64,000 bases of DNA, taken from an uncultured Actinomycetes bacterium. GTDB taxonomy: Bacteria > Actinomycetota > Acidimicrobiia > Acidimicrobiales > RAAP-2. A program made the position numbers and the translations under genes. Where the stretch lies: positions 124,001-188,000 of the forward strand of contig CAIKAC010000013.1 in the NCBI GenBank assembly GCA_903825305.1. Direction: 5' to 3'. Shown here in pieces: positions 1 through 64,000 of the stretch. The stretch's first letter is position 1. Each line of letters opens with the position of its first letter. The notes beneath the pieces are model-generated. The model searched no databases. It was not told the origin of the DNA and worked only from the letters and a program-made list of their open reading frames with translations.

Positions 1-1
1 A

Positions 2-382
2 CTGAGCGCGGAAAAGGTTCGAGAATTTCTCCGGCTCAACCAAAGCACCCTGAGTCTTGAACAGCCCATTGGTGAAGGCGATTACTCGCTGTCGGACACC
101 ATCGAAGACATTGACGTCGATGGACCCGAGGAAGAAGCGGCGAAGCATTTGCTCGAAGAGACCCTCCACGGCGTCTTGGGGGATCTCGATGAGCGCGAAC
201 GCATGGTGGTCGCCATGCGCTTTGGCCTCGGTGGCGCCAAGGCGGCCACGCTGGAAGAAGTGGGCAAAGAATTTGGCATTACTCGGGAGCGAGTGCGCCA
301 GATTGAGGCCAAGACCATGGCCAAATTACGCCGCCCTGAGAATGCTGCGGCCTTGCGAGCATTTCTTGGCGTGGCTGATTAA
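2..382 (+). CDS. rpoD: RNA polymerase primary sigma factor, C-terminal part (partial)
   Basis: The frame is open from base 2 and gives 126 residues, so the 5' end lies outside the window. An N-terminal stretch with LSLEQPIGE looks like sigma region 3. It is followed by region 4, with VLGDLDERERMVVAMRFGL, the helix-turn-helix TLEEVGKEFGITRERVRQIE and the tail AKTMAKLRRPE, which are diagnostic of sigma-70 group 1/2 factors that contact the -35 element. The protein ends about 20 residues after the helix-turn-helix, as is normal. Whether this is the essential housekeeping factor or a group 2 paralogue cannot be decided without the missing regions 1 and 2. Confidence 0.93.
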   Translation: MSAEKVREFLRLNQSTLSLEQPIGEGDYSLSDTIEDIDVDGPEEEAAKHLLEETLHGVLGDLDERERMVVAMRFGLGGAKAATLEEVGKEFGITRERVRQIEAKTMAKLRRPENAAALRAFLGVAD

Positions 383-435
383 TTGGCCCGGCGCCGAGAC
401 CCCGGGGTGTGCCTGCTAGATTCAAGTCTCGTTAT

Positions 436-507
436 TCCGAGGTAGCTCAATGGCAGAGCACGCGACTGTTAATCGTGTGGTTGAGAGTTCGAGTCTCTCC
501 CTCGGAG
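436..507 (+). tRNA. tRNA-Asn (anticodon GTT)
   Basis: A 72-nt cloverleaf. The acceptor stem is TCCGAGG (436-442) with CCTCGGA (500-506) and discriminator G507. The D arm is GCTC/GAGC, the anticodon stem is CGCGA/TCGTG with loop CTGTTAA and GTT at 468-470, and the T arm is GAGAG-TTCGAGT-CTCTC. No CCA is encoded. An antisense reading frame across it gives a peptide typical of false ORFs over tRNAs. Confidence 0.95.
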
Positions 508-550
508 CGCAGTATTGATGGTCCTGAGGGACCATTGCCGGAGGGGGACT

Positions 551-811
551 ATGGCTGAGACTGACGACAAACGTTGGTTTACCCGATCGGAAACCTTTCC
601 CGGGCTTCGCATCCTCACCTGGCAAGGCAAAGTCGCATTTTGGCTCTACGCATTTTTGGTCGTGGTCGCCATTGCGATTTATGTCGGCTCCAACCTCGGA
701 CTCATGGTCTTTGTTGTGGCCTTTTACACGGCGGTCTTTTTCGGCATCGTCCTCGTCAAGTCCGACATCAGGCCGCCAGAGCCGCCCTCACATGACGATG
801 GAGAGCGCTAG
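551..811 (+). CDS. Small two-helix membrane protein
   Basis: An 86-residue protein with a hydrophilic N-terminus (MAETDDKRWF), two adjacent hydrophobic segments at about residues 28-46 and 48-67, and a proline-rich acidic tail (PPEPPSHDDGER). The ATG at 551 is chosen because GGAGGGGG precedes it at good spacing. An upstream in-frame ATG at 515 lies in the tRNA trailer and lacks a ribosome site. I do not recognise a family. It is convergent with the next gene and overlaps its 3' end by 4 bases. Confidence 0.6.
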   Translation: MAETDDKRWFTRSETFPGLRILTWQGKVAFWLYAFLVVVAIAIYVGSNLGLMVFVVAFYTAVFFGIVLVKSDIRPPEPPSHDDGER

Positions 812-1893
812 CAGCCAGTTCCGCTCAGGATGATAGGCTGCGCGGTTACCCTGCCGTGTGAAAGGCCTGGAGTGCCTACCGAACAGGTCCAGGCGTTGGG
901 TTGTGCCATCACACTAAAGAAGTCTCGTTGGGAACTGGTGAAATACTGAGCGGGATCGTGGTGGAAGCCGGGAAGTTCAAATGAATAGCTCGGACGGCGT
1001 TGGTGCATCGGAGATGAAAACAGACCGATACTCGGCCAATCTGGATTGATGTCAAGCTGCATGCCCGTCACAATGCCAGCCGCGATTTCCGCCTGGGCGA
1101 GCTGCGAGGGCAAGGTTCCATTCATCGTCGCCACGTAGATCACGTTGCCTTTGGCATCCAGGCCGAGCCCCGAACGGGGCTGGGCTCCAATAGATGCCAG
1201 CGTGGCTCCCCAGTTGCCCCAAGCAGGGTTTGCTGCCAGAGCCGTGAGTTTGGCGCCGGCCACCAAGAGAGGAAGGTTCTGACGGCATGAAATTGCAGCG
1301 AATTTCTTGGTGGGCAACCCAGCCCCCCAGGCAGCAATTTTGAGTTGCCCAAGGTTATTGATGCACGCGGTGGCCATTCCGGGAACCATCGCCTCTAAGA
1401 CTTGGCCGTCCATGATGACGCCACCAGCGTTGGCGTTGGCTTTAAAACCACCGTTGAATGCTGCGAGGACACCGACGCGCAATTCTCCATCAGAGAGTTG
1501 CGGCTTGGCGTCGGCAGGCACATTGGTGGCGGATCCCGGGGGATCAATGGTGCCACCGTGGAGGTGAAAGGCCACCGTTCGGCTCCGAAAGCGAACCGCC
1601 GTAAAGCTGATACCCGGGTACACAATGGTCTGGCGATCCACCATGACGCCACGGGCCGATCGGGCGACCACCTTCCACCCACGTTGGGGCAGCTCAAGAG
1701 GCTGGGGTGCGATGGTCGTGGAAGTCGTGGATGAACCCGTTGGAATGGTGCTCGACGGACTTGAGGTAGTTGGCTGAGAACTCGAGGGACTCGCAGCTCG
1801 CACGGTTGCATCAGCTGAGTCCATGGTGCTGACTAGGGCCAGCGAGGAACTCGCTACGACGAGCGTGGCGAGGGTTGTTAGCAACTTCTTCAT
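808..1893 (-). CDS. Secreted phosphodiester-glycosidase-like (NAGPA/DUF2233) protein
   Basis: A 361-residue exported protein. The N-terminus MKKLLTTLATLVVASSSLAL is a signal peptide, followed by a low-complexity Ser/Thr/Pro linker (about residues 35-65). The folded part carries GVLAAFNGGFK, GGVIMDG, RSGLGLDAKGNVIYVATMNG and MQLDINPDWPS. These match the pattern of the NAGPA/DUF2233 phosphodiester glycosidase family (uncovering enzyme and exopolysaccharide-related proteins). The start at 1893 is chosen for the signal peptide; an in-frame start 25 codons upstream would bury it. Cysteines near residues 205, 230, 340 and the C-terminus could form disulfides. The substrate is unknown. The gene is divergent from the pst operon, so phosphate control is possible but unproven. 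Confidence 0.7.
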   Translation of the reverse strand: MKKLLTTLATLVVASSSLALVSTMDSADATVRAASPSSSQPTTSSPSSTIPTGSSTTSTTIAPQPLELPQRGWKVVARSARGVMVDRQTIVYPGISFTAVRFRSRTVAFHLHGGTIDPPGSATNVPADAKPQLSDGELRVGVLAAFNGGFKANANAGGVIMDGQVLEAMVPGMATACINNLGQLKIAAWGAGLPTKKFAAISCRQNLPLLVAGAKLTALAANPAWGNWGATLASIGAQPRSGLGLDAKGNVIYVATMNGTLPSQLAQAEIAAGIVTGMQLDINPDWPSIGLFSSPMHQRRPSYSFELPGFHHDPAQYFTSSQRDFFSVMAQPNAWTCSVGTPGLSHGRVTAQPIILSGTGC

Positions 1894-2249
1894 TGGAAAT
1901 CCAATCGTGGTGGAGGCGAGGCAACCGTCAAGGGTAGTGGTGCCCGCCAGGCCAGCGATGTCGCCCATGATCGGCAGGGGGCGCTCTTGGATCGACCTCT
2001 CGTCTCGACCTCAATTTGCGGACCAAAGAGACGCGGAGTTTTTACTTAGCCCGGTTGATGAAATCAAAAGTGCTGCAATTTAGGGATTCCTGTGAATTCT
2101 GTGGCGATCCTGTGCAGAGGCTTAATCCGTAGAAATTGCACGCAAAGTTTACTTATAAATGCCAGATGGGTTACCGAGATCATCCAAAGATAAAAATTCT
2201 TGTGGCTACGGTGCTCAGTGGAGTCCCCCAACGAAAGGAAAACCCTTCC
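1894..2249. other. Divergent intergenic region upstream of pstS
   Basis: 356 bases between the glycosidase-like gene (-) and pstS (+), with no convincing gene. It is AT-richer than its surroundings. It holds three CTGTG repeats (2088-2114), an AT-rich TTATAAAT at 2153-2160 that could be a -10 element for pstS, and the pstS ribosome site AAAGGAAAA (about 2234-2242). Confidence 0.5.
2088..2114 (+). promoter_or_regulatory. Pho-box-like CTGTG repeats upstream of pstS
   Basis: CTGTG occurs at 2090-2094, 2099-2103 and 2110-2114. The last two are spaced 11 bp with a 6-bp gap, the geometry of the CTGTN6CTGT Pho box in Proteobacteria and of PhoP direct repeats generally. The match is partial, and the site lies about 40 bp upstream of the best -10 candidate, which is further than usual. 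The assignment is tentative and comes mainly from the context of a phosphate transporter. Confidence 0.3.
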
Positions 2250-3455
2250 ATGAGCATTTCCCAGAAGCTCTCTCGAGGCCTCGTGCTCTCGGGAGCGGCA
2301 TTGGCCGTTTCAGCTGCACTAGTCATCCCGGCTGGTGCATCGACCAACGGTATTTTGAGCCACGACTTGTCATCAGGTGCCGGGACTGTCACCTCGGCAG
2401 GTTCAACCTTTGACGCCCCATTGCTCAACGTTGCCGAGCCTGCATACGCATCACGCAACTCGCACGCGACCATTGCTGCCTATGGCGGCGGTGGCTCAGG
2501 AGCTGGAGAGACCGCAGTAGTTACGGGAACCGCAGAACTTGGCTTCTCGGACGTACCGCTTCGTCAAATTGACCTCGCGGCGAAGGCTGGCAACGGCTGG
2601 GATCAAAACATTGGTGACTTTGTGCAGGTCCCTGTTGCCCTTGGTGGCGTGGCCATTGTCTTCAATGACACGGCGATCTCACAGTCGATCTACTACAAGA
2701 AGAGCGGTTTGGTCCTGACCTCAGCCATCTTGGCCAAGATCTACAAGGGTCAAATCACCAAGTGGAACGACCCCGCTATCTGCACCGTCAACCCCGTGTG
2801 GGTGGTCAAGCACAGCTGCAAGTTGCCCAATGCCAGCCTGACCGCTGTTGCTCGAAGCGACTCTTCGGGTACGACCTTCGCGTTCACGAACTTCTTGAAC
2901 AACGCGCAGCCCACCTTGTGGAGCACGCAGCCGAGCAAGGTCAGCATTGCCGGTAATGGCATCTTGGGTGCGGCCGGTAACGGTGGCGTTGCTCAGACCA
3001 TTGGCTCCGAATCAGGCACCATTGGTTATCTCGAGTACAGCTACATCGCTTTGGGCAACCACTTGAGCATGGCCAAGTTGGTCAACCAGGCTGGCAAAGT
3101 CGTCAAGTGCAACACCACCACGGTGGCCGCTGCAGCTGCTCACAAGGGTGCGGTTGCTCCTGACAACCAGACGTGGAAGTTCTCCATCGTGAACCAAGGC
3201 GGCGCCAACTCATGGCCGATTTCGACCTACTCGTGGGCCATCATCAAGAAGCACCAGAGCAACGCTGCAAACGGCACGGTTGCTGTGAAGTTCCTTGACT
3301 GGCTCAGCCACACTGCCCCCAAGGGAGCCGCAGCCTACGGTCAGGACTACGCCGCCCAAGAAGGCTACGTGGCGCTGCCCGCCAACGTTCAGGCTTTGGC
3401 CCGTACCAACTTGCTCCAGGTTGTTAATGGCAGCAACCAGCGACTCCTCAACTAA
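2250..3455 (+). CDS. pstS: Phosphate ABC transporter substrate-binding protein PstS
   Basis: A 401-residue periplasmic-type binding protein that captures phosphate for PstCAB. The N-terminus MSISQKLSRGLVLSGAALAV...PAGA-ST is a Sec signal. The PstS hallmarks are GSTFDAPLLNVAEPAY, YGGGGSGAGE, LGFSDVPL, IYKGQITKWNDPAI and ARSDSSGTTFAF, the last being the Ser-Gly-Thr phosphate-binding loop. The ATG at 2250 is chosen because AAAGGAAAA precedes it and it opens the signal peptide. The lipobox cysteine usual for Gram-positive PstS is absent: cleavage is predicted after AGA with no Cys. This is the first gene of pstSCAB, probably induced under phosphate limitation. Confidence 0.95.
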   Translation: MSISQKLSRGLVLSGAALAVSAALVIPAGASTNGILSHDLSSGAGTVTSAGSTFDAPLLNVAEPAYASRNSHATIAAYGGGGSGAGETAVVTGTAELGFSDVPLRQIDLAAKAGNGWDQNIGDFVQVPVALGGVAIVFNDTAISQSIYYKKSGLVLTSAILAKIYKGQITKWNDPAICTVNPVWVVKHSCKLPNASLTAVARSDSSGTTFAFTNFLNNAQPTLWSTQPSKVSIAGNGILGAAGNGGVAQTIGSESGTIGYLEYSYIALGNHLSMAKLVNQAGKVVKCNTTTVAAAAAHKGAVAPDNQTWKFSIVNQGGANSWPISTYSWAIIKKHQSNAANGTVAVKFLDWLSHTAPKGAAAYGQDYAAQEGYVALPANVQALARTNLLQVVNGSNQRLLN

Positions 3456-3484
3456 GCGTCGCTGAGGAGACTCGGAACAAGACG

Positions 3485-4450
3485 ATGATTGACCTAGTCA
3501 ACGAATCGAAGTTCAACCGTCGAGACTTGGCCTTGGGGGATTCCCCCAAGGCCAAGTCCGATTGGCCATTCAAGCTCGTAGTCCGAGGAATCTCGGTGCT
3601 TTTTGCGTTGGTCATCATCTTGTTCGTGTGGAGCATCATCCACCAATCACTGCCAACGTGGAAATCCCAAGGCTTGGGATTTCTTACCAATACCAGCTGG
3701 GCGCCTGGATTAAATCAGTTCGGTGCGGCTCCGTTGATTCTCGGAACGCTCATCACGGCATTCATCGCGTTGCTCATTGCCGTACCCATTGGTTTGGGCA
3801 CGGCCCTCGTTATTACCTTCTTGCTACCGGCAAGAATTCGCACCGTCATGACCAGTCTGGTCGAATTGCTCGCCGCCATTCCCTCGGTGGTCTACGGGCT
3901 CTGGGGGCTCATTGTCCTCGTGCCTCTCTTTTCCAACACTATTGAACCCGCCTTACAGTCATGGACTGGTGGCATCGGAATCTTTTCGGGTGCCACGCAA
4001 GGTCTCGGACTCCTGCTTGCTGGCATCGTCTTGGCCGTCATGGTGCTGCCCACCATCGTGGCTATCTCGCGAGATGTGATTGCAGCTGTTCCGAGCGAAT
4101 TGATTGAAGGCGGCCTTTCGCTTGGCGCTACGCGCTCGCAGGTTTTAACCAAGGTGGTGTTGCCCGCTGCCAAAACCGGCATCTTGGGTGCCATTTCGCT
4201 CGGAGCAGGCCGAGCTCTCGGAGAAACGATTGCCGTGGCGATGGTGATTGGCTCAAGCCCCGAGATGCCGCACTCCCTCTTTTCTGTTGGTGCAACGCTG
4301 GCTTCCATTATCGCCACGCAATTCATCGATGCCTCAGCACCACAATTGGCAGCCTTGGGTGCCTGCGCGCTGATTCTGATGGTCTTTACGGCTTCGGTGA
4401 ATGCAGTGGCTCGGTCCTTGGTGCGCCGCACCGCCACGGTGGGTGCATAA
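3485..4450 (+). CDS. pstC: Phosphate ABC transporter permease PstC
   Basis: A 321-residue inner-membrane permease with about six transmembrane helices. The first helix (about residues 31-55) is followed by the long external loop typical of PstC, then LITAFIALLIAVPIG. The EAA-type loop is LIEGGLSLGATRSQVLTKVVLPAAKTGI, read in two parts. Together with PstA it forms the phosphate channel energised by PstB. It lies 29 bp after pstS; a GAGGAG lies a little far upstream of the ATG. Codons 14-25 contain a perfect 16-bp inverted repeat (separate entry), which may lower expression relative to pstS. Confidence 0.95.
   Translation: MIDLVNESKFNRRDLALGDSPKAKSDWPFKLVVRGISVLFALVIILFVWSIIHQSLPTWKSQGLGFLTNTSWAPGLNQFGAAPLILGTLITAFIALLIAVPIGLGTALVITFLLPARIRTVMTSLVELLAAIPSVVYGLWGLIVLVPLFSNTIEPALQSWTGGIGIFSGATQGLGLLLAGIVLAVMVLPTIVAISRDVIAAVPSELIEGGLSLGATRSQVLTKVVLPAAKTGILGAISLGAGRALGETIAVAMVIGSSPEMPHSLFSVGATLASIIATQFIDASAPQLAALGACALILMVFTASVNAVARSLVRRTATVGA
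3524..3558 (+). repeat. Perfect 16-bp inverted repeat with 3-nt loop in pstC
   Basis: GACTTGGCCTTGGGGG (3524-3539), loop ATT, then its exact reverse complement (3543-3558). The hairpin lies wholly within codons 14-25 of pstC and encodes DLALGDSPKAKS. The antisense strand encodes nearly the same peptide. A stem this long and GC-rich just after pstS would be very stable in mRNA. It could act as a 3' stabiliser of pstS message or as an attenuator ahead of the permease genes. There is no U-tract, so it is not a standard intrinsic terminator. Confidence 0.9.
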
Positions 4451-4452
4451 CC

Positions 4453-5376
4453 ATGACTGATCTCTTGCAGCTTCCTCCCGATCCCATTTACGACCGGCGC
4501 CGGACAATTCAGTCCATGGCTTCAGCATCGATGGGGCGTCGAAAGATGCGCAATCAGGTTTTCACGGGTCTCATCGTGAGTTGCCTAGTTATTGCTCTCA
4601 TTCCTTTGTTCTTTGTCATCCTGGCGATCATTGAGAAGGGAATCGCAGCCATCTCGTGGGGATTCATCTCAAAGACTCCGGTGCAGCCCACCATCTTTGA
4701 TCAGAACAACATCGGCGGTGTCGGCAATGCCATTGTTGGCACGCTTATCATCGTCGGCCTCGCAGCCTTGATTGCGGTGCCAGTTGGGATCATCGTCAGC
4801 ATCTATCTGGCTGAATCCGATAATAAGGTTGCCAACCTTTTCCGCGCAGCTATCGAAATCTTGACGGGCCTGCCCTCAATTTTGCTTGGTGTGTTCGCGT
4901 ACTCCTACATTGTGCTCAAGACTCACACCTATTCAGGTTGGGCCGGGTCGTTCGCGCTCGCGGTGCTGATGATCCCTGTGATCACGAAGGCCTCAGAGAA
5001 CGCGATTCGTAGTGTGCCGGCCACCTTGACTGAGGCCGGATTGTCACTTGGCGCCCGCTCCTCGACGGTGGTGCGAAAGGTCGTAGTTCCAGCCGCCGCT
5101 CCCGGCATCATCACAGGGGTGCTCCTCGCCCTCGCACGGGCCATTGGGGAGACCGCACCGATCTTGTTGGTTATTGGTGCATCACTTAACTACGAAGTGA
5201 ATCCTTTGAACCCCATGCCTGCATTGCCGACCACCATTTACAACTACGCAGGATCGGCGTATGCCAGTCAGCGCACGGCCGCTTGGGGTGTTGCCTTCAT
5301 CCTGGTCGTGCTGGTGTTGATTTTGAGTTTGGGTAGTCGATTTATTGCTGCCCGCATGAGGAGAGAGCGTCACTAA
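4453..5376 (+). CDS. pstA: Phosphate ABC transporter permease PstA
   Basis: A 307-residue second permease of the phosphate transporter. An N-terminal cytosolic tail of about 35 residues precedes a helix with [16 protein letters not shown]. The PstA signatures include [31 protein letters not shown] and the coupling loop [20 protein letters not shown]. It starts 2 bases after the pstC stop and ends in a TAATG overlap with pstB, indicating translational coupling. Confidence 0.95.
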
Positions 5377-6221
5377 TGGAGGACCCAATGGAGAAGCTTG
5401 AAGTGGTAACAGAGTCAGAGACCCAAGGGTCTGCAGCGGCAGTTGCCCTAGCGCCAGCGATGCGCTTGCAAGACGTTGCAGTGTCATTCAACGGTCGAAC
5501 TGCAGTTCGAGACGTGACCTTTGATGTCGCGACCAACAAGGTCACGGCCATGATTGGACCATCGGGTTCAGGAAAAACCACCTTGCTGCGTTCACTGAAT
5601 CGCCTGCACGACTTGACCAAGGGCGCTGAGGTCACCGGCAAGATTTTGCTTGGCAATACCGACATTTACTCGGGAGGTATCCCGACGACTTTGCTCCGGT
5701 CACGCATCGGTATGGTGTTCCAACGTCCGAACCCTTTCCCAACGATGTCTATTTACGACAACGTCGTCTCAGGTTTGCGCTTTAACGGTATCAAGAAGAA
5801 AGCACTTCTCGATGAAGCAGCCGAGTCAGCACTCATTTCCGCGGCGCTCTGGGACAGCGTGTCATCTCGAATGAAGGCCCATGCCTCAACGCTTTCTGGG
5901 GGAGAGCAACAGCGTTTGTGCATTGCGCGAGCCCTCGCCGTGGAGCCTGAGATCTTGCTGATGGACGAACCGACGTCTTCGCTCGATCCCATTTCAACGC
6001 AGCGCATCGAAGAGCTCATGAGCGAGCTCAAGAATCGCGTCACCATTATTATCGTGACCCACAACATGCAACAGGCCGCTCGAGTCTCTGATGACTGCGC
6101 GTTCTTGCTGATGGGTGAAGACCGAGCTGGTGAACTCATTGAGTTTGCCCCAACTAAGAAACTGTTCTCCGAGCCGGCGGATCCTCGAACTTTGGAGTAC
6201 ATCGAAGGTCGATTCGGCTGA
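5376..6221 (+). CDS. pstB: Phosphate ABC transporter ATPase PstB
   Basis: A 281-residue ATPase that powers PstCA. Walker A is GPSGSGKTT, the Q-loop is [18 protein letters not shown] (typical of PstB), the signature motif is [16 protein letters not shown], Walker B is [13 protein letters not shown] and the switch His is in VTHNMQQA. The ATG at 5376 overlaps the pstA stop. A second ATG at 5388, with GGAGG just ahead, is an equally good start (277 residues). No phoU follows, although pst operons often end with it. Confidence 0.95.
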
Positions 6222-6288
6222 TACCCGAAGTCGCGATGGCGTCGGTGTGAAATTGTTCTGACTGTCCAGCGGCAGGCAGAATAGATCC

Positions 6289-6888
6289 ATGGCATCTCAC
6301 AACCAGGGGTTCACCTCGGCGCTGCAGCTACAAAAGTTGGCGCAGATGGACAAACGGGCGCAACACCTAGCAATCATCAAGACCGCTGGGCTCGTGGTGA
6401 TTGCTTGGGTCGTCATCTTTCTCGCTTATTTCATGATTCCCGTTCAGTCGATTACTGGGGTCAATCCGGTATTGCGCTTCGTGTTGGGCACTGCGCTTGT
6501 GATCGCGGTGTTGATGTGGCAGATCTATCGAATTCGAAACTCCAAATTGCCTGAATTGAGGGCGGCTGAAGCCGTAGGCGTGCTGATCCCACTCTTTCTC
6601 ATCGTGTTTGCGACGATCTACCTTTCGATATCGGTGGCGAACCGTCACGCGCTCACTCAGCCGCTTGATCATGTGGCGGCCATCTACTTTGCAATCACCA
6701 TCTTCTCGACTGTGGGGTTTGGTGACATCACGGCAGTATCTAATCCGGCCCGCCTGCTTGTCAGTCTCCAAATGATTCTTGATCTAGTCCTACTCGCCAC
6801 CATCGTCAAAGTGCTCTTTGGCGTGGCGAGAAATGTCTCAAAGCAAGATGGCCAAGCGGAACCTGGCCTCAGTGACTTGCTCTCGTAG
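6289..6888 (+). CDS. Two-pore-domain-type ion channel (Ion_trans_2)
   Basis: A 199-residue membrane protein with four hydrophobic segments, at about residues 30-50, 60-80, 95-118 and 155-180. Between the last two sits a pore helix with selectivity filter STVGFGDITA, matching the TVGFGD of potassium-channel pores. Such small channels probably work as tetramers. There is no RCK/TrkA-N domain, so no obvious ligand gating. The first 25 residues form a cytosolic amphipathic stretch. It lies 67 bp after pstB on the same strand but is unlikely to be part of the transporter. Confidence 0.75.
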   Translation: MASHNQGFTSALQLQKLAQMDKRAQHLAIIKTAGLVVIAWVVIFLAYFMIPVQSITGVNPVLRFVLGTALVIAVLMWQIYRIRNSKLPELRAAEAVGVLIPLFLIVFATIYLSISVANRHALTQPLDHVAAIYFAITIFSTVGFGDITAVSNPARLLVSLQMILDLVLLATIVKVLFGVARNVSKQDGQAEPGLSDLLS

Positions 6889-6943
6889 AACGAAAGTGGA
6901 AGATGGGCGAAGTTCAGATCGGACTGATCTCTGCCGCGACTGA

Positions 6944-6959
6944 AGGGTTCGCGAACCTT
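6944..6959. terminator. Possible hairpin between convergent genes
   Basis: The 12-bp palindrome GGTTCGCGAACC (6946-6957), flanked by further weak pairs, sits in the 161-bp gap between the channel gene (+) and the next gene (-). The position suits a bidirectional terminator, but no T-tract follows. Confidence 0.3.
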
Positions 6960-7049
6960 GATGTCAATGAACACATGCTGAGACCCCTCTGTTAATTACC
7001 CGCTGACGTCACCGAGCACGCTAATGAGAGCTCGCGTGATGGGTCGCGG

Positions 7050-8279
7050 TCAGCCTTTCTGCCCGTTAATGTCTACTTGAAAATAGATATTCGAATTTAG
7101 GCTGTACTGGTTCGACGACGGGGGTTGAGTGCAAGAAGAACCCTGTGTGCTTTCGCAAAGCGAAATACTCTCTGACTTTGAACCGAGGGGACACACACCA
7201 TTTTGAACACAGGGATTGATATTTCCCGGACAGATGGGCAGTGTCGCGGGGTCAAGATTAGGAATGTAGGTCTGATCGCCTGGCGTCATCGCGATTTGCA
7301 CAATCGTTGAGCTGTAGATGTCTTGTGTTTGGGAGTCCATCCCATCAATGATGAATTCGCATGTAGACGCTTGATTGCAAAAGGCTTGCTGTTGCAAGGT
7401 CTGTTTTTCGATGACGATAGGCGCGGCGTTGGTTGCACAACTGGTGGTGGCACTTCCCGATGAGGTCATCATTGCCACTTCGAATGATGGGTTTGGCATT
7501 GTTGATGAGATGGGAGTCGGGCACGTGATTTGAAGTTGAAACGCGGAGCCGGTATCGGTAACCACAACCTGGATTTCAGATTGGAATTGGATTTCATTGA
7601 AATATTCGATGTTTTGCTCATCTTGTGGAGAATTTTGACAAGAGCTGTATCCAGGAGTTGAGGTCAAGGTGGTTGTGGCGCTGGTGACAATGTCTCCCGG
7701 CGTGATGGTCGATGATGACGGAGCCGCGGCCAATGTTGCATGACCCTCAAAACTCGTCAGTGTTGCGGGGGTGGCGTTGCGCACGAGCGACGATGTTGAA
7801 GCCTTGCTCGACACGCGAGGATTGCCAATCCACACCGCGGCTCTCACTTGGTATGTTCCCGGTGTCGTCGGGGCACACGCGCTGAGGTTGTGAACGTCAG
7901 TTGTTTCAGATCCGCTACTGAGCAGCACTCTCTTGTGTACCCACCACAAGCCAACCTTCCCGTTTTTCGACACGGAGCGATACTGGACCTCAGCAATCAT
8001 GGGCTTAGTTCGAAGTCCCGGGTGGGTGACGAGTTGCAGGTGATACGGAGCGCCTCCTGCGAACTTGGGATGGGCCACTGAGGAGGCAAGTTTGATGCGG
8101 ACGCAATCATCGCCAGGCTGATTATCTCCACTCCCATCGCAATAGGCAGGTGACTGGTGAACGGACACGATGGCTTTTGATGAATTTGAACCTGCCAAAT
8201 GGGCGACCAGCAGGGCCCCAATCGCAATGAGTACCAGGGCTGTGATCCCGCCGAAAAGCAGGGATTGTTTCTTTGTCAC
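7050..8279 (-). CDS. Membrane-anchored secreted protein of unknown function
   Basis: A 409-residue protein. The GTG at 8279 is chosen because GAGGAGCC precedes it and it yields a clean anchor: TKKQ, then SLLFGGITALVLIAIGALLV. The rest is predicted extracytoplasmic, rich in Ser, Thr, Gln and Asn, with many scattered cysteines (for example SACAPTTPG, CPTPISS, SCATNAAP, FCNQASTCEF) that suggest disulfides. A central segment resembles a beta-sandwich, but I recognise no family. Base composition is visibly more AT-rich than neighbouring genes, which may indicate recent acquisition or relaxed constraint. Confidence 0.55.
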   Translation of the reverse strand: MTKKQSLLFGGITALVLIAIGALLVAHLAGSNSSKAIVSVHQSPAYCDGSGDNQPGDDCVRIKLASSVAHPKFAGGAPYHLQLVTHPGLRTKPMIAEVQYRSVSKNGKVGLWWVHKRVLLSSGSETTDVHNLSACAPTTPGTYQVRAAVWIGNPRVSSKASTSSLVRNATPATLTSFEGHATLAAAPSSSTITPGDIVTSATTTLTSTPGYSSCQNSPQDEQNIEYFNEIQFQSEIQVVVTDTGSAFQLQITCPTPISSTMPNPSFEVAMMTSSGSATTSCATNAAPIVIEKQTLQQQAFCNQASTCEFIIDGMDSQTQDIYSSTIVQIAMTPGDQTYIPNLDPATLPICPGNINPCVQNGVCPLGSKSESISLCESTQGSSCTQPPSSNQYSLNSNIYFQVDINGQKG

Positions 8280-8584
8280 GGGCTCCTCGTTTGCGATCTG
8301 AGCATTGATGCAGGCAATTGCCCACCACATGGCTACATGGAATTTCAAGATCAAATCTAGCCATGGCGTCTACGGACATGTGAGGCGTGACCTTTCGCTG
8401 ATCTTGAGAATGGTTTTTTACTGCTAGCGGTCCATCCAGCGCCAAGGCAGCGCCAAACACTGAGAGGGGCGAAGTAGGCTGGAGGGTGATCTACCGCCTT
8501 GTCGCAAGGCATCTCCGGCGCACGAAACTCGCCAAGGGTGCAAGGGGTGCAGGTGGATCAAAGGTGCCTTGGAAACAAGGACGA
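8280..8584. other. Intergenic region before the CAT tRNA
   Basis: 305 bases with no supported gene. It contains the ribosome site of the leftward gene at its left edge, a small perfect hairpin GCCTTG-TCG-CAAGGC (8496-8510) and a second small one, CCTTG-GAAA-CAAGG, about 10 bp before the tRNA. No clear promoter hexamers were found. Confidence 0.4.
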
Positions 8585-8658
8585 GGGGCTGTAGCTCAGT
8601 CGGTTAGAGCAAGGGACTCATAATCCCTCGGTCGTGGGTTCGAGCCCCACCGGCCCTA
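8585..8658 (+). tRNA. tRNA with CAT anticodon (elongator Met, or Ile2)
   Basis: A 74-nt cloverleaf. The acceptor GGGGCTG (8585-8591) pairs with CGGCCCT (8651-8657) through G-T wobbles at two positions, with discriminator A8658. The D arm is GCTC/GAGC, the anticodon stem AGGGA/TCCCT with loop CTCATAA, and the T arm GTGGG-TTCGAGC-CCCAC. The closed first pair and the anticodon stem exclude initiator tRNA. Elongator Met and the lysidine-modified Ile2 share this anticodon and cannot be separated here with certainty. No CCA is encoded. Confidence 0.9.
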
Positions 8659-8861
8659 CGAAGACCTCCGAGGGAGGCAACGCCCAAGGATATGACGCTT
8701 GGAAGCCGCAGAGGCACACCACGTCATGTTGCGTGGGGACTCGCCCAGGGGAAGCGTGATTTAAGGCCCCATCACGGCCTTGAGCGATATTCAGGCAAAT
8801 TTGAGAATTCTTACGGGCAAGCATCCCCAACGTGGCACACAATTGTTGGGAATATTTGCCT

Positions 8862-9338
8862 ATGGCTGTTGACTACACACACGATGAACACCCGCGCGTT
8901 TCTGAGCGCAAGAGAGAAAAGCCGGTCAAGGTAAGAGACCAAATCCAAACTGGTGAAGGCTTCTTTGCGAAACTCAACGCGAAAGTTGGACTGAGCGTCA
9001 CGTTGATTGTTGGCACCATGTGGTGTGCTTACGCCTTCGCACTCATTGCGCTGTTGTCACTGCCTTCAACGATTTCGTCGGGGTCGCTGTTTGAAATCGT
9101 GGTGTGGATTTCTTCAAGTTTCTTGCAGCTGGTATTGCTTCCCATCATCATCGTTGGACAAAACATTCAAGCGCGCGCTGCTGACAAGAGAGCAGAAGCC
9201 ACGTATAAAGACGCTGACGCGGTTCTTCACGAAGCCCGTGAAATTCAAAAGCACTTGCAAGCTCAAGACAAAGAGATCGAGCGCATCCTCGGTCTTCTCA
9301 AAGATCGACTCAATGCCGCTGGGGGCAGCGGCTCCTAG
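8862..9338 (+). CDS. Conserved actinobacterial membrane protein
   Basis: A 158-residue protein. After a basic, hydrophilic N-terminus come two hydrophobic segments, at about residues 48-70 and 80-102 (the second containing FLQLVLLPIIIVGQNIQ), then a charged helical tail of about 50 residues (RAEATYKDADAVLHEA, KHLQAQDKEIERIL) that should form a coiled coil in the cytosol. This layout and the motif LVLLPIIIVGQN-Q-A-RAEATYKDA recur in an uncharacterised actinobacterial family. The ATG at 8862 (MAVDYTHD) is preferred over one ten codons upstream. Function unknown. Confidence 0.65.
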   Translation: MAVDYTHDEHPRVSERKREKPVKVRDQIQTGEGFFAKLNAKVGLSVTLIVGTMWCAYAFALIALLSLPSTISSGSLFEIVVWISSSFLQLVLLPIIIVGQNIQARAADKRAEATYKDADAVLHEAREIQKHLQAQDKEIERILGLLKDRLNAAGGSGS

Positions 9339-10132
9339 CGGGCTTTCCATCTGGGAATAAAGCTCGGCACTTGTTCGACGTAGGAGCGATATTCGGACTT
9401 GGTGGCAACGAGATGACGCTCTAAGAGATCTCGACCCGACACTTTGACCAAAAGCCACGTCATCACTAGGGGTGAGATGATCGTGAAGAAGCCATAGACG
9501 CTTGCTGTGGCGAGCAAGAAGAACCCCCACCACACGACGGCTTCTCCGAAATAATTGGGGTGGCGGCTGCGAGCCCACAGCCCTGCCGCCAACACGCCGC
9601 TGCCTCCTCGTGCTCTAAATCGTGAGAGTTGCCAATCGGCAGCGGTCTCGAAACTGATGCCGAAGACACATGCGATGATGCCAAGGAAGCCTAGGAGCCC
9701 TAAGGCAGATTGTTGGGTGATTGCCACCACAAGAGGACTCGCAACGATCACCATCATGAGGGCTTGTAAGCCATAGACGACCACTAGCAGTCTGCCGATG
9801 CGCTTGAAGCCCTTGCGTTCTCCAACGAGATCTCGATAGCGAACATCTTCGCCTTCACCTCGAGATCTCCAAGCAAGATACCCACCGAGTCGTAGGGCCC
9901 AAATCACCACAAGCATTAATGGCACCAACGCTGAGGCGTCATGGCGATGTGCACTCTCGAACCACGTAGCGAGCGCAATGGCCAAGAAACCCAAAGGCCA
10001 GAACACGTCGACATCTCTCACTCGCCCACGAACGAGGCCGTGTCCGAAGGCCAAGGCCATCGTGGAGATCGCCACGATCAGACTCACGAGAAACGCGAAT
10101 CCGAGGCTGTGTGGGGAGAGCGCCGCGATCAT
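9335..10132 (-). CDS. DUF1295 steroid-5-alpha-reductase-like membrane protein
   Basis: A 265-residue polytopic membrane protein. The DUF1295 signature is clear: the DVDVFWPLGF region, the central FGISFETAADWQLSRFRARGG segment and the conserved LWARSRHPNYFGEAVVWWGF, ending with PSFIPRWKAR. The family is related to steroid 5-alpha-reductases and isoprenylcysteine methyltransferases, and the RHPNYFGE motif is thought to bind cofactor. The substrate is unknown. It is convergent with the small membrane protein, with a 4-base overlap, and divergent from the MFS gene. Confidence 0.8.
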   Translation of the reverse strand: MIAALSPHSLGFAFLVSLIVAISTMALAFGHGLVRGRVRDVDVFWPLGFLAIALATWFESAHRHDASALVPLMLVVIWALRLGGYLAWRSRGEGEDVRYRDLVGERKGFKRIGRLLVVVYGLQALMMVIVASPLVVAITQQSALGLLGFLGIIACVFGISFETAADWQLSRFRARGGSGVLAAGLWARSRHPNYFGEAVVWWGFFLLATASVYGFFTIISPLVMTWLLVKVSGRDLLERHLVATKSEYRSYVEQVPSFIPRWKAR

Positions 10133-10192
10133 GGATTCAACTTAGGCGCCTCACCGCCAAGCGCGACTGCGGCTCCTAGGCTAGACGTCACC

Positions 10193-11587
10193 ATGGCTGT
10201 GCGTTCTCGAATCGTTCGACTCCGCACCCTTGGCGCTGAAGCCTTCGCTGACTTGTTTGACCAGCGCTCAGCGTTCGGCCGCTTGGCTCTCGTCCAGGTG
10301 CTGATGATTGCTGGTGACATGCTGGTCACCATTTCTTTGGCTGGCTCCCTCTTCTTTTCGATTTCTCCCACTGAGGCCAAATCCAAGGTCTTGCTCTACC
10401 TCCTGTTGACAATCGCTCCCTTTGCGGTGGTATCTCCGCTCCTCGGGCCTCTGATCGACCGCTCACGGGGCGCGAGGAGGGCAATGGTGGTCTTCTCTGG
10501 GGTCGGCCGAGCGGCATTGTGTCCGTTCATGGCGCGCGATATCCATTCGTTGTTGTTGTTCCCTGAAGCGTTTTTGATTCTGGTCTTGTCCAAGCTCTAT
10601 TTGGTAACCCGAGGGGCACTAGTTCCAGAGATCGCTGAGGCAGATCACGAGGTCCGGGGCCACGAAGCGGCTGACGCTTATTTGGCCGATAGTTCGGCTC
10701 AGGGAAGTCGCCATGGTCTTGCGGGTTGGAATGCGCAGTTGACCTTGCTTGGCACCTTGGCTGGCTTCGTCATCTCGATACCAGGGGTTACCTTGTTAAA
10801 GACGACTGGGGCCACCGGTGTTCTCATCTTCGATACGGCAGTATTTGCCGTGGCCGCCATCGCGGGTTTGCGCCTCAAGCTCCCTCGCCGACGTCACCGC
10901 GCCGAAGAATTTGCCGATGCTTCTTGGGAGGTTCCCACCTACGAGGAAAGCTATGACGATCATGACGAGTGGGGGGCCGATACTGACCCCGATCTCGTCG
11001 CGATTGCCCCGGTCACGCATCCGGAAGTCATTTTGGGCCTCAGTGCCAACTCAATTTTGCGAGGCATTGCGGGATTCTTGGTGTTTTTGCTCGCCTTTGG
11101 ACTTCGTCGTAGTCATGCCGCGCTCTATTGGTACGGTCTCGCCCTTGGCGCATCGGGCGTTGGTGCCCTCATTGGCTTGGCTCTGGTTCCTAGGCTGCGC
11201 CGATTCATGCGCGAACCTCAGATGTTGTTACTTAGCCTGGCTGTGGTATGTCTGAGTGCCATTGGCGCGGCCGAAGTTGGGGGATTGCCGATCCAAGCAG
11301 TGTTGAGTCTCATGGTGGGTGTCGTCGGTGCCATTGGCCAACCCAGCTTCGATGCAATGACGCAGCGTTACGTTCCGGTAGCCGCTCAAGGTCGAGCTTT
11401 TGCTCGATTTGCGACCCGCCAGCAACTCATCTGGGTGATCGGTGCTGTTATTCCCGTTGCGATCGCTCTGTCGTTTGTCAGTGGCGACTGGATGATCGCC
11501 GGAATCGCTGGCGCAGCAGCGTTGTGGTATCTCGTCGCCCGCATCCGTCGAGTCCCTAGGGGTCGACGGATGCGGGGACAAGACTAA
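10193..11587 (+). CDS. MFS transporter
   Basis: A 464-residue protein with about twelve transmembrane helices in two halves. The first-half motif is [18 protein letters not shown] (loop 2-3 of the major facilitator superfamily). The halves are separated by a long acidic cytosolic loop of about 65 residues ([15 protein letters not shown] to [10 protein letters not shown]). The ATG at 10193 is chosen since the frame extends far upstream only as antisense to DUF1295. The substrate is unknown. It overlaps the 3' end of pckG by 4 bases. Confidence 0.75.
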
Positions 11588-13377
11588 GACAGTCGACGCT
11601 CGAGGTCGTCGACGGCTGCGCTGAGCGCCGCGGGAAGGCGGTCGCCAAACTGCGCGAAGTGTTCACGAATCAACGGCACTTCAGCACGCCATTCATCGTG
11701 GTCGACTCGCAGAAGTTCGGCAAGGTCAGCGTCACTCACGTCCAGCCCATCAACGTTGATAGCGCCTTGTGAGGGGAGATAACCGATGGGAGTCTCGACG
11801 GCTTCGGCACGACCAGCAACGCGCTCGAATACCCATTCAAGGACGCGCGAGTTGTCTCCATATCCCGGCCACAGCCAACGACCATCAGCGTCTTTGCGGA
11901 ACCAGTTGACGTAAAAAATCTTGGGCAACTTGGACGCATCGCCCTTCGCGCCGACTTCGAGCCAGTGGCCGAAGTAATCAGCCATGTTGTAGCCACAGAA
12001 CGGCAACATGGCGAAGGGGTCGCGACGCAAGTTTCCTACCGCACCAGCTGCTGCAGCCGTCGTCTCTGAAGCCATGATGGATCCAAGGAATACGCCGTGT
12101 TCCCAGTTGAAGCTCTCAAATACCAAGGGCACGACCGAAGCGCGGCGACCACCAAAGAGCACTGCAGAGATCGGCACACCAACGGGATCTTCCCATTCAG
12201 ACGCAATTGCCGGGTCTTGGCTTGCTGGAACGGTAAAGCGTGCGTTGGGGTGTGCGGCTGGTTTGCCTGATTCAGGGTCGAAGGCATTGCCTTGCCAGTC
12301 AGTGAGGCCGTCAGGACGCTCGCCGTCGATACCCTCCCACCACACGTCTCCATCGGCGGTGAGCGCGGTGTTGGTGAAGATGGTGTTGGCGGCAATGGTC
12401 AACATGGCATTGGGGTTGGTGTGCATGGACGTACCAGGCGCCACACCAAAGAATCCAGCTTCGGGGTTGATGGCGTAGAGGCGACCGTCAGCGCCGTACT
12501 TCATCCAGCAAATGTCGTCACCCACGGTTTCGACTTTCCAGTCGGGAAGGGTGGGGATCAACATGGCCAAGTTGGTCTTGCCACAAGCCGAGGGGAACGC
12601 AGCGGTGACGTACTTGGTCTCACCGGCGGGAGAGGTCAACTTCAAAATCAGCATGTGCTCGGCCAACCAGCCATCGTCGCGGGCCATGACGCTCGCGATG
12701 CGAAGTGCGAAGCACTTCTTGCCCAAGAGGGCGTTGCCACCGTATCCAGACCCATACGACATGATTTCGCGGGTCTCGGGGAAGTGGACGATGTATTTGA
12801 CCTCGCGGTTGCATGGCCAGGCCATGTCGGCTTCACCTTCTGCGAGCGGGTGGCCTACTGAGTGGAGACAGGGAACGAAATCACCGTCTTCACCGAGGAC
12901 CTCAAGGGCCCCTTTACCCATGCGGGTCATGATTCTCATGGAGACCGCCACGTAGGGCGAGTCCGTGAGCTCGACGCCAATGTGGGCAATGTTGGAACCA
13001 AGTGGCCCCATCGAGAAGGGGATGACGTACATCGTGCGGCCCTTCATGCAGCCGTCGAAGAGGCCATTCAAGGTTGCGCGCATCTCGGCGGGATCCGCCC
13101 AGTTGTTCGTCGGTCCGGCATCTGCTTCATTCTCGGAACAGATGTAGGTGCGGTCTTCAACGCGGGCTACGTCAGCAGGGTCAGAAGCGGCATAGTAACT
13201 GTTGGGTCGCTTGGCCTCAGAGAGCTTGGTGAAAATTCCCTGGTCGACCAGCAATTGACAGAGTCGGTCATACTCTTCAGCAGATCCATCACACCAGTAG
13301 ATGGCATCTGGCTTGGTGAGTTCGGCTACCTCATTGACCCAATTGATCAACTTGGCGTTCTTCGTGGGCACTGACAT
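11584..13377 (-). CDS. pckG: Phosphoenolpyruvate carboxykinase (GTP)
   Basis: A 597-residue cytosolic enzyme interconverting oxaloacetate plus GTP with PEP, CO2 and GDP. The diagnostic P-loop with catalytic cysteine is [12 protein letters not shown] (near residue 270), the metal/kinase-2 motif is VGDDICWMK and the guanine-binding region contains [19 protein letters not shown]. Length matches GTP-type enzymes. The ATG at 13377 is preceded by GAGGAGGAACG. It stands alone, convergent with the MFS gene, and supports gluconeogenesis or anaplerosis. Confidence 0.97.
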
Positions 13378-13444
13378 GACTTCGTTCCTCCTCGAAGTTC
13401 AACGTCCCTGTCATATGGCAGGCCGTCGTGCTAGGCACTATTCC

Positions 13445-14401
13445 ATGCCCTCGCCCTTTCAAAAACCCATCCCCCCCGCGGGATCGATTGGTCGAGAATC
13501 TGGCGTTGTTGAGCGTATCCGCAATTTGATAGGGGTCGGGGACACTCCGGAGATAGGGGAGATCTTCTTTGGAGATGATGCGGCCGTGCTGCTGGCGCCC
13601 GCAGGGAAGATGGTGGTCGCTTGCACCGACGCGGCCGTCATGGGGGTGCACCTCGACCCGCGATATTTTGGCGCCGCTGACCTTGGCTGGAGGGCCATGG
13701 CCGCCACCTTGTCGGATTTAGCGGCCATGGGGTCTGAGCCCTGGCGGGCCCTTGTCACCGTCATTGCTCCAGACACAACCGAAGTCATTGACGCTATGGA
13801 GGGGGCCCAAGCGGCTGCCCAAAGCTTCGGTACCACCATTGTGGGTGGCGATGTCAGTTCTGGTTCAGAACTCAGTGTGTCCGTCACGGCCCTTGGTCTG
13901 AGCGACCCGAATTACCTGACCAGGACTGCAGCGCGTCCTGGGGATTCGATTTTCGTGACGGGCCCCCTTGGCGGATCTGCAGCCGGGCTTCGATACGCTC
14001 AGTCGAATGACACGGCGCACCCCGAATTGATCGACCGCCATGCTCGGCCCCGACCACGGTTTCGTGAAGGGAGATGTGCCGTGTTAGCAGGGGCCTCGGC
14101 TGCAATTGATACGTCGGATGGCCTCGGTCTTGACCTTGAGCGGCTGTGTCAGGCCTCGGGCGTGGGGGGAGCTCTTGATCTGATTCCCGTACTGGACGGC
14201 GCCCAAGAATCTGAAGCACTTTCAGGCGGCGAAGACTACGAACTCATCATGACGACGTCCCGCCCTGAAGAACTCGTGAGGATGTTTCAAGCCGAAGGTT
14301 TGCCGTCACCCATTCGCATCGGGCTTATCACCGAGGGACAAGGTGTGACGTTCAAGGGAGAACCGCTCAAGGCGGAGGGATACGAACACTTTTCGCACTA
14401 G
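13445..14401 (+). CDS. thiL: Thiamine-monophosphate kinase
   Basis: A 318-residue enzyme that phosphorylates thiamine phosphate to the active cofactor thiamine diphosphate. AIRS-fold motifs are FFGDDAAV, CTDAAVMGVHLDP, DLGWRAMAATLSDLAAMG, IVGGDVSSG, AAIDTSDGLGLDL and LSGGEDYEL, all typical of ThiL. The start is not certain: ATG 13445 is chosen, but in-frame starts upstream exist and no strong ribosome site is seen. The gene begins the core cluster, as often seen near rpmB and recG in actinobacteria. Confidence 0.92.
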   Translation: MPSPFQKPIPPAGSIGRESGVVERIRNLIGVGDTPEIGEIFFGDDAAVLLAPAGKMVVACTDAAVMGVHLDPRYFGAADLGWRAMAATLSDLAAMGSEPWRALVTVIAPDTTEVIDAMEGAQAAAQSFGTTIVGGDVSSGSELSVSVTALGLSDPNYLTRTAARPGDSIFVTGPLGGSAAGLRYAQSNDTAHPELIDRHARPRPRFREGRCAVLAGASAAIDTSDGLGLDLERLCQASGVGGALDLIPVLDGAQESEALSGGEDYELIMTTSRPEELVRMFQAEGLPSPIRIGLITEGQGVTFKGEPLKAEGYEHFSH

Positions 14402-14408
14402 AAACTCA

Positions 14409-14466
14409 GGCCTTCATCCAAGGCCGAAGAGGATTGGCTCATCCTTCATTACGCCCCAATGGGCGT
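14409..14466. terminator. Hairpins between convergent thiL and rpmB
   Basis: There are two short perfect hairpins: GGCCTT-CATCC-AAGGCC (about 14409-14425) and ACGCCC-CAAT-GGGCGT (14451-14466). They lie in the 70-bp gap between two converging genes and probably serve as weak bidirectional terminators. Neither has a proper T-tract. Confidence 0.4.
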
Positions 14467-14471
14467 CGTCA

Positions 14472-14687
14472 CTACTTTGCGGCAGGAATTTGGCGGCGCT
14501 GGGGCTTGGTGATCCGACCTGCGCGAAGGCATGACGTGCACACGTTCACGCGGCGAGGGGTGCCACCAATCAGGGCACGCACGCGCTGGATGTTCGGGTC
14601 CCAACGACGCTTGGTGCGACGGTGAGAGTGACTCACGCTCATGCCGAAGTTGGGCTTCTTGCCACAAAGTTCGCAGACAGCAGCCAT
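14472..14687 (-). CDS. rpmB: 50S ribosomal protein L28
   Basis: 71 residues. The sequence contains MAAVCELCGKKPNFG, then SHSHRRTKRRWDPN and VNVCTSCLRAGRI. The two Cys pairs (CELC, CTSC) make it the zinc-binding (C+) form of L28. The ATG at 14687 follows AGGAGGTCCCCAAC on the minus strand, so the longer open frame upstream is not used. It is divergent from the fakA-like gene, as in many actinobacteria. The C+ form suggests that a zinc-free paralogue could exist elsewhere, but none is in the window. Confidence 0.95.
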   Translation of the reverse strand: MAAVCELCGKKPNFGMSVSHSHRRTKRRWDPNIQRVRALIGGTPRRVNVCTSCLRAGRITKPQRRQIPAAK

Positions 14688-14786
14688 GTTGGGGACCTCC
14701 TGGTAGGTGGCCACCTTGGCCACCAATGGGCGGCGGGACCCGAGAGTGCCCGCCAAGAACGAACTGACAGATTAGCATCAACGGCG

Positions 14787-16436
14787 ATGAGCGGCCCCGC
14801 CACCCTTTCAGCAACGCACGTTGCCCAAATCCTGAGGACCTTTCGAGACCTCCTGCGCAGCCACCAAGAGGTGGTCAACCGCCTGAACGTCTATCCCGTG
14901 CCTGACGGAGACACCGGTACCAACATGGCTTTGACCATGGAGTCGGTCGTGGCGGAGATTGATGCGCTTGAGGCCCCAGAGACGATGGCTGCCGTGTGCA
15001 AGGCCATCAGTCACGGATCACTCATGGGGGCTCGAGGCAACTCCGGGGTCATTTTGTCTCAGATGCTTCGCGGCCTCGCGGAAACCTTTACGCCCCTCGA
15101 TGCCGTCGATGCCGCGTCCCTCGCAGCAGCGCTGACCCATGCCGATGTTCTAGCTCGCCGAGCAGTGGTGCGCCCTGTAGAGGGGACCATCTTGAGCGTG
15201 GCCAAGGCTGCTGGCGAAGGTGCCACTGGTGCGCTCGATACCGAGGGTGATCTCGCGCAGGTGGCCCACGGAGCGCGAATCGCAGCGATCGACGCGCTCG
15301 CCTTTACCCCTGAGCAGCTTCCAGCGCTCAAGCGAGCCGGTGTTGTTGACTCGGGAGGCACGGGCTTCGTGCTCTTGCTTGATGCTTTGTGTCACCACTG
15401 TGCGGGCGACGCTCTGCCGACACCACCTCCACTCGAGTCCATCACCGTCGATATCTCGCAGAGCACCCACGCCGAAGAACACGATTCGGTCAGTGATCTT
15501 CGTTACGAAGTGATGTACCTCCTCGAGGCGCCCGACGAGACCATCTCGGCATTCAAACAAGTGTGGGCGGGCATTGGGGACTCCATCGTGGTCGTGGGTG
15601 GTGACGGCATCTACAACTGCCACATTCACACCGACGACATTGGCGCTGCCATCGAAGCTGCCATCGAAGTTGGTCGACCAAAAGAAATTCGCGTGACTGA
15701 CTTGATGGAACAGGTCGTTGAAGAACGATGGGTCCGAGAAGGCGCGGCTGAAGTATCCGACGAGCCGCTTGGTCCGCCACCCACAACGGCAGTTGTTGCC
15801 GTAGTTAGTGGTGATGGCGTTGGGCGAATTTTTGGCTCCCTTGGAGTCGCAAAATTGGTCAAGGGCGGACAGTCGATGAACCCATCGACTGCCGAGCTGG
15901 TGGAGGCGGTATTGGCAACCGGTTCGGCTGGCGTCGTCATTTTGCCGAACAACAAGAACATCATCCCGGTCGCTCGACAGGTCAATGATCTCGTCGATAT
16001 CGACGTAAGCGTGGTGGCAACGCAGAGCATCGTTGAGGGGTTCGCTGCCTTGTTGAGCTACGACCCTGATGCCGATGCGCAAAGTAATGCGTCGGCGATG
16101 ACGGACATGGCATCGTCCGTGATTGCCGCTGAAGTTACGCGGGCCGTTCGCGATACCGATTCTGATGCGGGCCCCGTGGCTGTTGGGGACTGGATTGGTC
16201 TGTGCCAAGAGGGAATCGTGGCCGTTGCAGATTCGCTGAGTGTTTGCGTGGCCAAGTTGCTTGCCTCACTGATCACCCAAGACCATGAACTCGTCACGAT
16301 CATCGAAGGTGAAGGCTCATCAGCCGCCGAAACTCGGCGCATCAGTGAGTGGCTGTCTGAAGAGCGGCCTGGCGTGTCGGTGGAAGTCCACCACGGCGGA
16401 CAGCCGCTCTATCCCTATCTCTTCGGGATCGAGTGA
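14787..16436 (+). CDS. DAK2-domain (FakA-like) kinase
   Basis: A 549-residue protein. The N-terminal DhaL/DAK2 domain (about residues 8-190) has the nucleotide/metal motif NVYPVPDGDTGTNM and GARGNSGVILSQMLRG. The middle and C-terminal parts match the FakA/YloV family, with GGDGIYNCHIHTDD and VILPNNKNI. In Firmicutes, FakA phosphorylates FakB-bound fatty acids. No FakB (DegV) is encoded nearby, so that role is inferred only. The ATG at 14787 is chosen as the first start after the rpmB promoter region. The gene overlaps recG by 4 bases (GTGA), the usual neighbour. Confidence 0.85.
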   Translation: MSGPATLSATHVAQILRTFRDLLRSHQEVVNRLNVYPVPDGDTGTNMALTMESVVAEIDALEAPETMAAVCKAISHGSLMGARGNSGVILSQMLRGLAETFTPLDAVDAASLAAALTHADVLARRAVVRPVEGTILSVAKAAGEGATGALDTEGDLAQVAHGARIAAIDALAFTPEQLPALKRAGVVDSGGTGFVLLLDALCHHCAGDALPTPPPLESITVDISQSTHAEEHDSVSDLRYEVMYLLEAPDETISAFKQVWAGIGDSIVVVGGDGIYNCHIHTDDIGAAIEAAIEVGRPKEIRVTDLMEQVVEERWVREGAAEVSDEPLGPPPTTAVVAVVSGDGVGRIFGSLGVAKLVKGGQSMNPSTAELVEAVLATGSAGVVILPNNKNIIPVARQVNDLVDIDVSVVATQSIVEGFAALLSYDPDADAQSNASAMTDMASSVIAAEVTRAVRDTDSDAGPVAVGDWIGLCQEGIVAVADSLSVCVAKLLASLITQDHELVTIIEGEGSSAAETRRISEWLSEERPGVSVEVHHGGQPLYPYLFGIE

Positions 16437-18625
16437 GCGAAGGCCGCAGCCTGCGGTACTTGTCGACCATCGGGGTCGATCAGCTCAACGGTGCTTCTGC
16501 GCGCAAAGTTGCCGCCATGGAATCCGCGGGCATCGAATCGGTTCTCGATTTGCTGTGGCGCTACCCGCGTCGCTACATCGATCGATCGCGACAAGCTGAC
16601 GTTGCCGAACTTGGGGTAGGGGATGAAGCAGTAGTGCTCGCCACCGTGCGCCAGGTCTCGGCGCGACGCACTCGACAAGGTCGCGCACTGGTGGAAGTAG
16701 ACGTCGCTGACGGCACGGGTTCGCTGCGTGTTGTCTTTTTTAATCAAGCGTGGCGCGCGAAACAGTTGGGTACCGGTACCGAAGCGCTGTTCTTCGGGAA
16801 GATTGACGACTATCGCGGTGCCAGACAAATGACGAATCCGGTCGTAGACGTGTTGGTTGGAGCCGAGGGTCGTCGAAGTGGACGTCAGCAAACCGGGCGC
16901 ATCATCCCTATTTACCCGCAATCATCCAAAGTGGGATTGACCAGTTGGGACTATGCGGGCTTGATCGAGGAGTCATTGCGGCGCACGGTTGCATTTGCGG
17001 ATCCGCTTACTGAGCAAGAACTCGATCAACTCGATTTGCTTGACCGCAGCAGTGCCATGAGAGCAATCCACGAGCCAGAAGTCATGGAAGAAGTCGAACC
17101 AGCGCGACGTCGCTTGGCATTTGATGAACTCCTCAGACTCCAACTCGCGCTTCACCTGCGCCGTGCACAACTCGAGAGAGACGCTCGAGGCATTGAACAT
17201 GCAACGGATCCGCAAGAGGCCAGTGAGACGACGAGTTCCAATAGTTTTGTTGCAACATTTCTGGCGGGCCTTGGATTTAGGCCGACGTCGGCTCAGCGAC
17301 GTGTCGTTGCAGAAATCTTGACGGATATGCACTCAGGGCTCCCGATGAATCGACTTTTGCAAGGAGATGTTGGTTCAGGCAAAACCGTGGTGGCGGTAGC
17401 CGCCATGTTGGCTGCAGTACAGGGTGGCTACCAGGCAGCGCTGATGGCTCCTACCGAAGTACTTGCTGAGCAGCATTACTTGGGCATCTCGGCCCTGTTG
17501 CAAAACTTTGAGGTCGAAGATGAAGCGCGCTTAGGCGGACGTCGAGCGCTTGAGGTGAGGCTGTTGACGGGCAGTGCAAGTGCAGCACAGCGTCGTGCGA
17601 TTTCAGAAGGCATTGCCAATGGCTCGATTGACATTGTCATTGGCACCCAAGCACTGCTCAGTGCCGATGTCACCTTCGCCCGACTCGGTCTTGGGGTGGT
17701 CGACGAACAGCATCGCTTTGGGGTCGAACAACGTGCAGCATTACGAGAGAGTGGGCGCCGGTCCCAGGCGGGCGCCGACCCCGACCTGCTGGTGATGACG
17801 GCAACGCCCATTCCTCGCACGGCTGCCATGGTCGTCTTTGGTGACCTTGAAATGTCCATCCTTGATGAAATGCCAGAGGGAAGGACGCCCATTCTCACGC
17901 ATTGGGCAAGAAGCGAATTAGAAGAACACCAAGCATGGGGTCGTGTTCGAGAAGAAATTCAGTCAGGTCGCCAGGCGTACGTGGTGTGCCCGCTCGTCGA
18001 TGGTTCCGACCGTATGGTGGCGAAATCCGCCACGGAAGAATTTGAGCGTCTTGGCCGTGAGTCTTTGGAGGGTTTACGACTTGGGTTGATGCACGGGCAG
18101 ATGAAGCCAGTCGAGAAAGAAGCGGTGATGGCCTCGTTTCGCTCCGGCGAGCTCGATGTCCTCGTCGCGACCACGGTCATTGAAGTTGGCGTCGATGTGC
18201 CCAATGCCACCGTCATGGTCATTGAAGACGCGGGCCGCTTTGGCATTGCCCAACTTCATCAGCTCCGCGGCCGAGTGGGCCGCGGAGCGAACCAGAGTTA
18301 CTGCTACTTGCTTTCGGGTAATACGCCGAGCAGCGATGCCGAGGTTCGACTCGGCGCACTAGAGAATTCAACCGATGGCTTTTACCTTGCTGAAATTGAT
18401 CTCGAACTTCGAGGCGAGGGAACCATTTTGGGCAGTCGGCAACAAGGTCGTAGCGACTTGAATCTTGCGAGCTTGGCGCGCGATCGAGATTTGATGGGCT
18501 TAGCGAGGGATCTGGCGAGCACCTTGGTGAGCAGCGATGGCTCTCTCGCGTCTCGTCCTGACCTTGCCGATGAACTTGCTCTCACCCTTGATCCCGAGGA
18601 CGCTGCGTTCTTGTTTAAGAGCTAA
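16433..18625 (+). CDS. recG: ATP-dependent DNA helicase RecG
   Basis: A 730-residue fork-reversal helicase. An N-terminal wedge/OB domain with RYPRRYIDRS and VEVDVADGTGSLRVVFFN is followed by helicase motifs: Walker A LLQGDVGSGKT, motif Ia MAPTEVLAEQH, the DEQH-type box VVDEQHRFGVEQR, MTATPIPRT and motif VI QLRGRVGRG. The C-terminus has the RecG motif LRGEGTILGSRQQG. The GTG start is coupled to the preceding stop. It acts on stalled replication forks and Holliday junctions. Confidence 0.97.
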   Translation: MSEGRSLRYLSTIGVDQLNGASARKVAAMESAGIESVLDLLWRYPRRYIDRSRQADVAELGVGDEAVVLATVRQVSARRTRQGRALVEVDVADGTGSLRVVFFNQAWRAKQLGTGTEALFFGKIDDYRGARQMTNPVVDVLVGAEGRRSGRQQTGRIIPIYPQSSKVGLTSWDYAGLIEESLRRTVAFADPLTEQELDQLDLLDRSSAMRAIHEPEVMEEVEPARRRLAFDELLRLQLALHLRRAQLERDARGIEHATDPQEASETTSSNSFVATFLAGLGFRPTSAQRRVVAEILTDMHSGLPMNRLLQGDVGSGKTVVAVAAMLAAVQGGYQAALMAPTEVLAEQHYLGISALLQNFEVEDEARLGGRRALEVRLLTGSASAAQRRAISEGIANGSIDIVIGTQALLSADVTFARLGLGVVDEQHRFGVEQRAALRESGRRSQAGADPDLLVMTATPIPRTAAMVVFGDLEMSILDEMPEGRTPILTHWARSELEEHQAWGRVREEIQSGRQAYVVCPLVDGSDRMVAKSATEEFERLGRESLEGLRLGLMHGQMKPVEKEAVMASFRSGELDVLVATTVIEVGVDVPNATVMVIEDAGRFGIAQLHQLRGRVGRGANQSYCYLLSGNTPSSDAEVRLGALENSTDGFYLAEIDLELRGEGTILGSRQQGRSDLNLASLARDRDLMGLARDLASTLVSSDGSLASRPDLADELALTLDPEDAAFLFKS

Positions 18626-18663
18626 TCCCACCCTGGCTGGCTGGGTTCGCTAGGTTCAATGCC

Positions 18664-19194
18664 ATGCGGGTGATCAGTGGCCAATCCAAAGGACGATCGC
18701 TCAAAGCATCGATTCCGAGCAGCATTCGACCAACGACTGATCGAGTCAAAGAAGCCATCTTCGACATTCTCGGCTCGCTCGGGGGAGTGGACGACCTCGT
18801 GGTAGTTGACCTGTTTTGTGGATCCGGTGCGCTTGGCATCGAGGCGCTGAGCAGAGGCGCCCGAAGCGTGTTGTTTGTAGATGAGGACCCAGCAGCCATC
18901 GCAGCCAGTAGGGAGAACCTGATTGGCGTGGGGCTCGAAGCCGCGGATGCGAGTTTTAAGCGCGCTGCCATTCCACCCTTTGTGCCACCCGAGGCCGATC
19001 TCATTTTCATGGATCCCCCCTATGCCATGACTGATCTCACCCCCATCATCGAATCCATCCATGCTGAATTGGTGGTCATCGAGTCGGGAGTGGAACCGGT
19101 GGCCCCAGCGGGGTGGGAGTTCCTGAGACACAAGCGCTACGGAACTACGCTCGTAAGTGTGTTGAGTCCCACCGCAGAATCGAGTGCCTCGTGA
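18664..19194 (+). CDS. rsmD: 16S rRNA (guanine-966-N2) methyltransferase RsmD
   Basis: A 176-residue Rossmann-fold SAM methyltransferase. It opens MRVISGQSKGRSL with RPTTDRVKEAIFDIL, the SAM motif is VVDLFCGSGALGIEAL, and the catalytic N6/N2 motif is IFMDPPYAM. Its stop overlaps the coaD GTG, the conserved rsmD-coaD pair. Confidence 0.95.
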   Translation: MRVISGQSKGRSLKASIPSSIRPTTDRVKEAIFDILGSLGGVDDLVVVDLFCGSGALGIEALSRGARSVLFVDEDPAAIAASRENLIGVGLEAADASFKRAAIPPFVPPEADLIFMDPPYAMTDLTPIIESIHAELVVIESGVEPVAPAGWEFLRHKRYGTTLVSVLSPTAESSAS

Positions 19195-19682
19195 GTACCG
19201 TTGCATTGGTCCCAGGATCCTTTGATCCCTTTCACAACGGCCACCTTGAGGTCGTAGAGCGAGCCGCCAAACTCTTTGATGAAGTGGTGGTCGCAGCGTT
19301 GCGCAATCCTCAGAAATCCACGCAACTCTTTGACCTTGAAGAGCGCCAAGAGATGATTGCCGAGTCTTTGGCCCACTTGCCCACGGTGCGCATCGTGTCA
19401 GTGTCGACCTTGTTAGTCAACGTTGCCAAGGACGTCAACGCCAGTGCCATTGTGAAGGGACTGCGTGTGGTCACCGACTTTGAATCTGAGCTGCAAATGG
19501 CCCAGATGAACCGCCAGCTCTCTGGGGTTGAAACCCTTTTTATCCCTACATCGTCTACGTTTTCTTTCGTGGCATCGCGCCTCCTTCGAGAGGTATCGCG
19601 CTACCACGGTGACGTCTCGGCCTTTGTGCCCCCGGCAGTAAATCGCCGTTTGATCGAAAAGTTTGGAGCACCCAACCCATGA
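19191..19682 (+). CDS. coaD: Phosphopantetheine adenylyltransferase
   Basis: A 163-residue enzyme of coenzyme A synthesis that adenylates 4'-phosphopantetheine. The nucleotidyltransferase motif is GSFDPFHNGHLEVV, and the C-terminal active-site region contains STFSFVASRLLREV (family consensus S-SS-(V/L)(K/R)). The GTG at 19191 overlaps the rsmD stop and gives the normal N-terminus VSTVALVPGSFD. It overlaps the next gene by 4 bases. Confidence 0.96.
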   Translation: MSTVALVPGSFDPFHNGHLEVVERAAKLFDEVVVAALRNPQKSTQLFDLEERQEMIAESLAHLPTVRIVSVSTLLVNVAKDVNASAIVKGLRVVTDFESELQMAQMNRQLSGVETLFIPTSSTFSFVASRLLREVSRYHGDVSAFVPPAVNRRLIEKFGAPNP

Positions 19683-20266
19683 GTTATGACGGTTACGACG
19701 ACGGTGCCGAACTCTTTGATTTCGAAGCACCTGCACCGCAGAGTCGCGACATTGAGTCCTTGCTTCGCGACCTCATCGACATCGTTTCAACGGCGAAGCC
19801 GATGCCCCTTTCGGGCTCAGTCCTGATTTCGCGTGAGGAAGTCCTCGATGTCCTTGATGAGATTGTGAACACCTTGCCTGACGAAATTCGGCAAGCCCGA
19901 TGGCTGTTGCGCGAGAAAGAATCATTTCTTGAACGTCAGCAACGCGAGGCCGATGCCTTGATGGAACAAGTCAAGCTTCAAGCCGAGCGCATGGTGTCTC
20001 GAACCGAGTTGGTTCGCATGGCCCAAGAAACGGCAGACCACATCGTCGAAGACGCCCGTGAGGCGGCGCGACGCCTGCGCAACGAAGCCGATGACTACTG
20101 TGACCAAAAACTCGCCGGCATGGAAATTGTGCTGAACCGAGTCCTGAAGACCGTTGAGGCGGGGCGAGACAAACTCAAGCCCACGCTTGACCCGGTACAC
20201 ACTCCTGATGTGGAGTTGGGCGACGAAGCAGAAGGTACGGGTTTCTTCGATCAGGACGAGTCCTAG
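19679..20266 (+). CDS. SepIVA/DivIVA-like coiled-coil septation protein
   Basis: A 195-residue protein with an acidic N-terminus, a short globular part (SVLISREEVLDVLDEIVNTL) and a long predicted coiled coil (about residues 78-165: LLREKESFLERQQREADALM, then AQETADHIVEDAREAARRLR). Sequence style and position between coaD and the DUF177 gene match mycobacterial Rv2927c/MSMEG_2416, described as the septation factor SepIVA. It has often been auto-annotated as an ATP-synthase b-like subunit, which the context does not support. It probably acts at the inner membrane or division site. Orthology is inferred. Confidence 0.7.
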   Translation: MSYDGYDDGAELFDFEAPAPQSRDIESLLRDLIDIVSTAKPMPLSGSVLISREEVLDVLDEIVNTLPDEIRQARWLLREKESFLERQQREADALMEQVKLQAERMVSRTELVRMAQETADHIVEDAREAARRLRNEADDYCDQKLAGMEIVLNRVLKTVEAGRDKLKPTLDPVHTPDVELGDEAEGTGFFDQDES

Positions 20267-20268
20267 TC

Positions 20269-20802
20269 GTGGCCTTGGCGACCTTTGCCATCGGGGTCGC
20301 GGCGCTGCGCCGCCAGGTGGGTGCCACCCAAAGTTTCGCGATCACGGGCATCTTTGACCCCGACAACCTGTATGGAGCAGTGACGCCAGGGGAATCCTCG
20401 GTGGCCCCCGGAGCTGATGCCACCATTGCTGGGCAACTCGAATCCATCCCGAAGGGCATCGTGGTTACCGGCTTGGTGAGCGCGCCATGGGTAGGCGAAT
20501 GTAGGCGCTGTGCGATTGAGCTTGGCGGATTGCTCGAAGTGGCGGTTCGGGAGCGATTCGTCGAGGGAGCCACCGATGAGGACGAGGCCTATCCCCTCGA
20601 GGGCGAAATCCTTGATCTCTTTGACTTGGTACGAGACAGCTTGGTCTTGGAACTACCCATAGCGCCCCTCTGCCGAGAGGACTGCAAAGGCCTCTGTGTG
20701 ACCTGTGGGGCGGACCGCAATGAAGGTGAATGTGGGTGCGAATCGCCGATCGACCCAAGATGGGCTAGTCTAGAAACCCTGCGTTCGCCAGAAGAGGCGT
20801 AA
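20269..20802 (+). CDS. DUF177 (YceD-family) protein
   Basis: A 177-residue protein with the DUF177 pattern: an early segment SFAITGIFDP, VTGLVSAPWVGECRRC, a D/E-rich middle DLFDLVRDSLVLELPIAPLC and a cysteine cluster CREDCKGLCVTCG with a further ECGCE. The family always sits before rpmF, as here, and in plants and bacteria is linked to 23S rRNA accumulation and ribosome assembly. The cysteines may bind zinc. The start is GTG 20269, two bases after the preceding stop. Confidence 0.85.
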   Translation: MALATFAIGVAALRRQVGATQSFAITGIFDPDNLYGAVTPGESSVAPGADATIAGQLESIPKGIVVTGLVSAPWVGECRRCAIELGGLLEVAVRERFVEGATDEDEAYPLEGEILDLFDLVRDSLVLELPIAPLCREDCKGLCVTCGADRNEGECGCESPIDPRWASLETLRSPEEA

Positions 20803-20830
20803 CGCGGCAGCAGTTCGCCCTGTGATGAAC

Positions 20831-20852
20831 CGTGGATCTGGAAGGATCCGCG
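20831..20852 (+). promoter_or_regulatory. Hairpin in the rpmF leader
   Basis: CGTGGATC (20831-20838), loop TGGAAG, then GATCCGCG (20845-20852). This gives an 8-bp stem with one G-T pair, ending 21 bases before the rpmF ATG and just ahead of its ribosome site GGAGAAAAAG. It may influence L32 expression. Function is not shown. Confidence 0.35.
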
Positions 20853-20873
20853 ATCAATTCGGAGAAAAAGACC

Positions 20874-21053
20874 ATGGCAGTTCCCAAGCGCAAGACCTCT
20901 AAGGCCAAGACTCGCAGCCGTCGTGCTGCCAACTGGACCTTGAGCGCACCATCTCGTTCGGTGTGCCCGCACTGCCTCACGGCCAAGGTGCCCCACGTGG
21001 TGTGCCCCAACTGTGGGTGGTACAAGGGTCGTCAGGCCATCGAGGTCAACTGA
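20874..21053 (+). CDS. rpmF: 50S ribosomal protein L32
   Basis: 59 residues. It begins MAVPKRKTSKAKTRSRRA and continues with CPHCLTAKVPHVVCPNCGWY. The two CxxC pairs mark the zinc-binding form. The ATG at 20874 follows GGAGAAAAAGACC. It lies between DUF177 and plsX, the conserved order. Confidence 0.97.
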   Translation: MAVPKRKTSKAKTRSRRAANWTLSAPSRSVCPHCLTAKVPHVVCPNCGWYKGRQAIEVN

Positions 21054-21054
21054 G

Positions 21055-22041
21055 TTGACCGATCTGGCGACATTGCCTGTCGCCGTCGATGCCATGGGCG
21101 GCGATTACGCCCCCAGCGAAATCGTCGCCGGAGCGCGACGCGCCAAAGATGAACTCGGCATTGATGTCATTTTGGTGGGACCACCTGATCTCGTCGGTGA
21201 CACCCTCGGCCTTGAGCTCGTGGCCTGCACCGAGGTCATTGCCATGGACGATGAGCCAGGATCGTCGGTACGAACGAAAAAAGACTCATCCTTGGTACGC
21301 GCGGCTGAACTGGTTCGCGATGGCGCCGCCAGTGCCATGGTGTCCGCTGGAAATACTGGCGCGACCATGGGATCTGCACTGTTGCGCATGGGCCGCATCA
21401 AGGGCGTACAGCGTCCCTGCATAGCCACCAAGTTGCCGCGCTTTGGCCGGCACCCCGGGACCTTCGTTGACGCCGGGGCCAACACCGAATGCTCAGCAGC
21501 CATGTTGGTGCAATTCGCCAGAATGGCGTCAGCGTTTTCAACCGCTCGCTATGGCATCGAGAACCCTACGGTGACCTTGCTCTCGAATGGAGAGGAATCC
21601 AAGAAGGGGACGCCACTCGTGAAGGAAACTCACGAGTTATTGGCTGCTTCGGGGCTTAATTTTCTGGGCAACTGTGAAGGCCGCGATTTGCTCGGCAACT
21701 CATCAGACGTTGTCGTCACTGATGGATTCACCGGCAACGTAGCGCTGAAATCCATGGAAGGCACCCTCAAGTTGATGTTTGGTGAGCTGTTCAAGATTTT
21801 TGGCACCAACGAAGAGACCAAGGCTGCCACTGACGTGCTGTTGCCTTACTTGCTACCCGTGGCAGAAGAGTTGGACCCCGATAACGCCGGCGGAGCGATG
21901 TTGCTTGGCCTCGAGGGCGTGTGCATCATCAGCCACGGTTCCTCATCGGCGAAGGCCATCATGAATGCCGTCAAGGTGGGCTACGAAATGGCCGTTGGGG
22001 GCGTGACACAGTCACTTCGAGAAGCCATCGCGAGCGCCTGA
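21055..22041 (+). CDS. plsX: Phosphate acyltransferase PlsX
   Basis: A 328-residue enzyme that makes acyl-phosphate from acyl-ACP for phospholipid synthesis. Motifs are VAVDAMGGDYAP, SMVSAGNTGA (as SAMVSAGNTGATMGSAL), FVDAGANTE, NGEESKKGT, GNCEGRDL and VTDGFTGNVALKS. The start is placed at TTG 21055, immediately after rpmF, giving TDLATLPVAVDAMGG. The open frame runs further upstream inside rpmF and is not used. It pairs with the following acpP. Confidence 0.94.
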   Translation: MTDLATLPVAVDAMGGDYAPSEIVAGARRAKDELGIDVILVGPPDLVGDTLGLELVACTEVIAMDDEPGSSVRTKKDSSLVRAAELVRDGAASAMVSAGNTGATMGSALLRMGRIKGVQRPCIATKLPRFGRHPGTFVDAGANTECSAAMLVQFARMASAFSTARYGIENPTVTLLSNGEESKKGTPLVKETHELLAASGLNFLGNCEGRDLLGNSSDVVVTDGFTGNVALKSMEGTLKLMFGELFKIFGTNEETKAATDVLLPYLLPVAEELDPDNAGGAMLLGLEGVCIISHGSSSAKAIMNAVKVGYEMAVGGVTQSLREAIASA

Positions 22042-22067
22042 TCCGCCATAGGCCCTGACGGAATCGC

Positions 22068-22092
22068 TATGATTCGCCCCATCGGTACCGAT
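22068..22092 (+). promoter_or_regulatory. Possible acpP promoter with palindromic operator
   Basis: A -10-like TATGAT (22068-22073) is followed at the expected transcription start by the perfect 12-bp palindrome ATCGGTACCGAT (22081-22092). A nested repeat CATCGG...CCGATG extends to about 22100. No good -35 is seen. The arrangement suggests a repressor site in front of acpP, but the regulator is unknown. Confidence 0.35.
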
Positions 22093-22116
22093 ACCCCGAT
22101 GTGAGAGGACGCTTCC

Positions 22117-22413
22117 GTGCCTGCAGAAACCCATTCAGAAGGCGCTCCCATGAGCCGCCAAGAGGTCTTTGACCTGATCCGTGAACAATTGGCGGACATT
22201 TTGGAAATTGAACCTGGTTCCATCTCGGAAGGGTCGAGTTTCGCTGATGACCTTGACGCCGACTCCTTGGCCCTCATTGAGTTGGTTGAAGCGCTCGAAG
22301 AGGACCTCGGCGAGCGTTCAGTGGGCTTCCGTATTGACGACGAAGACCTTGAAGACTTGAAGACGGTCCGAGACGCTGTCGATTACGTGTCAGCCAAGCT
22401 CGGGGCGGACTGA
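22117..22413 (+). CDS. acpP: Acyl carrier protein
   Basis: A 98-residue carrier of fatty-acid intermediates. The core is VFDLIREQLADILEIE, FADDLDADSLALIELVEALE (phosphopantetheine Ser in DADSL) and TVRDAVDYVSAKL. It is very acidic. GTG 22117 follows GAGAGGA and is used here. ATG 22150 would give a more usual 87-residue protein and cannot be excluded. It lies between plsX and rnc as in most bacteria. Confidence 0.95.
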   Translation: MPAETHSEGAPMSRQEVFDLIREQLADILEIEPGSISEGSSFADDLDADSLALIELVEALEEDLGERSVGFRIDDEDLEDLKTVRDAVDYVSAKLGAD

Positions 22414-22426
22414 CCTGCTCCTGATC

Positions 22427-23110
22427 GTGGCCGAGACAGCCCAAGAGCTGGCCGAACGCCTTGATCTGCACTTTGCGGATCAAGGCCTGTTGGACCTCGC
22501 CCTGACGCACCCAAGTTTTGCGGTTGAACACGGCGTTGAATCGAACCAACGACTTGAGTTCTTGGGTGATGCCCTGTTGGGACTTGCCATAGCGCAGCAT
22601 CTCTATGAGCGCTGCCCGAGTCACAACGAGGGTCAACTCTCCAAAATTCGCATTGGCGTCGTGAACGAGACCGTGCTCGCCGCTGTGGCAGAGGAGCTCT
22701 CCCTAGGCGCCGCCCTCAAGATGGGAAGAGGCGCCGAAACAGAGGGTTTGGCTCATAAGCCCTCGGTGTTGGCTGATGCCTTTGAGGCCTTACTCGGAGC
22801 GATTTTCCTAGACCAAGGCGTCGCGGCGGCAAGTGCGTTTGCGGCGACACAGCTTGAATCCTGGATTCTGGCGGCAATCGCCGACCCTGGTGGCGAGGAC
22901 GCGAAGTCAAAGCTCAACGAATGGGCGCAAGCCACCACGCATCAGATGCCTCGCTACGAGGTGACCTCCTCAGGTGCGGATCATGACCCGACCTTTGACG
23001 CTGTGGTCTACCTCGGTGATCGGCCGTTAGGCACGGGGCGTGGCCGTTCCAAAAAACTCGCAGAACAAGAAGCGGCAGCAGCCGCATGGAAGGTGGTTGA
23101 GGGTGGCTGA
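22427..23110 (+). CDS. rnc: Ribonuclease III
   Basis: A 227-residue double-strand RNA endonuclease that processes rRNA and structured mRNA. The catalytic signature is NQRLEFLGDALLGLAIA, the second metal motif is LADAFEALLGAIFLDQG, and the C-terminal dsRNA-binding domain (about residues 155-225) ends with GRGRSKKLAEQEAAAAAWK. The start is GTG 22427, 13 bases after acpP. It overlaps the next gene's GTG. Confidence 0.96.
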   Translation: MAETAQELAERLDLHFADQGLLDLALTHPSFAVEHGVESNQRLEFLGDALLGLAIAQHLYERCPSHNEGQLSKIRIGVVNETVLAAVAEELSLGAALKMGRGAETEGLAHKPSVLADAFEALLGAIFLDQGVAAASAFAATQLESWILAAIADPGGEDAKSKLNEWAQATTHQMPRYEVTSSGADHDPTFDAVVYLGDRPLGTGRGRSKKLAEQEAAAAAWKVVEGG

Positions 23111-24008
23111 GCTTCCTGAGATCGAAATTGTAAGACAACAGCTTTCAAAGGAGATTGTCGGCCGCAAAGTTAAGACTGCCGCGATCACCAATTCAAAAAC
23201 CGTGAGCCAAAATAAGACCGCGAAAGCATTCCGTGATTTGCTCGAAGGTCGCATCATCAAAGACGTGATGCGTCTTGGTGGGTCGCTCGTCTGCGGTCTC
23301 GATTCAGGAGACGCTCTGGTGATCACGTTGGGTGAGGCCGGTCAACTTCGGCGCCCCAAGACCACCAAAGAAGCCAAAGAGAAGCACACCACGGCGGTGT
23401 TGTCTTTCACGGTGGGTGGAGAACTGCGCCTTGTGGACCCCAAGGGGGAGGCGCGCATGTTCGTTTCTCACCCACCCGCCGAAGGCTCAACCGTGACGAT
23501 TTCAGGCTCGGCAGCCATTGCTGTTGGCGGCGAAGGTCGCAATACGCGACTACGCGTGCCTGAACTTGCCATGCTGGGATTCGACCCCATGGAAGACGTC
23601 ATGAGCTGGGAGCGATTCGCGATCGTCCTGCGCGCCAAGTCAGTGTCGGTTCGGAGTTTCTTGGTGAACCAAGAAATGGTTTCGGGTGTTGGCGACCTCT
23701 ATGCCGATGAGATCCTCTTTGGTTCTGGCATCAACCCTTCGCGTTTGACTGATTCGCTTTCTACGACCGAAGTTCGTCGGCTCTGGCGTTCTTTGGTGGA
23801 GCTCTTGGCTGAATCCATCAAGCAAGGTGGTGCGAGCATCGAGGGCGAGAACACCTTCCGCGACGTCTTTGGCAAGACCGGTAATTTCGCCCAGTACATC
23901 GAGGTTCATGGCCGAGACGGCGAGTCCTGCCGGCGCTGCCGCCGTGAGATCACCAAGGTGAAATCCGGGACCCATACCATTTACGTCTGCGAGCACTGCC
24001 AGATCTAA
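23103..24008 (+). CDS. mutM: Fpg/MutM-like protein lacking key catalytic residues
   Basis: A 301-residue protein in the usual mutM slot between rnc and smc. The overall Fpg architecture is intact: N-terminal AELPEIEIVRQQL, helix-two-turn-helix VNQEMVSGVGDLYADEILFG, and zinc finger CRRC...CEHC. However, the catalytic proline (MPELPE in Fpg) is Ala2. The Lys of the RR-KYLL motif is Gly in RLGGSLV, HLGMSG reads TLGEAG, DPRRFG reads DPKGEA, and the VGN Asn is Asp. E3 is kept. The GTG at 23103 overlaps rnc, so another start is unlikely. By established Fpg chemistry it should not be a normal glycosylase. It may be a DNA-binding pseudoenzyme. Confidence 0.85.
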   Translation: MAELPEIEIVRQQLSKEIVGRKVKTAAITNSKTVSQNKTAKAFRDLLEGRIIKDVMRLGGSLVCGLDSGDALVITLGEAGQLRRPKTTKEAKEKHTTAVLSFTVGGELRLVDPKGEARMFVSHPPAEGSTVTISGSAAIAVGGEGRNTRLRVPELAMLGFDPMEDVMSWERFAIVLRAKSVSVRSFLVNQEMVSGVGDLYADEILFGSGINPSRLTDSLSTTEVRRLWRSLVELLAESIKQGGASIEGENTFRDVFGKTGNFAQYIEVHGRDGESCRRCRREITKVKSGTHTIYVCEHCQI

Positions 24009-24043
24009 GGCTAGAAATACGGTGCTTGCATTTGTGCACACCG

Positions 24044-24058
24044 AACCCTCGCAGGGTT
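24044..24058 (+). repeat. Small hairpin upstream of smc
   Basis: AACCCT-CGC-AGGGTT is a perfect 6-bp stem in the 65-bp gap between the mutM-like gene and smc, ending 15 bases before the smc ATG. It could affect translation or be a weak terminator. There is no T-tract. Confidence 0.35.
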
Positions 24059-24073
24059 GCTAGGTTCTCCCCG

Positions 24074-27000
24074 ATGTATCTCAAGCGCTTGACCATGAAG
24101 GGCTTCAAGTCCTTTGCCGACCCGACCACCCTTGAATTTGAGCCCGGAGTAACGGTTGTCGTTGGCCCTAACGGGTCAGGAAAATCCAATGTGGTCGATG
24201 CCGTCACCTGGGTGCTTGGCGCACAAGGTCCGCGTTCGATGCGTAGCGCCAAAATGGAAGACGTCATCTTTGCGGGCACCTCCTCGCGCCCCGCGCTGGG
24301 GCGTTCGGAAGTGTCGCTCACGATCGACAATGCTGACGGCAAGCTGCCCGTTGACATGGCGGAAGTGACGATTAGTAGAACGCTGTTTCGTTCTGGAGAT
24401 TCTGAGTACGCCATCAATGGGGCACCCTGTCGCTTGCTTGACATTCAAGAGTTGCTCAGTGATTCGGGCGTCGGCCGCCAGCAGCACATGATTATTGGTC
24501 AGGGCCAACTTGCCAATGTGCTCGATGCACGCCCTGAAGAGCGACGGTCCATCATCGAAGAAGCGGCTGGTGTGCTGAAGCATCGTCGCCGCAAAGAGCG
24601 CGCGGAGCGCCGCTTGGCGGCGACGCAAGAAAATCTGGAGCGACTCGGCGATCTGGTTCGTGAAGTGCGTCGCCAAATGCGCCCCTTGGAGCGCCAAGCT
24701 GCAGCAGCTCGTCAATACGGCACCCTGGCCGAAGAGCGTCACGCATTGCGGCTTCACCTTGCCGGTCAGGACTATGCGAAATACCAAGCACGGCGCGATG
24801 AGATTGCGACTTTGCTTCGCACCTCGGGAACTACCGAGCAAGAGTTGCGCCAGACCTTGGCAGAACTTGACGCCCAAGCCACCGCGACTGCTGCCAATCT
24901 GACCCATGACCAAGCCGAGGATCTCGCCAAATCCGTTGCCGATGTGCAAGGCCTCACCGAGCGAGCCCGTGGCCTTGATGCGGTACTCGAACAACGAGCC
25001 CAGCGCGTCAAGCAAAGTCTCGAAGCCGCGGCCGATGAAGACGTGGTTGCTTCACTTGAAACTGATTCTGCCAAAGTCCGCTCGGAGATTACGGCTGTCG
25101 ATGAGGCCGTTGAGGCACTCAGCCCAGAGCGCTCGAGTTTGCGAGACGCCGAAGGTGCGCTTGAGCGGGCAGAGAGCGAATACGAGGCCACCTGGGGTGG
25201 TGGGGAGGACGAGGACGCCCTAGAAGCGTTGAAGCGCGCCTCAGAGCGAGCCGAGCTGCTCGAACGCGCGGCAAGCGTGCGTGAGGAGCAACTCAGCAAA
25301 GTCATTGAGCGAATTGGTCGCATTGATCAGGCTATTGCTTCGTCTCAAGCGCAACGCAGCGAAGCTGAAGGCGCGCTCGTCGAAGCAACGGAACGAGCAA
25401 CGTCGCTGTCGGAAACGCTCGATGCCGCACAAACCATCGAAGGAGAGACGGCGAGCGCTCTCCAAGCTGCAGAAGAAAATGCTGCCAAAGCTGAAGAGAA
25501 GAGTGCTCGAGCCTCAGCCCGCGCCGAGGCTCTTGGCCGTGCCCTTGATGAGCTCAGCGGCCGCAGCTCTCAAGCAGCATTGAAAGAACTCAAGGGGGTC
25601 GTAGGCTCACTCGTCGAGCTCATGGTGGTTGAGCCGGGCTGGGAGCGTGCCGTAGAAGCCGCTGCAGGTGCAGCGGTGGCAGCAGTGGTCGTTGACTCTC
25701 GCAGTTCCGCTCGAGAAGCGCTCGAGCGACTTCGTCGTGAAGGCGCCAATGGTCTGGTGTTGGCCGCCGGTGGACGGAGCCAAAGCATCGCGGATTTGCC
25801 CGCAGGGGCTGAATCAGTTCGAAGCCACGTTTCGTTGGCAGCTGGTGCGACGAGTGAACTCTCGGGCGTGCTCGATCAGCTCTTTGGCCGAGCTGTCCGC
25901 GTCGGCAATGTTGAATCAGCCATTGATCTGGCTCTCGAGCGACCCGAACTCGTTGTCGTTACCGAGACCGGCGATCGCTTCAGCGCATCGGGGTGGCGGA
26001 TTACTGCGGGAACGGGTGTCGTTACGGCACAAGCGGTGGCAGAAGCCACGGCACTTGCTGCCAAAGCCAGCGAGGAAGCTGAACTTGCACAACGCGCTCG
26101 CGTAGATGCCAGGCAAGCCCACGACGCTGCTGTGGAATCGCTGGCCCAAATTCGGCGCGAGCTTGACCACCTGAGCGCCGATGCACTCGTCATTGAGGCC
26201 CGCGTAGCAACGGCGGTCGCCGCCATCGAGCGGTCGACGGCCGAACGAGCCGAAGCCGCTCAGGGCCAATTGGAGCTTGCCGAGGCACTCGAAACGGAAC
26301 GGGAATCACTGCGCGAAGTGGCGGAGCGCCTGCCAGAACTCGAACAAGCAGCATCGGTGGCCGAAGAACGGGCGCGTTGGGCCGCAGAAGCTGCCGCGAC
26401 CCTCGAAGCACACCGCAACCAAGTTCGATCCATGCGCCAAGAACTTGAAGTTCGCACCGCAGAGCTTGTAGAGCGTCGTCGCACCTTGGCTCAACGGCTT
26501 GAAGAAGTAGAGCGACGATTGGCCGGACACGTCGAAGCGCGCAACCAGGCCGAGGCTCGTCGCTTGCGGCTTGAGGCCAATTTGACCGCCATCGTTCGAC
26601 TCGCTCAGATCACGAAGCGTTGTGGGGCAGAGCTCGAGAACCTCTTGCGCACGAGGCGCACAGCCTATGAAGCTGAAGTGCAATCTATGCGTGCATCGAA
26701 TGAGCGCCTAGAGCAGTTGCGACGTGATCGTGCAGGTGCGGAGACGGCCCTGAATGCCCACCAGGGCCGAAGCCGTGAACTCGAAATCGAATCTGCCGAA
26801 GTTGCGATCCGCCTCGAAGCCACCTTGGAACTCATTCGCAAGGATCTCGAAGTAGATCCCTTGGCCGCCATTGAGGCACCGCTTCCCGAACTACCTGAAG
26901 GGATGAGTGCTGAAGAGCGGGCACTGAGTCTCGAAGCTCAGCTTGATGCGCTCGGGCCGATTAACCCCTTGGCACTCGAGGAGCTCAGTGCCTTGGAAGA

Positions 27001-27562
27001 GCGTTCCGGTGACCTCGAAGCACAAGTCAACGATGTGAGAGAGGCGCGACGTGAACTCCAAGAAGTCGTGCGCACCTTGGACGAAGAAATTATGAACACC
27101 TTTGCGTCGGCGGCGGCCGATGTCAACGAGCACTTCAGCGCGTTGGTGGCACTGTTGTTCCCCGGTGGTCAAGGTCGCATGGTGCTCACTGATCCTGACG
27201 ATTTGCTCAATACCGGGGTTGAGATCGAAGTTCGACCCTTGGGTAAAAACGTCCGTCGCGTCTCGCTGCTCTCAGGTGGAGAGCGCTCCATGGCGGCATT
27301 GGCGTTCCTCTTTGCTGTGTTCCGGTCGAGGCCGTCGCCCTTCTACCTCATGGACGAAGTTGAGGCAGCTCTTGACGACGTGAACCTGCATCGCTTCTTG
27401 GGATTGCTTCAAGAATTCCGCGATGAAGCCCAGCTCATCGTGGTCTCGCACCAGAAGCGAACCATGGAGACGGGAGATGCCCTCTATGGCGTCACCATGG
27501 CGCCTGGTGGATCGAGCCAGGCGGTCTCGCAGAAGGTGCCAAAGGCTGAGGCGTCGGCGTGA
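24074..27562 (+). CDS. smc: Chromosome segregation ATPase SMC
   Basis: A 1162-residue condensin core. The N-terminal ATPase half is MYLKRLTMKGFKSFADPTTL with Walker A GPNGSGKSN (residues 31-38). Two long coiled-coil arms flank the hinge (about residues 500-660, containing LVELMVVEPGWERAVEAAAG). The C-terminal half has signature LLSGGERSMAALAFLFAVF and Walker B FYLMDEVEAALDD. The ATG at 24074 is chosen because it begins the conserved MYLK-L-GFKSF motif. It overlaps ftsY by 4 bases. Partners ScpA/ScpB are not in the window. Confidence 0.97.
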   Translation: MYLKRLTMKGFKSFADPTTLEFEPGVTVVVGPNGSGKSNVVDAVTWVLGAQGPRSMRSAKMEDVIFAGTSSRPALGRSEVSLTIDNADGKLPVDMAEVTISRTLFRSGDSEYAINGAPCRLLDIQELLSDSGVGRQQHMIIGQGQLANVLDARPEERRSIIEEAAGVLKHRRRKERAERRLAATQENLERLGDLVREVRRQMRPLERQAAAARQYGTLAEERHALRLHLAGQDYAKYQARRDEIATLLRTSGTTEQELRQTLAELDAQATATAANLTHDQAEDLAKSVADVQGLTERARGLDAVLEQRAQRVKQSLEAAADEDVVASLETDSAKVRSEITAVDEAVEALSPERSSLRDAEGALERAESEYEATWGGGEDEDALEALKRASERAELLERAASVREEQLSKVIERIGRIDQAIASSQAQRSEAEGALVEATERATSLSETLDAAQTIEGETASALQAAEENAAKAEEKSARASARAEALGRALDELSGRSSQAALKELKGVVGSLVELMVVEPGWERAVEAAAGAAVAAVVVDSRSSAREALERLRREGANGLVLAAGGRSQSIADLPAGAESVRSHVSLAAGATSELSGVLDQLFGRAVRVGNVESAIDLALERPELVVVTETGDRFSASGWRITAGTGVVTAQAVAEATALAAKASEEAELAQRARVDARQAHDAAVESLAQIRRELDHLSADALVIEARVATAVAAIERSTAERAEAAQGQLELAEALETERESLREVAERLPELEQAASVAEERARWAAEAAATLEAHRNQVRSMRQELEVRTAELVERRRTLAQRLEEVERRLAGHVEARNQAEARRLRLEANLTAIVRLAQITKRCGAELENLLRTRRTAYEAEVQSMRASNERLEQLRRDRAGAETALNAHQGRSRELEIESAEVAIRLEATLELIRKDLEVDPLAAIEAPLPELPEGMSAEERALSLEAQLDALGPINPLALEELSALEERSGDLEAQVNDVREARRELQEVVRTLDEEIMNTFASAAADVNEHFSALVALLFPGGQGRMVLTDPDDLLNTGVEIEVRPLGKNVRRVSLLSGGERSMAALAFLFAVFRSRPSPFYLMDEVEAALDDVNLHRFLGLLQEFRDEAQLIVVSHQKRTMETGDALYGVTMAPGGSSQAVSQKVPKAEASA

Positions 27563-28686
27563 TCATTGCCGTCATTGCCGCAGCCGTTGTTCTGGTTGCC
27601 GTCATCGCCTCGGTGGTGGTGCTCCGAGTCCGATCATCGAAAGAACTTGGTCAAGGCAGCACGAAAGCGCCGCTCAGCCCACCGCCAGTCGAAGCCACCC
27701 TTGAGCATGGCGAGCCAGAACTCGATGGTGCGACGCCCTCGGTTGAAGTTCGGGCACCTGAGGAAATCGACGCACTACCAAGTTACCGAGATCGCATGGG
27801 CCGCTCTCGAGGGCTGTTCGAAAAACTACGGGCCAAGGTGGGTCGGGCCAGTTTCGACCAAGAAGATCTTGACGAAGTAGAAGAAGCGCTGATTCGGGCC
27901 GACGTTGGAGTCGCAACTACGACACGCATTTTGGAAGCAGTCACGGCGGCAAAAAAGGCCGGTTCCGATCTTGATCTTCTCGAACTCGTTCGAAACGAGC
28001 TCACGTCGATTCTGACTTTACGACCCGATGGGTCGACCATTGATCGCAGCCTCGATGACACAGCGGCCGATGATCGCATACCCGTATGGCTCTTTGTCGG
28101 CGTTAACGGGGTGGGCAAGACCACGACCATTGGCAAGGTGGCTACCGCTCGCGCGGCTCGCGGGGACAAGATCGTGCTGGCTGCGGGTGACACCTTTCGA
28201 GCAGCAGCGGGCGAACAACTCGAAACCTGGGGTGAGCGCTCAGGCGCTGAAGTGGTTCGCGGCGCCGATGGTGCCGATCCTTCTGCGGTCATCTATGACG
28301 CTATTCAGCGTGCCAAGGCCCGGGGAGCCCGCTTGGTGCTGGCTGATACCGCCGGTCGACTCCACAACAAAGTGAACTTGGTTGAGGAGTTGAAAAAGAT
28401 CCGGCGGGTGGCCGACCGAGAGCCCGGCGACGTTCGTGAAACCTTGCTGGTGCTCGATGCCACGACTGGTCAGAACGGTGTGGTGCAGGCTCGCGAATTC
28501 CTCGAAGCCACGGGGGTGACCGGGGTAGTACTGACGAAGCTTGATGGATCGGCCAAAGGTGGCGTCATTGTGGCCATTGAAGCCGAGTTGGGAATACCCG
28601 TGAAGTTGGTGGGATTGGGTGAAGGGCCAGCAGATTTGGTGGCCTTTGACCCTGAGGCATTCATCGACGCCCTCTTGAATCGCTAA
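27559..28686 (+). CDS. ftsY: Signal recognition particle receptor FtsY
   Basis: A 375-residue SRP receptor GTPase. Residues 1-24 are a hydrophobic anchor (MIIAVIAAAVVLVAVIASVV), the membrane-inserted form found in actinobacteria, followed by an acidic linker and the NG domain with P-loop GVNGVGKTTTIGKVA, DTAGRLHNK and TKLDGSAKGG. The GTG start overlaps the smc stop. It works with Ffh, encoded next, in co-translational membrane targeting. Confidence 0.97.
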   Translation: MIIAVIAAAVVLVAVIASVVVLRVRSSKELGQGSTKAPLSPPPVEATLEHGEPELDGATPSVEVRAPEEIDALPSYRDRMGRSRGLFEKLRAKVGRASFDQEDLDEVEEALIRADVGVATTTRILEAVTAAKKAGSDLDLLELVRNELTSILTLRPDGSTIDRSLDDTAADDRIPVWLFVGVNGVGKTTTIGKVATARAARGDKIVLAAGDTFRAAAGEQLETWGERSGAEVVRGADGADPSAVIYDAIQRAKARGARLVLADTAGRLHNKVNLVEELKKIRRVADREPGDVRETLLVLDATTGQNGVVQAREFLEATGVTGVVLTKLDGSAKGGVIVAIEAELGIPVKLVGLGEGPADLVAFDPEAFIDALLNR

Positions 28687-28722
28687 CAAGCGTGCTGACG
28701 ACTCAGGTAGGTTTAGAGGCCG

Positions 28723-30228
28723 ATGTTTGACGCCCTTTCCGATCGCCTTGAATCCATTGCCAAGCGCCTCAAGAGTCGTGGACGCCTCAGTGAGGCAGAC
28801 CTCGATGAGGCGCTGGCCGAGATTCGCACTGCCCTCCTTGACGCTGACGTTGATTTTGGGGTGGTTCGAGGCTTTGTTGCCGGGGTAAAAGAGCGGCTCG
28901 TCGGCGTCGAGCTCTCGAAAGCTTTGTCACCTGGCCAACAAGTCATCAAGGCCGTCCACGAAGAACTCATTCGCATCCTTGGCGGCGAAACCATCAAGAT
29001 CACCTACGCCCAGCGACCCCCTACCGTCATTTTGTTGGCTGGCCTCCAAGGTGCCGGTAAGACGACAACCTCGGCGAAGTTGGCGCGGTGGTTCAAACAG
29101 CAAGGTCGTAATCCCGTGTTGGTGGCTGCGGACTTGCAACGCCCTGCGGCTATTCAGCAGCTCCAAGTCCTCGGTGAATCCATCGGCGTTCCTGTGGTCA
29201 CCGAAGCTGCTGGCCCTGTGGCCAGCGCCGAGGCCGGTATGGCCGAAGCGGCCCGAGTCGGCAGAGATGTGGTCATCATTGACACCGCCGGTCGCCTAGC
29301 TATTGATGAAGCCCTCATGGATGAAGTGGCAGCGATTTCGTCCGCGACGTCTCCGACCTACACCTTCTTGGTTATCGACGCGATGATCGGTCAAGATGCG
29401 GTGCAAACTGCGGTGGCCTTCCACGAACGCTTGGCGCTCGACGGGGTTATTTTGACCAAGCTTGATGGTGATGCACGTGGTGGTGCGGCCTTGAGCGTGG
29501 CTCAGGTTGTCGGCCGACCTATTGCCTTTGCCTCAACGGGCGAGAAGGTGGAAGACCTCGATGTCTTCCACCCTGATCGCATGGCGGATCGAATCCTGGG
29601 CATGGGGGACATGCTCAGTTTGATTGAGCAGGCCGAAGCGACCATGGACGCAGAGGTTGTCTCGCGCTCTGCTGGTCGCATGATGTCGGGCACCTTTACG
29701 CTCGATGACTTCCTTGACCAACTCGGCCAGGTGCGCAAAATGGGATCCATGGGTGGACTCATGAAGCTCATGCCGGGCATGAGCAAGCAAATGCGCCAAG
29801 CGGCTGATCAGATTGACGATCGCCACCTTGATCGCCTTGAAGGCATGGTGAGATCCATGACCAAAGCGGAGCGTAACGATCCCTCAATCATTGACGGTTC
29901 ACGTCGGCGTCGCATTGCCAATGGCGCGGGAGTAACGGCCCAAGACATCAACCAACTCCTGAGCCAGTTCAAGCAAATGCAGAAGATGATGCGCTCAATG
30001 GGCGGAGGGGCCGGGATGCCCAAAGGCCGGCTTGGTATGGCCAAAGCCATGATGAATCAGCGAGGAATGGACCCTTCGGCCTTAGCGCAAGGGCCTGGAA
30101 ATCTCTCACTTCCGCCTGAATTACGAGGCCTTGGCGCCCAAGTTGGAGCCTCGATCGCACCGACGCGTCCGGGCTCTAAGAACAAGAAGAAAAAGGGTGG
30201 TCGAGTCACCCCCCCTAAAGACCGCTAA
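28723..30228 (+). CDS. ffh: Signal recognition particle protein Ffh
   Basis: A 501-residue SRP54 GTPase. The N domain (MFDALSDRLESIAKRLKSRG) is followed by a G domain with GLQGAGKTTTSAKLA, DTAGRLAID and TKLDGDARGG, and a methionine-rich M domain (GGLMKLMPGMSKQMRQ, QKMMRSMGGGAG) that binds signal peptides and 4.5S RNA. A short Lys-rich tail ends the protein. No 4.5S RNA gene was recognised in the window. Confidence 0.97.
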   Translation: MFDALSDRLESIAKRLKSRGRLSEADLDEALAEIRTALLDADVDFGVVRGFVAGVKERLVGVELSKALSPGQQVIKAVHEELIRILGGETIKITYAQRPPTVILLAGLQGAGKTTTSAKLARWFKQQGRNPVLVAADLQRPAAIQQLQVLGESIGVPVVTEAAGPVASAEAGMAEAARVGRDVVIIDTAGRLAIDEALMDEVAAISSATSPTYTFLVIDAMIGQDAVQTAVAFHERLALDGVILTKLDGDARGGAALSVAQVVGRPIAFASTGEKVEDLDVFHPDRMADRILGMGDMLSLIEQAEATMDAEVVSRSAGRMMSGTFTLDDFLDQLGQVRKMGSMGGLMKLMPGMSKQMRQAADQIDDRHLDRLEGMVRSMTKAERNDPSIIDGSRRRRIANGAGVTAQDINQLLSQFKQMQKMMRSMGGGAGMPKGRLGMAKAMMNQRGMDPSALAQGPGNLSLPPELRGLGAQVGASIAPTRPGSKNKKKKGGRVTPPKDR

Positions 30229-30296
30229 CATTGACAGGCCCACCCGCGAAGCGGTGTGGACCGAATCGATTGATACCAACCCCGAAGGGAAATTCC

Positions 30297-30581
30297 GTGG
30301 CAGTCAAGCTCCGCCTCGTGCGCATCGGAAAGAAGAAGCAGCCGACCTACCGTGTGGTCGCTGCTGACAGCCGCTCGCCCCGCAATGGTCGCTTTCTCGA
30401 GATCCTCGGCACCTACGCTCCTCGTGGAGCCAGCCAGGCCAACCCAGAGACCGTGATCGAGATCGACAACGACAAGGCCGTGAAGTGGCTGCAAAATGGC
30501 GCTCAGCCCACTGAGCGTGTCGAGAAGATCCTGAGCGCCTCTGGTGCGCTTGAGGCCTTCAACGCCGCAAAGGGCAAGTAA
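30297..30581 (+). CDS. rpsP: 30S ribosomal protein S16
   Basis: 94 residues, beginning VAVKLRLVRIGKKKQPTYRV with the conserved RSPRNGRFLEILGTY. GTG 30297 is chosen as the start because the protein family begins exactly there. It overlaps the next gene in a TAATG junction. Confidence 0.97.
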   Translation: MAVKLRLVRIGKKKQPTYRVVAADSRSPRNGRFLEILGTYAPRGASQANPETVIEIDNDKAVKWLQNGAQPTERVEKILSASGALEAFNAAKGK

Positions 30582-30898
30582 TGAGTGACTACGTCGAGGG
30601 CGACATCAACACCATCGACAACGACGTGGTTGAGCACGATGTCAATGATGCATCGGCCTCCATGCCTGAAGAAGTCTTGACCTACCTTGCCCGTCAGTTG
30701 GCAAGCGACCCCGACGCCGTGGCCATTGAAGCCGAAGAGCGTGGTGGCAAGGTATCGCTGAAGCTCCACGTTGGACCCGACGACATGGGACGGGTAATTG
30801 GCCGTCGTGGTCGTACCGCCCAAGCCATTCGCACCTTGGTGGGAGCTGCCGGAGCTCGTTCTGGCAAAAGCACCAACGTCGACATCGTCGACGACTGA
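30581..30898 (+). CDS. khpA: KH-domain RNA-binding protein KhpA
   Basis: 105 residues. An acidic N-terminal extension of about 28 residues precedes a single KH domain with the GXXG-type loop GRVIGRRGRTAQAIRTLV. KhpA, with KhpB, binds many RNAs and influences cell division in Gram-positives. The slot between rpsP and rimM is conserved. The extension is longer than in typical 75-80-residue KhpA, and an internal ATG at about codon 28 would give the short form. Confidence 0.92.
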   Translation: MSDYVEGDINTIDNDVVEHDVNDASASMPEEVLTYLARQLASDPDAVAIEAEERGGKVSLKLHVGPDDMGRVIGRRGRTAQAIRTLVGAAGARSGKSTNVDIVDD

Positions 30899-30905
30899 TC
30901 ATCTC

Positions 30906-31370
30906 ATGGGCGACCTGCTCGACGTAGGTCGGATCACCCGGGCTCATGGCCTCAAAGGTGATGTGATCGTCAACTTCTGGAGCACGCTGCTCGAAAGACT
31001 TGACCCTGAATCTGTGCTGTTGAGCGATGAGGGACCACTTACAGTGGTGAGTTCCCAGCCGCAAGGCACGGGCTACTTGGTTCGCTTCAAGGAGATCACC
31101 GACCGAAACCGCGCTGAAGCGATGCGAGGCACCATGCTCCGCGCTGAGGCGGTCGAGGTCGATGGCGCCCTATGGGCGCACGAAATGATCGGCGCGCGAC
31201 TGATCGACCAGCACGGCACCGACCACGGTGAAATCACGGCCATGGAAAACAATCCCGCGAGTGACCTCTTGGTTCTCGAATCCGGTGCGCTTGTGCCTCT
31301 GCGATTCGTCGTCGATGTGCTTGCCGGGGATCGAGTGATGGTCGAGGTTCCAGAAGGGCTCTTGGAGTAA
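30906..31370 (+). CDS. rimM: Ribosome maturation factor RimM
   Basis: A 154-residue 30S assembly factor that binds S19. The N-terminal RimM barrel is LLDVGRITRAHGLKGDVIV, and the C-terminal PRC barrel has MIGARLIDQHGTDHGEI and LVPLRFVVDVLAGDRVMVE. The ATG at 30906 is the first in the family-appropriate position, 7 bases after khpA. Confidence 0.94.
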   Translation: MGDLLDVGRITRAHGLKGDVIVNFWSTLLERLDPESVLLSDEGPLTVVSSQPQGTGYLVRFKEITDRNRAEAMRGTMLRAEAVEVDGALWAHEMIGARLIDQHGTDHGEITAMENNPASDLLVLESGALVPLRFVVDVLAGDRVMVEVPEGLLE

Positions 31371-31376
31371 GCAGAC

Positions 31377-32138
31377 ATGAGCCTTCATGTAGATGTCATC
31401 ACTATCTTCCCCGACATGATTCGCTCCTATGTCAGTGAATCCATTTTGGGTAGAGCGCAAACGCTCGGCTACCTCAGCGTGACCGCTCATGACCTCAGAG
31501 ACGGTGCCCATGATGCGCGTCGCAGCGTGGACGATACGCCCTTCGGGGGAGGTCCCGGCATGGTGTTGACCCCTGGGCCCATCGCAGCGGTTATCGAGGG
31601 GGCGAATGATGGCGCGGGAATTGCCAGACCGCTCATCGCCCTCACGCCGTCAGGCAAGCGTTTCGACCAAGCACAGGCTCAGACGTTGGCTCATCTCGGA
31701 TCCTTTTCCCTGCTCTGTGGACGCTATGAAGGAATTGATCAACGCATTCTTGATCACTACGTGGATGAGGAATACTCCATCGGGGATTTTGTGCTGGCCG
31801 GGGGAGAATTGGCGGCGCTCGTGGTGATTGAAGCCGCAGCTCGACTCATCCCAGGAGTGCTGGGGAACGAAGATTCCCCGGTTGCTGAAAGTTTTGCTGA
31901 TGGACTACTCGAATACCCCCAGTACACCAAACCTCAGGAATTTTCCGGTGCTCAGGTACCCCCTGTGCTCCTCTCTGGCGACCATGGCCGCATTGCCTCG
32001 TGGAGGCTCGCCAAGGCCTTAAAACGCACGCTAGAGCGCCGTCCAGACCTCATAGAGGCCAAGGGGGGACTCAGCGAGGCTGACCAAGCCCTGCTGGGCC
32101 GAATTGATGAACTAGAAGGCCGCCAAAAAAGCGACTAG
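31377..32138 (+). CDS. trmD: tRNA (guanine-37-N1) methyltransferase TrmD
   Basis: A 253-residue SPOUT methyltransferase forming m1G37. Motifs are [23 protein letters not shown], the trefoil-knot [13 protein letters not shown] and [16 protein letters not shown]. It sits between rimM and rplS, the universal order. Confidence 0.97.
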
Positions 32139-32202
32139 AGTGGTCATTCCGCTCGCCGAGCCCCGTTGCCCGGTTGAGAACGATCTGAGTAAAGGATTCG
32201 CC

Positions 32203-32556
32203 ATGCACCCCACCGAGATGATTGACCGCGACTCGCTTCGTCAGGACATTCCGGCTTTCTCGCCCGGCGACACCGTCAAGGTGCACGTGCGCGTCGTTGA
32301 AGGTAACCGCGAGCGTGTGCAGCTGTTCCAAGGCGTCGTCATCCGTCGCCAGGGTGGTGGCGTGCAAGAGACCTTCACTGTTCGCAAGGTGAGTTTTGGT
32401 GTTGGCGTTGAGCGAACCCTGCCCGTTCACTCACCCATCATCGAAAAGATCGAAGTTGAGTCCTACGGTGACGTTCGTCGCGCCAAGCTCTACTACCTGC
32501 GGGACCTTCACGGCAAGGCTGCCAAGATCAAGGAGCGTCGCTACGTCAAGGCGTAA
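32203..32556 (+). CDS. rplS: 50S ribosomal protein L19
   Basis: 117 residues, containing [34 protein letters not shown] and the C-terminal [17 protein letters not shown]. The ATG at 32203 follows TAAAGGATTCGCC. This is the last gene of the ribosomal and targeting part of the cluster. Confidence 0.97.
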
Positions 32557-32579
32557 GGCCTGACGGATCTGGCGATCCC

Positions 32580-32891
32580 ATGAGCGAAGAGGACCTTGGC
32601 GCCTACGAGGCAAACATAGAGTTCGCGCTCGTTACTGAATACAAAGACGTTATTCGTCTGTTTTCGCACATCATTGAAACAGAGCGTCGCTTCTACTTGG
32701 CCAACGAGGTTGACCTCTCGGTGCATCCTGGAACCAACCCTCCCCTGATTGAAGTAATGCTTCGAGATGCGTGGGTGTGGGATATGTATCGACCGGCCCG
32801 GTTCGTCCCTGAGGTGCGAGTCTTAACCACCCGAGACGTCAACATCGAACGTCTTCCTGAGTCAACCTTCGACGAGGTTCCCAAGGCCTAG
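32580..32891 (+). CDS. DUF2469 protein
   Basis: 103 residues with the actinobacteria-specific DUF2469 pattern: MSEEDLGAYEANIEFALV, ETERRFYLANEV and DAWVWDMYRPARFV, ending near RDVNIERLP. It is acidic and probably cytosolic. It normally sits near rplS, lepB and rnhB. Function unknown. Confidence 0.85.
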   Translation: MSEEDLGAYEANIEFALVTEYKDVIRLFSHIIETERRFYLANEVDLSVHPGTNPPLIEVMLRDAWVWDMYRPARFVPEVRVLTTRDVNIERLPESTFDEVPKA

Positions 32892-32910
32892 GCTCGTGAA
32901 CTGCGGGGTC

Positions 32911-32933
32911 CTTCCTCGCAAGCATCGAGGAGG
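32911..32933 (+). promoter_or_regulatory. Hairpin sequestering the next gene's ribosome site
   Basis: CTTCCTCG (32911-32918), loop CAAGCAT, then CGAGGAGG (32926-32933). This is an 8-bp stem with one G-T wobble. Its 3' arm is the Shine-Dalgarno GAGGAGG of the enoyl-CoA hydratase gene starting at 32939, so folding would block ribosome loading. Confidence 0.5.
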
Positions 32934-32938
32934 CACTC

Positions 32939-33715
32939 ATGAGCGTAGATATTTCCCGTGACGGCGGCGTTGTCACCGCAGTCATTAACCGGCCCGAAGT
33001 CAAAAACGCATTCGATCTTGACACGCTGCTTACCCTGCGAGCCTTGTTGGCCGAGATCGAAGATTCCCCCAGCGACCGTTGCTTGGTGATCTCTGGCGCC
33101 AACGGTGAGTTCTGCACCGGAGCAGATATTTCGTCCTTCCCTATGGGGCGAGACTCAGAGCGCAGCCAAATTTCTTGGATGAGAGAAGTGCACGAATTCG
33201 CCCGAGCACTTCATCGTCTCAACGTGCCCACTATCGCCAAAGTGGATGGATTGGCTGTGGGGGCTGGCTTGTCTATTGCGCTCAACTGCGACATCGTGGT
33301 GGCGAGTGAGCGCTCACGCTTCTCCATGATTTTTGCCAAGCGAGGACTCAGCGTTGACTTTGGTGCTTCGTGGCTTCTCCCTCGCATCGTCGGTCTCGCA
33401 AAGGCAAAAGAGCTCGCCCTGACCGCAGACATGGTTGACGCCCCCACGGCACTCTCAATCGGCCTGATTGCACGCATGGTCGATGGTGAACAGCTCGACG
33501 CGCACGTCGATGAACTCGCTCACGCTTTGGCACAAGGCCCGACCCTGGCTCTATCGATGTCGAAGCGTCTTATGAATGAGAGTTTTGGATCATCGCTCGA
33601 ACAATCGCTTGAGGCCGAGAGCTACGCGCAGGTGTCGAACTTTGCGAGTCGCGACACCAACGAAGCCATTAAGGCATTTCGCGAAAAGCGTGCACCAATC
33701 TTCGAGGGTCGCTAA
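32939..33715 (+). CDS. Enoyl-CoA hydratase/isomerase family protein
   Basis: A 258-residue crotonase-fold protein. The oxyanion-hole motifs are GEFCTGADIS and KVDGLAVGAGLSIALNCDIVVAS. The segment FAKRGLSVDFGASWLLPRIV has Asp where hydratases carry the second catalytic Glu. The first Glu (GCEL in true hydratases) is replaced by the GAGLS pattern, as in PaaG-type isomerases. Isomerase or a related activity is therefore more likely than simple hydration. It acts on acyl-CoA in fatty-acid or aromatic breakdown. It is preceded by a hairpin over its ribosome site. Confidence 0.88.
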   Translation: MSVDISRDGGVVTAVINRPEVKNAFDLDTLLTLRALLAEIEDSPSDRCLVISGANGEFCTGADISSFPMGRDSERSQISWMREVHEFARALHRLNVPTIAKVDGLAVGAGLSIALNCDIVVASERSRFSMIFAKRGLSVDFGASWLLPRIVGLAKAKELALTADMVDAPTALSIGLIARMVDGEQLDAHVDELAHALAQGPTLALSMSKRLMNESFGSSLEQSLEAESYAQVSNFASRDTNEAIKAFREKRAPIFEGR

Positions 33716-33720
33716 AACCC

Positions 33721-34257
33721 ATGACTGATCGGTGGGTGTGGCTGCGTGAGGTGGCCTGGCGTGATGCACGTCACGTCGCGCGCGATTGGGCTGCTCGAGG
33801 TGCGAGCGGCCTTGGAGTTACTCACTTCTATGACGAAGACGTCGCGCTCGACCCCTTTGTGGTGCTCGGAGCCTACGAAGGCTCGGCGCCGCTCGGCGTG
33901 GCCCTCAACGTTAATGAGGGCAGAAGTGGTGCAGTAGCCGCTCGAGAAATCACGGCTTTGAGTTATCTGGGGCCCATCAGCAGCTTGATCATCACGGCCC
34001 AGGATCGACAGGTGGCGTTAGATCATGCTGAAGCGGCATCGGCCCTGTTGACCCAGGCACAAGTCACGTTGGATCTTGAAACTTGGAAACTTCAGGATGC
34101 AGCGAATCGCCCTCAGCCGAACCATCTCATCACCGTCATTGCCGTCCATGGCGATGAGGCCTGGGTGGTTGATGGATCCACGAGGCGGCCCTTGACCATC
34201 GTGCCGGTTCCTCATCATGAAGGCGAGTTGCCTGAGCGCAGCCTCACCATCATTTGA
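33721..34257 (+). CDS. Uncharacterised protein, possible truncated luciferase-like domain
   Basis: 178 residues, five bases after the enoyl-CoA hydratase gene. The N-terminal half (DARHVARDWAARGASGLGVT, then ALDPFVVLGAYEG and AAREITALSYLG) resembles the first strands of F420/FMN luciferase-like monooxygenases, including the AREITAL segment that usually precedes the DHLSGGR motif. The family's second half is missing, and the tail (VIAVHGDEAWVVDGSTRRPL) is different. This reading is tentative. There are no transmembrane or signal segments. Confidence 0.5.
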   Translation: MTDRWVWLREVAWRDARHVARDWAARGASGLGVTHFYDEDVALDPFVVLGAYEGSAPLGVALNVNEGRSGAVAAREITALSYLGPISSLIITAQDRQVALDHAEAASALLTQAQVTLDLETWKLQDAANRPQPNHLITVIAVHGDEAWVVDGSTRRPLTIVPVPHHEGELPERSLTII

Positions 34258-34330
34258 GCCGACAAGCAGCCCGGTTGAGAAGGGCTAGCCTTCGAATTCG
34301 GAGATTGCTAGTTGAACCAAGGAGTTGAGC

Positions 34331-35712
<1,382 letters not shown>

Positions 35713-35716
<4 letters not shown>

Positions 35717-35997
35717 TTCCCGCCACGCCGGCGAGTGACGAGGAAATCGCAGCACTCAGCGGATCGGGCAATTGGACCCAAGTCGGAAACCTGCTTGAGG
35801 GAACCTTTAGCTTTGCGAGTTACGCCGCAGGGCTTGGTTTCGTAACGTCTGTAGGGGCGATTGCTGAAGCTCAGAATCACCATCCCGAAATGACGCTCGG
35901 ATTCGACACGGTCCATGTGCGTATCTACACGCATGAGACCAATTCGATTACCGCTCGAGACCTCCACTTCTGCCAGACGGTCTCTTCCTTGCGTTAA
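35713..35997 (+). CDS. Pterin-4a-carbinolamine dehydratase-like protein
   Basis: 94 residues with the PCD pattern: [40 protein letters not shown] (the E-x-x-x-H-H-P active site) and [14 protein letters not shown]. Classical members dehydrate 4a-hydroxytetrahydropterin after aromatic hydroxylation. In bacteria without such hydroxylases the role is often unclear, and some members support molybdopterin-type metabolism. It is coupled to fumC by GTGA overlap and convergent with the next gene. Confidence 0.85.
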
Positions 35998-36734
35998 ACC
36001 AAAAGATTGCTCGCCACAGCTTCGAGCTGTGCCTCTGAGATGCCAATAGCTCGAAGGTAGTTGGGTATGGAGCCCCACCGCTCCTCGACAACAGTGAGAA
36101 AATTGTGCATGTTCTCAGCGGGTGCGCCAAAGTCATTGTTCTCATCTCGACGAATGACCGTCTCTTCCCACTCCGGGTGACGTTCAAGGATCTTGGCGCG
36201 CAAGTCCACCAGAATCTCTTGGGTGAGGGTGTAGTCGTGCACGATGTCATCGTCGCTGACGCCTACTGAACCGAGCAACAGAGCAACAATGACTCCGGTT
36301 CGGTCTTTGCCAGCAGCGCAATGAACTACGACCGGCCAGGCAGATCCTTCACTCAAGATGTGAAACGCCCGAACGAAATGCTGCGCCGCTTCGTCGAGCA
36401 TGGTGATGTAGGAATCGCGAATGAGCGAGTTCGTAACCTTAAAGTCTTCGGGGTCATTGAGGCGTTCGATCAGGGGCAGGTGGTGGAAGTCAACGTCAAT
36501 GTGTTCGACGGGGAAGCGACCGAGTTCCAATTCCTCAGCGGTTCTGAGGTCAAACACCGTGTTAAGGCCAATCGAGCGAATGGTGTCGTGGTCATCGTCG
36601 CTCAAATAACTCAGTGAGTCAGAGCGAAAAAGTCGACCCCAAGCAACGGGGCCTTCTGGCGTTTGATATCCGCCACAGTCGCGAAAATTGACGGCGCCAT
36701 CGAGGGCGATGCGTCGTGATGGGCGTTGGGTCAT
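35994..36734 (-). CDS. Tyrosine-protein phosphatase family protein
   Basis: A 246-residue cytosolic phosphatase of the Y_phosphatase3/DSP type. The family opens with DGAVNFRDCGGYQTPEG and YLSDDD. The catalytic P-loop is VVHCAAGKDRTGVIVALLL, with the nucleophilic Cys and the K-D-R-T-G variant common in lipid/tyrosine phosphatases such as MptpB, which has triple activity on pTyr, pSer and phosphoinositides. The ATG at 36734 is chosen, as the preceding 22 codons lie in the gap after pspAB. Confidence 0.88.
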   Translation of the reverse strand: MTQRPSRRIALDGAVNFRDCGGYQTPEGPVAWGRLFRSDSLSYLSDDDHDTIRSIGLNTVFDLRTAEELELGRFPVEHIDVDFHHLPLIERLNDPEDFKVTNSLIRDSYITMLDEAAQHFVRAFHILSEGSAWPVVVHCAAGKDRTGVIVALLLGSVGVSDDDIVHDYTLTQEILVDLRAKILERHPEWEETVIRRDENNDFGAPAENMHNFLTVVEERWGSIPNYLRAIGISEAQLEAVASNLLV

Positions 36735-36769
36735 GGCACCAATGTAGGCGAGTGATGTAACGGCTTCGA

Positions 36770-37342
36770 TTACAGGGGGAGACCCCAAATGGCCATCCAC
36801 TTGCTCAAGTCTGGTTCGATGGGCAGATCCGGCGCCAACAAGGAACGAAGGCGCAACTCTTCCTGATTGTTTCGAGACTCAGGGCCCGAAGGGATGAAGG
36901 GGTAGAAACTTCCCTGCTTGGATAGGTATACGAGGTAGCCAGCTGGCGTGTGCTCATCCAAAGTGGCCAAGCCAAAAACGCAGCAGAGTATTTGCGTGCC
37001 GAAACCTTGATCGGAGATGGTGCTGGTGATCTCGTGGGCTTTGGTGACCTGATCGTCAAAACCTGGGGCCTCAATGACGAGCCACGTGAAGCCCAAATCG
37101 TCGGTAACGCTTCTGAGACCACTCTTGGATGGATCATCTAAGCCCAAGAGGCTCTCGATTTGGCTCAGGGTGTCGGTGGTTCCAGATCCACTTGGCGGCT
37201 TCCAGCACACGCCAGCATGCCCAGAGGGTCCGAGTCCGGCCTGGAGCTGCAAGGTGACGGCAGCACCAGGTAAGGCAAAGAGATCGTCAAGATTGGGACC
37301 CCGCTGTTTAGAGCGCCCCAACATGGCATCAAAGAGCCCCAT
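36770..37342 (-). CDS. pspAB: PspA-associated protein PspAB
   Basis: 190 residues. The start MGLFDAMLGRSKQRGPNLDD and the internal GFTWLVIEAPG, FGTQILCCVFGL, AGYLVYLSKQGSFYPF match the actinobacterial PspAB family, which accompanies PspA and HtpX. It has no membrane segment. It is the third gene of pspA-htpX-pspAB, 8 bases after htpX. The biochemical role is unknown; presumably it modulates the phage-shock response. Confidence 0.88.
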   Translation of the reverse strand: MGLFDAMLGRSKQRGPNLDDLFALPGAAVTLQLQAGLGPSGHAGVCWKPPSGSGTTDTLSQIESLLGLDDPSKSGLRSVTDDLGFTWLVIEAPGFDDQVTKAHEITSTISDQGFGTQILCCVFGLATLDEHTPAGYLVYLSKQGSFYPFIPSGPESRNNQEELRLRSLLAPDLPIEPDLSKWMAIWGLPL

Positions 37343-37350
37343 GCTGGCGG

Positions 37351-38274
37351 TCAGGCGCCAGTTTGGCCGAGGCGTCGCTCGAGGTCATCGAGCTGAGCCA
37401 AGCGCTGTTCGAGGCTGGGGTGAGTGGAAAAGAGGGTGGCAAGCGAGCTGCTCTGCTTGCCGGCCAAGGCGGGAGTAAAGAAAAAGGCGTTGTAGGCCTC
37501 TTGCTTGCGCAGGTCTCGCTGGGGAATCTTGGACATCTCGCCCGTCACCTTGACGAGGGCTGCGGCCAAGACTGCGGGTTTGCCAATGAGCAGCGCTCCG
37601 GAGCGATCTGCAGCGAGTTCGCGGTAGCGAGAAAGCGCCAAGGTGAGGAGGTAACTGATGAAGTAGATGACAATGGATGCCAGCATGACGCCGAGTTCGA
37701 TGAGGGCGTTGTTCTGGTTTTGGTTGTCATTGGAACCTCCGAACATGGAGGAAAACATCGCCACTCTTGTCAAAAGCCCGGCGATCATACCCACCGATGA
37801 AGCAATGGTCATTACGGCTACATCACGGTGGGCAACATGGCTGAGTTCGTGGGCCAGCACGGCTTCGAGTTCCTCATCGCTGAGGCGCGATTGAATGCCC
37901 GTGGTTACGCACACCACTGCCGCCTTGGGGCTGCGGCCGGTAGCAAAAGCATTGGGCATATCGGTTTGGGCAATAGCGACACGAGGCTTGGGCATGTCGG
38001 CCATCAAGCAGAGCCGATCCACCATGGCATGGAGTTGTGGCGCTTCTTGTGGGGTAACGAGGCGGCCGCCCATACCAAAGAGCGCAATGCGGTCAGAGAA
38101 CCAGTATTGGCAAAAAATTCCGGCGAACATAATGACCAGAATGAAAGCAAAGCTCAATCCAATGGCAAAGAGAATCGCCGTAATAATGCCCCAAAGAATG
38201 ACGAGGAAGAGGCCCGTCATCATCATGCGCCAGGTGAGGCCCCTGTCTGATCCGATGTTCTTGGCGTATGCCAC
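37351..38274 (-). CDS. htpX: Zinc metalloprotease HtpX
   Basis: A 307-residue M48 membrane protease that degrades damaged membrane proteins. Two N-terminal helices (about residues 15-55) are followed by the zinc site VLAHELSHVAHRD, two more hydrophobic segments and the third ligand region RYRELAADRSGALLIG (E-x-x-A-D). The start is GTG 38274 with GAGGAG ahead, overlapping the end of pspA. It belongs to an envelope-stress unit with PspA and PspAB. Confidence 0.95.
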   Translation of the reverse strand: MAYAKNIGSDRGLTWRMMMTGLFLVILWGIITAILFAIGLSFAFILVIMFAGIFCQYWFSDRIALFGMGGRLVTPQEAPQLHAMVDRLCLMADMPKPRVAIAQTDMPNAFATGRSPKAAVVCVTTGIQSRLSDEELEAVLAHELSHVAHRDVAVMTIASSVGMIAGLLTRVAMFSSMFGGSNDNQNQNNALIELGVMLASIVIYFISYLLTLALSRYRELAADRSGALLIGKPAVLAAALVKVTGEMSKIPQRDLRKQEAYNAFFFTPALAGKQSSSLATLFSTHPSLEQRLAQLDDLERRLGQTGA

Positions 38275-38279
38275 GATGC

Positions 38280-39014
38280 TTACTCCTCGGCGCTAGGAAG
38301 TTCAGCGGCGCTACCCGCCGACGTGACTTCCGCTTTGAGTGCTGCGAGCTGTGCGTCCACGGCTGATGCGGTGGAAGCTTGGTCGAGTTGCGCTTGGATG
38401 TCATCGACTGGCTTCGTGAGATCCGTGAGTGCGCCCGATGCCAAGAGTTCATCAGTCGCACTAGCGCGTGCCTGCATCTCGGCCACTTTGTCATTGGCTC
38501 GCTGCAAGGCTTGACCTGCATCTCCCATGGAGTTTGAAATGCCCGCCACGGCTTCATTGACTTTGGTCTCCGCTTCAGCCGCGGTATAGGTGGCCTTGAC
38601 GGTTTCTTTTTGCGTGCGGAACTGTTCGATGGATGCTTCGAGCTTGTGGGAGGTCTCGATGAGGTGTGCTTCTTGCTCGGCAATTTGAGCGTGCTGGGTT
38701 TCGAGGCCACTGAGTTGGGTGGCAATGGCTTCGCGACGACTCAACGCCTCGCGTGCCAGTGGCTCGTTGCCTTGTTCGAGGGCCGCTTTAGCTTGGCCTT
38801 GGAGTTTGTCTGCTTGGTCTTTGAGTTGTTGTGCTTGGATCTCAATGCGCTTACGAGCGGTGGCAACATCGGCCACCGAGCGCTTCACTTTGGTGAGTTG
38901 CTCCACTTGCTTCTGATACGCCAAATCGAGCGTTTCGCGAGGGTCTTCCACCTTGTCGAGCACCTTGTTGGTCTTGGCCTGGAAGACCTCGCCCATTCGC
39001 TTGAATACACCCAC
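38280..39014 (-). CDS. pspA: Phage shock protein A (PspA/IM30)
   Basis: A 244-residue ESCRT-III-like protein that assembles on stressed membranes. The N-terminal amphipathic helix MGVFKRMGEVFQAKTNKVLD with the conserved EDP of KVEDPRETLD leads into long coiled-coil hairpins (residues 25-180), then a charged C-terminal tail. The start is GTG 39014 with GGAGG 7 bases ahead. It is the first gene of pspA-htpX-pspAB and divergent from mca. Confidence 0.94.
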   Translation of the reverse strand: MGVFKRMGEVFQAKTNKVLDKVEDPRETLDLAYQKQVEQLTKVKRSVADVATARKRIEIQAQQLKDQADKLQGQAKAALEQGNEPLAREALSRREAIATQLSGLETQHAQIAEQEAHLIETSHKLEASIEQFRTQKETVKATYTAAEAETKVNEAVAGISNSMGDAGQALQRANDKVAEMQARASATDELLASGALTDLTKPVDDIQAQLDQASTASAVDAQLAALKAEVTSAGSAAELPSAEE

Positions 39015-39108
39015 CTATTCGACCTCCTAAGAGCCTGATTATCTCCCGAGCCTAGGTCGGCTAGCGCGGGTGATGACGGCAGGTGGCGAGCCTCTAGGGT
39101 CTAAGGCC

Positions 39109-39957
39109 ATGAACCAACGGGTAATCATGACCGTCCATGCCCACCCTGATGACGAATCATCAAAGGGAGCGGGCACCATTGCCAAGTATCGAGACCTCGG
39201 CGTCTCCTCGGTCTTGGTGTGCTGCACCGGCGGGGAAGAGGGTGAGATCCACAACGACAAGGTGGTGTTGGAACCGGGGGAGTCACTTGGTGAGCGACGA
39301 TCAAAAGAACTCGACGCCGCGACCGCCATCATTGGTTACGAGGTGGTTGAACGCCTTGGCCACCGAGATTCAGGCATGCCTGACATGGAGGCCAATAAGC
39401 GGCCTGACGCGTTCTGGAACATCCCCCTCGAGCAGTCTGTTGGCGAACTCGTTGCCTTAGTGCGCCGTTATCGACCCACGGTGTTGATTTCTTACCCCGA
39501 TGCGCAACACGAATATCCGCACCCTGACCACCTTCGAGCCCACGACATCACTCTGGCTGCCTTTGATGCGGCGGCTGATCCCTCGGCTTACCCAGAACTT
39601 GGCGAACCCCATCAGGTCGCCAAGTTGTATTACACAGTGTGGCCAGTGATGCAGTCGCGGCTGCTTCACGAGAAGCATCTTGAGCTTGGTCTGAAGTCCC
39701 CGTACGAGGAACGCTTAGCGTGGATTAACCGAGATGTCCCCTTTACCACCAGCATCGATATCAGGGGGTACCAGGCCGTCCGCGATAATGCACTCAAGGC
39801 TCACGCCACACAGATTGATCCTGAATCGCCGTGGTGGTTTGGTCTCACAGAGGAGATCCGCCACAACATTCACCCCTACGACCATTACCGCTTGGCCAAG
39901 AGCCGAGTGGGGGCTATCGATGTCGAAGAGACTGATTTGTTTGAAGGAATTGAGTAA
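39109..39957 (+). CDS. mca: Mycothiol S-conjugate amidase
   Basis: A 282-residue zinc amidase that cleaves mycothiol conjugates during detoxification. The PIG-L/LmbE motif VHAHPDDESSKGAGTIAKY gives the metal ligands, with the third in HPDHLRAHD. Also conserved are GGEEGEI, KLYYTVWPVMQ and ALKAHATQIDPES, which distinguish Mca from MshB. ATG 39109 is the first codon before the conserved N-terminus. Its presence implies that the organism makes mycothiol, although mshA-D are not in the window. Confidence 0.92.
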   Translation: MNQRVIMTVHAHPDDESSKGAGTIAKYRDLGVSSVLVCCTGGEEGEIHNDKVVLEPGESLGERRSKELDAATAIIGYEVVERLGHRDSGMPDMEANKRPDAFWNIPLEQSVGELVALVRRYRPTVLISYPDAQHEYPHPDHLRAHDITLAAFDAAADPSAYPELGEPHQVAKLYYTVWPVMQSRLLHEKHLELGLKSPYEERLAWINRDVPFTTSIDIRGYQAVRDNALKAHATQIDPESPWWFGLTEEIRHNIHPYDHYRLAKSRVGAIDVEETDLFEGIE

Positions 39958-39972
39958 GCCTACGAAAGGGTC

Positions 39973-41382
39973 TTAATACGACTTCGCCACAATGGCGACG
40001 AGGTCTGATTCGGTCTCATCCGCTGGCAAGCTTCCATCGCGCCGCTGCAGGCAGCGAACGGTAATTGCTTCGTTGCGAAGTTGAGCTTCGCCTCCATCTT
40101 TCAAGGCATCCCACGCAATTTTCGCAAAGCCTCCAGCGGTGGCTTCGATGGCCTCATCCACACTGGTGACGCTGTGGGTATTGGCCTCGAGGCGCAGTGT
40201 GGCGCCATGAAGAATCTCATCATGCATTCCGGCTAACAATGTGGCAGCCGTCTCTGCAACTTCGTTGAGAGCGAGGGATTGTTTTTCGGAGCTATCACGC
40301 CGAGCAAGGACGACCTTGCCCTGTTCAAGGTCTCGAGGTCCAACTTCGAGGCGAAGGGGAACGCCCTTGATTTCCCAGTCCACGACTCGGCGACCAAACG
40401 AACCTGAGCCGCGATCGATCTCGATGCGAATGCCGGCCTTGGTCAACTCATCAGCGAGTTGCGAAACTGCTGCGCTTACCTCAGGGCTCTCTTTAATGGC
40501 CAATATGACGACTTGGATGGGTGCAACGCGTGGAGGCACGATCAAGCCCTGATCATCGCCATGGGCCATAATCAATCCACCGACGAGTCTTGTGGAAGCA
40601 CCCCATGATGTGGTCCAGCACAGCTCTTGTTGGCCTTGATCTGATTGGAAATACATTTCGAATGCCTTGGCAAAGTTCTGACCGAGTTCGTGACTGGTGG
40701 CCATCTGTAGTGCTTTTCCGTCGCGCATCATGCCTTCACAGGTCAAGGTGTTAATCGCGCCCGCAAAACGCTCGGAAAGAGGTTTGATGCCAACATACGT
40801 TGGTACTGCCAACACATTGAGCAGAAAGTCTCGGTATACCTCGAGATGAATGCGCTGAGCGTAGGCCGTGGCGTCGGCTCGGGTGGCATGGGCGGTGTGG
40901 CCTTCTTGCCACAAAAACTCAGAGGTCCGCAGGAACAAACGCGGACGCAGCTCCCAGCGCACGACGTTGGCCCACTGATTGAGCAAGAGCGGCAAGTCAC
41001 GGTAACTCTGCACCCACTTGGCCATGTACTCGCCGATCACCGTCTCAGAGGTAGGGCGCACCACAATGGGTTCGGCCAGTTCTGATCCTCCCGCATGGGT
41101 CACGACTGCCAACTCGGGACTGAATCCTTCGACATGCTCGGCTTCTCGAGTGAGGTAACTCTCGGGGATGAAGAGTGGGAAGTAAGCATTTTTGGCACCC
41201 GCTGCTTTAATGCGCTGGTCGAGCTCAGCTTGGATGCGCTCCCAGATGCCATAGCCATAAGGTCGAATTACCATCGTGCCGCGAACGGGGCCGTTGTCGG
41301 CCAACTCAGCCTTAGCGATGACGTCTTGATACCAGCGGGGGAAGTCCTCGGCTTGAGGGGTAAGGGCGCTTTGCTGAGCCAC
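39973..41382 (-). CDS. proS: Prolyl-tRNA synthetase (archaeal/eukaryotic-type)
   Basis: A 469-residue class II synthetase lacking the bacterial editing insertion. Motif 2 is RWELRPRLFLRTSEFLWQEGH, upstream is VVRPTSETVIGEYMAKWV, and the proline-pocket region is CWTTSWGASTRLVGGLIMAH. The anticodon domain follows (PIQVVILAIKE). The end in ...VAIVAKSY, with a C-terminal Tyr, is typical of this type. The start is GTG 41382 after GAAAGG. It is the last gene of purK-purE-chbG-proS. Confidence 0.95.
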   Translation of the reverse strand: MAQQSALTPQAEDFPRWYQDVIAKAELADNGPVRGTMVIRPYGYGIWERIQAELDQRIKAAGAKNAYFPLFIPESYLTREAEHVEGFSPELAVVTHAGGSELAEPIVVRPTSETVIGEYMAKWVQSYRDLPLLLNQWANVVRWELRPRLFLRTSEFLWQEGHTAHATRADATAYAQRIHLEVYRDFLLNVLAVPTYVGIKPLSERFAGAINTLTCEGMMRDGKALQMATSHELGQNFAKAFEMYFQSDQGQQELCWTTSWGASTRLVGGLIMAHGDDQGLIVPPRVAPIQVVILAIKESPEVSAAVSQLADELTKAGIRIEIDRGSGSFGRRVVDWEIKGVPLRLEVGPRDLEQGKVVLARRDSSEKQSLALNEVAETAATLLAGMHDEILHGATLRLEANTHSVTSVDEAIEATAGGFAKIAWDALKDGGEAQLRNEAITVRCLQRRDGSLPADETESDLVAIVAKSY

Positions 41383-41452
41383 GGTGAACCTTTCAATACG
41401 TAGGGGGAATGCTGCACCACGCTAGCCAACGACTGGCGAGGCCAGTTGGTTG

Positions 41453-42295
41453 TTAGCGAGGTAGCGATGCGTGGGTGAGCGCCAAGAGCGGAGCCCAGCC
41501 AATGAGTTCCACGTCGTGGGTCCGCAGCGCAGAGCGAAAGGCGGCGTCGCGGGTGAGCAGGTGCATGTCGGTAATGCGTTGTTCCGCGTCAGTGGCAAAT
41601 GCTCTGAGTTCTTCTGTATCGACGGCGGGGTGAACCACTAACTCGGTCACCCCGGGCTTGATGTTCGCCAAGACATTGGGCCAGACCGGACGAAAACCCG
41701 TAGCTCGGGTGTCAATCACGGTGTCGGGTGTCACGACGCCGGCTTGGCGAACAATGCTTCGAGCAGGGAAGCCAAGGCCGGCCTCTCCATGAGCATCGAG
41801 GAGTCGCAAGGGGAGGCGATATTCAACGGCCAACTCCAGAACGACGTCGAAAAACTCGGGGCGCTGCAGCAGCACACCTCGGTGCACAGCGATGTGGGTG
41901 AGATCAAATCCACTCAGCACCGCGCGCTCAACTTGAGCCCGGCATTCGCGACGCACCTCATCGAGATCGGCATGTTCCAAAGCGTCATCAACGGTGTCGG
42001 CAAAGCCACCATCACCACCAAGCAAGGAGGGCGCATGGGTGAGGGGCCCATAGCGAAGGAGCGGGTGGTCGGCCAGGATGCTCAATTCGATGCCGACGTC
42101 GCCACCGTGATAGGTGGCAGCTGCGTGGCGCGACCACGGTGCGGGCATGAGAAGGGAGGCCGACGTCACGGCACCCATGGCTAAGGCTTCAGACACGGCC
42201 ACGTTCACTGCGTGACACAAGCCATAGTCATCAGCCGTGACGATCAGGAGCTTGGTTCCCTCAGGCCTTCCTAAGCGCCGAAGCAGATCACTCAT
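41453..42295 (-). CDS. ChbG/YdjC-type carbohydrate deacetylase-like protein
   Basis: 280 residues with the YdjC fold signature: [21 protein letters not shown] near the N-terminus (metal Asp) and the GPLTHAP segment. ChbG removes acetyl groups from chito-oligosaccharides. Two metal-site segments differ: the usual G(L/V/M)H motif reads VGIELSI (His to Glu), and the usual HLDSH reads HIAVH (Asp lost, His kept). Activity is therefore uncertain. It overlaps purE by 4 bases, which is unusual for a sugar gene. Confidence 0.78.
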
Positions 42296-42792
42296 TTGGC
42301 TCCACCTTGAATGTTCGCATCTTGAGCCATCGCGGCATCAGCGAGGCTCGCTCGATGCTCATCGAGTTTTGCCTGCAAGGCCGTATCACCAATAGCCAGC
42401 ATGCGCACTGCCAAGAGTCCGGCGTTCTCAGCACCGTTGATGGCAACCGTCGCCACGGGAACACCCCGAGGCATTTGCACAATAGAAAGCAAGGAGTCCA
42501 TCCCATCGAGACGAGCAAGCGCCACGGGAACTCCGATGACGGGCAGTGAGGTAACTGCGGCCAACATGCCTGGCAAGTGCGCCGCGCCACCGGCTCCAGC
42601 GATAATGACCGCTAAACCACGCGCAGCAGCCTGTTTTCCATAGGCCACCATTGCCTCGGGGGTGCGGTGAGCCGAAACCACGTGAACTTCGTGGCTAATG
42701 CCAAATCGGTCCAAGATGGTGGACGCCGCAGCCATGACCTCTTGATCCGACGAACTTCCCATCACAATCCCAACCCGGGGCGCGCTCGTCAT
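42292..42792 (-). CDS. purE: N5-carboxyaminoimidazole ribonucleotide mutase
   Basis: A 166-residue purine enzyme converting N5-CAIR to CAIR. Motifs are [42 protein letters not shown] and [22 protein letters not shown], matching class I PurE. The ATG at 42792 follows GAGGAGTACGGACC. It works with PurK, encoded 79 bases upstream. Confidence 0.97.
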
Positions 42793-42871
42793 GGTCCGTA
42801 CTCCTCGTCAATATTCTTGATTGCTCTCTTCCTAGTCTGTCAGCCAAGACCAGGTTCTGGGTGCCTCAGAC

Positions 42872-44014
42872 TCAGATTTGTGGTGCGCTCGGAGTCCCGA
42901 GGGCTGCGGCAGCCGCCCAAGCTCGCGCACGCACCTCGGTGCGATCCGTGCCGCTTGCGGTGACGTGTCCGAGCTTTCGCCCCTCACGAGGTTCCTTACC
43001 GTAGAGGTGGATTTTGGCATCTATCGCCAACGCGTCGGCGAGGAGAGGGTCAAAACTCGTGACCTCAGGACCGCCGAGCACGTTGACCGAGCACACGAAG
43101 GCATCTCTCATGGAGGGATCACCTAGGGGCAGGCCCAATACGGCTCGAAGGTGATTCTCAAATTGACTTGTTACTGCCCCGTCTTGGGTCCAGTGGCCAG
43201 AGTTGTGAGGCCGCAAGGCAAGCTCATTGATAACGAGGCCATCGGTGGTGACGAACAGTTCGACGGCCAAGACGCCGACGACTCCGATGAGTTCGGCGAT
43301 GCGACACGCGATTGCGGACGCTGATTCCAAGATGTCGAGATCCACCTCGGCTGGCGCAATGACTTCGCGGTTGATGCCGTTGTCTTGAACCGTTTCGACA
43401 GCCGGGTAGCTCACGATGTCGCCCTTGGCGTTCCTCGCCACCATCGCGGCAATTTCCTTGATGATGCCAACGTGCTCTTCAATCACCATGATGCGTTTGG
43501 CATCGCGCAATGCGTGCTCAATGCGGTGAGCCTCTTCTACGGCGTCAACGACAAAGACGCCTTTGCCGTCATAGCCACCAGATGCCGTCTTGATCACGAG
43601 TGGCCAGCCCCAAGAATCACCAATGGCTTCGAAGTCCACACTCACACCCGGGGGCACGATGGAGTAGCGAGGCACGGGTAAGCCAGCTTGGTGGAGGCGC
43701 TCTCGCATGGCCGCTTTATCGACGCTGAATTCCAGGGCAGAAGACGAGGGGAAGACGTCGATGCCAGCGTCTTCGAGCGCAGCAATGAGGTCAAGATCCA
43801 CGAGTTCATGATCAAAGGTGACCACGTCACAGGATCCGGCCAAGGTGTGGAGCGCGTCGAGGTCATCAGCAGAGCCAATAATGACCTCGCTGGCGGTCTC
43901 GCACGCTGCCTCGTCTGGGTCTTGAGCCAGAACTGACGTGGCGATGCCGAGGGCGGATGCTTGTTCTTCGAGCATGCGGGCCAACTGCCCTGCTCCGATG
44001 ATTCCTACGCGCAT
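42872..44014 (-). CDS. purK: N5-carboxyaminoimidazole ribonucleotide synthase
   Basis: A 380-residue ATP-grasp enzyme that carboxylates AIR using ATP and bicarbonate. The N-terminal fold is VGIIGAGQLARMLEEQA; the ATP-grasp core has PLVIKTASGGYDGKGV, VIEEHV and ELALRPHNSGHWTQDGAVTSQFE (read in parts). It is the first gene of the purK-purE-chbG-proS run and divergent from a luciferase-like gene. Confidence 0.96.
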   Translation of the reverse strand: MRVGIIGAGQLARMLEEQASALGIATSVLAQDPDEAACETASEVIIGSADDLDALHTLAGSCDVVTFDHELVDLDLIAALEDAGIDVFPSSSALEFSVDKAAMRERLHQAGLPVPRYSIVPPGVSVDFEAIGDSWGWPLVIKTASGGYDGKGVFVVDAVEEAHRIEHALRDAKRIMVIEEHVGIIKEIAAMVARNAKGDIVSYPAVETVQDNGINREVIAPAEVDLDILESASAIACRIAELIGVVGVLAVELFVTTDGLVINELALRPHNSGHWTQDGAVTSQFENHLRAVLGLPLGDPSMRDAFVCSVNVLGGPEVTSFDPLLADALAIDAKIHLYGKEPREGRKLGHVTASGTDRTEVRARAWAAAAALGTPSAPQI

Positions 44015-44092
44015 GTGGTCAACTCCCCGGTAGTCTTCGCTTGGTACGCCACAGCGTGACGATACCTAAGTATGAGAGGGGTCCGGAACGCC

Positions 44093-45004
44093 ATGCGAAT
44101 CGGAATCGGCATTGAGAGTGAGAAGACCGTTGACGCGGCGATCGCGAGCGCCCAAGCAGCTCGTGATGCCGGGTTTCGTTCGGCCTGGTGCAGTCAGATT
44201 TTTGGCCACGATGCCTTGGGCCTCTTTGGGATAATCTCCCAAGCCGTACCGGGGTTAGACCTTGGCACCGCGGTAGTTCCGGTCTACTCGAGAATCCCTC
44301 AAGTCATGGCCCAACAAGCGCTTACCGCGGCCCAGGCCATGGCTCCGAATCGCTTGTCGCTCGGTGTGGGGCTTAGCCATCAGATCGTCGTCGAGGGCCT
44401 GTGGGGCCAAGATTTCTCAAAGCCCGCGAGCTATATGACGGAATATCTCGATGCCTTGATACCCATGGTTGAGGGGCGACAAAGTGACCACGCTGGTGAG
44501 CGAATCACTGCTCGCACCTTTGGACCACTCACCATTCAAGACCCGCCGGCCATTTCGGTATTGGTAGCGGCCTTGGCTCCTCGAATGTTGGCGCTCGCTG
44601 GGACCGTGGCGGCAGGCACCATCACCTGGATGAGTGGCATTGCCACCATTCGCGATCACGTAACACCCATCATCACCCAGGCCGCTGAGAGTGTTAACAA
44701 GACGCCAGAAATCGTGGTGGGCATTCCGGTATGCGTCACCGACGACGTGGCTGCAGCCAAAGAAAAGATTGACCAGCAATTTGCGATCTATCCCACGTTG
44801 CCCTCGTATAAGGCCATGCTCGATAAACAAGGTGCTGCGACCGCAAGTGACATCGCGCTTGTGGGAAATCAAGCGCACATCCTCGAAGGCCTCGAAGAGC
44901 TCGAGGCAGCAGGAGCAACGGAAGTCTTCGCCGCCCCCTGTGGAAGCAGCCACGATCGGGCCGAAACTTTTGCCCTTCTTGGCGAACTCGCGAGGAACCG
45001 CTAG
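44093..45004 (+). CDS. LLM-class F420-dependent oxidoreductase
   Basis: A 303-residue TIM-barrel flavin/F420 enzyme. Characteristic parts are RIGIGIESEKTVDAAIASAQ, LDLGTAVVPVYSRIPQVMAQ and LSLGVGLSHQIVVEGLWG, followed by LVAALAPRMLALAG and AAGTITWMSGI. The sequence style fits the actinobacterial MSMEG_4879-like group. ATG 44093 is chosen; an upstream ATG at 44072 adds seven residues. The substrate is unknown. It is divergent from purK and convergent with the DsbA-like gene. Confidence 0.87.
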   Translation: MRIGIGIESEKTVDAAIASAQAARDAGFRSAWCSQIFGHDALGLFGIISQAVPGLDLGTAVVPVYSRIPQVMAQQALTAAQAMAPNRLSLGVGLSHQIVVEGLWGQDFSKPASYMTEYLDALIPMVEGRQSDHAGERITARTFGPLTIQDPPAISVLVAALAPRMLALAGTVAAGTITWMSGIATIRDHVTPIITQAAESVNKTPEIVVGIPVCVTDDVAAAKEKIDQQFAIYPTLPSYKAMLDKQGAATASDIALVGNQAHILEGLEELEAAGATEVFAAPCGSSHDRAETFALLGELARNR

Positions 45005-45007
45005 CGC

Positions 45008-45616
45008 TTAGGAAGGCACTCGGGTGTGCTTGAGTTCGTTGATACTTGGCTGAAGCGCCATGGTGGCAATGACTTGTGTCATCAGTGCGGCTGACGCTTG
45101 ATCGTCACCGTTGGGTGGGTCCATGAGCCTCAAGAAGACTGCATCTGCATCATTAAAGACAAAGGTGGGCACCCCAAAGACATCGAGGTCATGGTGATAG
45201 TGCGTCCAATCGTTAGCAATGACTCGTCGAGGCCCGCCACTGTCGACTACGGCAAATACCTCGCCGGCATCGAGGCCGACGCTTTCAAGGACGCTTGCCA
45301 CCTGCTCGCGGTTGGACAGGGCAATCGAATGGGTGTGGCGCGCTTCAAAGAGCGCTTCATGCACGGCAGCAAAGGATGCTGGCCACGTGTCGCGCACGGC
45401 AACTGACGCTTCGAGGGCGCTGAGGACGCTGTCTCCTTCTGGTGAGTCCCAGATTGCAGGCGCACCTTCTGGAACGTAGCCCTGATTCAAGGTGTACGGC
45501 GCGAAGGTGACGGCCAAGTCTGCGCCGGCACGATTGGCGGCCAGGACATGTTCGTGGACGATTCGGGCGAAGGGGCAGCGATAGTCATAGAGCAAGGTGA
45601 AGGAGGGGAGACTCAT
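45008..45616 (-). CDS. DsbA-family thioredoxin-fold protein with CPFA motif
   Basis: 202 residues. The N-terminal strand and active site are FTLLYDYRCPFARIVHEHVL. The usual CxxC is CPFA, so the nucleophilic Cys remains but the resolving Cys is lost. The cis-Pro loop is FGVPTFVFNDADAVFL. There is no signal peptide, so it is cytosolic. Single-Cys members act as thiol transferases or isomerases using a low-molecular-weight thiol, here possibly mycothiol. The substrate is unknown. Confidence 0.78.
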   Translation of the reverse strand: MSLPSFTLLYDYRCPFARIVHEHVLAANRAGADLAVTFAPYTLNQGYVPEGAPAIWDSPEGDSVLSALEASVAVRDTWPASFAAVHEALFEARHTHSIALSNREQVASVLESVGLDAGEVFAVVDSGGPRRVIANDWTHYHHDLDVFGVPTFVFNDADAVFLRLMDPPNGDDQASAALMTQVIATMALQPSINELKHTRVPS

Positions 45617-45655
45617 GCTTCGTTACAACACGCTTGAGTGGGAATTCATTCCCAA

Positions 45656-46189
45656 TTAGAGATTGCGCAACACTGCTTGGACACTCCGGCGCAAGCACCA
45701 ACCAAGGATGACGCCTATTCCAGCACCGGCTGCGACGTCGACGGGGTCGTGGGCCTTGAGCTGCACCCGGCTCCAGGCAACACCCGAGGTGGCGATGAGG
45801 CCTGCGGCAACGCCAGCGGTGGTTGCGGGGAAGGCCACGGCGGCCGCTGCGGTAGCCAAGGTATGGCCAGAAGGGAAACTCGAGCTTGTCGGCCTGCGGA
45901 CAAAGGCGGCGGCAGGGGAGTCAGCGTCAGGGCGCTCTTTGTTTACGAATCGTTTGATGACCGTGTTGAGCCCAAGAGACGAAAAGCCAACCACAGCGAG
46001 GGCAATCAGCGCCGAGCGGAGGGAAAAGCGCTTCGTGAGTACGCCAAGTCCCACCAGCACCACGATCCAAATGCCGTGGTCAGAGAGCGCAGAGATGAGA
46101 GACGCGATCTGGTTAGCCAAAGCCGAGCCCGAATCGTTGCCATGCTCATCGTCTGAGTGCTCGAGTAAGCGAAATGCTCCCATGGCCAT
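45656..46189 (-). CDS. PAP2-family membrane phosphatase
   Basis: A 177-residue membrane protein with about five helices and the full PAP2 triad: KRFVNKERPD (K-x6-RP), SSSFPSGHTLAT (PSGH) and SRVQLKAHDPVDVAAG (SR-x5-H-x3-D). Such enzymes dephosphorylate phosphatidic acid, undecaprenyl pyrophosphate or other lipid phosphates at the outer face. The start could also be Met3. Confidence 0.88.
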   Translation of the reverse strand: MAMGAFRLLEHSDDEHGNDSGSALANQIASLISALSDHGIWIVVLVGLGVLTKRFSLRSALIALAVVGFSSLGLNTVIKRFVNKERPDADSPAAAFVRRPTSSSFPSGHTLATAAAAVAFPATTAGVAAGLIATSGVAWSRVQLKAHDPVDVAAGAGIGVILGWCLRRSVQAVLRNL

Positions 46190-46239
46190 ATTCCCATTTT
46201 GACACGAAGCACCCGCCGGAGCGGTAAGACTGATCCTTT

Positions 46240-46515
46240 ATGGCCGAAACCTCTCGAGTAAAGCGAAGCGAACACTGGGCCGGGTTAAAGCCCGGTGATG
46301 CCGTTGACATTGACGATGCTCGCGCCAAACGCGGCTCCTTTGAATTCGTGGCACTCGTCGAGCATCTCGATTCGGGGTCCATCAGCGTCGAAGTAGTGGG
46401 CGGGCGTCGAGGTGATCGCAAACTCTGGAGTTTTCGCCCCGAACAGGTTTTCTTGCCGGGCAAGCGAGGCAAGGGACCTTCGGTCGCCGAGGCGCCAGGC
46501 CTGGATTTGCGCTAA
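46240..46515 (+). CDS. Small conserved actinobacterial protein
   Basis: 91 residues. The motif HWAGLKPGDAVDI followed by SFEFVALVEHLDSGSISVEVVGGRRGDRK, then LWSFRPEQVF, resembles short actinobacterial proteins with a small beta-barrel of unknown role. It is basic and has no signal or membrane segment. It is divergent from the PAP2 gene. Confidence 0.65.
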   Translation: MAETSRVKRSEHWAGLKPGDAVDIDDARAKRGSFEFVALVEHLDSGSISVEVVGGRRGDRKLWSFRPEQVFLPGKRGKGPSVAEAPGLDLR

Positions 46516-46586
46516 CACTTCGACGAGTCGGGCGTGGTGGAGGCGCTAAGTTCTTTCTCGATTCGCTAACGAACACGGAGCCTTGC

Positions 46587-46706
46587 ATGCACGTCGCCAC
46601 CAACGTTGATCACTCACGCTCACCCATTTTCATTCCCTACGCCATTTTGGGCGTCCTCAGCGTGCTGGCCGGCTGCGCTGCACTGCTGGCGGTCACGGTC
46701 AAGTGA
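46587..46706 (+). CDS. 39-residue membrane peptide duplicating the next protein's leader
   Basis: ATG 46587 (CACGGAGCC ahead as a ribosome site) to TGA 46706. The peptide has a short polar head with TNVDHSRSPIFIPYAILGV, then a hydrophobic helix to VTVK. It aligns closely with residues 11-48 of the following hydrolase: HVATNVDHSRS/HVVTNIDNSRS, then IPYAILGVLSVLAGCA/IPQAILAVLTVLALCA. The stop overlaps the hydrolase GTG (GTGA), so the two are translationally coupled. It looks like a tandem duplication of the leader exploited as a separate small protein or a translation leader. Confidence 0.6.
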   Translation: MHVATNVDHSRSPIFIPYAILGVLSVLAGCAALLAVTVK

Positions 46707-47965
46707 AGAATCCCTTCGCTGCGTCCGATCACGTCGTCACCAATATCGACAACTCCCGCTCCTCATGGCTCATTCCCCAAGCCATCCTCGCGGTTCTCAC
46801 CGTGCTGGCACTCTGCGCAGTGGGATTTGCGTTGCAGCACGAAGGCACCCTGAGCCCCGGAGGCTCTAACGACGCAGTGCCGGTGGTGTCTCATGTAGGG
46901 CCAACCAGTTTCGTCGGCGATGGCCCCTATGGCGTCGGGGTAAGCACCGAGCACATCATGTCCTCGGGCATGGATGTCCCCGTGGAGATCTGGTATCCCA
47001 CCTCAGCAGACAACGCCCACGGCACGGGAGCCACAACTGCACTGTCGAATTATCTCCCGAAGTTGCTCTCAGCAATCTTGCCGTCGTCCATCACCAACTT
47101 GACGATTCCGCTCTATGGCTTCTTCAATGTCCCCGTTGCTCAAGGCCAGTTCCCGATTGTGGTCTTTAGCCACGGTTACGGTGGCTTCAATGTGCAGAGC
47201 ACCTTCTTGATGAGCCACTTGGCCTCGTGGGGTTATGTCGTCGCGGCACCCGAGCACACGACTCGCGACCTAGCCGCCGTGTTGAGCCAGCTCATCACGA
47301 AGCAAGCCCTGCCAACGGCCAATGGGCAAGACGTAACCGATCTCACAAGCACCATTGCTTCGTTGGGTACGTGGAACACGACCAGCTCGTCACCGTTTTA
47401 CAACCATCTTGATATGACGCGTATTGCCGCCATCGGTCACTCAGAAGGCGGCATCGCCGCTCAGCAACTTGCCGCCACTCAGCCCAATGTCCGGGCTTAT
47501 GTTGGCCTGGCCGGCGCAGTAGACCCGAGCGCCCCTGATGGCGTCTCAACCGCTGTGCCAAAATCTGCATCATTACTGATGAGCGGCACCCTCGACAAGG
47601 TGGTGCCCACGTCTTCGGTTGTCCGTGCCTATGACAGCTTCCATGCCCCAAAGCGGTTCATCGAGCTAAACAATGCGGGTCACCTGGTGTTCAGCAATGC
47701 CTGCTCGTTGGCCAGCGTGGTGAACCTGTCTGAATTGGCGCACCAGTTCCACGTCAACATTCCCGCGAGTTTGCTTGGTATTACCAGCGACGGCTGCCAA
47801 GTCAAAGCAGCGACCACTGGTCAAGCTTGGCCGGTCATTGACCAAGCCGTGGTGGCCGAAGTGCGCTGGGCGATGGGCTTTGACAAGTCGCAAGCCGGCT
47901 TGAGTGGACTTGCCAGCGAATTCCCAAGCGTGATTGCACAAAACACCACTGCACCTAACGCGTAG
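46703..47965 (+). CDS. Membrane-anchored alpha/beta hydrolase (PAF-acetylhydrolase/chlorophyllase-like)
   Basis: 420 residues. An N-terminal anchor (residues about 23-48, IPQAILAVLTVLALCAVGFA) precedes an extracytoplasmic hydrolase domain: VPVEIWYPTSA, VVFSHGYGGFNVQSTFLMSH (oxyanion region), nucleophile elbow AAIGHSEGGIAAQQL and a catalytic His near NNAGHLVFSN. The pattern fits secreted platelet-activating-factor-acetylhydrolase or chlorophyllase-type esterases. The start is GTG 46703, coupled to the upstream small gene whose product resembles its leader. Confidence 0.78.
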   Translation: MKNPFAASDHVVTNIDNSRSSWLIPQAILAVLTVLALCAVGFALQHEGTLSPGGSNDAVPVVSHVGPTSFVGDGPYGVGVSTEHIMSSGMDVPVEIWYPTSADNAHGTGATTALSNYLPKLLSAILPSSITNLTIPLYGFFNVPVAQGQFPIVVFSHGYGGFNVQSTFLMSHLASWGYVVAAPEHTTRDLAAVLSQLITKQALPTANGQDVTDLTSTIASLGTWNTTSSSPFYNHLDMTRIAAIGHSEGGIAAQQLAATQPNVRAYVGLAGAVDPSAPDGVSTAVPKSASLLMSGTLDKVVPTSSVVRAYDSFHAPKRFIELNNAGHLVFSNACSLASVVNLSELAHQFHVNIPASLLGITSDGCQVKAATTGQAWPVIDQAVVAEVRWAMGFDKSQAGLSGLASEFPSVIAQNTTAPNA

Positions 47966-48028
47966 ATCTCTTAACGCAAGCAGGACGCGGAGCCACTGGA
48001 GCTGACGTAAGCGTGCCAGACTAACCAC

Positions 48029-48637
48029 GTGTCAGGGATCATTGCAGGCTTAGTAACTGGCTTCTCGCTCATTGTTGCTATCGGCGCGCAAAATGCTTAC
48101 GTCCTTCGCATGGGGCTTGCTAAAGCCCACGTTGCCCTTATCGTGATGCTGTGCACTGCCTCAGATGTTGTGTTGATCGCTCTGGGCATTGGGGGGCTGG
48201 GCAGAATCTTTACCGCCTTTCCTCAACTCCTCACGATATTCAAATGGGTTGGCGTGGCCTATCTCACGTACTTTGCTCTCTCGTGCCTGCGCCGGGCATT
48301 CGGAGCCGCGGTACTGATGCCCGGCGAAGCGCCAGGGGTGAGCAAGTCAGGAGTGGTGCTCACCACGCTGTCGCTCACGTTTTTGAATCCGCACGTCTAT
48401 CTCGACACCGTGCTGTTGATTGGTGCAATTGGCAACCAATACGGGACTCACCGTTGGTGGTTCGGTCTCGGTGCTGCGCTGGCTTCAGCCCTGTGGTTTT
48501 CGGGTCTTGGCTTTGGCGCCCGCTACATGTCGAGGTGGATGGCACGTCCCGTGACGTGGAGAGTGTTAGATCTCGCCATTGCGCTCGTCATGGTGATCGT
48601 TGCCGTGAGGCTCGCAACGCTACACATCGCCCGCTAG
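48029..48637 (+). CDS. LysE/ArgO-family amino-acid exporter
   Basis: A 202-residue protein with six predicted transmembrane helices. The LysE family signature is GFSLIVAIGAQNAYVLRMGL at the N-terminus, and TFLNPHVYLDTVLLIGAIG is the ArgO/LysE middle motif. It probably exports basic amino acids such as arginine or lysine. The start is GTG 48029. No LysG/ArgP regulator is adjacent. Confidence 0.88.
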   Translation: MSGIIAGLVTGFSLIVAIGAQNAYVLRMGLAKAHVALIVMLCTASDVVLIALGIGGLGRIFTAFPQLLTIFKWVGVAYLTYFALSCLRRAFGAAVLMPGEAPGVSKSGVVLTTLSLTFLNPHVYLDTVLLIGAIGNQYGTHRWWFGLGAALASALWFSGLGFGARYMSRWMARPVTWRVLDLAIALVMVIVAVRLATLHIAR

Positions 48638-48650
48638 CCGAGTTCGGCGC

Positions 48651-49001
48651 TTAGGCAGTAACGATGCGCAACACCAAGGCAGCAATTGCCAGGATGAAGG
48701 GAACTGCTGGACCGCTGAGGCCCTTGGTGTCTTTGACCCGCAAGTGAGCGATGATCGCCCCCACGAAGTACAACACGGAACCAATGCCAGCGGCGATACC
48801 CAAGGGAGCTACCCACAAGCCAATGATCAGGCCGATGGCTGCTGCAACCTCAAGGCCCGCCAAGATCACAAATTGCTGGGGCTTGACGCCAACGTGGGTC
48901 AACGATTCCACCACCTTGGGCATCTTGGTCAATTTGCCCATTGCCGAAATGAGGAGCATGAGCGAAAACAAAATTGAGACGATGACACAGGCAATGAACA
49001 C
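48651..49001 (-). CDS. DoxX-like membrane protein
   Basis: 116 residues, four hydrophobic helices, typical of DoxX/DoxD-like proteins: LLISAMGKLTKMPKVVESL, LEVAAAIGLIIGLWVAPLG and LYFVGAIIAHLRVKD. GTG 49001 is taken as the start because GGAGGA lies just before it. A longer frame to TTG 49046 would run through a palindrome and has no ribosome site. DoxX relatives have been tied to thiol/oxidative-stress handling. It is divergent from carbonic anhydrase, with operator-like repeats between them. Confidence 0.75.
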   Translation of the reverse strand: MFIACVIVSILFSLMLLISAMGKLTKMPKVVESLTHVGVKPQQFVILAGLEVAAAIGLIIGLWVAPLGIAAGIGSVLYFVGAIIAHLRVKDTKGLSGPAVPFILAIAALVLRIVTA

Positions 49002-49023
49002 GATTCCTCCAACGGTGGTGTGG

Positions 49024-49045
49024 TGTGCGTCAAGTTTGACGCACA
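49024..49045. promoter_or_regulatory. Perfect 10-2-10 inverted repeat upstream of doxX-like gene
   Basis: TGTGCGTCAA (49024-49033), GT, TTGACGCACA (49036-49045) is a perfect palindrome 23 bases before the doxX-like start. It includes TTGAC, a possible -35 core on the plus strand. It is typical of a dimeric regulator site. The regulator is unknown. Confidence 0.55.
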
Positions 49046-49110
49046 AGGAGATCGGTCAGGTGCATGGGTCGATGATCTTGAGGTTCCCCGCGAACCACAC
49101 ATGCTTTTTA

Positions 49111-49138
49111 CTTAAATATGATCGTTTAAGTCATATTT
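49111..49138. promoter_or_regulatory. Overlapping inverted repeats between doxX and carbonic anhydrase
   Basis: Two interleaved inverted repeats: CTTAAA-N8-TTTAAG (49111-49130) and AAATATGA-N9-TCATATTT (49114-49138). They are in an unusually AT-rich stretch that also contains a TATGAT -10-like hexamer. This probably marks the carbonic anhydrase promoter and an operator. Confidence 0.5.
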
Positions 49139-49196
49139 GCGCTAGGGTGATTCTGGGTTCCTCGCCGAGCAACCCATTGATTGAAAGGAGCCTGTC

Positions 49197-49775
49197 ATGG
49201 GCGTACTAAACGAAGTTTTGGCAGCTAATGCCGAGTATGTTGCGAACTTTGGTGACAAGGGTTCCTTGGCCTTGCCGCCGGCCCGCCAATTCGCGGTGTT
49301 GACGTGCATGGACGCGCGACTTGATCCAGCGAAGTATGCAGGCCTCTCAGAGGGCGATGCTCACGTCATTCGCAATGCGGGTGGTCGGGCAAGTGATGAT
49401 GCAATCCGATCCCTCGTCATCTCTTACAAGCTGCTCGGAACAAAAGAGTTCTTTGTCATTCACCACAGCGACTGCGGAATGGAGTTCTTCACCGACGAAA
49501 TCATGCGTGGCTTGCTCCATTCCAGTCTTGAAACCGCTCAGCTTGGCGCTGAGGGATTTGTAGATGTCGGACAAGGACCAGGGTCGAGCGAAGGTGCTTA
49601 CATTGACTGGCTGACCGTTTCAGATCGAAACGGAGCAGTTGTTGATGACGTGCAGCGCATTCGCAACCACCCCCTTGTTCCAGCGTCGATTCCGATTTAT
49701 GGCTACGTCTACGACGTGGCAACCGGTTCGCTGCTTGAGGTGCCAGAGGCTACGAAAATTGGTGCAGCGAGCTAG
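49197..49775 (+). CDS. Beta-class carbonic anhydrase
   Basis: A 192-residue zinc enzyme interconverting CO2 and bicarbonate. The zinc ligands are in [13 protein letters not shown] (Cys and the Asp-Arg dyad) and [11 protein letters not shown] (His and Cys). Also conserved is [17 protein letters not shown]. The ATG at 49197 follows GAAAGGAGCCTGTC. The preceding 195-bp gap holds strong inverted repeats, so expression is probably regulated. It is followed by an intrinsic terminator. Bicarbonate would feed PurK-type and PEP carboxylation reactions. Confidence 0.93.
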
Positions 49776-49812
49776 CTGAAACGAGACGCTTGGGATGGGC
49801 GTCTTTACGGAG

Positions 49813-49857
49813 AACCCCTCGGATCAATGCGCACCACGCCATTGATTCGAGGGGTTT
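49813..49857 (+). terminator. Intrinsic terminator after carbonic anhydrase
   Basis: AACCCCTCG-G-ATCAATG (49813-49829) pairs with CATTGAT-T-CGAGGGGTT (from about 49840) through a 17-bp stem with one G-T pair, followed by TTTTCT. This is a strong rho-independent terminator. It also lies downstream of the leftward tRNA-Gly and may serve both directions. Confidence 0.85.
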
Positions 49858-49913
49858 TCTGCGTGGGGGCAAGGAGAGAGCGGTTGAGCCTGCTCAAGCG
49901 TCTCCAATCGGAG

Positions 49914-49984
<71 letters not shown>

Positions 49985-50073
49985 AGACAATGAACACGTG
50001 GTTCAATGCGTGGCTTCTCATTCTATGAGACAACCGAGGGGCTCGGAGCCATCGGGCCGATACGGTAGACGTC

Positions 50074-50460
50074 GTGGACAGCGACGACTTGAGTTTCTAT
50101 GACCGGGTGGGGGGTCTGGCCTTCTTTGAACGGCTCGTCAGCGCCTTCTATGAAGGTGTGGAACAAGATCCGGTGCTGCGCCCCATGTACCCAGAAGGTG
50201 ATTTGAGCGCTGCGCGACATCGGCTCGCCTTGTTCTTGGCTCAGTATTGGGGCGGACCGCCCCTGTATGAGCAGTTGCGCGGACACCCTCGGCTCAGAAT
50301 GCGTCACGTGGACTACGTCATCACCAAGAAAGTTCGAAACGCATGGCTCGATCACATGCGCGCTGCTCTTGAGCGCGAAGCGGGTCATTTGAGTGACCAA
50401 GATCGCCGCGAGATGGAGTCGTATCTGGAAATGGCCGCGGCCGGCTTGCGTAATCGGTAA
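50074..50460 (+). CDS. glbO: Group II truncated haemoglobin
   Basis: 128 residues with the 2-on-2 globin pattern: SFYDRVGGLAFFERLVSAFY, QYWGGPPLYEQLRGHPRLRM, proximal-His region MRHVDYVI and TrpG8 in NAWLDHM. This is the trHbO group common in actinobacteria, thought to handle oxygen, peroxide or nitric oxide near the membrane. The start is GTG 50074, without a strong ribosome site. Confidence 0.92.
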   Translation: MDSDDLSFYDRVGGLAFFERLVSAFYEGVEQDPVLRPMYPEGDLSAARHRLALFLAQYWGGPPLYEQLRGHPRLRMRHVDYVITKKVRNAWLDHMRAALEREAGHLSDQDRREMESYLEMAAAGLRNR

Positions 50461-50516
50461 CACTCGACAGCGCCTCCCATAAGATCGATGCACCCCAACC
50501 CCCTTAGGAGATTTCC

Positions 50517-51086
50517 ATGAGCCGCCCCGTTCTTCAGATTGTGATTGCGTCCACGCGACCCGGACGTGTTGGCCCGACAATTGCGAGTTGGTTCGAAGGC
50601 GTAGCGAAGAACCAGGGTTCCTTTGACGTTGAAGTGATCGACTTGAAGGAAGTCAACCTCCCGCTGTTTGACGAGCCAGGCCACCCCATGCGTGGCGAAT
50701 ACGTCCACGAGCACTCCAAGCAGTGGGCAGCCACCGTTGCTCGGGCCGACGCCTTTGTGTTCGTGATGCCTGAGTACAACCACTCCTACAACGCAGCCAT
50801 CAAGAACGCGCTCGATTACCTCCACCACGAATGGACGCACAAGCCCGTGGCCTTTGTTAGTTACGGCGGCGTGTCGGCGGGCACGCGAGCAGTACAGGCT
50901 CTCAAGCCCACCTGCACGGCGCTGCGCATGTTCCCGCTGCCAGAACAAGTTGCGATTCCAGCCTTTCAACAGCACCTCGATGACGATGGCGTGTTTCATC
51001 CAGCAGCGGGACTCGATGACGCTGCATCGGGCATGCTGAAGAGCTTGGCGGCGTGGACCGAAGCGATGAAGCCACTGCGGGGCTAA
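50517..51086 (+). CDS. NADPH-dependent FMN reductase family protein
   Basis: A 189-residue flavodoxin-fold enzyme. The FMN phosphate loop is IVIASTRPGRVGPTIASWF, and the isoalloxazine motif is FVMPEYNHSYNAAIKNALDYL, followed by VSYGGVSAGTRAVQALK. It reduces flavins, quinones or azo compounds. The ATG follows TTAGGAG at ideal spacing. Confidence 0.92.
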   Translation: MSRPVLQIVIASTRPGRVGPTIASWFEGVAKNQGSFDVEVIDLKEVNLPLFDEPGHPMRGEYVHEHSKQWAATVARADAFVFVMPEYNHSYNAAIKNALDYLHHEWTHKPVAFVSYGGVSAGTRAVQALKPTCTALRMFPLPEQVAIPAFQQHLDDDGVFHPAAGLDDAASGMLKSLAAWTEAMKPLRG

Positions 51087-51161
51087 TTGGTCGTTGTTAT
51101 TTTGTGGTGATTCTTAGGTTCATCATCATGGTTTCCTTACCTTGACCCAACAGCATGGTGG

Positions 51162-51186
51162 TCGTTCGTAGAGATACTGCGAACGA
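51162..51186. promoter_or_regulatory. Inverted repeat upstream of secreted protein gene
   Basis: TCGTTCG (51162-51168), 11-nt spacer, CGAACGA (51180-51186). It follows a TTGACC that could be a -35 element and ends 25 bases before the likely start codon. It is a candidate operator. Confidence 0.35.
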
Positions 51187-51211
51187 TATGCAATTGGAAG
51201 GAAATCCCCCT

Positions 51212-51691
51212 ATGACACCTACCCCTCACCGCCTTCGCCGCGTTGTGGCGACAGCCGCAATTGTTGGAGGCGCCAGCCTCGGCGCCGCTGGACTTGCTTC
51301 GGCGGCCACGACATCTCACAGCAGCGCCCCGACGGCACATTCCTCAGCACCGACTGGCGGTCCTCATGGAGCGCCTGGTAACCCAGCAAGCTTGAGCCAT
51401 GGGCCTGACGAGACCTTGCTTACGGGTTCGGATTTGACGAAAGCCACCAACGCTGCCGAAGCGGCAGTATCGGGTGCCACCGTGATTCGAGCCGAAACAA
51501 ACTCATCGGGTGCGTCAACCTATGAAGTGCACATGAGCAAAGCGGACGGCTCTGTCGTGACGGTTCTGCTTGACTCGAACTTCACCGTCACGAGCACGAT
51601 CACCGGCTTTGGCGCTGGCCCTGCAGGCCAGACCCCGCCAGCAGCAGGGCACGTGCCTGCCGCGCAGGGTTCAGCTCCAAGCGCTCGCTAG
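51212..51691 (+). CDS. Secreted PepSY-like small protein
   Basis: 159 residues. A signal peptide (HRLRRVVATAAIVGGASLGA, cleavage near LASA-AT) is followed by a Ser/Thr/Pro linker and a compact domain: DLTKATNAAEAAVSGATVIR and YEVHMSKADGSVVTVLLDSN. It resembles actinobacterial PepSY-type repeats that end in V-V-D-FTVTS. ATG 51212 is selected for the AAGGAAA ahead of it. The tail is Gly/Pro/Ala-rich. Function unknown; it could inhibit an extracellular protease or bind the wall. Confidence 0.68.
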   Translation: MTPTPHRLRRVVATAAIVGGASLGAAGLASAATTSHSSAPTAHSSAPTGGPHGAPGNPASLSHGPDETLLTGSDLTKATNAAEAAVSGATVIRAETNSSGASTYEVHMSKADGSVVTVLLDSNFTVTSTITGFGAGPAGQTPPAAGHVPAAQGSAPSAR

Positions 51692-51717
51692 GTAACGCTC
51701 AGCGTGCATCACTCGGT

Positions 51718-51754
51718 GTGAGGTGGTCTTCTCCACGATAGAAGGCCACCTCAC
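51718..51754. terminator. Long hairpin between convergent genes
   Basis: GTGAGGTGGTCTTCT (51718-51732), loop CCACGAT, AGAAGGCCACCTCAC (51740-51754) form a 15-bp stem with a single G-T pair. The stem overlaps the last codon of the leftward RDD gene. No T-tract follows. It is probably a bidirectional transcription stop or mRNA 3'-end protector. Confidence 0.6.
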
Positions 51755-52272
51755 GCCAGTGGTTCGTTGCTCTGGTTCTCGGTGTTGCGCGTGGCGAGCC
51801 AGCGAAGGCGCGCGGCTCTGGCGTCCCAGTCGTAGACGACGCAGGTTCTGGCGATCGCATCGTGGAGACCTCGGTGCCGACGAGTAAAGACGATCCCGAA
51901 ACTGCCCAAGGTGAGGATGGAAATGGGAAGCGCAATGGTTCGAAGTAGCGCAGCCCGTTTCGTCAGTGGTCCGCCATCAAAGCTGACGACGCGCAGTCCC
52001 AAAATGGCCATGCCGAGGGTTTTGCCCGAAAGCGCCCATTGATAGGTGAAATAGAAGGTGAACCAAATTACGACGGCAATCGCGGTCGTGATTCGCAAGT
52101 GAGAGATACTCACCGTCCTATTAGTGGTGACCCGTACCGCAAAGGTGATGCCAGCTCCAAGGAAAATCAGTGAGTACCACGCGATCACCACGTCGAGCAC
52201 GAGGGCGCACAAGCGCGAGACTGGCCCCGCATAGGTTCCCTGTCGACCAATCGACGATGGGGTCGTGGTCAT
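51751..52272 (-). CDS. RDD-family membrane protein
   Basis: A 173-residue membrane protein with three to four helices and the RDD pattern: GPVSRLCALVLDVVIAWYSL (R-x-x-A-x-x-x-D), YQWALSGKTLGMAILGLRVV, and the late RHRGLHDAIARTCVVYDW. In many actinobacteria this domain is fused behind a repeat domain like that of the preceding gene. Here the two are separate genes overlapping by 4 bases (ATGA). Confidence 0.82.
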   Translation of the reverse strand: MTTTPSSIGRQGTYAGPVSRLCALVLDVVIAWYSLIFLGAGITFAVRVTTNRTVSISHLRITTAIAVVIWFTFYFTYQWALSGKTLGMAILGLRVVSFDGGPLTKRAALLRTIALPISILTLGSFGIVFTRRHRGLHDAIARTCVVYDWDARAARLRWLATRNTENQSNEPLA

Positions 52273-52817
52273 GATGCGAAGGGCTCCACGAACTCACCAG
52301 CGGCCGCATGGAGCAGTGGCGGTCCCGCAATGAGCGCTTGAGGTCGACGCAGGATCTTGTTGATCCACTTGGTAACAAAATCGTCGAGCCCCACTCCTTG
52401 ACTACGAATGAGGTCGAGACCTTCCGTGACGGCACTCGTCGTGGACTTGGCAATGACATTGCCGAGCTCTGTGGATGCAACGAGTTGGTCGACATCGATA
52501 GCCGAGACAATGCGGTCGATGTCCACCCGATCAATAAGGGCGTTGATGTCGATCTCGTCGACAATCTGCTGCACATCAATACGGTGGACAAGGGCTTGCA
52601 CGTCGATGCGCTCAACTACCTGGTCGACGTCAATTCGATCGACCAAACTCTCGACATCAACACGACTGATGACCCGGTCGACGTCAACATGATCAAGCAC
52701 GTCATTGATGTTGATCTTGCCAATGAGCGCGTTGACGTCGAGGGCATCGACGACGCGCTTGACGATTTGCTCTGCAATATTTTGCGTCAGGCGCTCTAGT
52801 CCTCGAGGTTCACCCAT
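52269..52817 (-). CDS. Nonapeptide-repeat protein partnered with RDD gene
   Basis: 182 residues. Residues about 26-114 are ten tandem 9-residue repeats of pattern (I/V)-D-(V/I)-x-x-(L/V/I)-(V/I)-x-x, for example VDVESLVDR, IDVDQVVER, IDVQALVHR. The regular charged/hydrophobic register suggests a curved helical or solenoid stack. The C-terminal part (STTSAVTEGLDLIRSQGVGL...FVTKWINKILRR) matches the segment that precedes RDD domains in fused actinobacterial proteins. There is no signal or membrane segment. Function unknown. It is coupled to the RDD gene. Confidence 0.75.
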   Translation of the reverse strand: MGEPRGLERLTQNIAEQIVKRVVDALDVNALIGKININDVLDHVDVDRVISRVDVESLVDRIDVDQVVERIDVQALVHRIDVQQIVDEIDINALIDRVDIDRIVSAIDVDQLVASTELGNVIAKSTTSAVTEGLDLIRSQGVGLDDFVTKWINKILRRPQALIAGPPLLHAAAGEFVEPFAS

Positions 52818-52848
52818 GGCTCAAGCGTGGCACACCGAGCGGCCCCAC

Positions 52849-55194
52849 CTAGGAGCGACGCCGACTGAGCTGAAGGGTGAGCAATCCGAGAGCGACCAAA
52901 AGTGCCCCTAAGCATCCAGCGAAAGCCATAGGGGCGCCGGTATCGGGTAGGGCAGGCACCTCAGGTAGTGCGATGCTGGTTGGGCGAGATTCGTTCTTCC
53001 AAATCACGCCAGAACAGTGAAGGCCGGTGTCGAGTTGATAGCCGGAAGGAACAATGAGTTCTTGGAGACACCATGCGTGTCCTGCTGGTAGCCGGAACGC
53101 CAAGACCCCTGATGTCGACGTCGTGGCCGAGGCAAAGAAATGCATGCCGGCAGGTACTGAAACGCCTTCCGGGGGCGGCACCGGCCGATAGCCGTCGGGG
53201 AAGGTGCCGTTGACAAACAGTGCATAAGTGGCGTTGGGAATGCCTTGTCCGGGAGCATGGGCGTTGAACTTAAACGCCTGCAGCGTGATGTCGATAGGTC
53301 GCTCGCTGACGGCGATGGTGCGCACGGGGTCAGGGCTGCCATGGTCAATGCGCGCTGTGCAATGAAGGCCTGGATCGAGTTGAAAATCTGCAGGGGCCTG
53401 ATGTTCAAGGATGCACCACGAATAGCCAACGGGAATGGTGAAGCCAAGGTGGCCTGAACGAGATGTCGTGCCACGCTCGTACCACTGCATGGACGGCTCG
53501 AGGGCTGCATCGTGGGGCGCTTGAGTAGGAGTCGAGAGCGGACCTGGAGTTTTAACGTAGAGATCGTAGGTCGCTCCCGGTACTCCCTGTCCAGGCTCTT
53601 GGACGTTGCTTTTCTCGACATACAAGGTGGTCGTGGCTTCGGCATCAGCCACTGAAATGGTGACCAAGGTTGGAGGCGAGGCTGTCGTGCCCGCAGTGAC
53701 GTCACTACAGGTCATCGTTGGCGCGAGTGCATAACCCGGCGGAGCAGATACTTCGCGGACGCAGTAGGCGTAGTTGGGATATTGCCAACCAAAATCGGCG
53801 GGTTGTGCGCCTGCTTCTGCGCGAGCAACCCAGGTTCCACCGGGTTCGCTCACAGCGTCACTCGGAGCCGTGGGGTGATTCGGACCAACCCCGTCATCCA
53901 TGCGGTAGAGGTCAAAGGTCGCTCCCGGCACGCGCACATTCGGTTGTTGCGTGTCGACTTTGTCGGCCTGCACAATGACCATCTCACCGGGATCATTTAG
54001 CGCAATCGTGATGGTCGCTGAGTTCGGCGAGGCCGTGAATGTACCCGTCGCACCCGCGGCAAGTCCTGGCGGCGCGACAACTTCGGTCCATCGATAGAGC
54101 GTGCCCTCAATCAAAGACGCAGGGGTGGTGCAGGTGCCAGCTGAAGACGTGGTGCACGTGGCGGCCAGAAAGCCTGAGGACGTGCGGAGTTCCATTACGG
54201 CCCCTGCGAGGCTCATGTGGCCAGGGTCAATGTTGCCGCTCGCTGTTTTGGCAAAGGACTGAGCCACCATGGCTGGGCCTTGGCTGGTGAAGTTCGCCGA
54301 TTGTTGAATCGTCGTTGGCGCATTGGGCCCGGCAATGACTTGGGCGGTGAGGATTTCGGCCGTTGGGCCAAAGAAGCCCATGCCGCGCTTGCCAATCGCG
54401 ACTGATGCGGTGGCCGATACCGTCAACGGTCCCGGTCCCGTAGCGCTGATGGGAACCAGAATACTTCCATTCTTGGCTGTGGTTTGGGTGACCGAAGACG
54501 TCCCCGTGGCGTCAGCCACCGCATTGGTGAGTTTCAGGGTCACCGACAGACCCGTGATCCCTCGGTTGGTCCCAGGGAAGGTGACGGTGGCTACCAGTGT
54601 GGTGGCATCGACAAAGCTCGATCCGCCTCCTTGTTGGACGAGCGTGATGGTCGGGTTGGCGCTTGCGCCAACGGCTGCGTTGTAGAAGTTGGCAAGGGCT
54701 TGATATGCCCGCTCCACGCCAGTCGGCATGCTGGGCAGCGGTGTGGCCCATGCTCGAGCTTCATAGAGTAAATCGGCCGCCACGAACGCTTCGTCTTTGG
54801 TGAAGGATCCCTTGACGCCATTCCAGTACCCAAGGGCCGAGAATTGACTGAAGGCATAACCCAAGGGATTCATTTCCCCTAAGGCAGTTCCCGGCGGAGC
54901 GCTCGCTGCTTTGTACTGATAACCCGGATAGGGATAGCCGTGCACGGTGGAGGGCGCATCGGCACAGAATCCCCAGCCCGTCGCCGACGGAAAGCCCGGA
55001 CCATAGGCTCCAAACCACGTGTTCACCCCGCCATAGGTAGCGCACATGCCACCAAAAGGAGCGGGCGGATTTCCGACGCTACAGGGCGCTGGTCCATCGC
55101 CCTTGACGCTTGCTTGCGACGGTCCGGATTGGGGAACGCTGAGCACGAACAGCGCCATGACGATCACTATGAATGAGACGAAGCGCGAACGCAT
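52849..55194 (-). CDS. LPDTG-anchored surface protein with four SpaA/Cna-B-like modules
   Basis: 781 residues. The signal peptide is MRSRFVSFIVIVMALFVLSV. An N-terminal domain (about 30-180, with VNTWFGAYGPGFPSATGWGF) precedes an Ig-like stretch (185-290) and four related beta-sandwich modules at about 319-404, 405-516, 520-634 and 635-745. Each module has the prealbumin/SpaA pattern: K-x-N-x-x-x-P-G-x-x-(V/I)P-x-A-T-(Y/F)-x-L followed by a Cys-containing xAPPGY/L motif. The sorting signal LPDTG (749-753), a hydrophobic helix and SRRRS end the protein. ATG 55194 is chosen for the signal peptide; the longer frame upstream is antisense. No sortase is encoded in the window. It resembles pilin or adhesin shafts. 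Confidence 0.85.
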   Translation of the reverse strand: MRSRFVSFIVIVMALFVLSVPQSGPSQASVKGDGPAPCSVGNPPAPFGGMCATYGGVNTWFGAYGPGFPSATGWGFCADAPSTVHGYPYPGYQYKAASAPPGTALGEMNPLGYAFSQFSALGYWNGVKGSFTKDEAFVAADLLYEARAWATPLPSMPTGVERAYQALANFYNAAVGASANPTITLVQQGGGSSFVDATTLVATVTFPGTNRGITGLSVTLKLTNAVADATGTSSVTQTTAKNGSILVPISATGPGPLTVSATASVAIGKRGMGFFGPTAEILTAQVIAGPNAPTTIQQSANFTSQGPAMVAQSFAKTASGNIDPGHMSLAGAVMELRTSSGFLAATCTTSSAGTCTTPASLIEGTLYRWTEVVAPPGLAAGATGTFTASPNSATITIALNDPGEMVIVQADKVDTQQPNVRVPGATFDLYRMDDGVGPNHPTAPSDAVSEPGGTWVARAEAGAQPADFGWQYPNYAYCVREVSAPPGYALAPTMTCSDVTAGTTASPPTLVTISVADAEATTTLYVEKSNVQEPGQGVPGATYDLYVKTPGPLSTPTQAPHDAALEPSMQWYERGTTSRSGHLGFTIPVGYSWCILEHQAPADFQLDPGLHCTARIDHGSPDPVRTIAVSERPIDITLQAFKFNAHAPGQGIPNATYALFVNGTFPDGYRPVPPPEGVSVPAGMHFFASATTSTSGVLAFRLPAGHAWCLQELIVPSGYQLDTGLHCSGVIWKNESRPTSIALPEVPALPDTGAPMAFAGCLGALLVALGLLTLQLSRRRS

Positions 55195-55294
55195 TTTGGC
55201 AGCGTAGATGAAGGGGGCTCCGGATGCACTGAGAATTTCTCCAGCAGAAGCACATACCCCGTTGCCACGAAGTGGCCCTCTACGCTCGTGGTTT

Positions 55295-56071
55295 GTGGGC
55301 TTAAAGAAGAAACAACTTGGTCGTGACGAGCACATCGTGGTGCAGGTGCGCGGCCACCGAGGAGCACTGTTGTTTCCACTCGTCGTCATCGCTGTTGGCG
55401 CGAGCGCTGCCATTGCAGCAAGCCTTGATCACCACCTTGTGCAACCAAGCGCCATCAAAGTGGCGGGGCTCGTCGTTGGCCTTCTTGGCGCGGCCTTGCT
55501 CGTGGTGCGCTTCATGCGATGGCGGGCTCGAGAAATCACCATTACCAATCAACGGGTAGTGGTGAGTGTTGGGGGAGTGAAACCCCGTCGCGATCAGGTG
55601 AGCCTTGATCGCATCGTGGAAGTGCAAGTGGATCAACGTTTTCGTGATCGCTTGATTGGCCGAGCCAATCTGATTCTCGAACTCGTCGACGGCCCTGCTG
55701 TGAGTATTCCTGACCTTGCCAAAGCTGAAGCATTGCGCAGAGTCTTGATGAAAGCGGCTCGGCCAGAGCTAACGGACGAGCCATGGGAGGAATGTGAAGA
55801 TGTTGTACCACGTGATTCGTCTGACGCTGCGTTTGACTGGCCAATAAGCGAGTCACCTGCGCTGCCATCCGATCCTGATTTCATGCTTCCGATTCTCGTC
55901 ACTGAATTTGATCCCACACCGCCCCATGGGACGCCAGCCATTTCGGCTTCTCGAAATCAAGATCGGGTGAGTCGCATCTCGGAGATTGATGCTCTTGAAG
56001 CTGCAGGAATTATTAGCGCGACCGAAGCGCGGCAACAACGGCAGCGAATCATGGGTCGTCCGAGACCATGA
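55295..56071 (+). CDS. Bacterial PH-domain membrane protein (bPH_2/DUF304-like)
   Basis: 258 residues. The N-terminus (LKKKQLGRDEHIVVQVRGHR) leads to two helices (about 24-45 and 52-72), then a PH-like domain with ITITNQRVVVSVGGVKPRRD, ISLDRIVEVQVDQ-type strands (VSLDRIVEVQVDQRFRDRLI) and LELVDGPAVSIPDL. The acidic C-terminal region ends with an SHOCT-like helix (EIDALEAAGIISATEARQQR). GTG 55295 is preferred. ATG 55208 is in frame but leaves only 13 bp to the divergent surface-protein gene. Confidence 0.75.
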   Translation: MGLKKKQLGRDEHIVVQVRGHRGALLFPLVVIAVGASAAIAASLDHHLVQPSAIKVAGLVVGLLGAALLVVRFMRWRAREITITNQRVVVSVGGVKPRRDQVSLDRIVEVQVDQRFRDRLIGRANLILELVDGPAVSIPDLAKAEALRRVLMKAARPELTDEPWEECEDVVPRDSSDAAFDWPISESPALPSDPDFMLPILVTEFDPTPPHGTPAISASRNQDRVSRISEIDALEAAGIISATEARQQRQRIMGRPRP

Positions 56072-56096
56072 TGAGCGCCGACTAGGTTCGTTACCC

Positions 56097-56339
56097 ATGG
56101 CAACTCTTCGCTACCGCTGCTCTCTGTGTGGAAACCTCACACGCTTTGATGTCGTGACGACTTCGACGGTGAAAGCCTTTTATCACTACAACCTTGGTGG
56201 TGGGTTAACGATTGAAGACGCCGAGACGCTCAACAGTTCAGTCGATGAGGTGTCTTGTCGTTGGTGTGGACACGGCAACGCCATTGAGACGGTGGACGAG
56301 ATCACCGCGGCGGATGATGCGGTGCCGAGCGAGCAATGA
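56097..56339 (+). CDS. Small zinc-ribbon protein
   Basis: 80 residues. Two Cys pairs, CSLCGNLTRFD and CRWCGHGNAIE, are spaced about 45 residues apart and form a zinc ribbon. In between lies KAFYHYNLGGGLTIEDAE. ATG 56097 is taken as the start since the longer frame overlaps the preceding gene. It overlaps the next gene by 4 bases. Similar small zinc proteins are conserved in actinobacteria without assigned function. Confidence 0.68.
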   Translation: MATLRYRCSLCGNLTRFDVVTTSTVKAFYHYNLGGGLTIEDAETLNSSVDEVSCRWCGHGNAIETVDEITAADDAVPSEQ

Positions 56340-56827
56340 CCGCTGACGGCCGGCTCGATCCCGAGGCGGCCGCTGCTATTTTGGCCTCGGCCCAACCAAT
56401 TGGCGTGAGGGCGGCATCAAGCATTTCCAAAGTGCCGCTCATTGGTCATAGTCCACGCGGTGAACTTGTGGCTCTCGACATGGAGCACACCTGGTGGTTG
56501 CTGCTCTTTGTCTCAAGCACGTGTCAAGGATGTCTGGATCTGCTCTCCCACCTTGAAGAGGGCGGCCGATTCGGATTGGGAGATTCCGACGTGGTGCTCG
56601 TACTTCGCGACGGTGATGTTGTGGAGGCTCCCGGAGTCACGACTTTGATCGCTGATGATGTATGGCAGGCCTATGGGGTGAGCGGACCGCCGTTTTTCTC
56701 GCTGCTCCACGCCAACGCCGATCGAGTCGTAACCGAGGGAGTGGCCTGGGGAGTCGCCTCAATTTCAGAAGCGGTCACGAGAGCGCTCGCAGGTCAACCA
56801 CACAACGAAGTGCACCGCTTTTCCTAA
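56336..56827 (+). CDS. Thioredoxin-fold protein with CxxC
   Basis: 163 residues. After an Ala-rich N-terminus comes a redoxin core: WWLLLFVSSTCQGCLDLLSH (Cys-Gln-Gly-Cys active site at about residues 62-65), a middle strand VVLVLRDGDVVEAPGV and the cis-Pro region VSGPPFFSLLHA. No signal peptide is seen, so it is probably cytosolic. It starts by ATGA overlap with the zinc-ribbon gene, suggesting joint expression. The redox partner is unknown. Confidence 0.7.
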   Translation: MTADGRLDPEAAAAILASAQPIGVRAASSISKVPLIGHSPRGELVALDMEHTWWLLLFVSSTCQGCLDLLSHLEEGGRFGLGDSDVVLVLRDGDVVEAPGVTTLIADDVWQAYGVSGPPFFSLLHANADRVVTEGVAWGVASISEAVTRALAGQPHNEVHRFS

Positions 56828-56841
56828 CGCTCCAAGCCACG

Positions 56842-56862
56842 TTGTCACAGCCCTTTGTCACA
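56842..56862 (+). promoter_or_regulatory. Direct repeat TTGTCACA x2
   Basis: TTGTCACA at 56842-56849 and again at 56855-56862, 13 bp apart, in the 67-bp gap before the next small gene. The second copy could double as a -35 hexamer. Candidate regulator site only. Confidence 0.3.
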
Positions 56863-56894
56863 CTGGACCACAGAGAGATTCAGGAGGTTGTGGC

Positions 56895-57101
56895 ATGGAA
56901 GAGTCACTGTTGGTTGATTGTGATGGCTGTGTTGGCAAGCAACACGGAGCCTGTGACGGTTGTGTGGTGACATTCATCTTGAGTCGCGACCCAGGCGATG
57001 CCATTGTCATTGACGTAGCCGAACAGCGAGCCATGCGGTTACTCTCAGATGCCGGCATGGTGCCTCCCTTGCGATATTCGCCCACTGGCTCTGACGCCTA
57101 G
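56895..57101 (+). CDS. Small cysteine-rich actinobacterial protein
   Basis: 68 residues. The N-terminus has CDGCVGKQHGACDGCVVTFI (paired Cys motifs, possible metal site), followed by VIDVAEQRAMRLLSDAGMVP and PLRYSP. This matches a short family conserved in actinobacteria near pimB-like genes. The ATG follows AGGAGGTTGTGGC. Function unknown. Confidence 0.68.
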   Translation: MEESLLVDCDGCVGKQHGACDGCVVTFILSRDPGDAIVIDVAEQRAMRLLSDAGMVPPLRYSPTGSDA

Positions 57102-57116
57102 TGCGAGAATGGGCAG

Positions 57117-58277
57117 GTGCCACGCCACCTGCTCGTCACCAATGACTTTCCACCCAAGGTTGGTGGCATACAGAGCTACCTCTGGGAGTTGTGGCGCCGC
57201 CTGGATCCGGCAAGCTTTTCGGTGCTGACTGCCTCCTCGGATCCAGACGCCCCCGCCTTCGATGCCACCTGTGCTGCGAGGGGTGTGGAGATTGTCCGTA
57301 TACCCAACAAAATCTTGTTCTTTCCTACAAAGCGCATTCGCCGAAGCGTCGAACGCGAGGTGCAACGCACTGGCGCTGATCTCGTCATTGTGGATCCTGC
57401 GTTCCCGCTTGGATCCCTAGCAAAACACCTCAGCGTTCCCTGTGTGCAGGTCCTCCATGGAGCCGAAGTGACGATCCCGGGTCGCCTTCCCTTTACTCGA
57501 TCAACGCTTCGATCCACACTTAGGGCGAGCGCTGGCATCATTGCTGCGGGCCCATATCCGGAGCAAGAAGGAATTCGCTTAAGTGGGCCCATGGCCACCC
57601 TCCAGATTCCTCCTGGCGTGGATACCAAACGCTTCGTACCCGTTGAACCAGCGCGTCGATCAGAGTTTCGCCAACGCTTTGGTGTTGCGGATCAAGACCA
57701 GCTTGTCGTGAGTGTTAGCCGATTGGTTCCACGCAAAGGCATGGACACCTTGATCAAGGCTGCCGCCTTGGCACAACGAAATCTGCCCAACCTTAAGGTC
57801 GTCATTGGGGGGTCTGGTAGGGACGCCAAACGCTTGGCTCGTCTTATCGCTAAGACCGGAGCCCCCGTCCAACTCGTCGGCCGTATAGACGATGATGACC
57901 TGCCAGGCCTCATTGGCGCGGCAGACCTCATGGTGATGGCGTGCAGAAATCGCTGGTTAGGCCTCGAACAAGAAGGCTTTGGCATCGTGTTCTTGGAAGC
58001 GGCGAGTTGCGAAGTACCCCAGATAGCGGGTCGCTCTGGCGGGGCCGGCGATGCGGTCCTTGACGGGGAGACGGGCGTTGTTCTTGCTAACCCTCGCAGC
58101 ACCCCAGAACTCGCAAGACACATGCTCGAGCTGCTCCACGATCCCCAACGGCGTGCGGCAATGGGCCGAGCAGGCAGACAACGAGCGATGGCATCCTACG
58201 ATTACGACGTTCTCGCGCATAGGCTAGGCAGCGCGCTCACGGGCGGATGGCCTCAAGACGTGCGAGATAATTCTTAG
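57117..58277 (+). CDS. GT4 glycosyltransferase, PimB-type mannosyltransferase
   Basis: A 386-residue GT-B retaining enzyme. The N-terminal motif LLVTNDFPPKVGGIQSYLWE is nearly diagnostic of the actinobacterial PimB/MgtA group. The linker has PPGVDTKRFVP, and the donor site includes VSRLVPRKGMDTLIKAA, GGSGRDAKRL and the late EGFGIVFLEAASCEVPQIAG (E-x7-E). Known PimB transfers mannose from GDP-mannose to phosphatidylinositol mono-mannoside at the membrane. The GTG at 57117 gives the proper N-terminus. It is followed by an SRPBCC gene and, further on, plsC, an order reminiscent of Rv2188c-Rv2185c-Rv2182c in mycobacteria. Confidence 0.87.
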   Translation: MPRHLLVTNDFPPKVGGIQSYLWELWRRLDPASFSVLTASSDPDAPAFDATCAARGVEIVRIPNKILFFPTKRIRRSVEREVQRTGADLVIVDPAFPLGSLAKHLSVPCVQVLHGAEVTIPGRLPFTRSTLRSTLRASAGIIAAGPYPEQEGIRLSGPMATLQIPPGVDTKRFVPVEPARRSEFRQRFGVADQDQLVVSVSRLVPRKGMDTLIKAAALAQRNLPNLKVVIGGSGRDAKRLARLIAKTGAPVQLVGRIDDDDLPGLIGAADLMVMACRNRWLGLEQEGFGIVFLEAASCEVPQIAGRSGGAGDAVLDGETGVVLANPRSTPELARHMLELLHDPQRRAAMGRAGRQRAMASYDYDVLAHRLGSALTGGWPQDVRDNS

Positions 58278-58288
58278 GGGAGGTGGGC

Positions 58289-58729
58289 ATGTCAGAAGAG
58301 ACGACAGAACGACTTGCTGTGAACCTTGCCCCTGCTGCGGTGTATGACATCGCTGCCGATATCGAGCGCTATCCCGAATGGGTGGCGGATATCAAACAAG
58401 TCACGATTGACGAACGAGATGGACTTGGGCGACCCTTAGTCGCGACTTTCCGAGCCGCTGCGTTTGGTCGGTCAACGACCTACTCACTTCGCTACGACTA
58501 CTCACGGGCTCCCGAAATTTTGGCTTGGAAGCAAGAGCAGGGAGACTTGACCTCGAAGCTCGATGGTGCGTACCACTTTGAAGCGACCGAATCTGGCTGT
58601 GATGTGGTGTACCACCTTGAAGTTGATCTCCGGATCCCCATCCCTGGATTCGTGAAATCTCGAGCTCAAAGTCGAATTCAAACCGCAGCACTTCGCGAGT
58701 TGAAGACTCGGGCCGAAGCGCACCGCTGA
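58289..58729 (+). CDS. SRPBCC/polyketide-cyclase-like protein
   Basis: A 146-residue START/Bet-v-1 fold protein. Conserved parts are AAAVYDIAADIERYPEWVAD-like ligand-entry helix (PAAVYDIAADIERYPEWV), LRYDYSRAPEILAWKQEQGD and YHLEVDLRIPIPGF. Such proteins bind hydrophobic ligands. Orthologues follow pimB in mycobacteria (Rv2185c). ATG 58289 follows GGGGAGG; a GTG two codons earlier is less likely. Confidence 0.82.
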   Translation: MSEETTERLAVNLAPAAVYDIAADIERYPEWVADIKQVTIDERDGLGRPLVATFRAAAFGRSTTYSLRYDYSRAPEILAWKQEQGDLTSKLDGAYHFEATESGCDVVYHLEVDLRIPIPGFVKSRAQSRIQTAALRELKTRAEAHR

Positions 58730-58749
58730 AGAGCGAGCGGATTTCCGTC

Positions 58750-59451
58750 GTGACGACCAAGGTTGGCGTCGTGCTTCCAACCTTTCGGGAAACGCCTGTC
58801 GAAGCTTTGGCCGTCGCAGCCAATTGCGCACGACTCGGCATTGATGGGGTCTTCGCCTATGACCACCTCTGGCCGATGGGCAATCGCAATCGGCCAGCTC
58901 TTGCCCCTTTCCCCGTGCTCGCAGCCGTAGCCAAGGCGCACCCACAGATGTCGATCGGAACCTTGGTCGCACGCATCGGACTCGTTGCCGATGAGGTCCT
59001 CATTAAACAATTCGTCAGCTTGAATTATCTGGCCCCGGGTCGAGTCATTGCGGCCATTGGAACGGGCGACAAACTCAATCGTGAAGAGAACGAGGCTTAT
59101 GGCATCGCCTTCGGCTCAGCCGATGAACGCAGGGAGTCTCTCGGCACGGTGATCTCGGACCTGATTGGTAGGGGAATCGAAACGTGGGTTGGAGGGTTGT
59201 CAGCACCAACGCGGCTCATCGCCAGAGATCATGGTTGCGCCCTGAACTTATGGGGAGTTGACCTAGGGGAACTAAGTGAAGAGGTCAGGCGTGGCCCGGT
59301 GACGTGGGCAGGAAGTGCGCCAACGGATCACGATGGCCTGCGTGAGCATTATCAAGGGGTGCAAGAGGCTGGGGCCTCGTGGGCCGTCTATGGGTTTCCC
59401 GTTGATCTCGAAGTTCTCGCTTCGTTACGCGGGTCCTCGCAAGGTCTGTAA
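58750..59451 (+). CDS. LLM-class F420-dependent oxidoreductase (short)
   Basis: 233 residues, shorter than the usual 280-340. The TIM-barrel landmarks remain: KVGVVLPTFRETPVEALAVA, GIDGVFAYDHLWP, SIGTLVARIGLVADEVLIKQ and LAPGRVIAAIGTGDKLNREE. The C-terminal third is compressed. The start is GTG 58750. Cofactor F420 is inferred from the family; the substrate is unknown. It is followed closely by alaC. Confidence 0.83.
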   Translation: MTTKVGVVLPTFRETPVEALAVAANCARLGIDGVFAYDHLWPMGNRNRPALAPFPVLAAVAKAHPQMSIGTLVARIGLVADEVLIKQFVSLNYLAPGRVIAAIGTGDKLNREENEAYGIAFGSADERRESLGTVISDLIGRGIETWVGGLSAPTRLIARDHGCALNLWGVDLGELSEEVRRGPVTWAGSAPTDHDGLREHYQGVQEAGASWAVYGFPVDLEVLASLRGSSQGL

Positions 59452-59460
59452 ATTCAAGTG

Positions 59461-60669
59461 ATGGAATTTCGTCGCATCAACGACTTGCCCCCGTACGTCT
59501 TCGCCACGATCAACGAACTCAAACTCGAAGCTCGTCGTCAAGGCAGAGACGTCATTGACATGGGCTTTGGTAACCCCGACTTGCCGTCGCCCCAGGTGGC
59601 GGTCGACAAATTGGTTGAAGCGGCACAGAACCCTCGCAACCACAAGTATTCCTCCTCGCGAGGCATCCCGAAGCTGCGTCAAGCAGCGGCAGATCTCTAT
59701 CAGCGTCGCTTTGGCGTTAGCGTTGACCCCGAGTCCGAAGTCATCGCCACCATGGGGGCTAAAGAGGGCCTAAGCCACTTGATGTGGGTGCTGCTTGGCG
59801 AGGGAGACACCGCGATGGTGCCTACACCGTCGTATCCGATTCATATTTATGCTCCCTTGTTTGCGGGGGCGGGCGTACTCCATGTGTTCGTGGATGATCC
59901 CTCGTTGGTGGACGGTGACGCTCGAGCAGTAGGCGATGCCTTCATGGAACAGGTCCGTCGGGTCTATGCCGAGGCAACTACCAAACCTCGGGTACTCATC
60001 GCCTCATTCCCGCACAATCCGACGACGGCCTGCGTTGATCTTGCGTTCATGCAAGAGCTCGTTGACTTTGCCCGCGAGCACGAGATCATCGTGGTGCATG
60101 ACTTTGCCTATGCCGACGGAGGTTTCGATGGCTATGAGCCTCCGTCCATCCTCCAAGCCGAAGGCGCCAAGGATGTGGCGGTGGAGCTCTACACCTTGAC
60201 CAAGAGTTTTTCGATGGCTGGATGGCGGTCTGCATTCATGGTCGGCAACGCCGAGATCGTGGGGGCCTTGACGAAACTCAAGAGTTATCTCGACTATGGA
60301 ACTTTCCAGCCCATTCAAATCGCATCCATTGTGGCGATGAATGAGGCGGCTGATTACCCCTTTGAGGTCCGCGAAATTTATCAAGAGCGCAGAAACGCCC
60401 TTCTTGAGGGATTGAACCGCATCGGATGGAACTTCGCCACGCCGAGAGGAACCATGTTCGTGTGGGCGCCGATCCCCGAGCCCTATCGGGATATGGGGGC
60501 GCTGGAATTCTCGAAGTTCTTGGTCACGGAGGCCGAAGTAGCAACGTCTCCAGGAAATGGATTTGGTCCAGGCGGCGAAGGCCACGTCCGATTTGCCTTG
60601 ATCGAAAACGAACAACGCATAGCGCAAGCGATTCGTAATTTGCGAAAAGCGCTAACCAAACTCAATTAA
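59461..60669 (+). CDS. alaC: Alanine-type aminotransferase (AlaC-like)
   Basis: A 402-residue class I/II PLP aminotransferase. The N-terminus EFRRINDLPPYVFATINELK, the MGFGNPDLPSP segment, PTPSYPIHIYAPLFAG and the PLP lysine motif LTKSFSMAGWRSAFMVGN match the AlaC glutamate-pyruvate group. The C-terminal Arg region is GEGHVRFALIENEQR. The start is ATG 59461, with a GTG directly before it. Confidence 0.88.
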   Translation: MEFRRINDLPPYVFATINELKLEARRQGRDVIDMGFGNPDLPSPQVAVDKLVEAAQNPRNHKYSSSRGIPKLRQAAADLYQRRFGVSVDPESEVIATMGAKEGLSHLMWVLLGEGDTAMVPTPSYPIHIYAPLFAGAGVLHVFVDDPSLVDGDARAVGDAFMEQVRRVYAEATTKPRVLIASFPHNPTTACVDLAFMQELVDFAREHEIIVVHDFAYADGGFDGYEPPSILQAEGAKDVAVELYTLTKSFSMAGWRSAFMVGNAEIVGALTKLKSYLDYGTFQPIQIASIVAMNEAADYPFEVREIYQERRNALLEGLNRIGWNFATPRGTMFVWAPIPEPYRDMGALEFSKFLVTEAEVATSPGNGFGPGGEGHVRFALIENEQRIAQAIRNLRKALTKLN

Positions 60670-60679
60670 GTCCGCATCG

Positions 60680-60697
60680 AGTGAGCCCTTGCTCGCT
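60680..60697 (+). terminator. Short hairpin between alaC and plsC
   Basis: AGTGAGC-CCTT-GCTCGCT is a 7-bp stem with one G-T pair, in the 41-bp gap. There is no T-tract. It may be a weak stop or mRNA end protector. Confidence 0.3.
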
Positions 60698-60710
60698 AAG
60701 TTGCTGAACA

Positions 60711-61412
60711 GTGATCTACTCGCTGAGTCGTCGTGCCACTTACCCGTTGTTTCGATCAATGTTTCGAATCACCGTTCATGGCCTCGAACACCTCCCCGAG
60801 CGTGGACCGGTCATTCTCGCCGCGAACCACCAAAGTTTTTGCGATTCCCTCTTTGTGCCAGTCGTGATTCCCCGACGGGTCACCTATCTGGCCAAGGCTG
60901 AGTATTTCGATCACTGGCATACCCGAGCGTTCATGAGCACCTTCGGGCAAATTCCCATTCGCAGAGGCAATGGTTCAGAATCCATTCGGGCGTTGAATAT
61001 GGCGAGTGAATTACTCGAACAAGGTGCAGTCTTAGGGCTGTATCCAGAGGGCACGCGCTCGCGAGACGGCAAGGTTCATCGAGGCCACGCGGGAGCGGCA
61101 CGCCTTGCATTACTCACTGGCGCACCCGTGGTGCCAGTTGGCATCTCTGGCACGGAATTCGTACAGCCCGTTGGTTCATCGCTCTTGCGACCATTTGGCC
61201 GCATCAGCATTGCTCTTGGTGAAGCGCGCCTACTCACGCCTAGTGATATCGCGCACTACGGGGCCAAAAAGCTGGCGCTGCGTGCCTTTACTGATGCCGT
61301 CATGCACGACATCGCCAGACTGGCTCAGCGCGAGTACGAAGATCGCTACCTTGAGATGCCTGGCCCCCAATCGCAAGCGGTTGGAAACGTGGCCGAAACA
61401 CGAGCCGTTTAA
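60711..61412 (+). CDS. 1-acyl-glycerol-3-phosphate acyltransferase (PlsC family)
   Basis: 233 residues. The acyltransferase boxes are complete: PVILAANHQSFCDSLFVPV (NHx4D), FGQIPIRRGNG, LGLYPEGTRSRDG and GAPVVPVGISGTEF. It makes phosphatidic acid from lyso-phosphatidic acid or acts on a related lipid. The N-terminal hydrophobic stretch suits membrane association. The start is GTG 60711. The link with the upstream PimB-type gene parallels mycobacterial Rv2182c. Confidence 0.9.
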   Translation: MIYSLSRRATYPLFRSMFRITVHGLEHLPERGPVILAANHQSFCDSLFVPVVIPRRVTYLAKAEYFDHWHTRAFMSTFGQIPIRRGNGSESIRALNMASELLEQGAVLGLYPEGTRSRDGKVHRGHAGAARLALLTGAPVVPVGISGTEFVQPVGSSLLRPFGRISIALGEARLLTPSDIAHYGAKKLALRAFTDAVMHDIARLAQREYEDRYLEMPGPQSQAVGNVAETRAV

Positions 61413-61423
61413 AGTAGTCAGCG

Positions 61424-61672
61424 ATGTCTACGTATTTGCTCCGAATTAAGTTGCCTGATCGCCCAGGAGCCCTTGGTGCCGTGGCCTCTCGCATCGGCGC
61501 GGTGGGGGGTGACATCACCGGGGTCGACATTGTTGCTCGAGGCGATGAGACCGCTGTCGACGAATTCGTGATTGAGCTCGCTAGCCCCAATTTGGTCAAT
61601 TTGCTCCTGACAGAAATCCACGAAGTCGATGGGGTGGCCGTTGATGAAATTCGCCCGCTCGAGGCCGAGTGA
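61424..61672 (+). CDS. Stand-alone ACT-domain protein
   Basis: 82 residues that are one ACT domain: LLRIKLPDRPGALGAVASRI, GGDITGVDIVARGD, DEFVIELASPNLV and EIHEVDGVAVDEI. It probably binds an amino acid and regulates an unknown partner, possibly the neighbouring aminotransferase pathway. It begins 11 bases after plsC. Confidence 0.83.
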   Translation: MSTYLLRIKLPDRPGALGAVASRIGAVGGDITGVDIVARGDETAVDEFVIELASPNLVNLLLTEIHEVDGVAVDEIRPLEAE

Positions 61673-61743
61673 ATTTCGCAGGAAAAAATCAGAGAAGTTT
61701 TTCGACAAGGCCTCTGATCTGGCTTTTTAGATTTCTGAAATCG
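61673..61743 (+). terminator. Weak terminator after the ACT gene
   Basis: An ATCAGAG...CTCTGAT inverted repeat (about 61687-61720), followed by CTGGCTTTTTAG, sits directly after the ACT stop. The stem is short and the loop long, so the call is weak. It separates the lipid/amino-acid run from nrdJ. Confidence 0.35.
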
Positions 61744-61775
61744 TTGACACTCACGTCAATTGGTGCTTAGATAAT
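61744..61775 (+). promoter_or_regulatory. Sigma-70-type promoter of nrdJ
   Basis: A perfect -35 TTGACA (61744-61749) and a -10 region TAGATAAT (61768-61775). TAGATA gives an 18-bp spacer. NrdR boxes begin immediately downstream, overlapping the expected start site. Confidence 0.6.
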
Positions 61776-61789
61776 ACTCCATCTTGTGA
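61774..61789 (+). promoter_or_regulatory. NrdR box 1 (upstream)
   Basis: ATACTCCATCTTGTGA matches 11 of 16 positions of the NrdR consensus acaCwAtATaTwGtgt by hand comparison. It is the weaker of a tandem pair, with its start exactly 31 bp (three helical turns) before that of box 2, which is the usual NrdR geometry. Confidence 0.6.
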
Positions 61790-61804
61790 CTGAATTATTC
61801 GTGA

Positions 61805-61820
61805 CCACAACATATTGTGG
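61805..61820 (+). promoter_or_regulatory. NrdR box 2
   Basis: CCACAACATATTGTGG, inside the inverted repeat ACCACAA-CATA-TTGTGGT (61804-61821), matches the NrdR consensus closely. NrdR is the ATP/dATP-sensing repressor of ribonucleotide reductase genes. The pair lies between the promoter and nrdJ, consistent with repression. Confidence 0.75.
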
Positions 61821-61919
61821 TTGGGGGTGAAATCGGCAAGGGGGAGGGGAGCAGGATCGCAACGATTCCTGTGCAGCCGACAGTTCTGAGTCCACATCGT
61901 TACCGCAGGGAGAATCATC

Positions 61920-64000
61920 ATGGCAATCGCACCACAGCGCACAGAAATCGGCATCCGTCGTCACTTCACCACCGAAGGCGTGCACCCCTACGATGAGGTG
62001 ACCTGGGAACTTCGCGACTCGCGCTTGACAAACTATCGAGACGGCAGCATCGCCTTCGAGCAACTCGGCGTCGAAGTGCCATCGACCTGGAGCGTGAACG
62101 CCACAAACATTTTGGCTCAGAAGTACTTCCGTGGCACCCTCGGCACCCCAGAGCGCGAAACCTCGCTTAAGCAGGTTGCCGACCGAGTAGCTGACACCAT
62201 CACGATGTGGGGACTCAAAGACGGGTATTTCGCTGACGAGCAAGAGGCGAAGATCTTCAACTTGGAACTCAAGCACCTCATCATCCACCAAAAGGCGGCA
62301 TTTAACTCGCCGGTGTGGTTCAACATCGGCGTTCCTGGCGTGCCGCAACAGGCATCAGCTTGCTTCATCTTGTCGGTTGATGACTCCATGGATTCGATCC
62401 TGAACTGGTACACCGAAGAAGGCGTCATCTTCAAGGGTGGTTCGGGAGCCGGCGTCAACTTGTCCCGCATTCGCTCCTCGGCGGAATTGCTCAAGGGTGG
62501 CGGCACTGCTTCTGGTCCCGTGAGTTTCATGCGCGGAGCTGACGCGTCGGCTGGAACCATCAAGTCAGGCGGCAAGACCCGTCGCGCCGCCAAGATGGTG
62601 ATCTTGGACGTTGACCACCCAGACGTTGAAGATTTCATTTGGTGCAAAGCCAACGAAGAGAAGAAGGCTCGAGTCCTTCGCGACAACGGCTTTGACATGG
62701 GCCTTGATGGCAAGGACATCACCTCGATTCAGTACCAGAACGCCAACAACTCGGTTCGCGTCACGGATGAGTTCATGCAGGCCGTGATCGACGATGCCGA
62801 CTGGGACCTTATGGGTCGCTCAACGCACGCACCGGTACGTACCGTGAAGGCGCGCCAATTGTTCCGTGACATTGCCCAAGCCGCGTGGGAATGTGCAGAC
62901 CCCGGCATGCAGTTCGACACGACGATTAACGATTGGCACACCGCATCGAACACGGACCGTATCTACGGCTCCAACCCATGCAGTGAATACATGCACATCG
63001 ACAACTCGGCGTGCAACTTGGCCAGTCTTAACTTGATGAAGTTCATCAACGAAGACGACAGCTTTGACGTCGAGGCCTACAAGGCCGCCATCGAAGTGGT
63101 CTTCACTGCTCAAGAGATCTTGGTTGGCAACGCTGATTACCCGACCAAGTCGATTGAGACCAACACCATCAAGTTCCGTCAGCTGGGGCTGGGGTACGCC
63201 AACATCGGTGCGCTCCTCATGGCCAACGGTCTTCCCTATGACTCAGAGCAGGGTCGCGCGTTGGCAGCGGGACTCACCGCGCTGATGACGGGCCATGCGT
63301 ATGCCACGAGCGCCAAGATCGCCTCGCGCATGGGACCATTCGCCGGCTTCCATGAGAACCGTGAGCCAATGCTGCGCGTGTTGCGCAAGCACCAAGCAGC
63401 AGCTGCTGAGATCAACGAGGAACTCGTAGAGGACTCCATTCTCTCCGCCGCACAAGAAGCGTGGGACACCGCAGTTGAGTTGGCAGAAGTCAATGGTGTC
63501 CGTAACGCTCAGGCTTCGGTGCTGGCACCAACGGGCACCATCGGATTGCTGATGGACTGTGACACAACGGGTATCGAGCCAGACCTCGGGTTGGTCAAGA
63601 CCAAGAAGCTCGTGGGTGGCGGAACGATGTCCATCGTCAACATGACGGTAAGTCGCGCCTTGGCCAAGTTGGGCTATAGCGCCACGCAGGCATCGGAGAT
63701 CGTCGCCTACATCAACGAGAACATGTCGATCTTGGGTGCCCCGCATATCAAGGCTGAGCACCTTCCGGTCTTTGCCTGCTCGATGGGCGACAACACCATC
63801 CACTACATGGGTCACCTCAAGATGATGGGCGCAGTGCAGCCCTTCATCTCGGGTGCTATCTCCAAGACCGTCAACCTTCCTGAAGACGTAACGGTGGAAG
63901 ACGTAGAGCAACTCCACATCGACGCGTGGAAGCTTGGCATCAAGGCCGTGGCAATTTACCGTGACAACTGCAAGGTTGGCCAACCGCTTTCGACCACCAA
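61920..64000 (+). CDS. nrdJ: Adenosylcobalamin-dependent (class II) ribonucleotide reductase, 5' part
   Basis: 693 codons before the window ends, still open. Class II motifs are FNSPVWFNIG, QASACFILSVDDSMDS, FKGGSGAGVNLSRIRSS, the active-site cysteine in GSNPCSEYMHIDNSACNLAS and PTGTIGLLMDCDTTGIEPD. The length and the C-terminal ELGIKAVAIYRD-type segment (KLGIKAVAIYRDNC) fit the vitamin-B12-dependent NrdJ-Z type. The ATG follows AGGGAGA. It reduces ribonucleotides for DNA synthesis without oxygen. Upstream are a promoter and tandem NrdR boxes. I saw no cobalamin riboswitch in the 247-bp leader. Confidence 0.93.
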   Translation, partial: MAIAPQRTEIGIRRHFTTEGVHPYDEVTWELRDSRLTNYRDGSIAFEQLGVEVPSTWSVNATNILAQKYFRGTLGTPERETSLKQVADRVADTITMWGLKDGYFADEQEAKIFNLELKHLIIHQKAAFNSPVWFNIGVPGVPQQASACFILSVDDSMDSILNWYTEEGVIFKGGSGAGVNLSRIRSSAELLKGGGTASGPVSFMRGADASAGTIKSGGKTRRAAKMVILDVDHPDVEDFIWCKANEEKKARVLRDNGFDMGLDGKDITSIQYQNANNSVRVTDEFMQAVIDDADWDLMGRSTHAPVRTVKARQLFRDIAQAAWECADPGMQFDTTINDWHTASNTDRIYGSNPCSEYMHIDNSACNLASLNLMKFINEDDSFDVEAYKAAIEVVFTAQEILVGNADYPTKSIETNTIKFRQLGLGYANIGALLMANGLPYDSEQGRALAAGLTALMTGHAYATSAKIASRMGPFAGFHENREPMLRVLRKHQAAAAEINEELVEDSILSAAQEAWDTAVELAEVNGVRNAQASVLAPTGTIGLLMDCDTTGIEPDLGLVKTKKLVGGGTMSIVNMTVSRALAKLGYSATQASEIVAYINENMSILGAPHIKAEHLPVFACSMGDNTIHYMGHLKMMGAVQPFISGAISKTVNLPEDVTVEDVEQLHIDAWKLGIKAVAIYRDNCKVGQPLSTT

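Follow-up and report, generated by a model that had tools for sequence, protein, structure and literature searches.

The pst operon and its in-frame hairpin

The window, meaning the whole 64-kb stretch of DNA analyzed, carries a phosphate import operon in the order pstS-pstC-pstA-pstB. It belongs to a genome of 1.94 Mb in 27 contigs, and the relatives named in this work are Acidimicrobiaceae/Acidimicrobiales MAGs. The features of the locus, in window coordinates and all on the plus strand, are as follows.

2250..3455, plus: pstS, phosphate-binding protein (TIGR00975), the presumed beneficiary of the hairpin
3456..3484, plus: pstS-pstC gap of 29 nt, directly between the two genes
3485..4450, plus: pstC, phosphate ABC permease (TIGR02138, 277.8 bits)
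3524..3558, plus: putative mRNA stem-loop with a 16-bp stem, GACTTGGCCTTGGGGG / CCCCCAAGGCCAAGTC, and a loop of 3 nt (ATT); spans pstC codons 14-25
3524..3539, plus: 5' arm of the hairpin
3543..3558, plus: 3' arm of the hairpin, also coding for a KSD-type motif before the first membrane helix
4453..5376, plus: pstA, a control whose start lacks a strong hairpin
5376..6221, plus: pstB (TIGR00972, 343.1 bits against a cut-off of 343.2)

The arms were re-checked and are exactly as an earlier note on this DNA had described them: two stretches of 16 nt separated by a 3-nt loop, in frame at those codons. Read as DNA, positions 3524-3540 form a perfect inverted repeat with positions 3542-3558 around a 1-nt spacer; read as RNA, they give the 16 bp and the 3-nt loop. 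The two strands do encode almost the same peptide (DLALGDSPKAKS and DLALGESPKAKS), as the note had also remarked, which is a trivial consequence of the dyad center being in register with the codons. The stem begins 39 nt past the start codon of pstC and 68 nt past the stop codon of pstS. We interpret the 29-nt gap as leaving no room for a stem-loop plus the ribosome-binding site of pstC.

The segment 3520-3562 folded as RNA at −37.0 kcal/mol (z = −9.2 against dinucleotide shuffles), and none of 200 shuffles was as stable. This is the sole perfect stem of at least 15 bp in the window; on a general hairpin score it comes third among nine hairpins with comparable values. Rfam covariance models applied to window positions 1-10000 (E ≤ 1) matched two tRNAs only and left the hairpin unmatched. 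An 11-nt inverted repeat further into pstC (3661-3683) was dropped, being absent from the nearest relative.

Covarying stem arms at one codon position in pstC

Orthologs of pstC from the same family carry a strong hairpin at the equal position with a different sequence. The dyad center falls at exactly one shared codon in 36 genomes, and 30 distinct 5' arms were found among the 34 aligned relatives. An independent script found pairs 3-16 formed in 97.6% of the cases across the 36 genomes, compared with 61% on average and 69% at most when the 3' arms were dealt among the genomes (1,000 trials). In the 34 ungapped sequences, 97.1% of the cells were paired (62.1 ± 1.4% after shuffling), the covariation score was 0.930 (0.228 after shuffling), and compensatory changes were present at 13 of the 15 pairs. 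Sliding the partner by 1 to 3 columns lowered the pairing to about 40 to 51%. By this comparison, matching changes in the two arms are shown to preserve the pairing of the pstC hairpin at one fixed codon, and covariation of this kind in 34 to 36 genomes is strong evidence for structure within a bacterial reading frame. The earlier note had called a chance origin very unlikely, had proposed comparing the N terminus of pstC in related genomes, and had named absence of the palindrome from near relatives, with freely varying codons, as evidence against its own reading. No such absence was seen, the pairing being kept, and the shuffles and the fixed dyad together lead us to judge the hairpin as non-chance.

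The hairpin is confined to one place in the gene. Along 58 family pstC genes, 84% showed a strong hairpin in a sharp peak about 320 to 340 nt before the conserved ELLAAIPS codons, and the profile was near zero elsewhere in pstC and at the pstS end; in 74 more distant pstC genes, nearly all from other phyla, the frequency at that place was 0 to 3%. The pstS-pstC junction carried a hairpin in 58 of 65 cases in the main PstC lineage (the other 7 were below threshold) and in 18 of 19 in the second PstC lineage of the family, with control regions at 0 to 5%. Among other orders, classes, and phyla, hairpins at the junction were rarer and, where scored, mostly intergenic. The family pst hairpins have short loops and stems of 13 to 23 bp, many of them of 13 to 16 bp, which begin mostly 26 to 56 nt past the start codon and mostly 60 to 100 nt past the pstS stop, with a few start assignments uncertain. 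We rejected a misplaced pstC start, which would make the hairpin truly intergenic: for each of the 76 strong pst hairpins scored in the family, the frame is open and begins with a start codon 5' of the hairpin, which places the hairpin within the pstC frame. In the pstC of the window, the next in-frame ATG or GTG past the hairpin sits within the first membrane helix.

The pairing could be incidental to a constraint on the protein or on the DNA, such as a conserved N-terminal peptide or a dyad operator, and the 3' arm does overlap a partly conserved KSD/SDRPY-type motif. When 60 genes were reshuffled synonymously, each with its own codon usage, 63 of 18,000 sequences matched the observed hairpin, and none of the 300 reshuffled versions of the pstC segment of the window reached it. 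The hairpin is therefore not a by-product of the protein, and by these reshuffles its pairing is shown to exceed what the protein requires. Moreover, the peptides encoded by the arms differ widely among clades, and the conserved sequence that an operator would need is absent. Such a constraint is already contradicted for most genomes, and we hold it to be very improbable. The earlier note had also offered a small inserted palindromic element (REP/MITE-like), an idea prompted by a perfect palindrome sitting in coding DNA. The genome-wide search for the palindrome that it recommended turned up the arm nowhere else in exact form, and what relatives share is the pairing and not the sequence, the many distinct arms being found at one fixed codon; an insertion is, in our estimate, close to inconceivable. 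Searches of the genome with sequence patterns gave no multiple similar copies, and a mobile palindrome was rejected.

Hairpins at binding-protein-to-permease junctions

A survey of eight family genomes revealed a hairpin at 40 of 51 binding-protein-to-permease junctions and at 1 of 48 permease starts preceded by another permease or by an ATPase (Fisher P = 4e−16). Upstream genes were classed by length, membrane-helix count, and ATPase motifs, spurious frames being removed by hand; Pfam confirmation of the binding proteins applies to the genome of the window (G000). These frequencies assign the hairpin to the junction, as an element of the binding-protein gene upstream: across the junctions compared, it is shown to be tied to the binding-protein gene immediately upstream, not to permeases as such. 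A pstC ortholog that has a PALP enzyme upstream in place of pstS (locus L095) has no hairpin. The permease frame was open through 29 of the 40 junction hairpins, although for the non-pst cases openness of the frame is not by itself proof of translation across the hairpin, and the other 11 were strictly intergenic. Two traits of a binding-protein stem-loop are thus found here, a position directly 3' of the binding-protein gene and near absence between permease and ATPase genes; the third, a place between genes and outside coding sequence, is lacking in the pstC hairpin.

In the genome of the window, six of the seven binding-protein-to-permease junctions carry a hairpin, some intergenic and some in frame, and several Pfam families are represented among the binding proteins concerned. 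In this genome's second pst operon (contig C5, L195:1054-1090), a perfect 16-bp hairpin lies between pstS and pstC. The central proposal of the earlier note, that a stem-loop of the binding-protein junction has shifted into the permease frame, gains support from the covariation at a fixed codon. It also fits the hairpins at most other binding-protein junctions, their near absence from other permease starts, and the intergenic hairpin of the second pst operon.

In the same genome, in-frame hairpins occur in two further permease genes (L189:2326-2352 and L187:1290-1321), and one of these hairpins encodes TPPPSRRRR; that at L187 has an almost identical copy in a sister species (L280). At glutamine-type binding-protein junctions of several genomes (L286, L293, L303, and L314) a similar arm recurs (GAACGGGGACGAC/GTCGTCCCCGTTC), so the hairpin sequence is more conserved there than in pst. 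A strong hairpin was missing from 11 of the 51 junctions, four of which apparently represent one recurring SBP_bac_3-type operon. In these four (L192, L310, L315, and L292, from four genomes) the binding protein ends in ...LGIYxxVPxIKP or close to it; such proteins are SBP_bac_3 in G000, and the hairpin is absent in all four genomes where they were seen.

Possible action on the pstS mRNA

Interior non-Watson-Crick pairs, counted in a fixed register and in the mRNA sense, comprised 12 G-U and 1 A-C, an excess that, with 13 cells from related sequences, weakly suggests a structure formed by RNA of the mRNA strand. A count over all stems with symmetric detection gave 45 G-U and 22 A-C; base composition predicts a similar ratio, and this count was set aside as proof of RNA.

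Hairpins past binding-protein genes have precedents. REP/PU elements between malE and malF or hisJ and hisQ form a hairpin after the binding-protein gene and protect the upstream mRNA; they share this position with our hairpins but are repeated, conserved sequences outside genes, whereas the stems described here share no sequence. The pstS-pstC intergenic regions of Streptomyces lividans, Escherichia coli, and Bacillus subtilis contain stem-loops, and the closest experiment comes from S. lividans, where a dominant 1.1-kb monocistronic pstS RNA accompanies a strong pstS-pstC stem-loop (PMC2605767). Operon, junction, and strength of the stem-loop are the same, and pstS RNA is more abundant there by Northern blotting. 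Nevertheless, those hairpins are intergenic, while ours occupies one set codon position within the pstC frame, and the protein tail there tracks the pairing. In cellulolytic Clostridia, the ratio of transcripts is set by internal terminators that follow binding-protein genes, and termination was measured there (PMC9045158). They resemble our case in following the binding-protein gene in many ABC operons and in having long GC-rich stems with few U; they differ in being intergenic, whereas here short junctions carry the hairpin in the next gene. That survey covered intergenic regions of >50 bp only, and one 24-bp junction was read through (PMC9045158). In the cip-cel operon of Clostridium cellulolyticum, selective RNA processing and stabilization were documented with mapped processing sites (PMC4423207). 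Segment stability controlled by stem-loops sets subunit ratios there, as it may here, though the operon is a different one. In the literature that we searched, which left most subscription papers outside, we found no hairpin embedded in a permease coding sequence.

The pstC hairpin is a real, selected RNA element of the pstS-pstC junction, and we consider that it probably works on behalf of pstS. An effect at the RNA level that raises the binding protein over the permease is likewise likely; exonuclease protection of the pstS mRNA as the specific step stands at about an even chance. In the pstSCAB mRNA, the hairpin would lie just past both the ribosome terminating on pstS and the ribosome initiating on pstC. 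This position, together with the tie to the upstream gene, suggests that the binding-protein mRNA is stabilized. Once the permease part had been cut or had decayed, 3'-to-5' exonucleases would halt at the stem and a stable pstS mRNA would remain, providing an excess of PstS over PstCAB. Since pstC starts just 29 nt past pstS, the hairpin would take up part of the variable N-terminal coding region of PstC, in place of a spacer. It counts against this scheme that ribosomes on pstC would unwind the stem, so that protection would be possible only on mRNAs untranslated there. The 11 binding-protein junctions and the 7 main-lineage pstS-pstC junctions that fell short of a strong hairpin also speak against it.

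The main rival is a partial transcription terminator, at which RNA polymerase would release a fraction of the transcripts after pstS. The clostridial terminators, low in U, have the same genetic position and outcome (PMC9045158), the stem-loop after pstS in S. lividans has been called a possible terminator (PMC2605767), and the stems of the family are long and GC-rich. Of the marks of an intrinsic (Rho-independent) terminator, however, the GC-rich hairpin is present and the U-rich tract is not: across the family, T made up 27.7% of the 8 nt past the stem and 26.6% further on, a separate count gave a mean of 2.0 T in 8 nt, a terminator scan did not report the pstC hairpin, and termination at a stem in translated sequence should be disfavored by the following ribosome. 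We regard termination as unlikely. Still less probable is a site for an RNase III-type double-strand endonuclease separating pstS from the pstCAB mRNA. Perfect stems of 13 to 23 bp with short loops are plausible substrates, and processing with stabilization of operon segments is known (PMC4423207), but many stems have just 13 to 16 bp and each cut inside pstC would destroy the permease message. Equally improbable, in our judgment, is a translational brake, in which a stem some 25 to 55 nt past the start would slow early elongation and lower PstC synthesis. The usual start-to-stem distance suits it, and it would likewise favor binding protein over permease; yet the 11 strictly intergenic junction hairpins could not act in this way, and the other permeases of the same operons have none.

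Protection of the pstS message by an RNA stem-loop, if correct, would represent the known stoichiometry hairpin of ABC importers in a new, coding-sequence-embedded form, whose function we infer from comparison. The excess of binding protein over permease is usually explained by intergenic elements, and published surveys search those gaps; in compact operons the ratio appears to be settled inside the next gene. We lean toward the view that in this family the hairpin protecting the 3' end of a binding-protein message is systematically encoded within the next gene, the N-terminal tail of the permease serving as a functional 3' untranslated region whose amino acids follow the RNA pairing. RNA pairing would then dictate part of the sequence of a membrane protein, surveys restricted to intergenic regions would overlook the in-frame class, and short binding-protein-to-permease junctions would offer a simple rule for finding such elements elsewhere.

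Other strong hairpins of the window lie at gene ends. An 18-bp hairpin at 11538-11576 overlaps coding sequence where an MFS-like gene (9941-11587) and a PEP carboxykinase-like gene (11584-13377, minus strand) converge; it is possibly a bidirectional end element. Two more, at 51715-51757 and 49808-49861, one between convergent genes and one 3' of a carbonic-anhydrase-like gene, are probably terminator-like.

What the first reader, a model, noticed from the sequence alone, without database searches (positions are those of the whole stretch)
23103..24008. MutM in the conserved slot has lost its catalytic residues
Seen: Ala replaces the N-terminal catalytic Pro, Gly replaces the RR-KYLL Lys, DPRRFG has become DPKGEA, HLGMSG has become TLGEAG and the VGN Asn has become Asp. 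The zinc finger, helix-two-turn-helix and E3 are retained. Fpg chemistry needs Pro2 as the Schiff-base nucleophile. The scaffold seems preserved for DNA binding with a new or regulatory role, or a different nucleophile is used. It is full length and sits in an intact operon, so it is not a decaying pseudogene.
Basis: partly seen in the sequence, partly recalled or inferred. Interest (0 to 1): 0.65.

Follow-up and report, generated by a model that had tools for sequence, protein, structure and literature searches.

The report
Dead repair enzyme kept for something
A DNA repair enzyme gene in these bacteria has lost its cutting and DNA-gripping residues, yet evolution still protects it, and this happened again and again, nearly always where the genome holds a second, working copy, which suggests that the enzyme has an unrecognised second job.

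Summary
The 301-aa MutM between rnc and smc has Ala for Pro2 and Gly for Lys60. It has also lost His74, Met77, Arg112, Phe114, Asn174 and Arg264, while keeping E3, E6, the fold and four zinc cysteines. It is not a quirk of one genome. Among 225 rnc-smc-slot MutMs of the order, residue retention is two-peaked: 74 keep 0-2 of 7 core residues, 150 keep 6-7, one keeps 4. Dead forms arose repeatedly (12 label changes on a neighbour-gene tree, 5 forced by well-supported branches) and remain under purifying selection (window pair dN/dS 0.036). Loss tracks an intact Fpg elsewhere: 66 of 74 dead-slot genomes have one above the curated cut-off, against 0 of 76 live-slot genomes. The window genome has one too. 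The same pairing occurs in 5 of 5 genomes of a distant family of the phylum. All 74 dead proteins keep five charged H2TH residues that none of 29 off-slot Fpgs has in full. Best reading: slot MutM has a second, non-catalytic function in its H2TH domain, and its repair chemistry was repeatedly handed to another Fpg. The partner is unknown.

The parts
23103..24008 (+). Catalytically dead MutM/Fpg orthologue in the rnc-smc slot (301 aa, GTG start)
   Evidence: fold model mean pLDDT 93.2, Z 34.1 to MutM 1r2y
23106..23108 (+). Codon 2, GCT (Ala), in place of the Pro2 nucleophile
23280..23282 (+). Codon 60, Gly in place of Lys60
23742..23822 (+). Residues 214-240 of the H2TH domain, holding the conserved charged patch R214, E223, R225, R226, K240
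   Evidence: five of five kept in 74 of 74 dead, 111 of 150 live and 0 of 29 off-slot proteins
23928..23999 (+). Zinc finger, residues 276-299, four Cys kept in the window
22427..23110 (+). rnc (RNase III), overlapping the mutM start by 8 bases
   Evidence: name from recall of the family and the conserved synteny
24074..27562 (+). smc, next gene of the conserved slot (frame opens at TTG 24026)
   Evidence: name from recall

Best explanation
The MutM encoded between rnc and smc in this order is proposed to be an old two-function protein: an 8-oxoguanine/FaPy glycosylase and a non-catalytic docking protein that works through a charged face of its H2TH domain. When a lineage came to hold another Fpg elsewhere (in a few small genomes, without one), selection on the slot copy's chemistry lapsed. 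Its nucleophile, phosphate contacts, lesion-probing residues and often the zinc site were then lost, while the fold, the N-terminal helix and the H2TH patch were kept. In the window the slot protein would now do only the second job, and the Fpg at C12:95036 would do the repair. SHOWN by computation: the residue losses, their recurrence, purifying selection, the coupling to an off-slot Fpg, and retention of the patch. INFERRED: loss of activity, weak or absent canonical DNA binding, and the docking role. The partner is unknown; products of the same operon (SMC, RNase III) are the first candidates, on synteny alone.
For: (1) Seven core residues: 74 dead (0-2), 1 intermediate (4), 150 live (6-7) among 225 slot proteins. 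(2) Dead proteins nest inside the slot clade, and off-slot Fpgs form a separate clade with two separated groups: L198-L200, and 26 others. (3) 12 changes of state on an rnc+smc tree of 183 loci, 5 forced by starred branches; 17 all-dead clades under midpoint rooting; within the window's family 4 changes, 3 forced, with the window genus beside the live genus g7. (4) Purifying selection: window pair dN 0.064, dS 1.75, dN/dS 0.036; over the 22 closest dead pairs 0.036-0.318; pN/pS below rnc in 20 of 22. (5) Off-slot Fpg above the TIGR00577 cut-off: 46 of 52 dead and 0 of 56 live genomes, then 20 of 22 dead and 0 of 20 live in a second set; in family f65 5 of 5 dead-slot genomes. 29 of 29 off-slot proteins read keep seven of seven. 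(6) Patch: 74 of 74 dead, 111 of 150 live, 0 of 29 off-slot. Identity drops least in the H2TH core (53.2 against 57.5%), compared with 36.7 against 53.7% in the beta domain. (7) No locus with rnc directly upstream of smc on the same strand lacks mutM among the 53 smc loci examined.
Against: Nothing here shows a partner or any activity. On the tree only 5 independent pairs could be formed on starred branches; the Fpg went the same way in about 4, opposite in 0, p 0.125. Eight of 74 dead-slot genomes lack an off-slot Fpg above the cut-off (G010, G226, G053, G133, G164, G093, G089, G161). The patch could be a fold-stabilising salt-bridge network rather than an interface; I had no coordinates to test exposure. 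Dead proteins are somewhat less constrained than live ones (closest live pairs dN/dS 0.031-0.209). dS of the window pair is near saturation. The window itself has N211 and S213 where most relatives have R and D.
Confidence: 0.66

Rival explanations
1. Lesion or DNA-structure sensor: the protein no longer cuts but still binds damaged or branched DNA through the H2TH domain and zinc finger, protecting or signalling it.
For: The fold is intact, the window keeps four zinc Cys and a net charge of +4, and K/R at position 184 is kept in 72 of 74 dead proteins.
Against: Canonical DNA-contact residues are lost together, mean charge falls to -1.1, and 43 of 74 dead proteins lost zinc Cys.
Confidence: 0.13
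2. Partner or regulator of the off-slot Fpg: a pseudoenzyme that stabilises or tunes the active one, as in enzyme-pseudoenzyme pairs.
For: Dead slot and off-slot Fpg co-occur in 66 of 74.
Against: Dead forms persist without an off-slot Fpg above the cut-off in 8 of 74; the off-slot Fpgs fall into two separated groups; the patch is complete in 111 of 150 live proteins, and none of the 76 live-slot genomes tested has an off-slot Fpg over the cut-off to bind.
Confidence: 0.09
3. Active enzyme with altered chemistry: a monofunctional glycosylase using Glu3 and water, or another nucleophile.
For: E3 is kept in 63 of 74 dead proteins. Nei2 P2A keeps glycosylase activity (PMC11323726, abstract and discussion).
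Against: Lys60 is absent in 71 of 74 dead proteins (70 other residues, 1 gap), and the equivalent K51A kills both Nei2 activities (PMC11323726). Replacements are heterogeneous (A, I, L, F, R and others at position 2), with no shared new nucleophile.
Confidence: 0.06
4. No protein function: the frame is kept only for rnc-mutM-smc translational coupling or mRNA structure.
For: rnc and mutM overlap by 8 bases.
Against: Low dN/dS and pN/pS and five residues kept in 74 of 74 are amino-acid-level constraints.
Confidence: 0.04

Closest known systems
MutM/Fpg (formamidopyrimidine-DNA glycosylase; PF01149 + PF06831, TIGR00577)
   Same: Orthologous by slot and tree, same fold end to end (Z 34.1, 273 aligned residues, rmsd 1.9 to 1r2y), H2TH and zinc finger present.
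   Different: Lacks Pro2, Lys60, His74, Met77, Arg112, Phe114, Asn174 and Arg264; scores 184.3 against the cut-off 203.3 of TIGR00577.
AlkD2 (HEAT-like repeat glycosylase paralogue)
   Same: A bacterial glycosylase homologue that keeps the fold, has weak DNA affinity and no excision activity (PMC4433238, abstract read).
   Different: Different fold and family. Here it is the syntenic copy that is dead, in many lineages, beside another Fpg that keeps the active-site residues.
Mycobacterial Nei2 and Fpg2
   Same: Actinobacterial Fpg/Nei proteins. The psoralen-survival role of Nei2 is uncoupled from AP lyase activity (PMC11323726, abstract and discussion); M. tuberculosis Fpg2 lacks the N-terminal part (PMC2734929, passages).
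   Different: Nei2 is an active enzyme and lies next to lhr; Fpg2 is truncated. Neither is described there as a full-length pseudoenzyme between rnc and smc.

Membership tests
MutM/Fpg family (homology) | Fapy_DNA_glyco N-terminal and H2TH domains above Pfam cut-offs | tested here: met
   78.3 against 25.5 and 71.9 against 34.7 bits
MutM/Fpg family (homology) | Fpg fold | tested here: met
   AlphaFold2 model pLDDT 93.2; the listed PDB matches are Fpg/Nei proteins
Active Fpg (equivalog TIGR00577 / NF002211) | Score above the curated cut-off | tested here: not met
   184.3 against 203.3 and 191.4 against 212. The cut-off is not a clean activity test: some dead slot proteins pass it
Active Fpg (equivalog TIGR00577 / NF002211) | Pro2 nucleophile | tested here: not met
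   Ala2
Active Fpg (equivalog TIGR00577 / NF002211) | Lys60, His74, Asn174, Arg264 and the Met77/Arg112/Phe114 lesion-probing set (roles mostly recalled) | tested here: not met
   G60, T75, D198, H291, E78, K114, E116 in the window
Active Fpg (equivalog TIGR00577 / NF002211) | Four-Cys zinc finger | tested here: met
   4 of 4 in the window, though 43 of 74 dead orthologues lack it in full
Active Fpg (equivalog TIGR00577 / NF002211) | Excision of 8-oxoG/FaPy | not testable with these tools
   needs an assay
Pseudogene | Relaxed constraint, frame damage | tested here: not met
   Intact frames; dN/dS 0.036 for the window pair, 0.036-0.318 over 22 dead pairs

The most novel reading that the evidence does not exclude
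Actinobacterial slot MutM carries an undescribed second, non-enzymatic function through a conserved H2TH charged patch, tied to its place between rnc and smc (for example docking on SMC or on RNase III/ribonucleoprotein). Repeated takeover of the glycosylase role by another Fpg has left natural separation-of-function proteins that now perform only that role.
Probability: 0.45. Interest if true: 0.82.

Novelty: new variant of a known kind. Interest (0 to 1): 0.68.

Why it matters
MutM is taught as a dedicated repair enzyme. Repeated loss of its chemistry, with retention under selection of its gene position, fold and one set of charged residues, argues that in this order it does something else as well. 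The dead orthologues are ready-made separation-of-function reagents for finding that role. They are also likely to be misannotated: at least nine dead slot proteins pass the curated equivalog cut-off or reach it with neighbouring segments. A genome count of Fpg by annotation would overstate 8-oxoG repair capacity, notably in G010 and G226, where no Fpg above the cut-off is left.

Tried and rejected
Start-codon error: rejected. Assembly or sequencing artefact: rejected, because the same-genus genome G001 shares nearly all the changes. Decaying pseudogene: rejected on dN/dS. One ancient dead paralogue in the slot: rejected, since dead proteins nest among live slot proteins and two genera hold both states. 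Slot emptied after replacement: not seen where rnc and smc remain in line. Family f61 has rnc on the opposite strand beyond smc in the four loci where rnc was found, two f31 genomes (G149, G180) have neither rnc nor mutM beside smc, and G085, G126, G190 and G105 were uninformative. NFACT-like reuse for ribosome work: only a sub-threshold Pfam hit (E 0.0062, below cut-off), kept as a lead only. Mapping the patch on the surface: not done, no coordinates available. Literature: the ten paper runs listed no report of dead slot MutM; the library holds open-licence papers only.

Sampling limits. The first 183 slot genes came from relatives and order members ranked by similarity to the window protein, which is itself dead. 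The other 42 came from 60 hand-picked genomes, the first 30 chosen for weak or absent hits and the rest from genomes not yet read. So 74 of 225 is not an unbiased prevalence. G036 had no slot locus and G117 only fragments; both were left out of counts. G041 (4 of 7, no off-slot Fpg) was left out of the dead/live contrast. Off-slot Fpg was looked for in 76 of the 150 live-slot genomes and in all 74 dead-slot genomes. Of the 66 off-slot Fpgs in dead-slot genomes of the order, 29 were read residue by residue; another 5 of 5 in family f65 were read too.

Full report
Observation. The open frame 23103-24008 (+) encodes 301 residues and is recognisably MutM: Fapy_DNA_glyco and H2TH domains score well over their Pfam cut-offs, and a model of mean pLDDT 93.2 superposes on MutM 1r2y over 273 residues at 1.9 A, Z 34.1. 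It scores 184.3 bits against the 203.3 cut-off of TIGR00577. Against G. stearothermophilus MutM it has lost Pro2, Lys60, His74, Met77, Arg112, Phe114, Asn174 and Arg264, and keeps Glu3, Glu6, Tyr176, Asp178, Glu179 and four zinc cysteines. The roles of these residues are mostly recalled. For Pro2, Glu3 and the Lys60 equivalent, mutants of mycobacterial Nei2 are in print: P2A loses lyase but not 5-OH-U glycosylase activity, K51A loses both (PMC11323726; abstract, discussion and passages read). So the loss of Lys60 with the rest is stronger evidence than the loss of Pro2.

It is a pattern, not an oddity. I read the MutM between rnc and smc in 183 genomes of the order and 42 more; a slot was accepted if rnc and/or smc lay in the fetched stretch. 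Seven core residues (P2, K60, H74, R112, F114, N174, R264) are either nearly all there or nearly all gone: 74 keep 0-2, one keeps 4, 150 keep 6-7. Six of the 225 have a gap at one or more of the seven columns, mostly where a contig end or the edge of the fetched stretch cut the protein. Named relatives are Acidimicrobiaceae/Acidimicrobiales metagenome-assembled genomes. Of those 80 loci, 77 are 7 of 7, L346 is 6, L319 is 3 and L337 is 2.

Recurrence. On a tree of the neighbours rnc+smc for 183 loci (so not biased by the slot protein itself), dead/live needs 12 changes, 5 of them forced by starred branches (FastTree). With midpoint rooting there are 17 all-dead clades. In the window's family alone 4 changes are needed, 3 forced; genera g10 and g11 contain both states, and the window genus sits beside the live genus g7. 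A protein tree puts the six dead proteins sampled inside the slot clade and the off-slot Fpgs in a separate clade with two groups.

Selection. Window against G001: dN 0.064, dS 1.75, dN/dS 0.036 (rnc 0.103; smc part 0.017). Over the 22 closest dead pairs dN/dS is 0.036-0.318, and pN/pS is below that of rnc in 20 of 22; these pairs are not independent. The closest live pairs lie at 0.031-0.209, so constraint is somewhat relaxed but far from absent.

Coupling to a second Fpg. With TIGR00577, 46 of 52 dead-slot genomes have an off-slot match over the cut-off and 0 of 56 live-slot genomes do (a 57th, G117, had no readable slot). A second set gave 20 of 22 and 0 of 20. Fisher's exact test on 66/74 against 0/76 gives 4.8e-34, but this ignores shared descent. 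On the tree only five independent pairs are available on starred branches, about four of them in the expected direction and none opposite, p 0.125. Outside the class, family f65 gives a separate case: 5 of 5 slot proteins keep 1-3 of 7, and 5 of 5 genomes hold an off-slot Fpg with 7 of 7. The window genome's own off-slot Fpg is at G000:C12:95036-95845 with 7 of 7. Exceptions: G010, G226, G053, G133, G164, G093, G089 and G161 have dead slots without an off-slot Fpg over the cut-off. G010 and G226, at 1.5-1.7 Mb, thus seem to have given up Fpg while keeping the dead protein. Which came first, second Fpg or slot loss, is not shown.

What is kept. In dead proteins identity falls least in the H2TH core (53.2% against 57.5% in live) and most in the beta domain (36.7 against 53.7%). 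In the window genus 3 of 87 H2TH positions differ, against 17 of 105 in the beta domain. Five charged residues (R214, E223, R225, R226, K240; D allowed for E223, R for K240) are complete in 74 of 74 dead, 111 of 150 live and 0 of 29 off-slot proteins. Every live protein in the two families that also hold dead forms has all five. In f65, at the patch positions scored (not K240), four of five slot proteins have the same letters. The zinc site is complete in only 31 of 74 dead proteins against 150 of 150 live, and mean net charge falls from +6.7 to -1.1 (127 live and 51 dead of the first set, rows without gaps at the core columns). The dead family therefore keeps neither the chemistry nor, probably, the usual DNA grip, but keeps one part of the H2TH domain.

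Interpretation. The simplest account is that slot MutM was two-function before the losses, and that an Fpg elsewhere made its chemistry dispensable. Retention of the gene in place (no in-line rnc-smc pair without mutM among the 53 smc loci) fits a role linked to these genes but does not prove it. The nearest conceptual precedent is AlkD2, an inactive glycosylase homologue of another fold (PMC4433238, abstract). The discussion of PMC11323726 (read) describes a Nei2 role uncoupled from AP lyase activity and cites a non-catalytic role for NEIL3. Confidence by step: loss of canonical catalysis about 0.93; purifying selection about 0.95; coupling to a second Fpg in this order about 0.9; second function ancestral and in the H2TH patch about 0.6; partner from the same operon about 0.3.

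Noticed in passing
L391-L394 (G336, G377, G365, G351; family f71 of the same phylum): MutM lacks Pro2 and no other core residue: the frame reads M/V-ELPEVEV with the start codon where Pro should be (in L392 a stop codon directly precedes the GTG). No second Fpg over the cut-off was found in these four genomes. Possibly a glycosylase without the usual lyase.
   Followed up: partly
L034 (G010) and L081 (G226): Small genomes (1.5-1.7 Mb, listed 97% complete) with a dead slot MutM and no Fpg above the cut-off anywhere.
   Followed up: partly
L055 (G041) and L319: Intermediate slot proteins (4 of 7 and 3 of 7 core residues), perhaps mid-way in loss.
   Followed up: no
L231, L232, L235, L236 (family f61): rnc lies on the opposite strand beyond smc and no mutM was found between them: a rearranged operon.
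   Followed up: no
G000:C12:147833-148117 (L003): A third Fpg/Nei-like protein of the window's genome, Nei-like, keeping Pro2, Lys60, Asn174 and Arg264, in an open frame of 582 codons.
   Followed up: no
window 4669-4737 (+): Very weak H2TH-like match (12.3 bits, below cut-off), probably chance.
   Followed up: no
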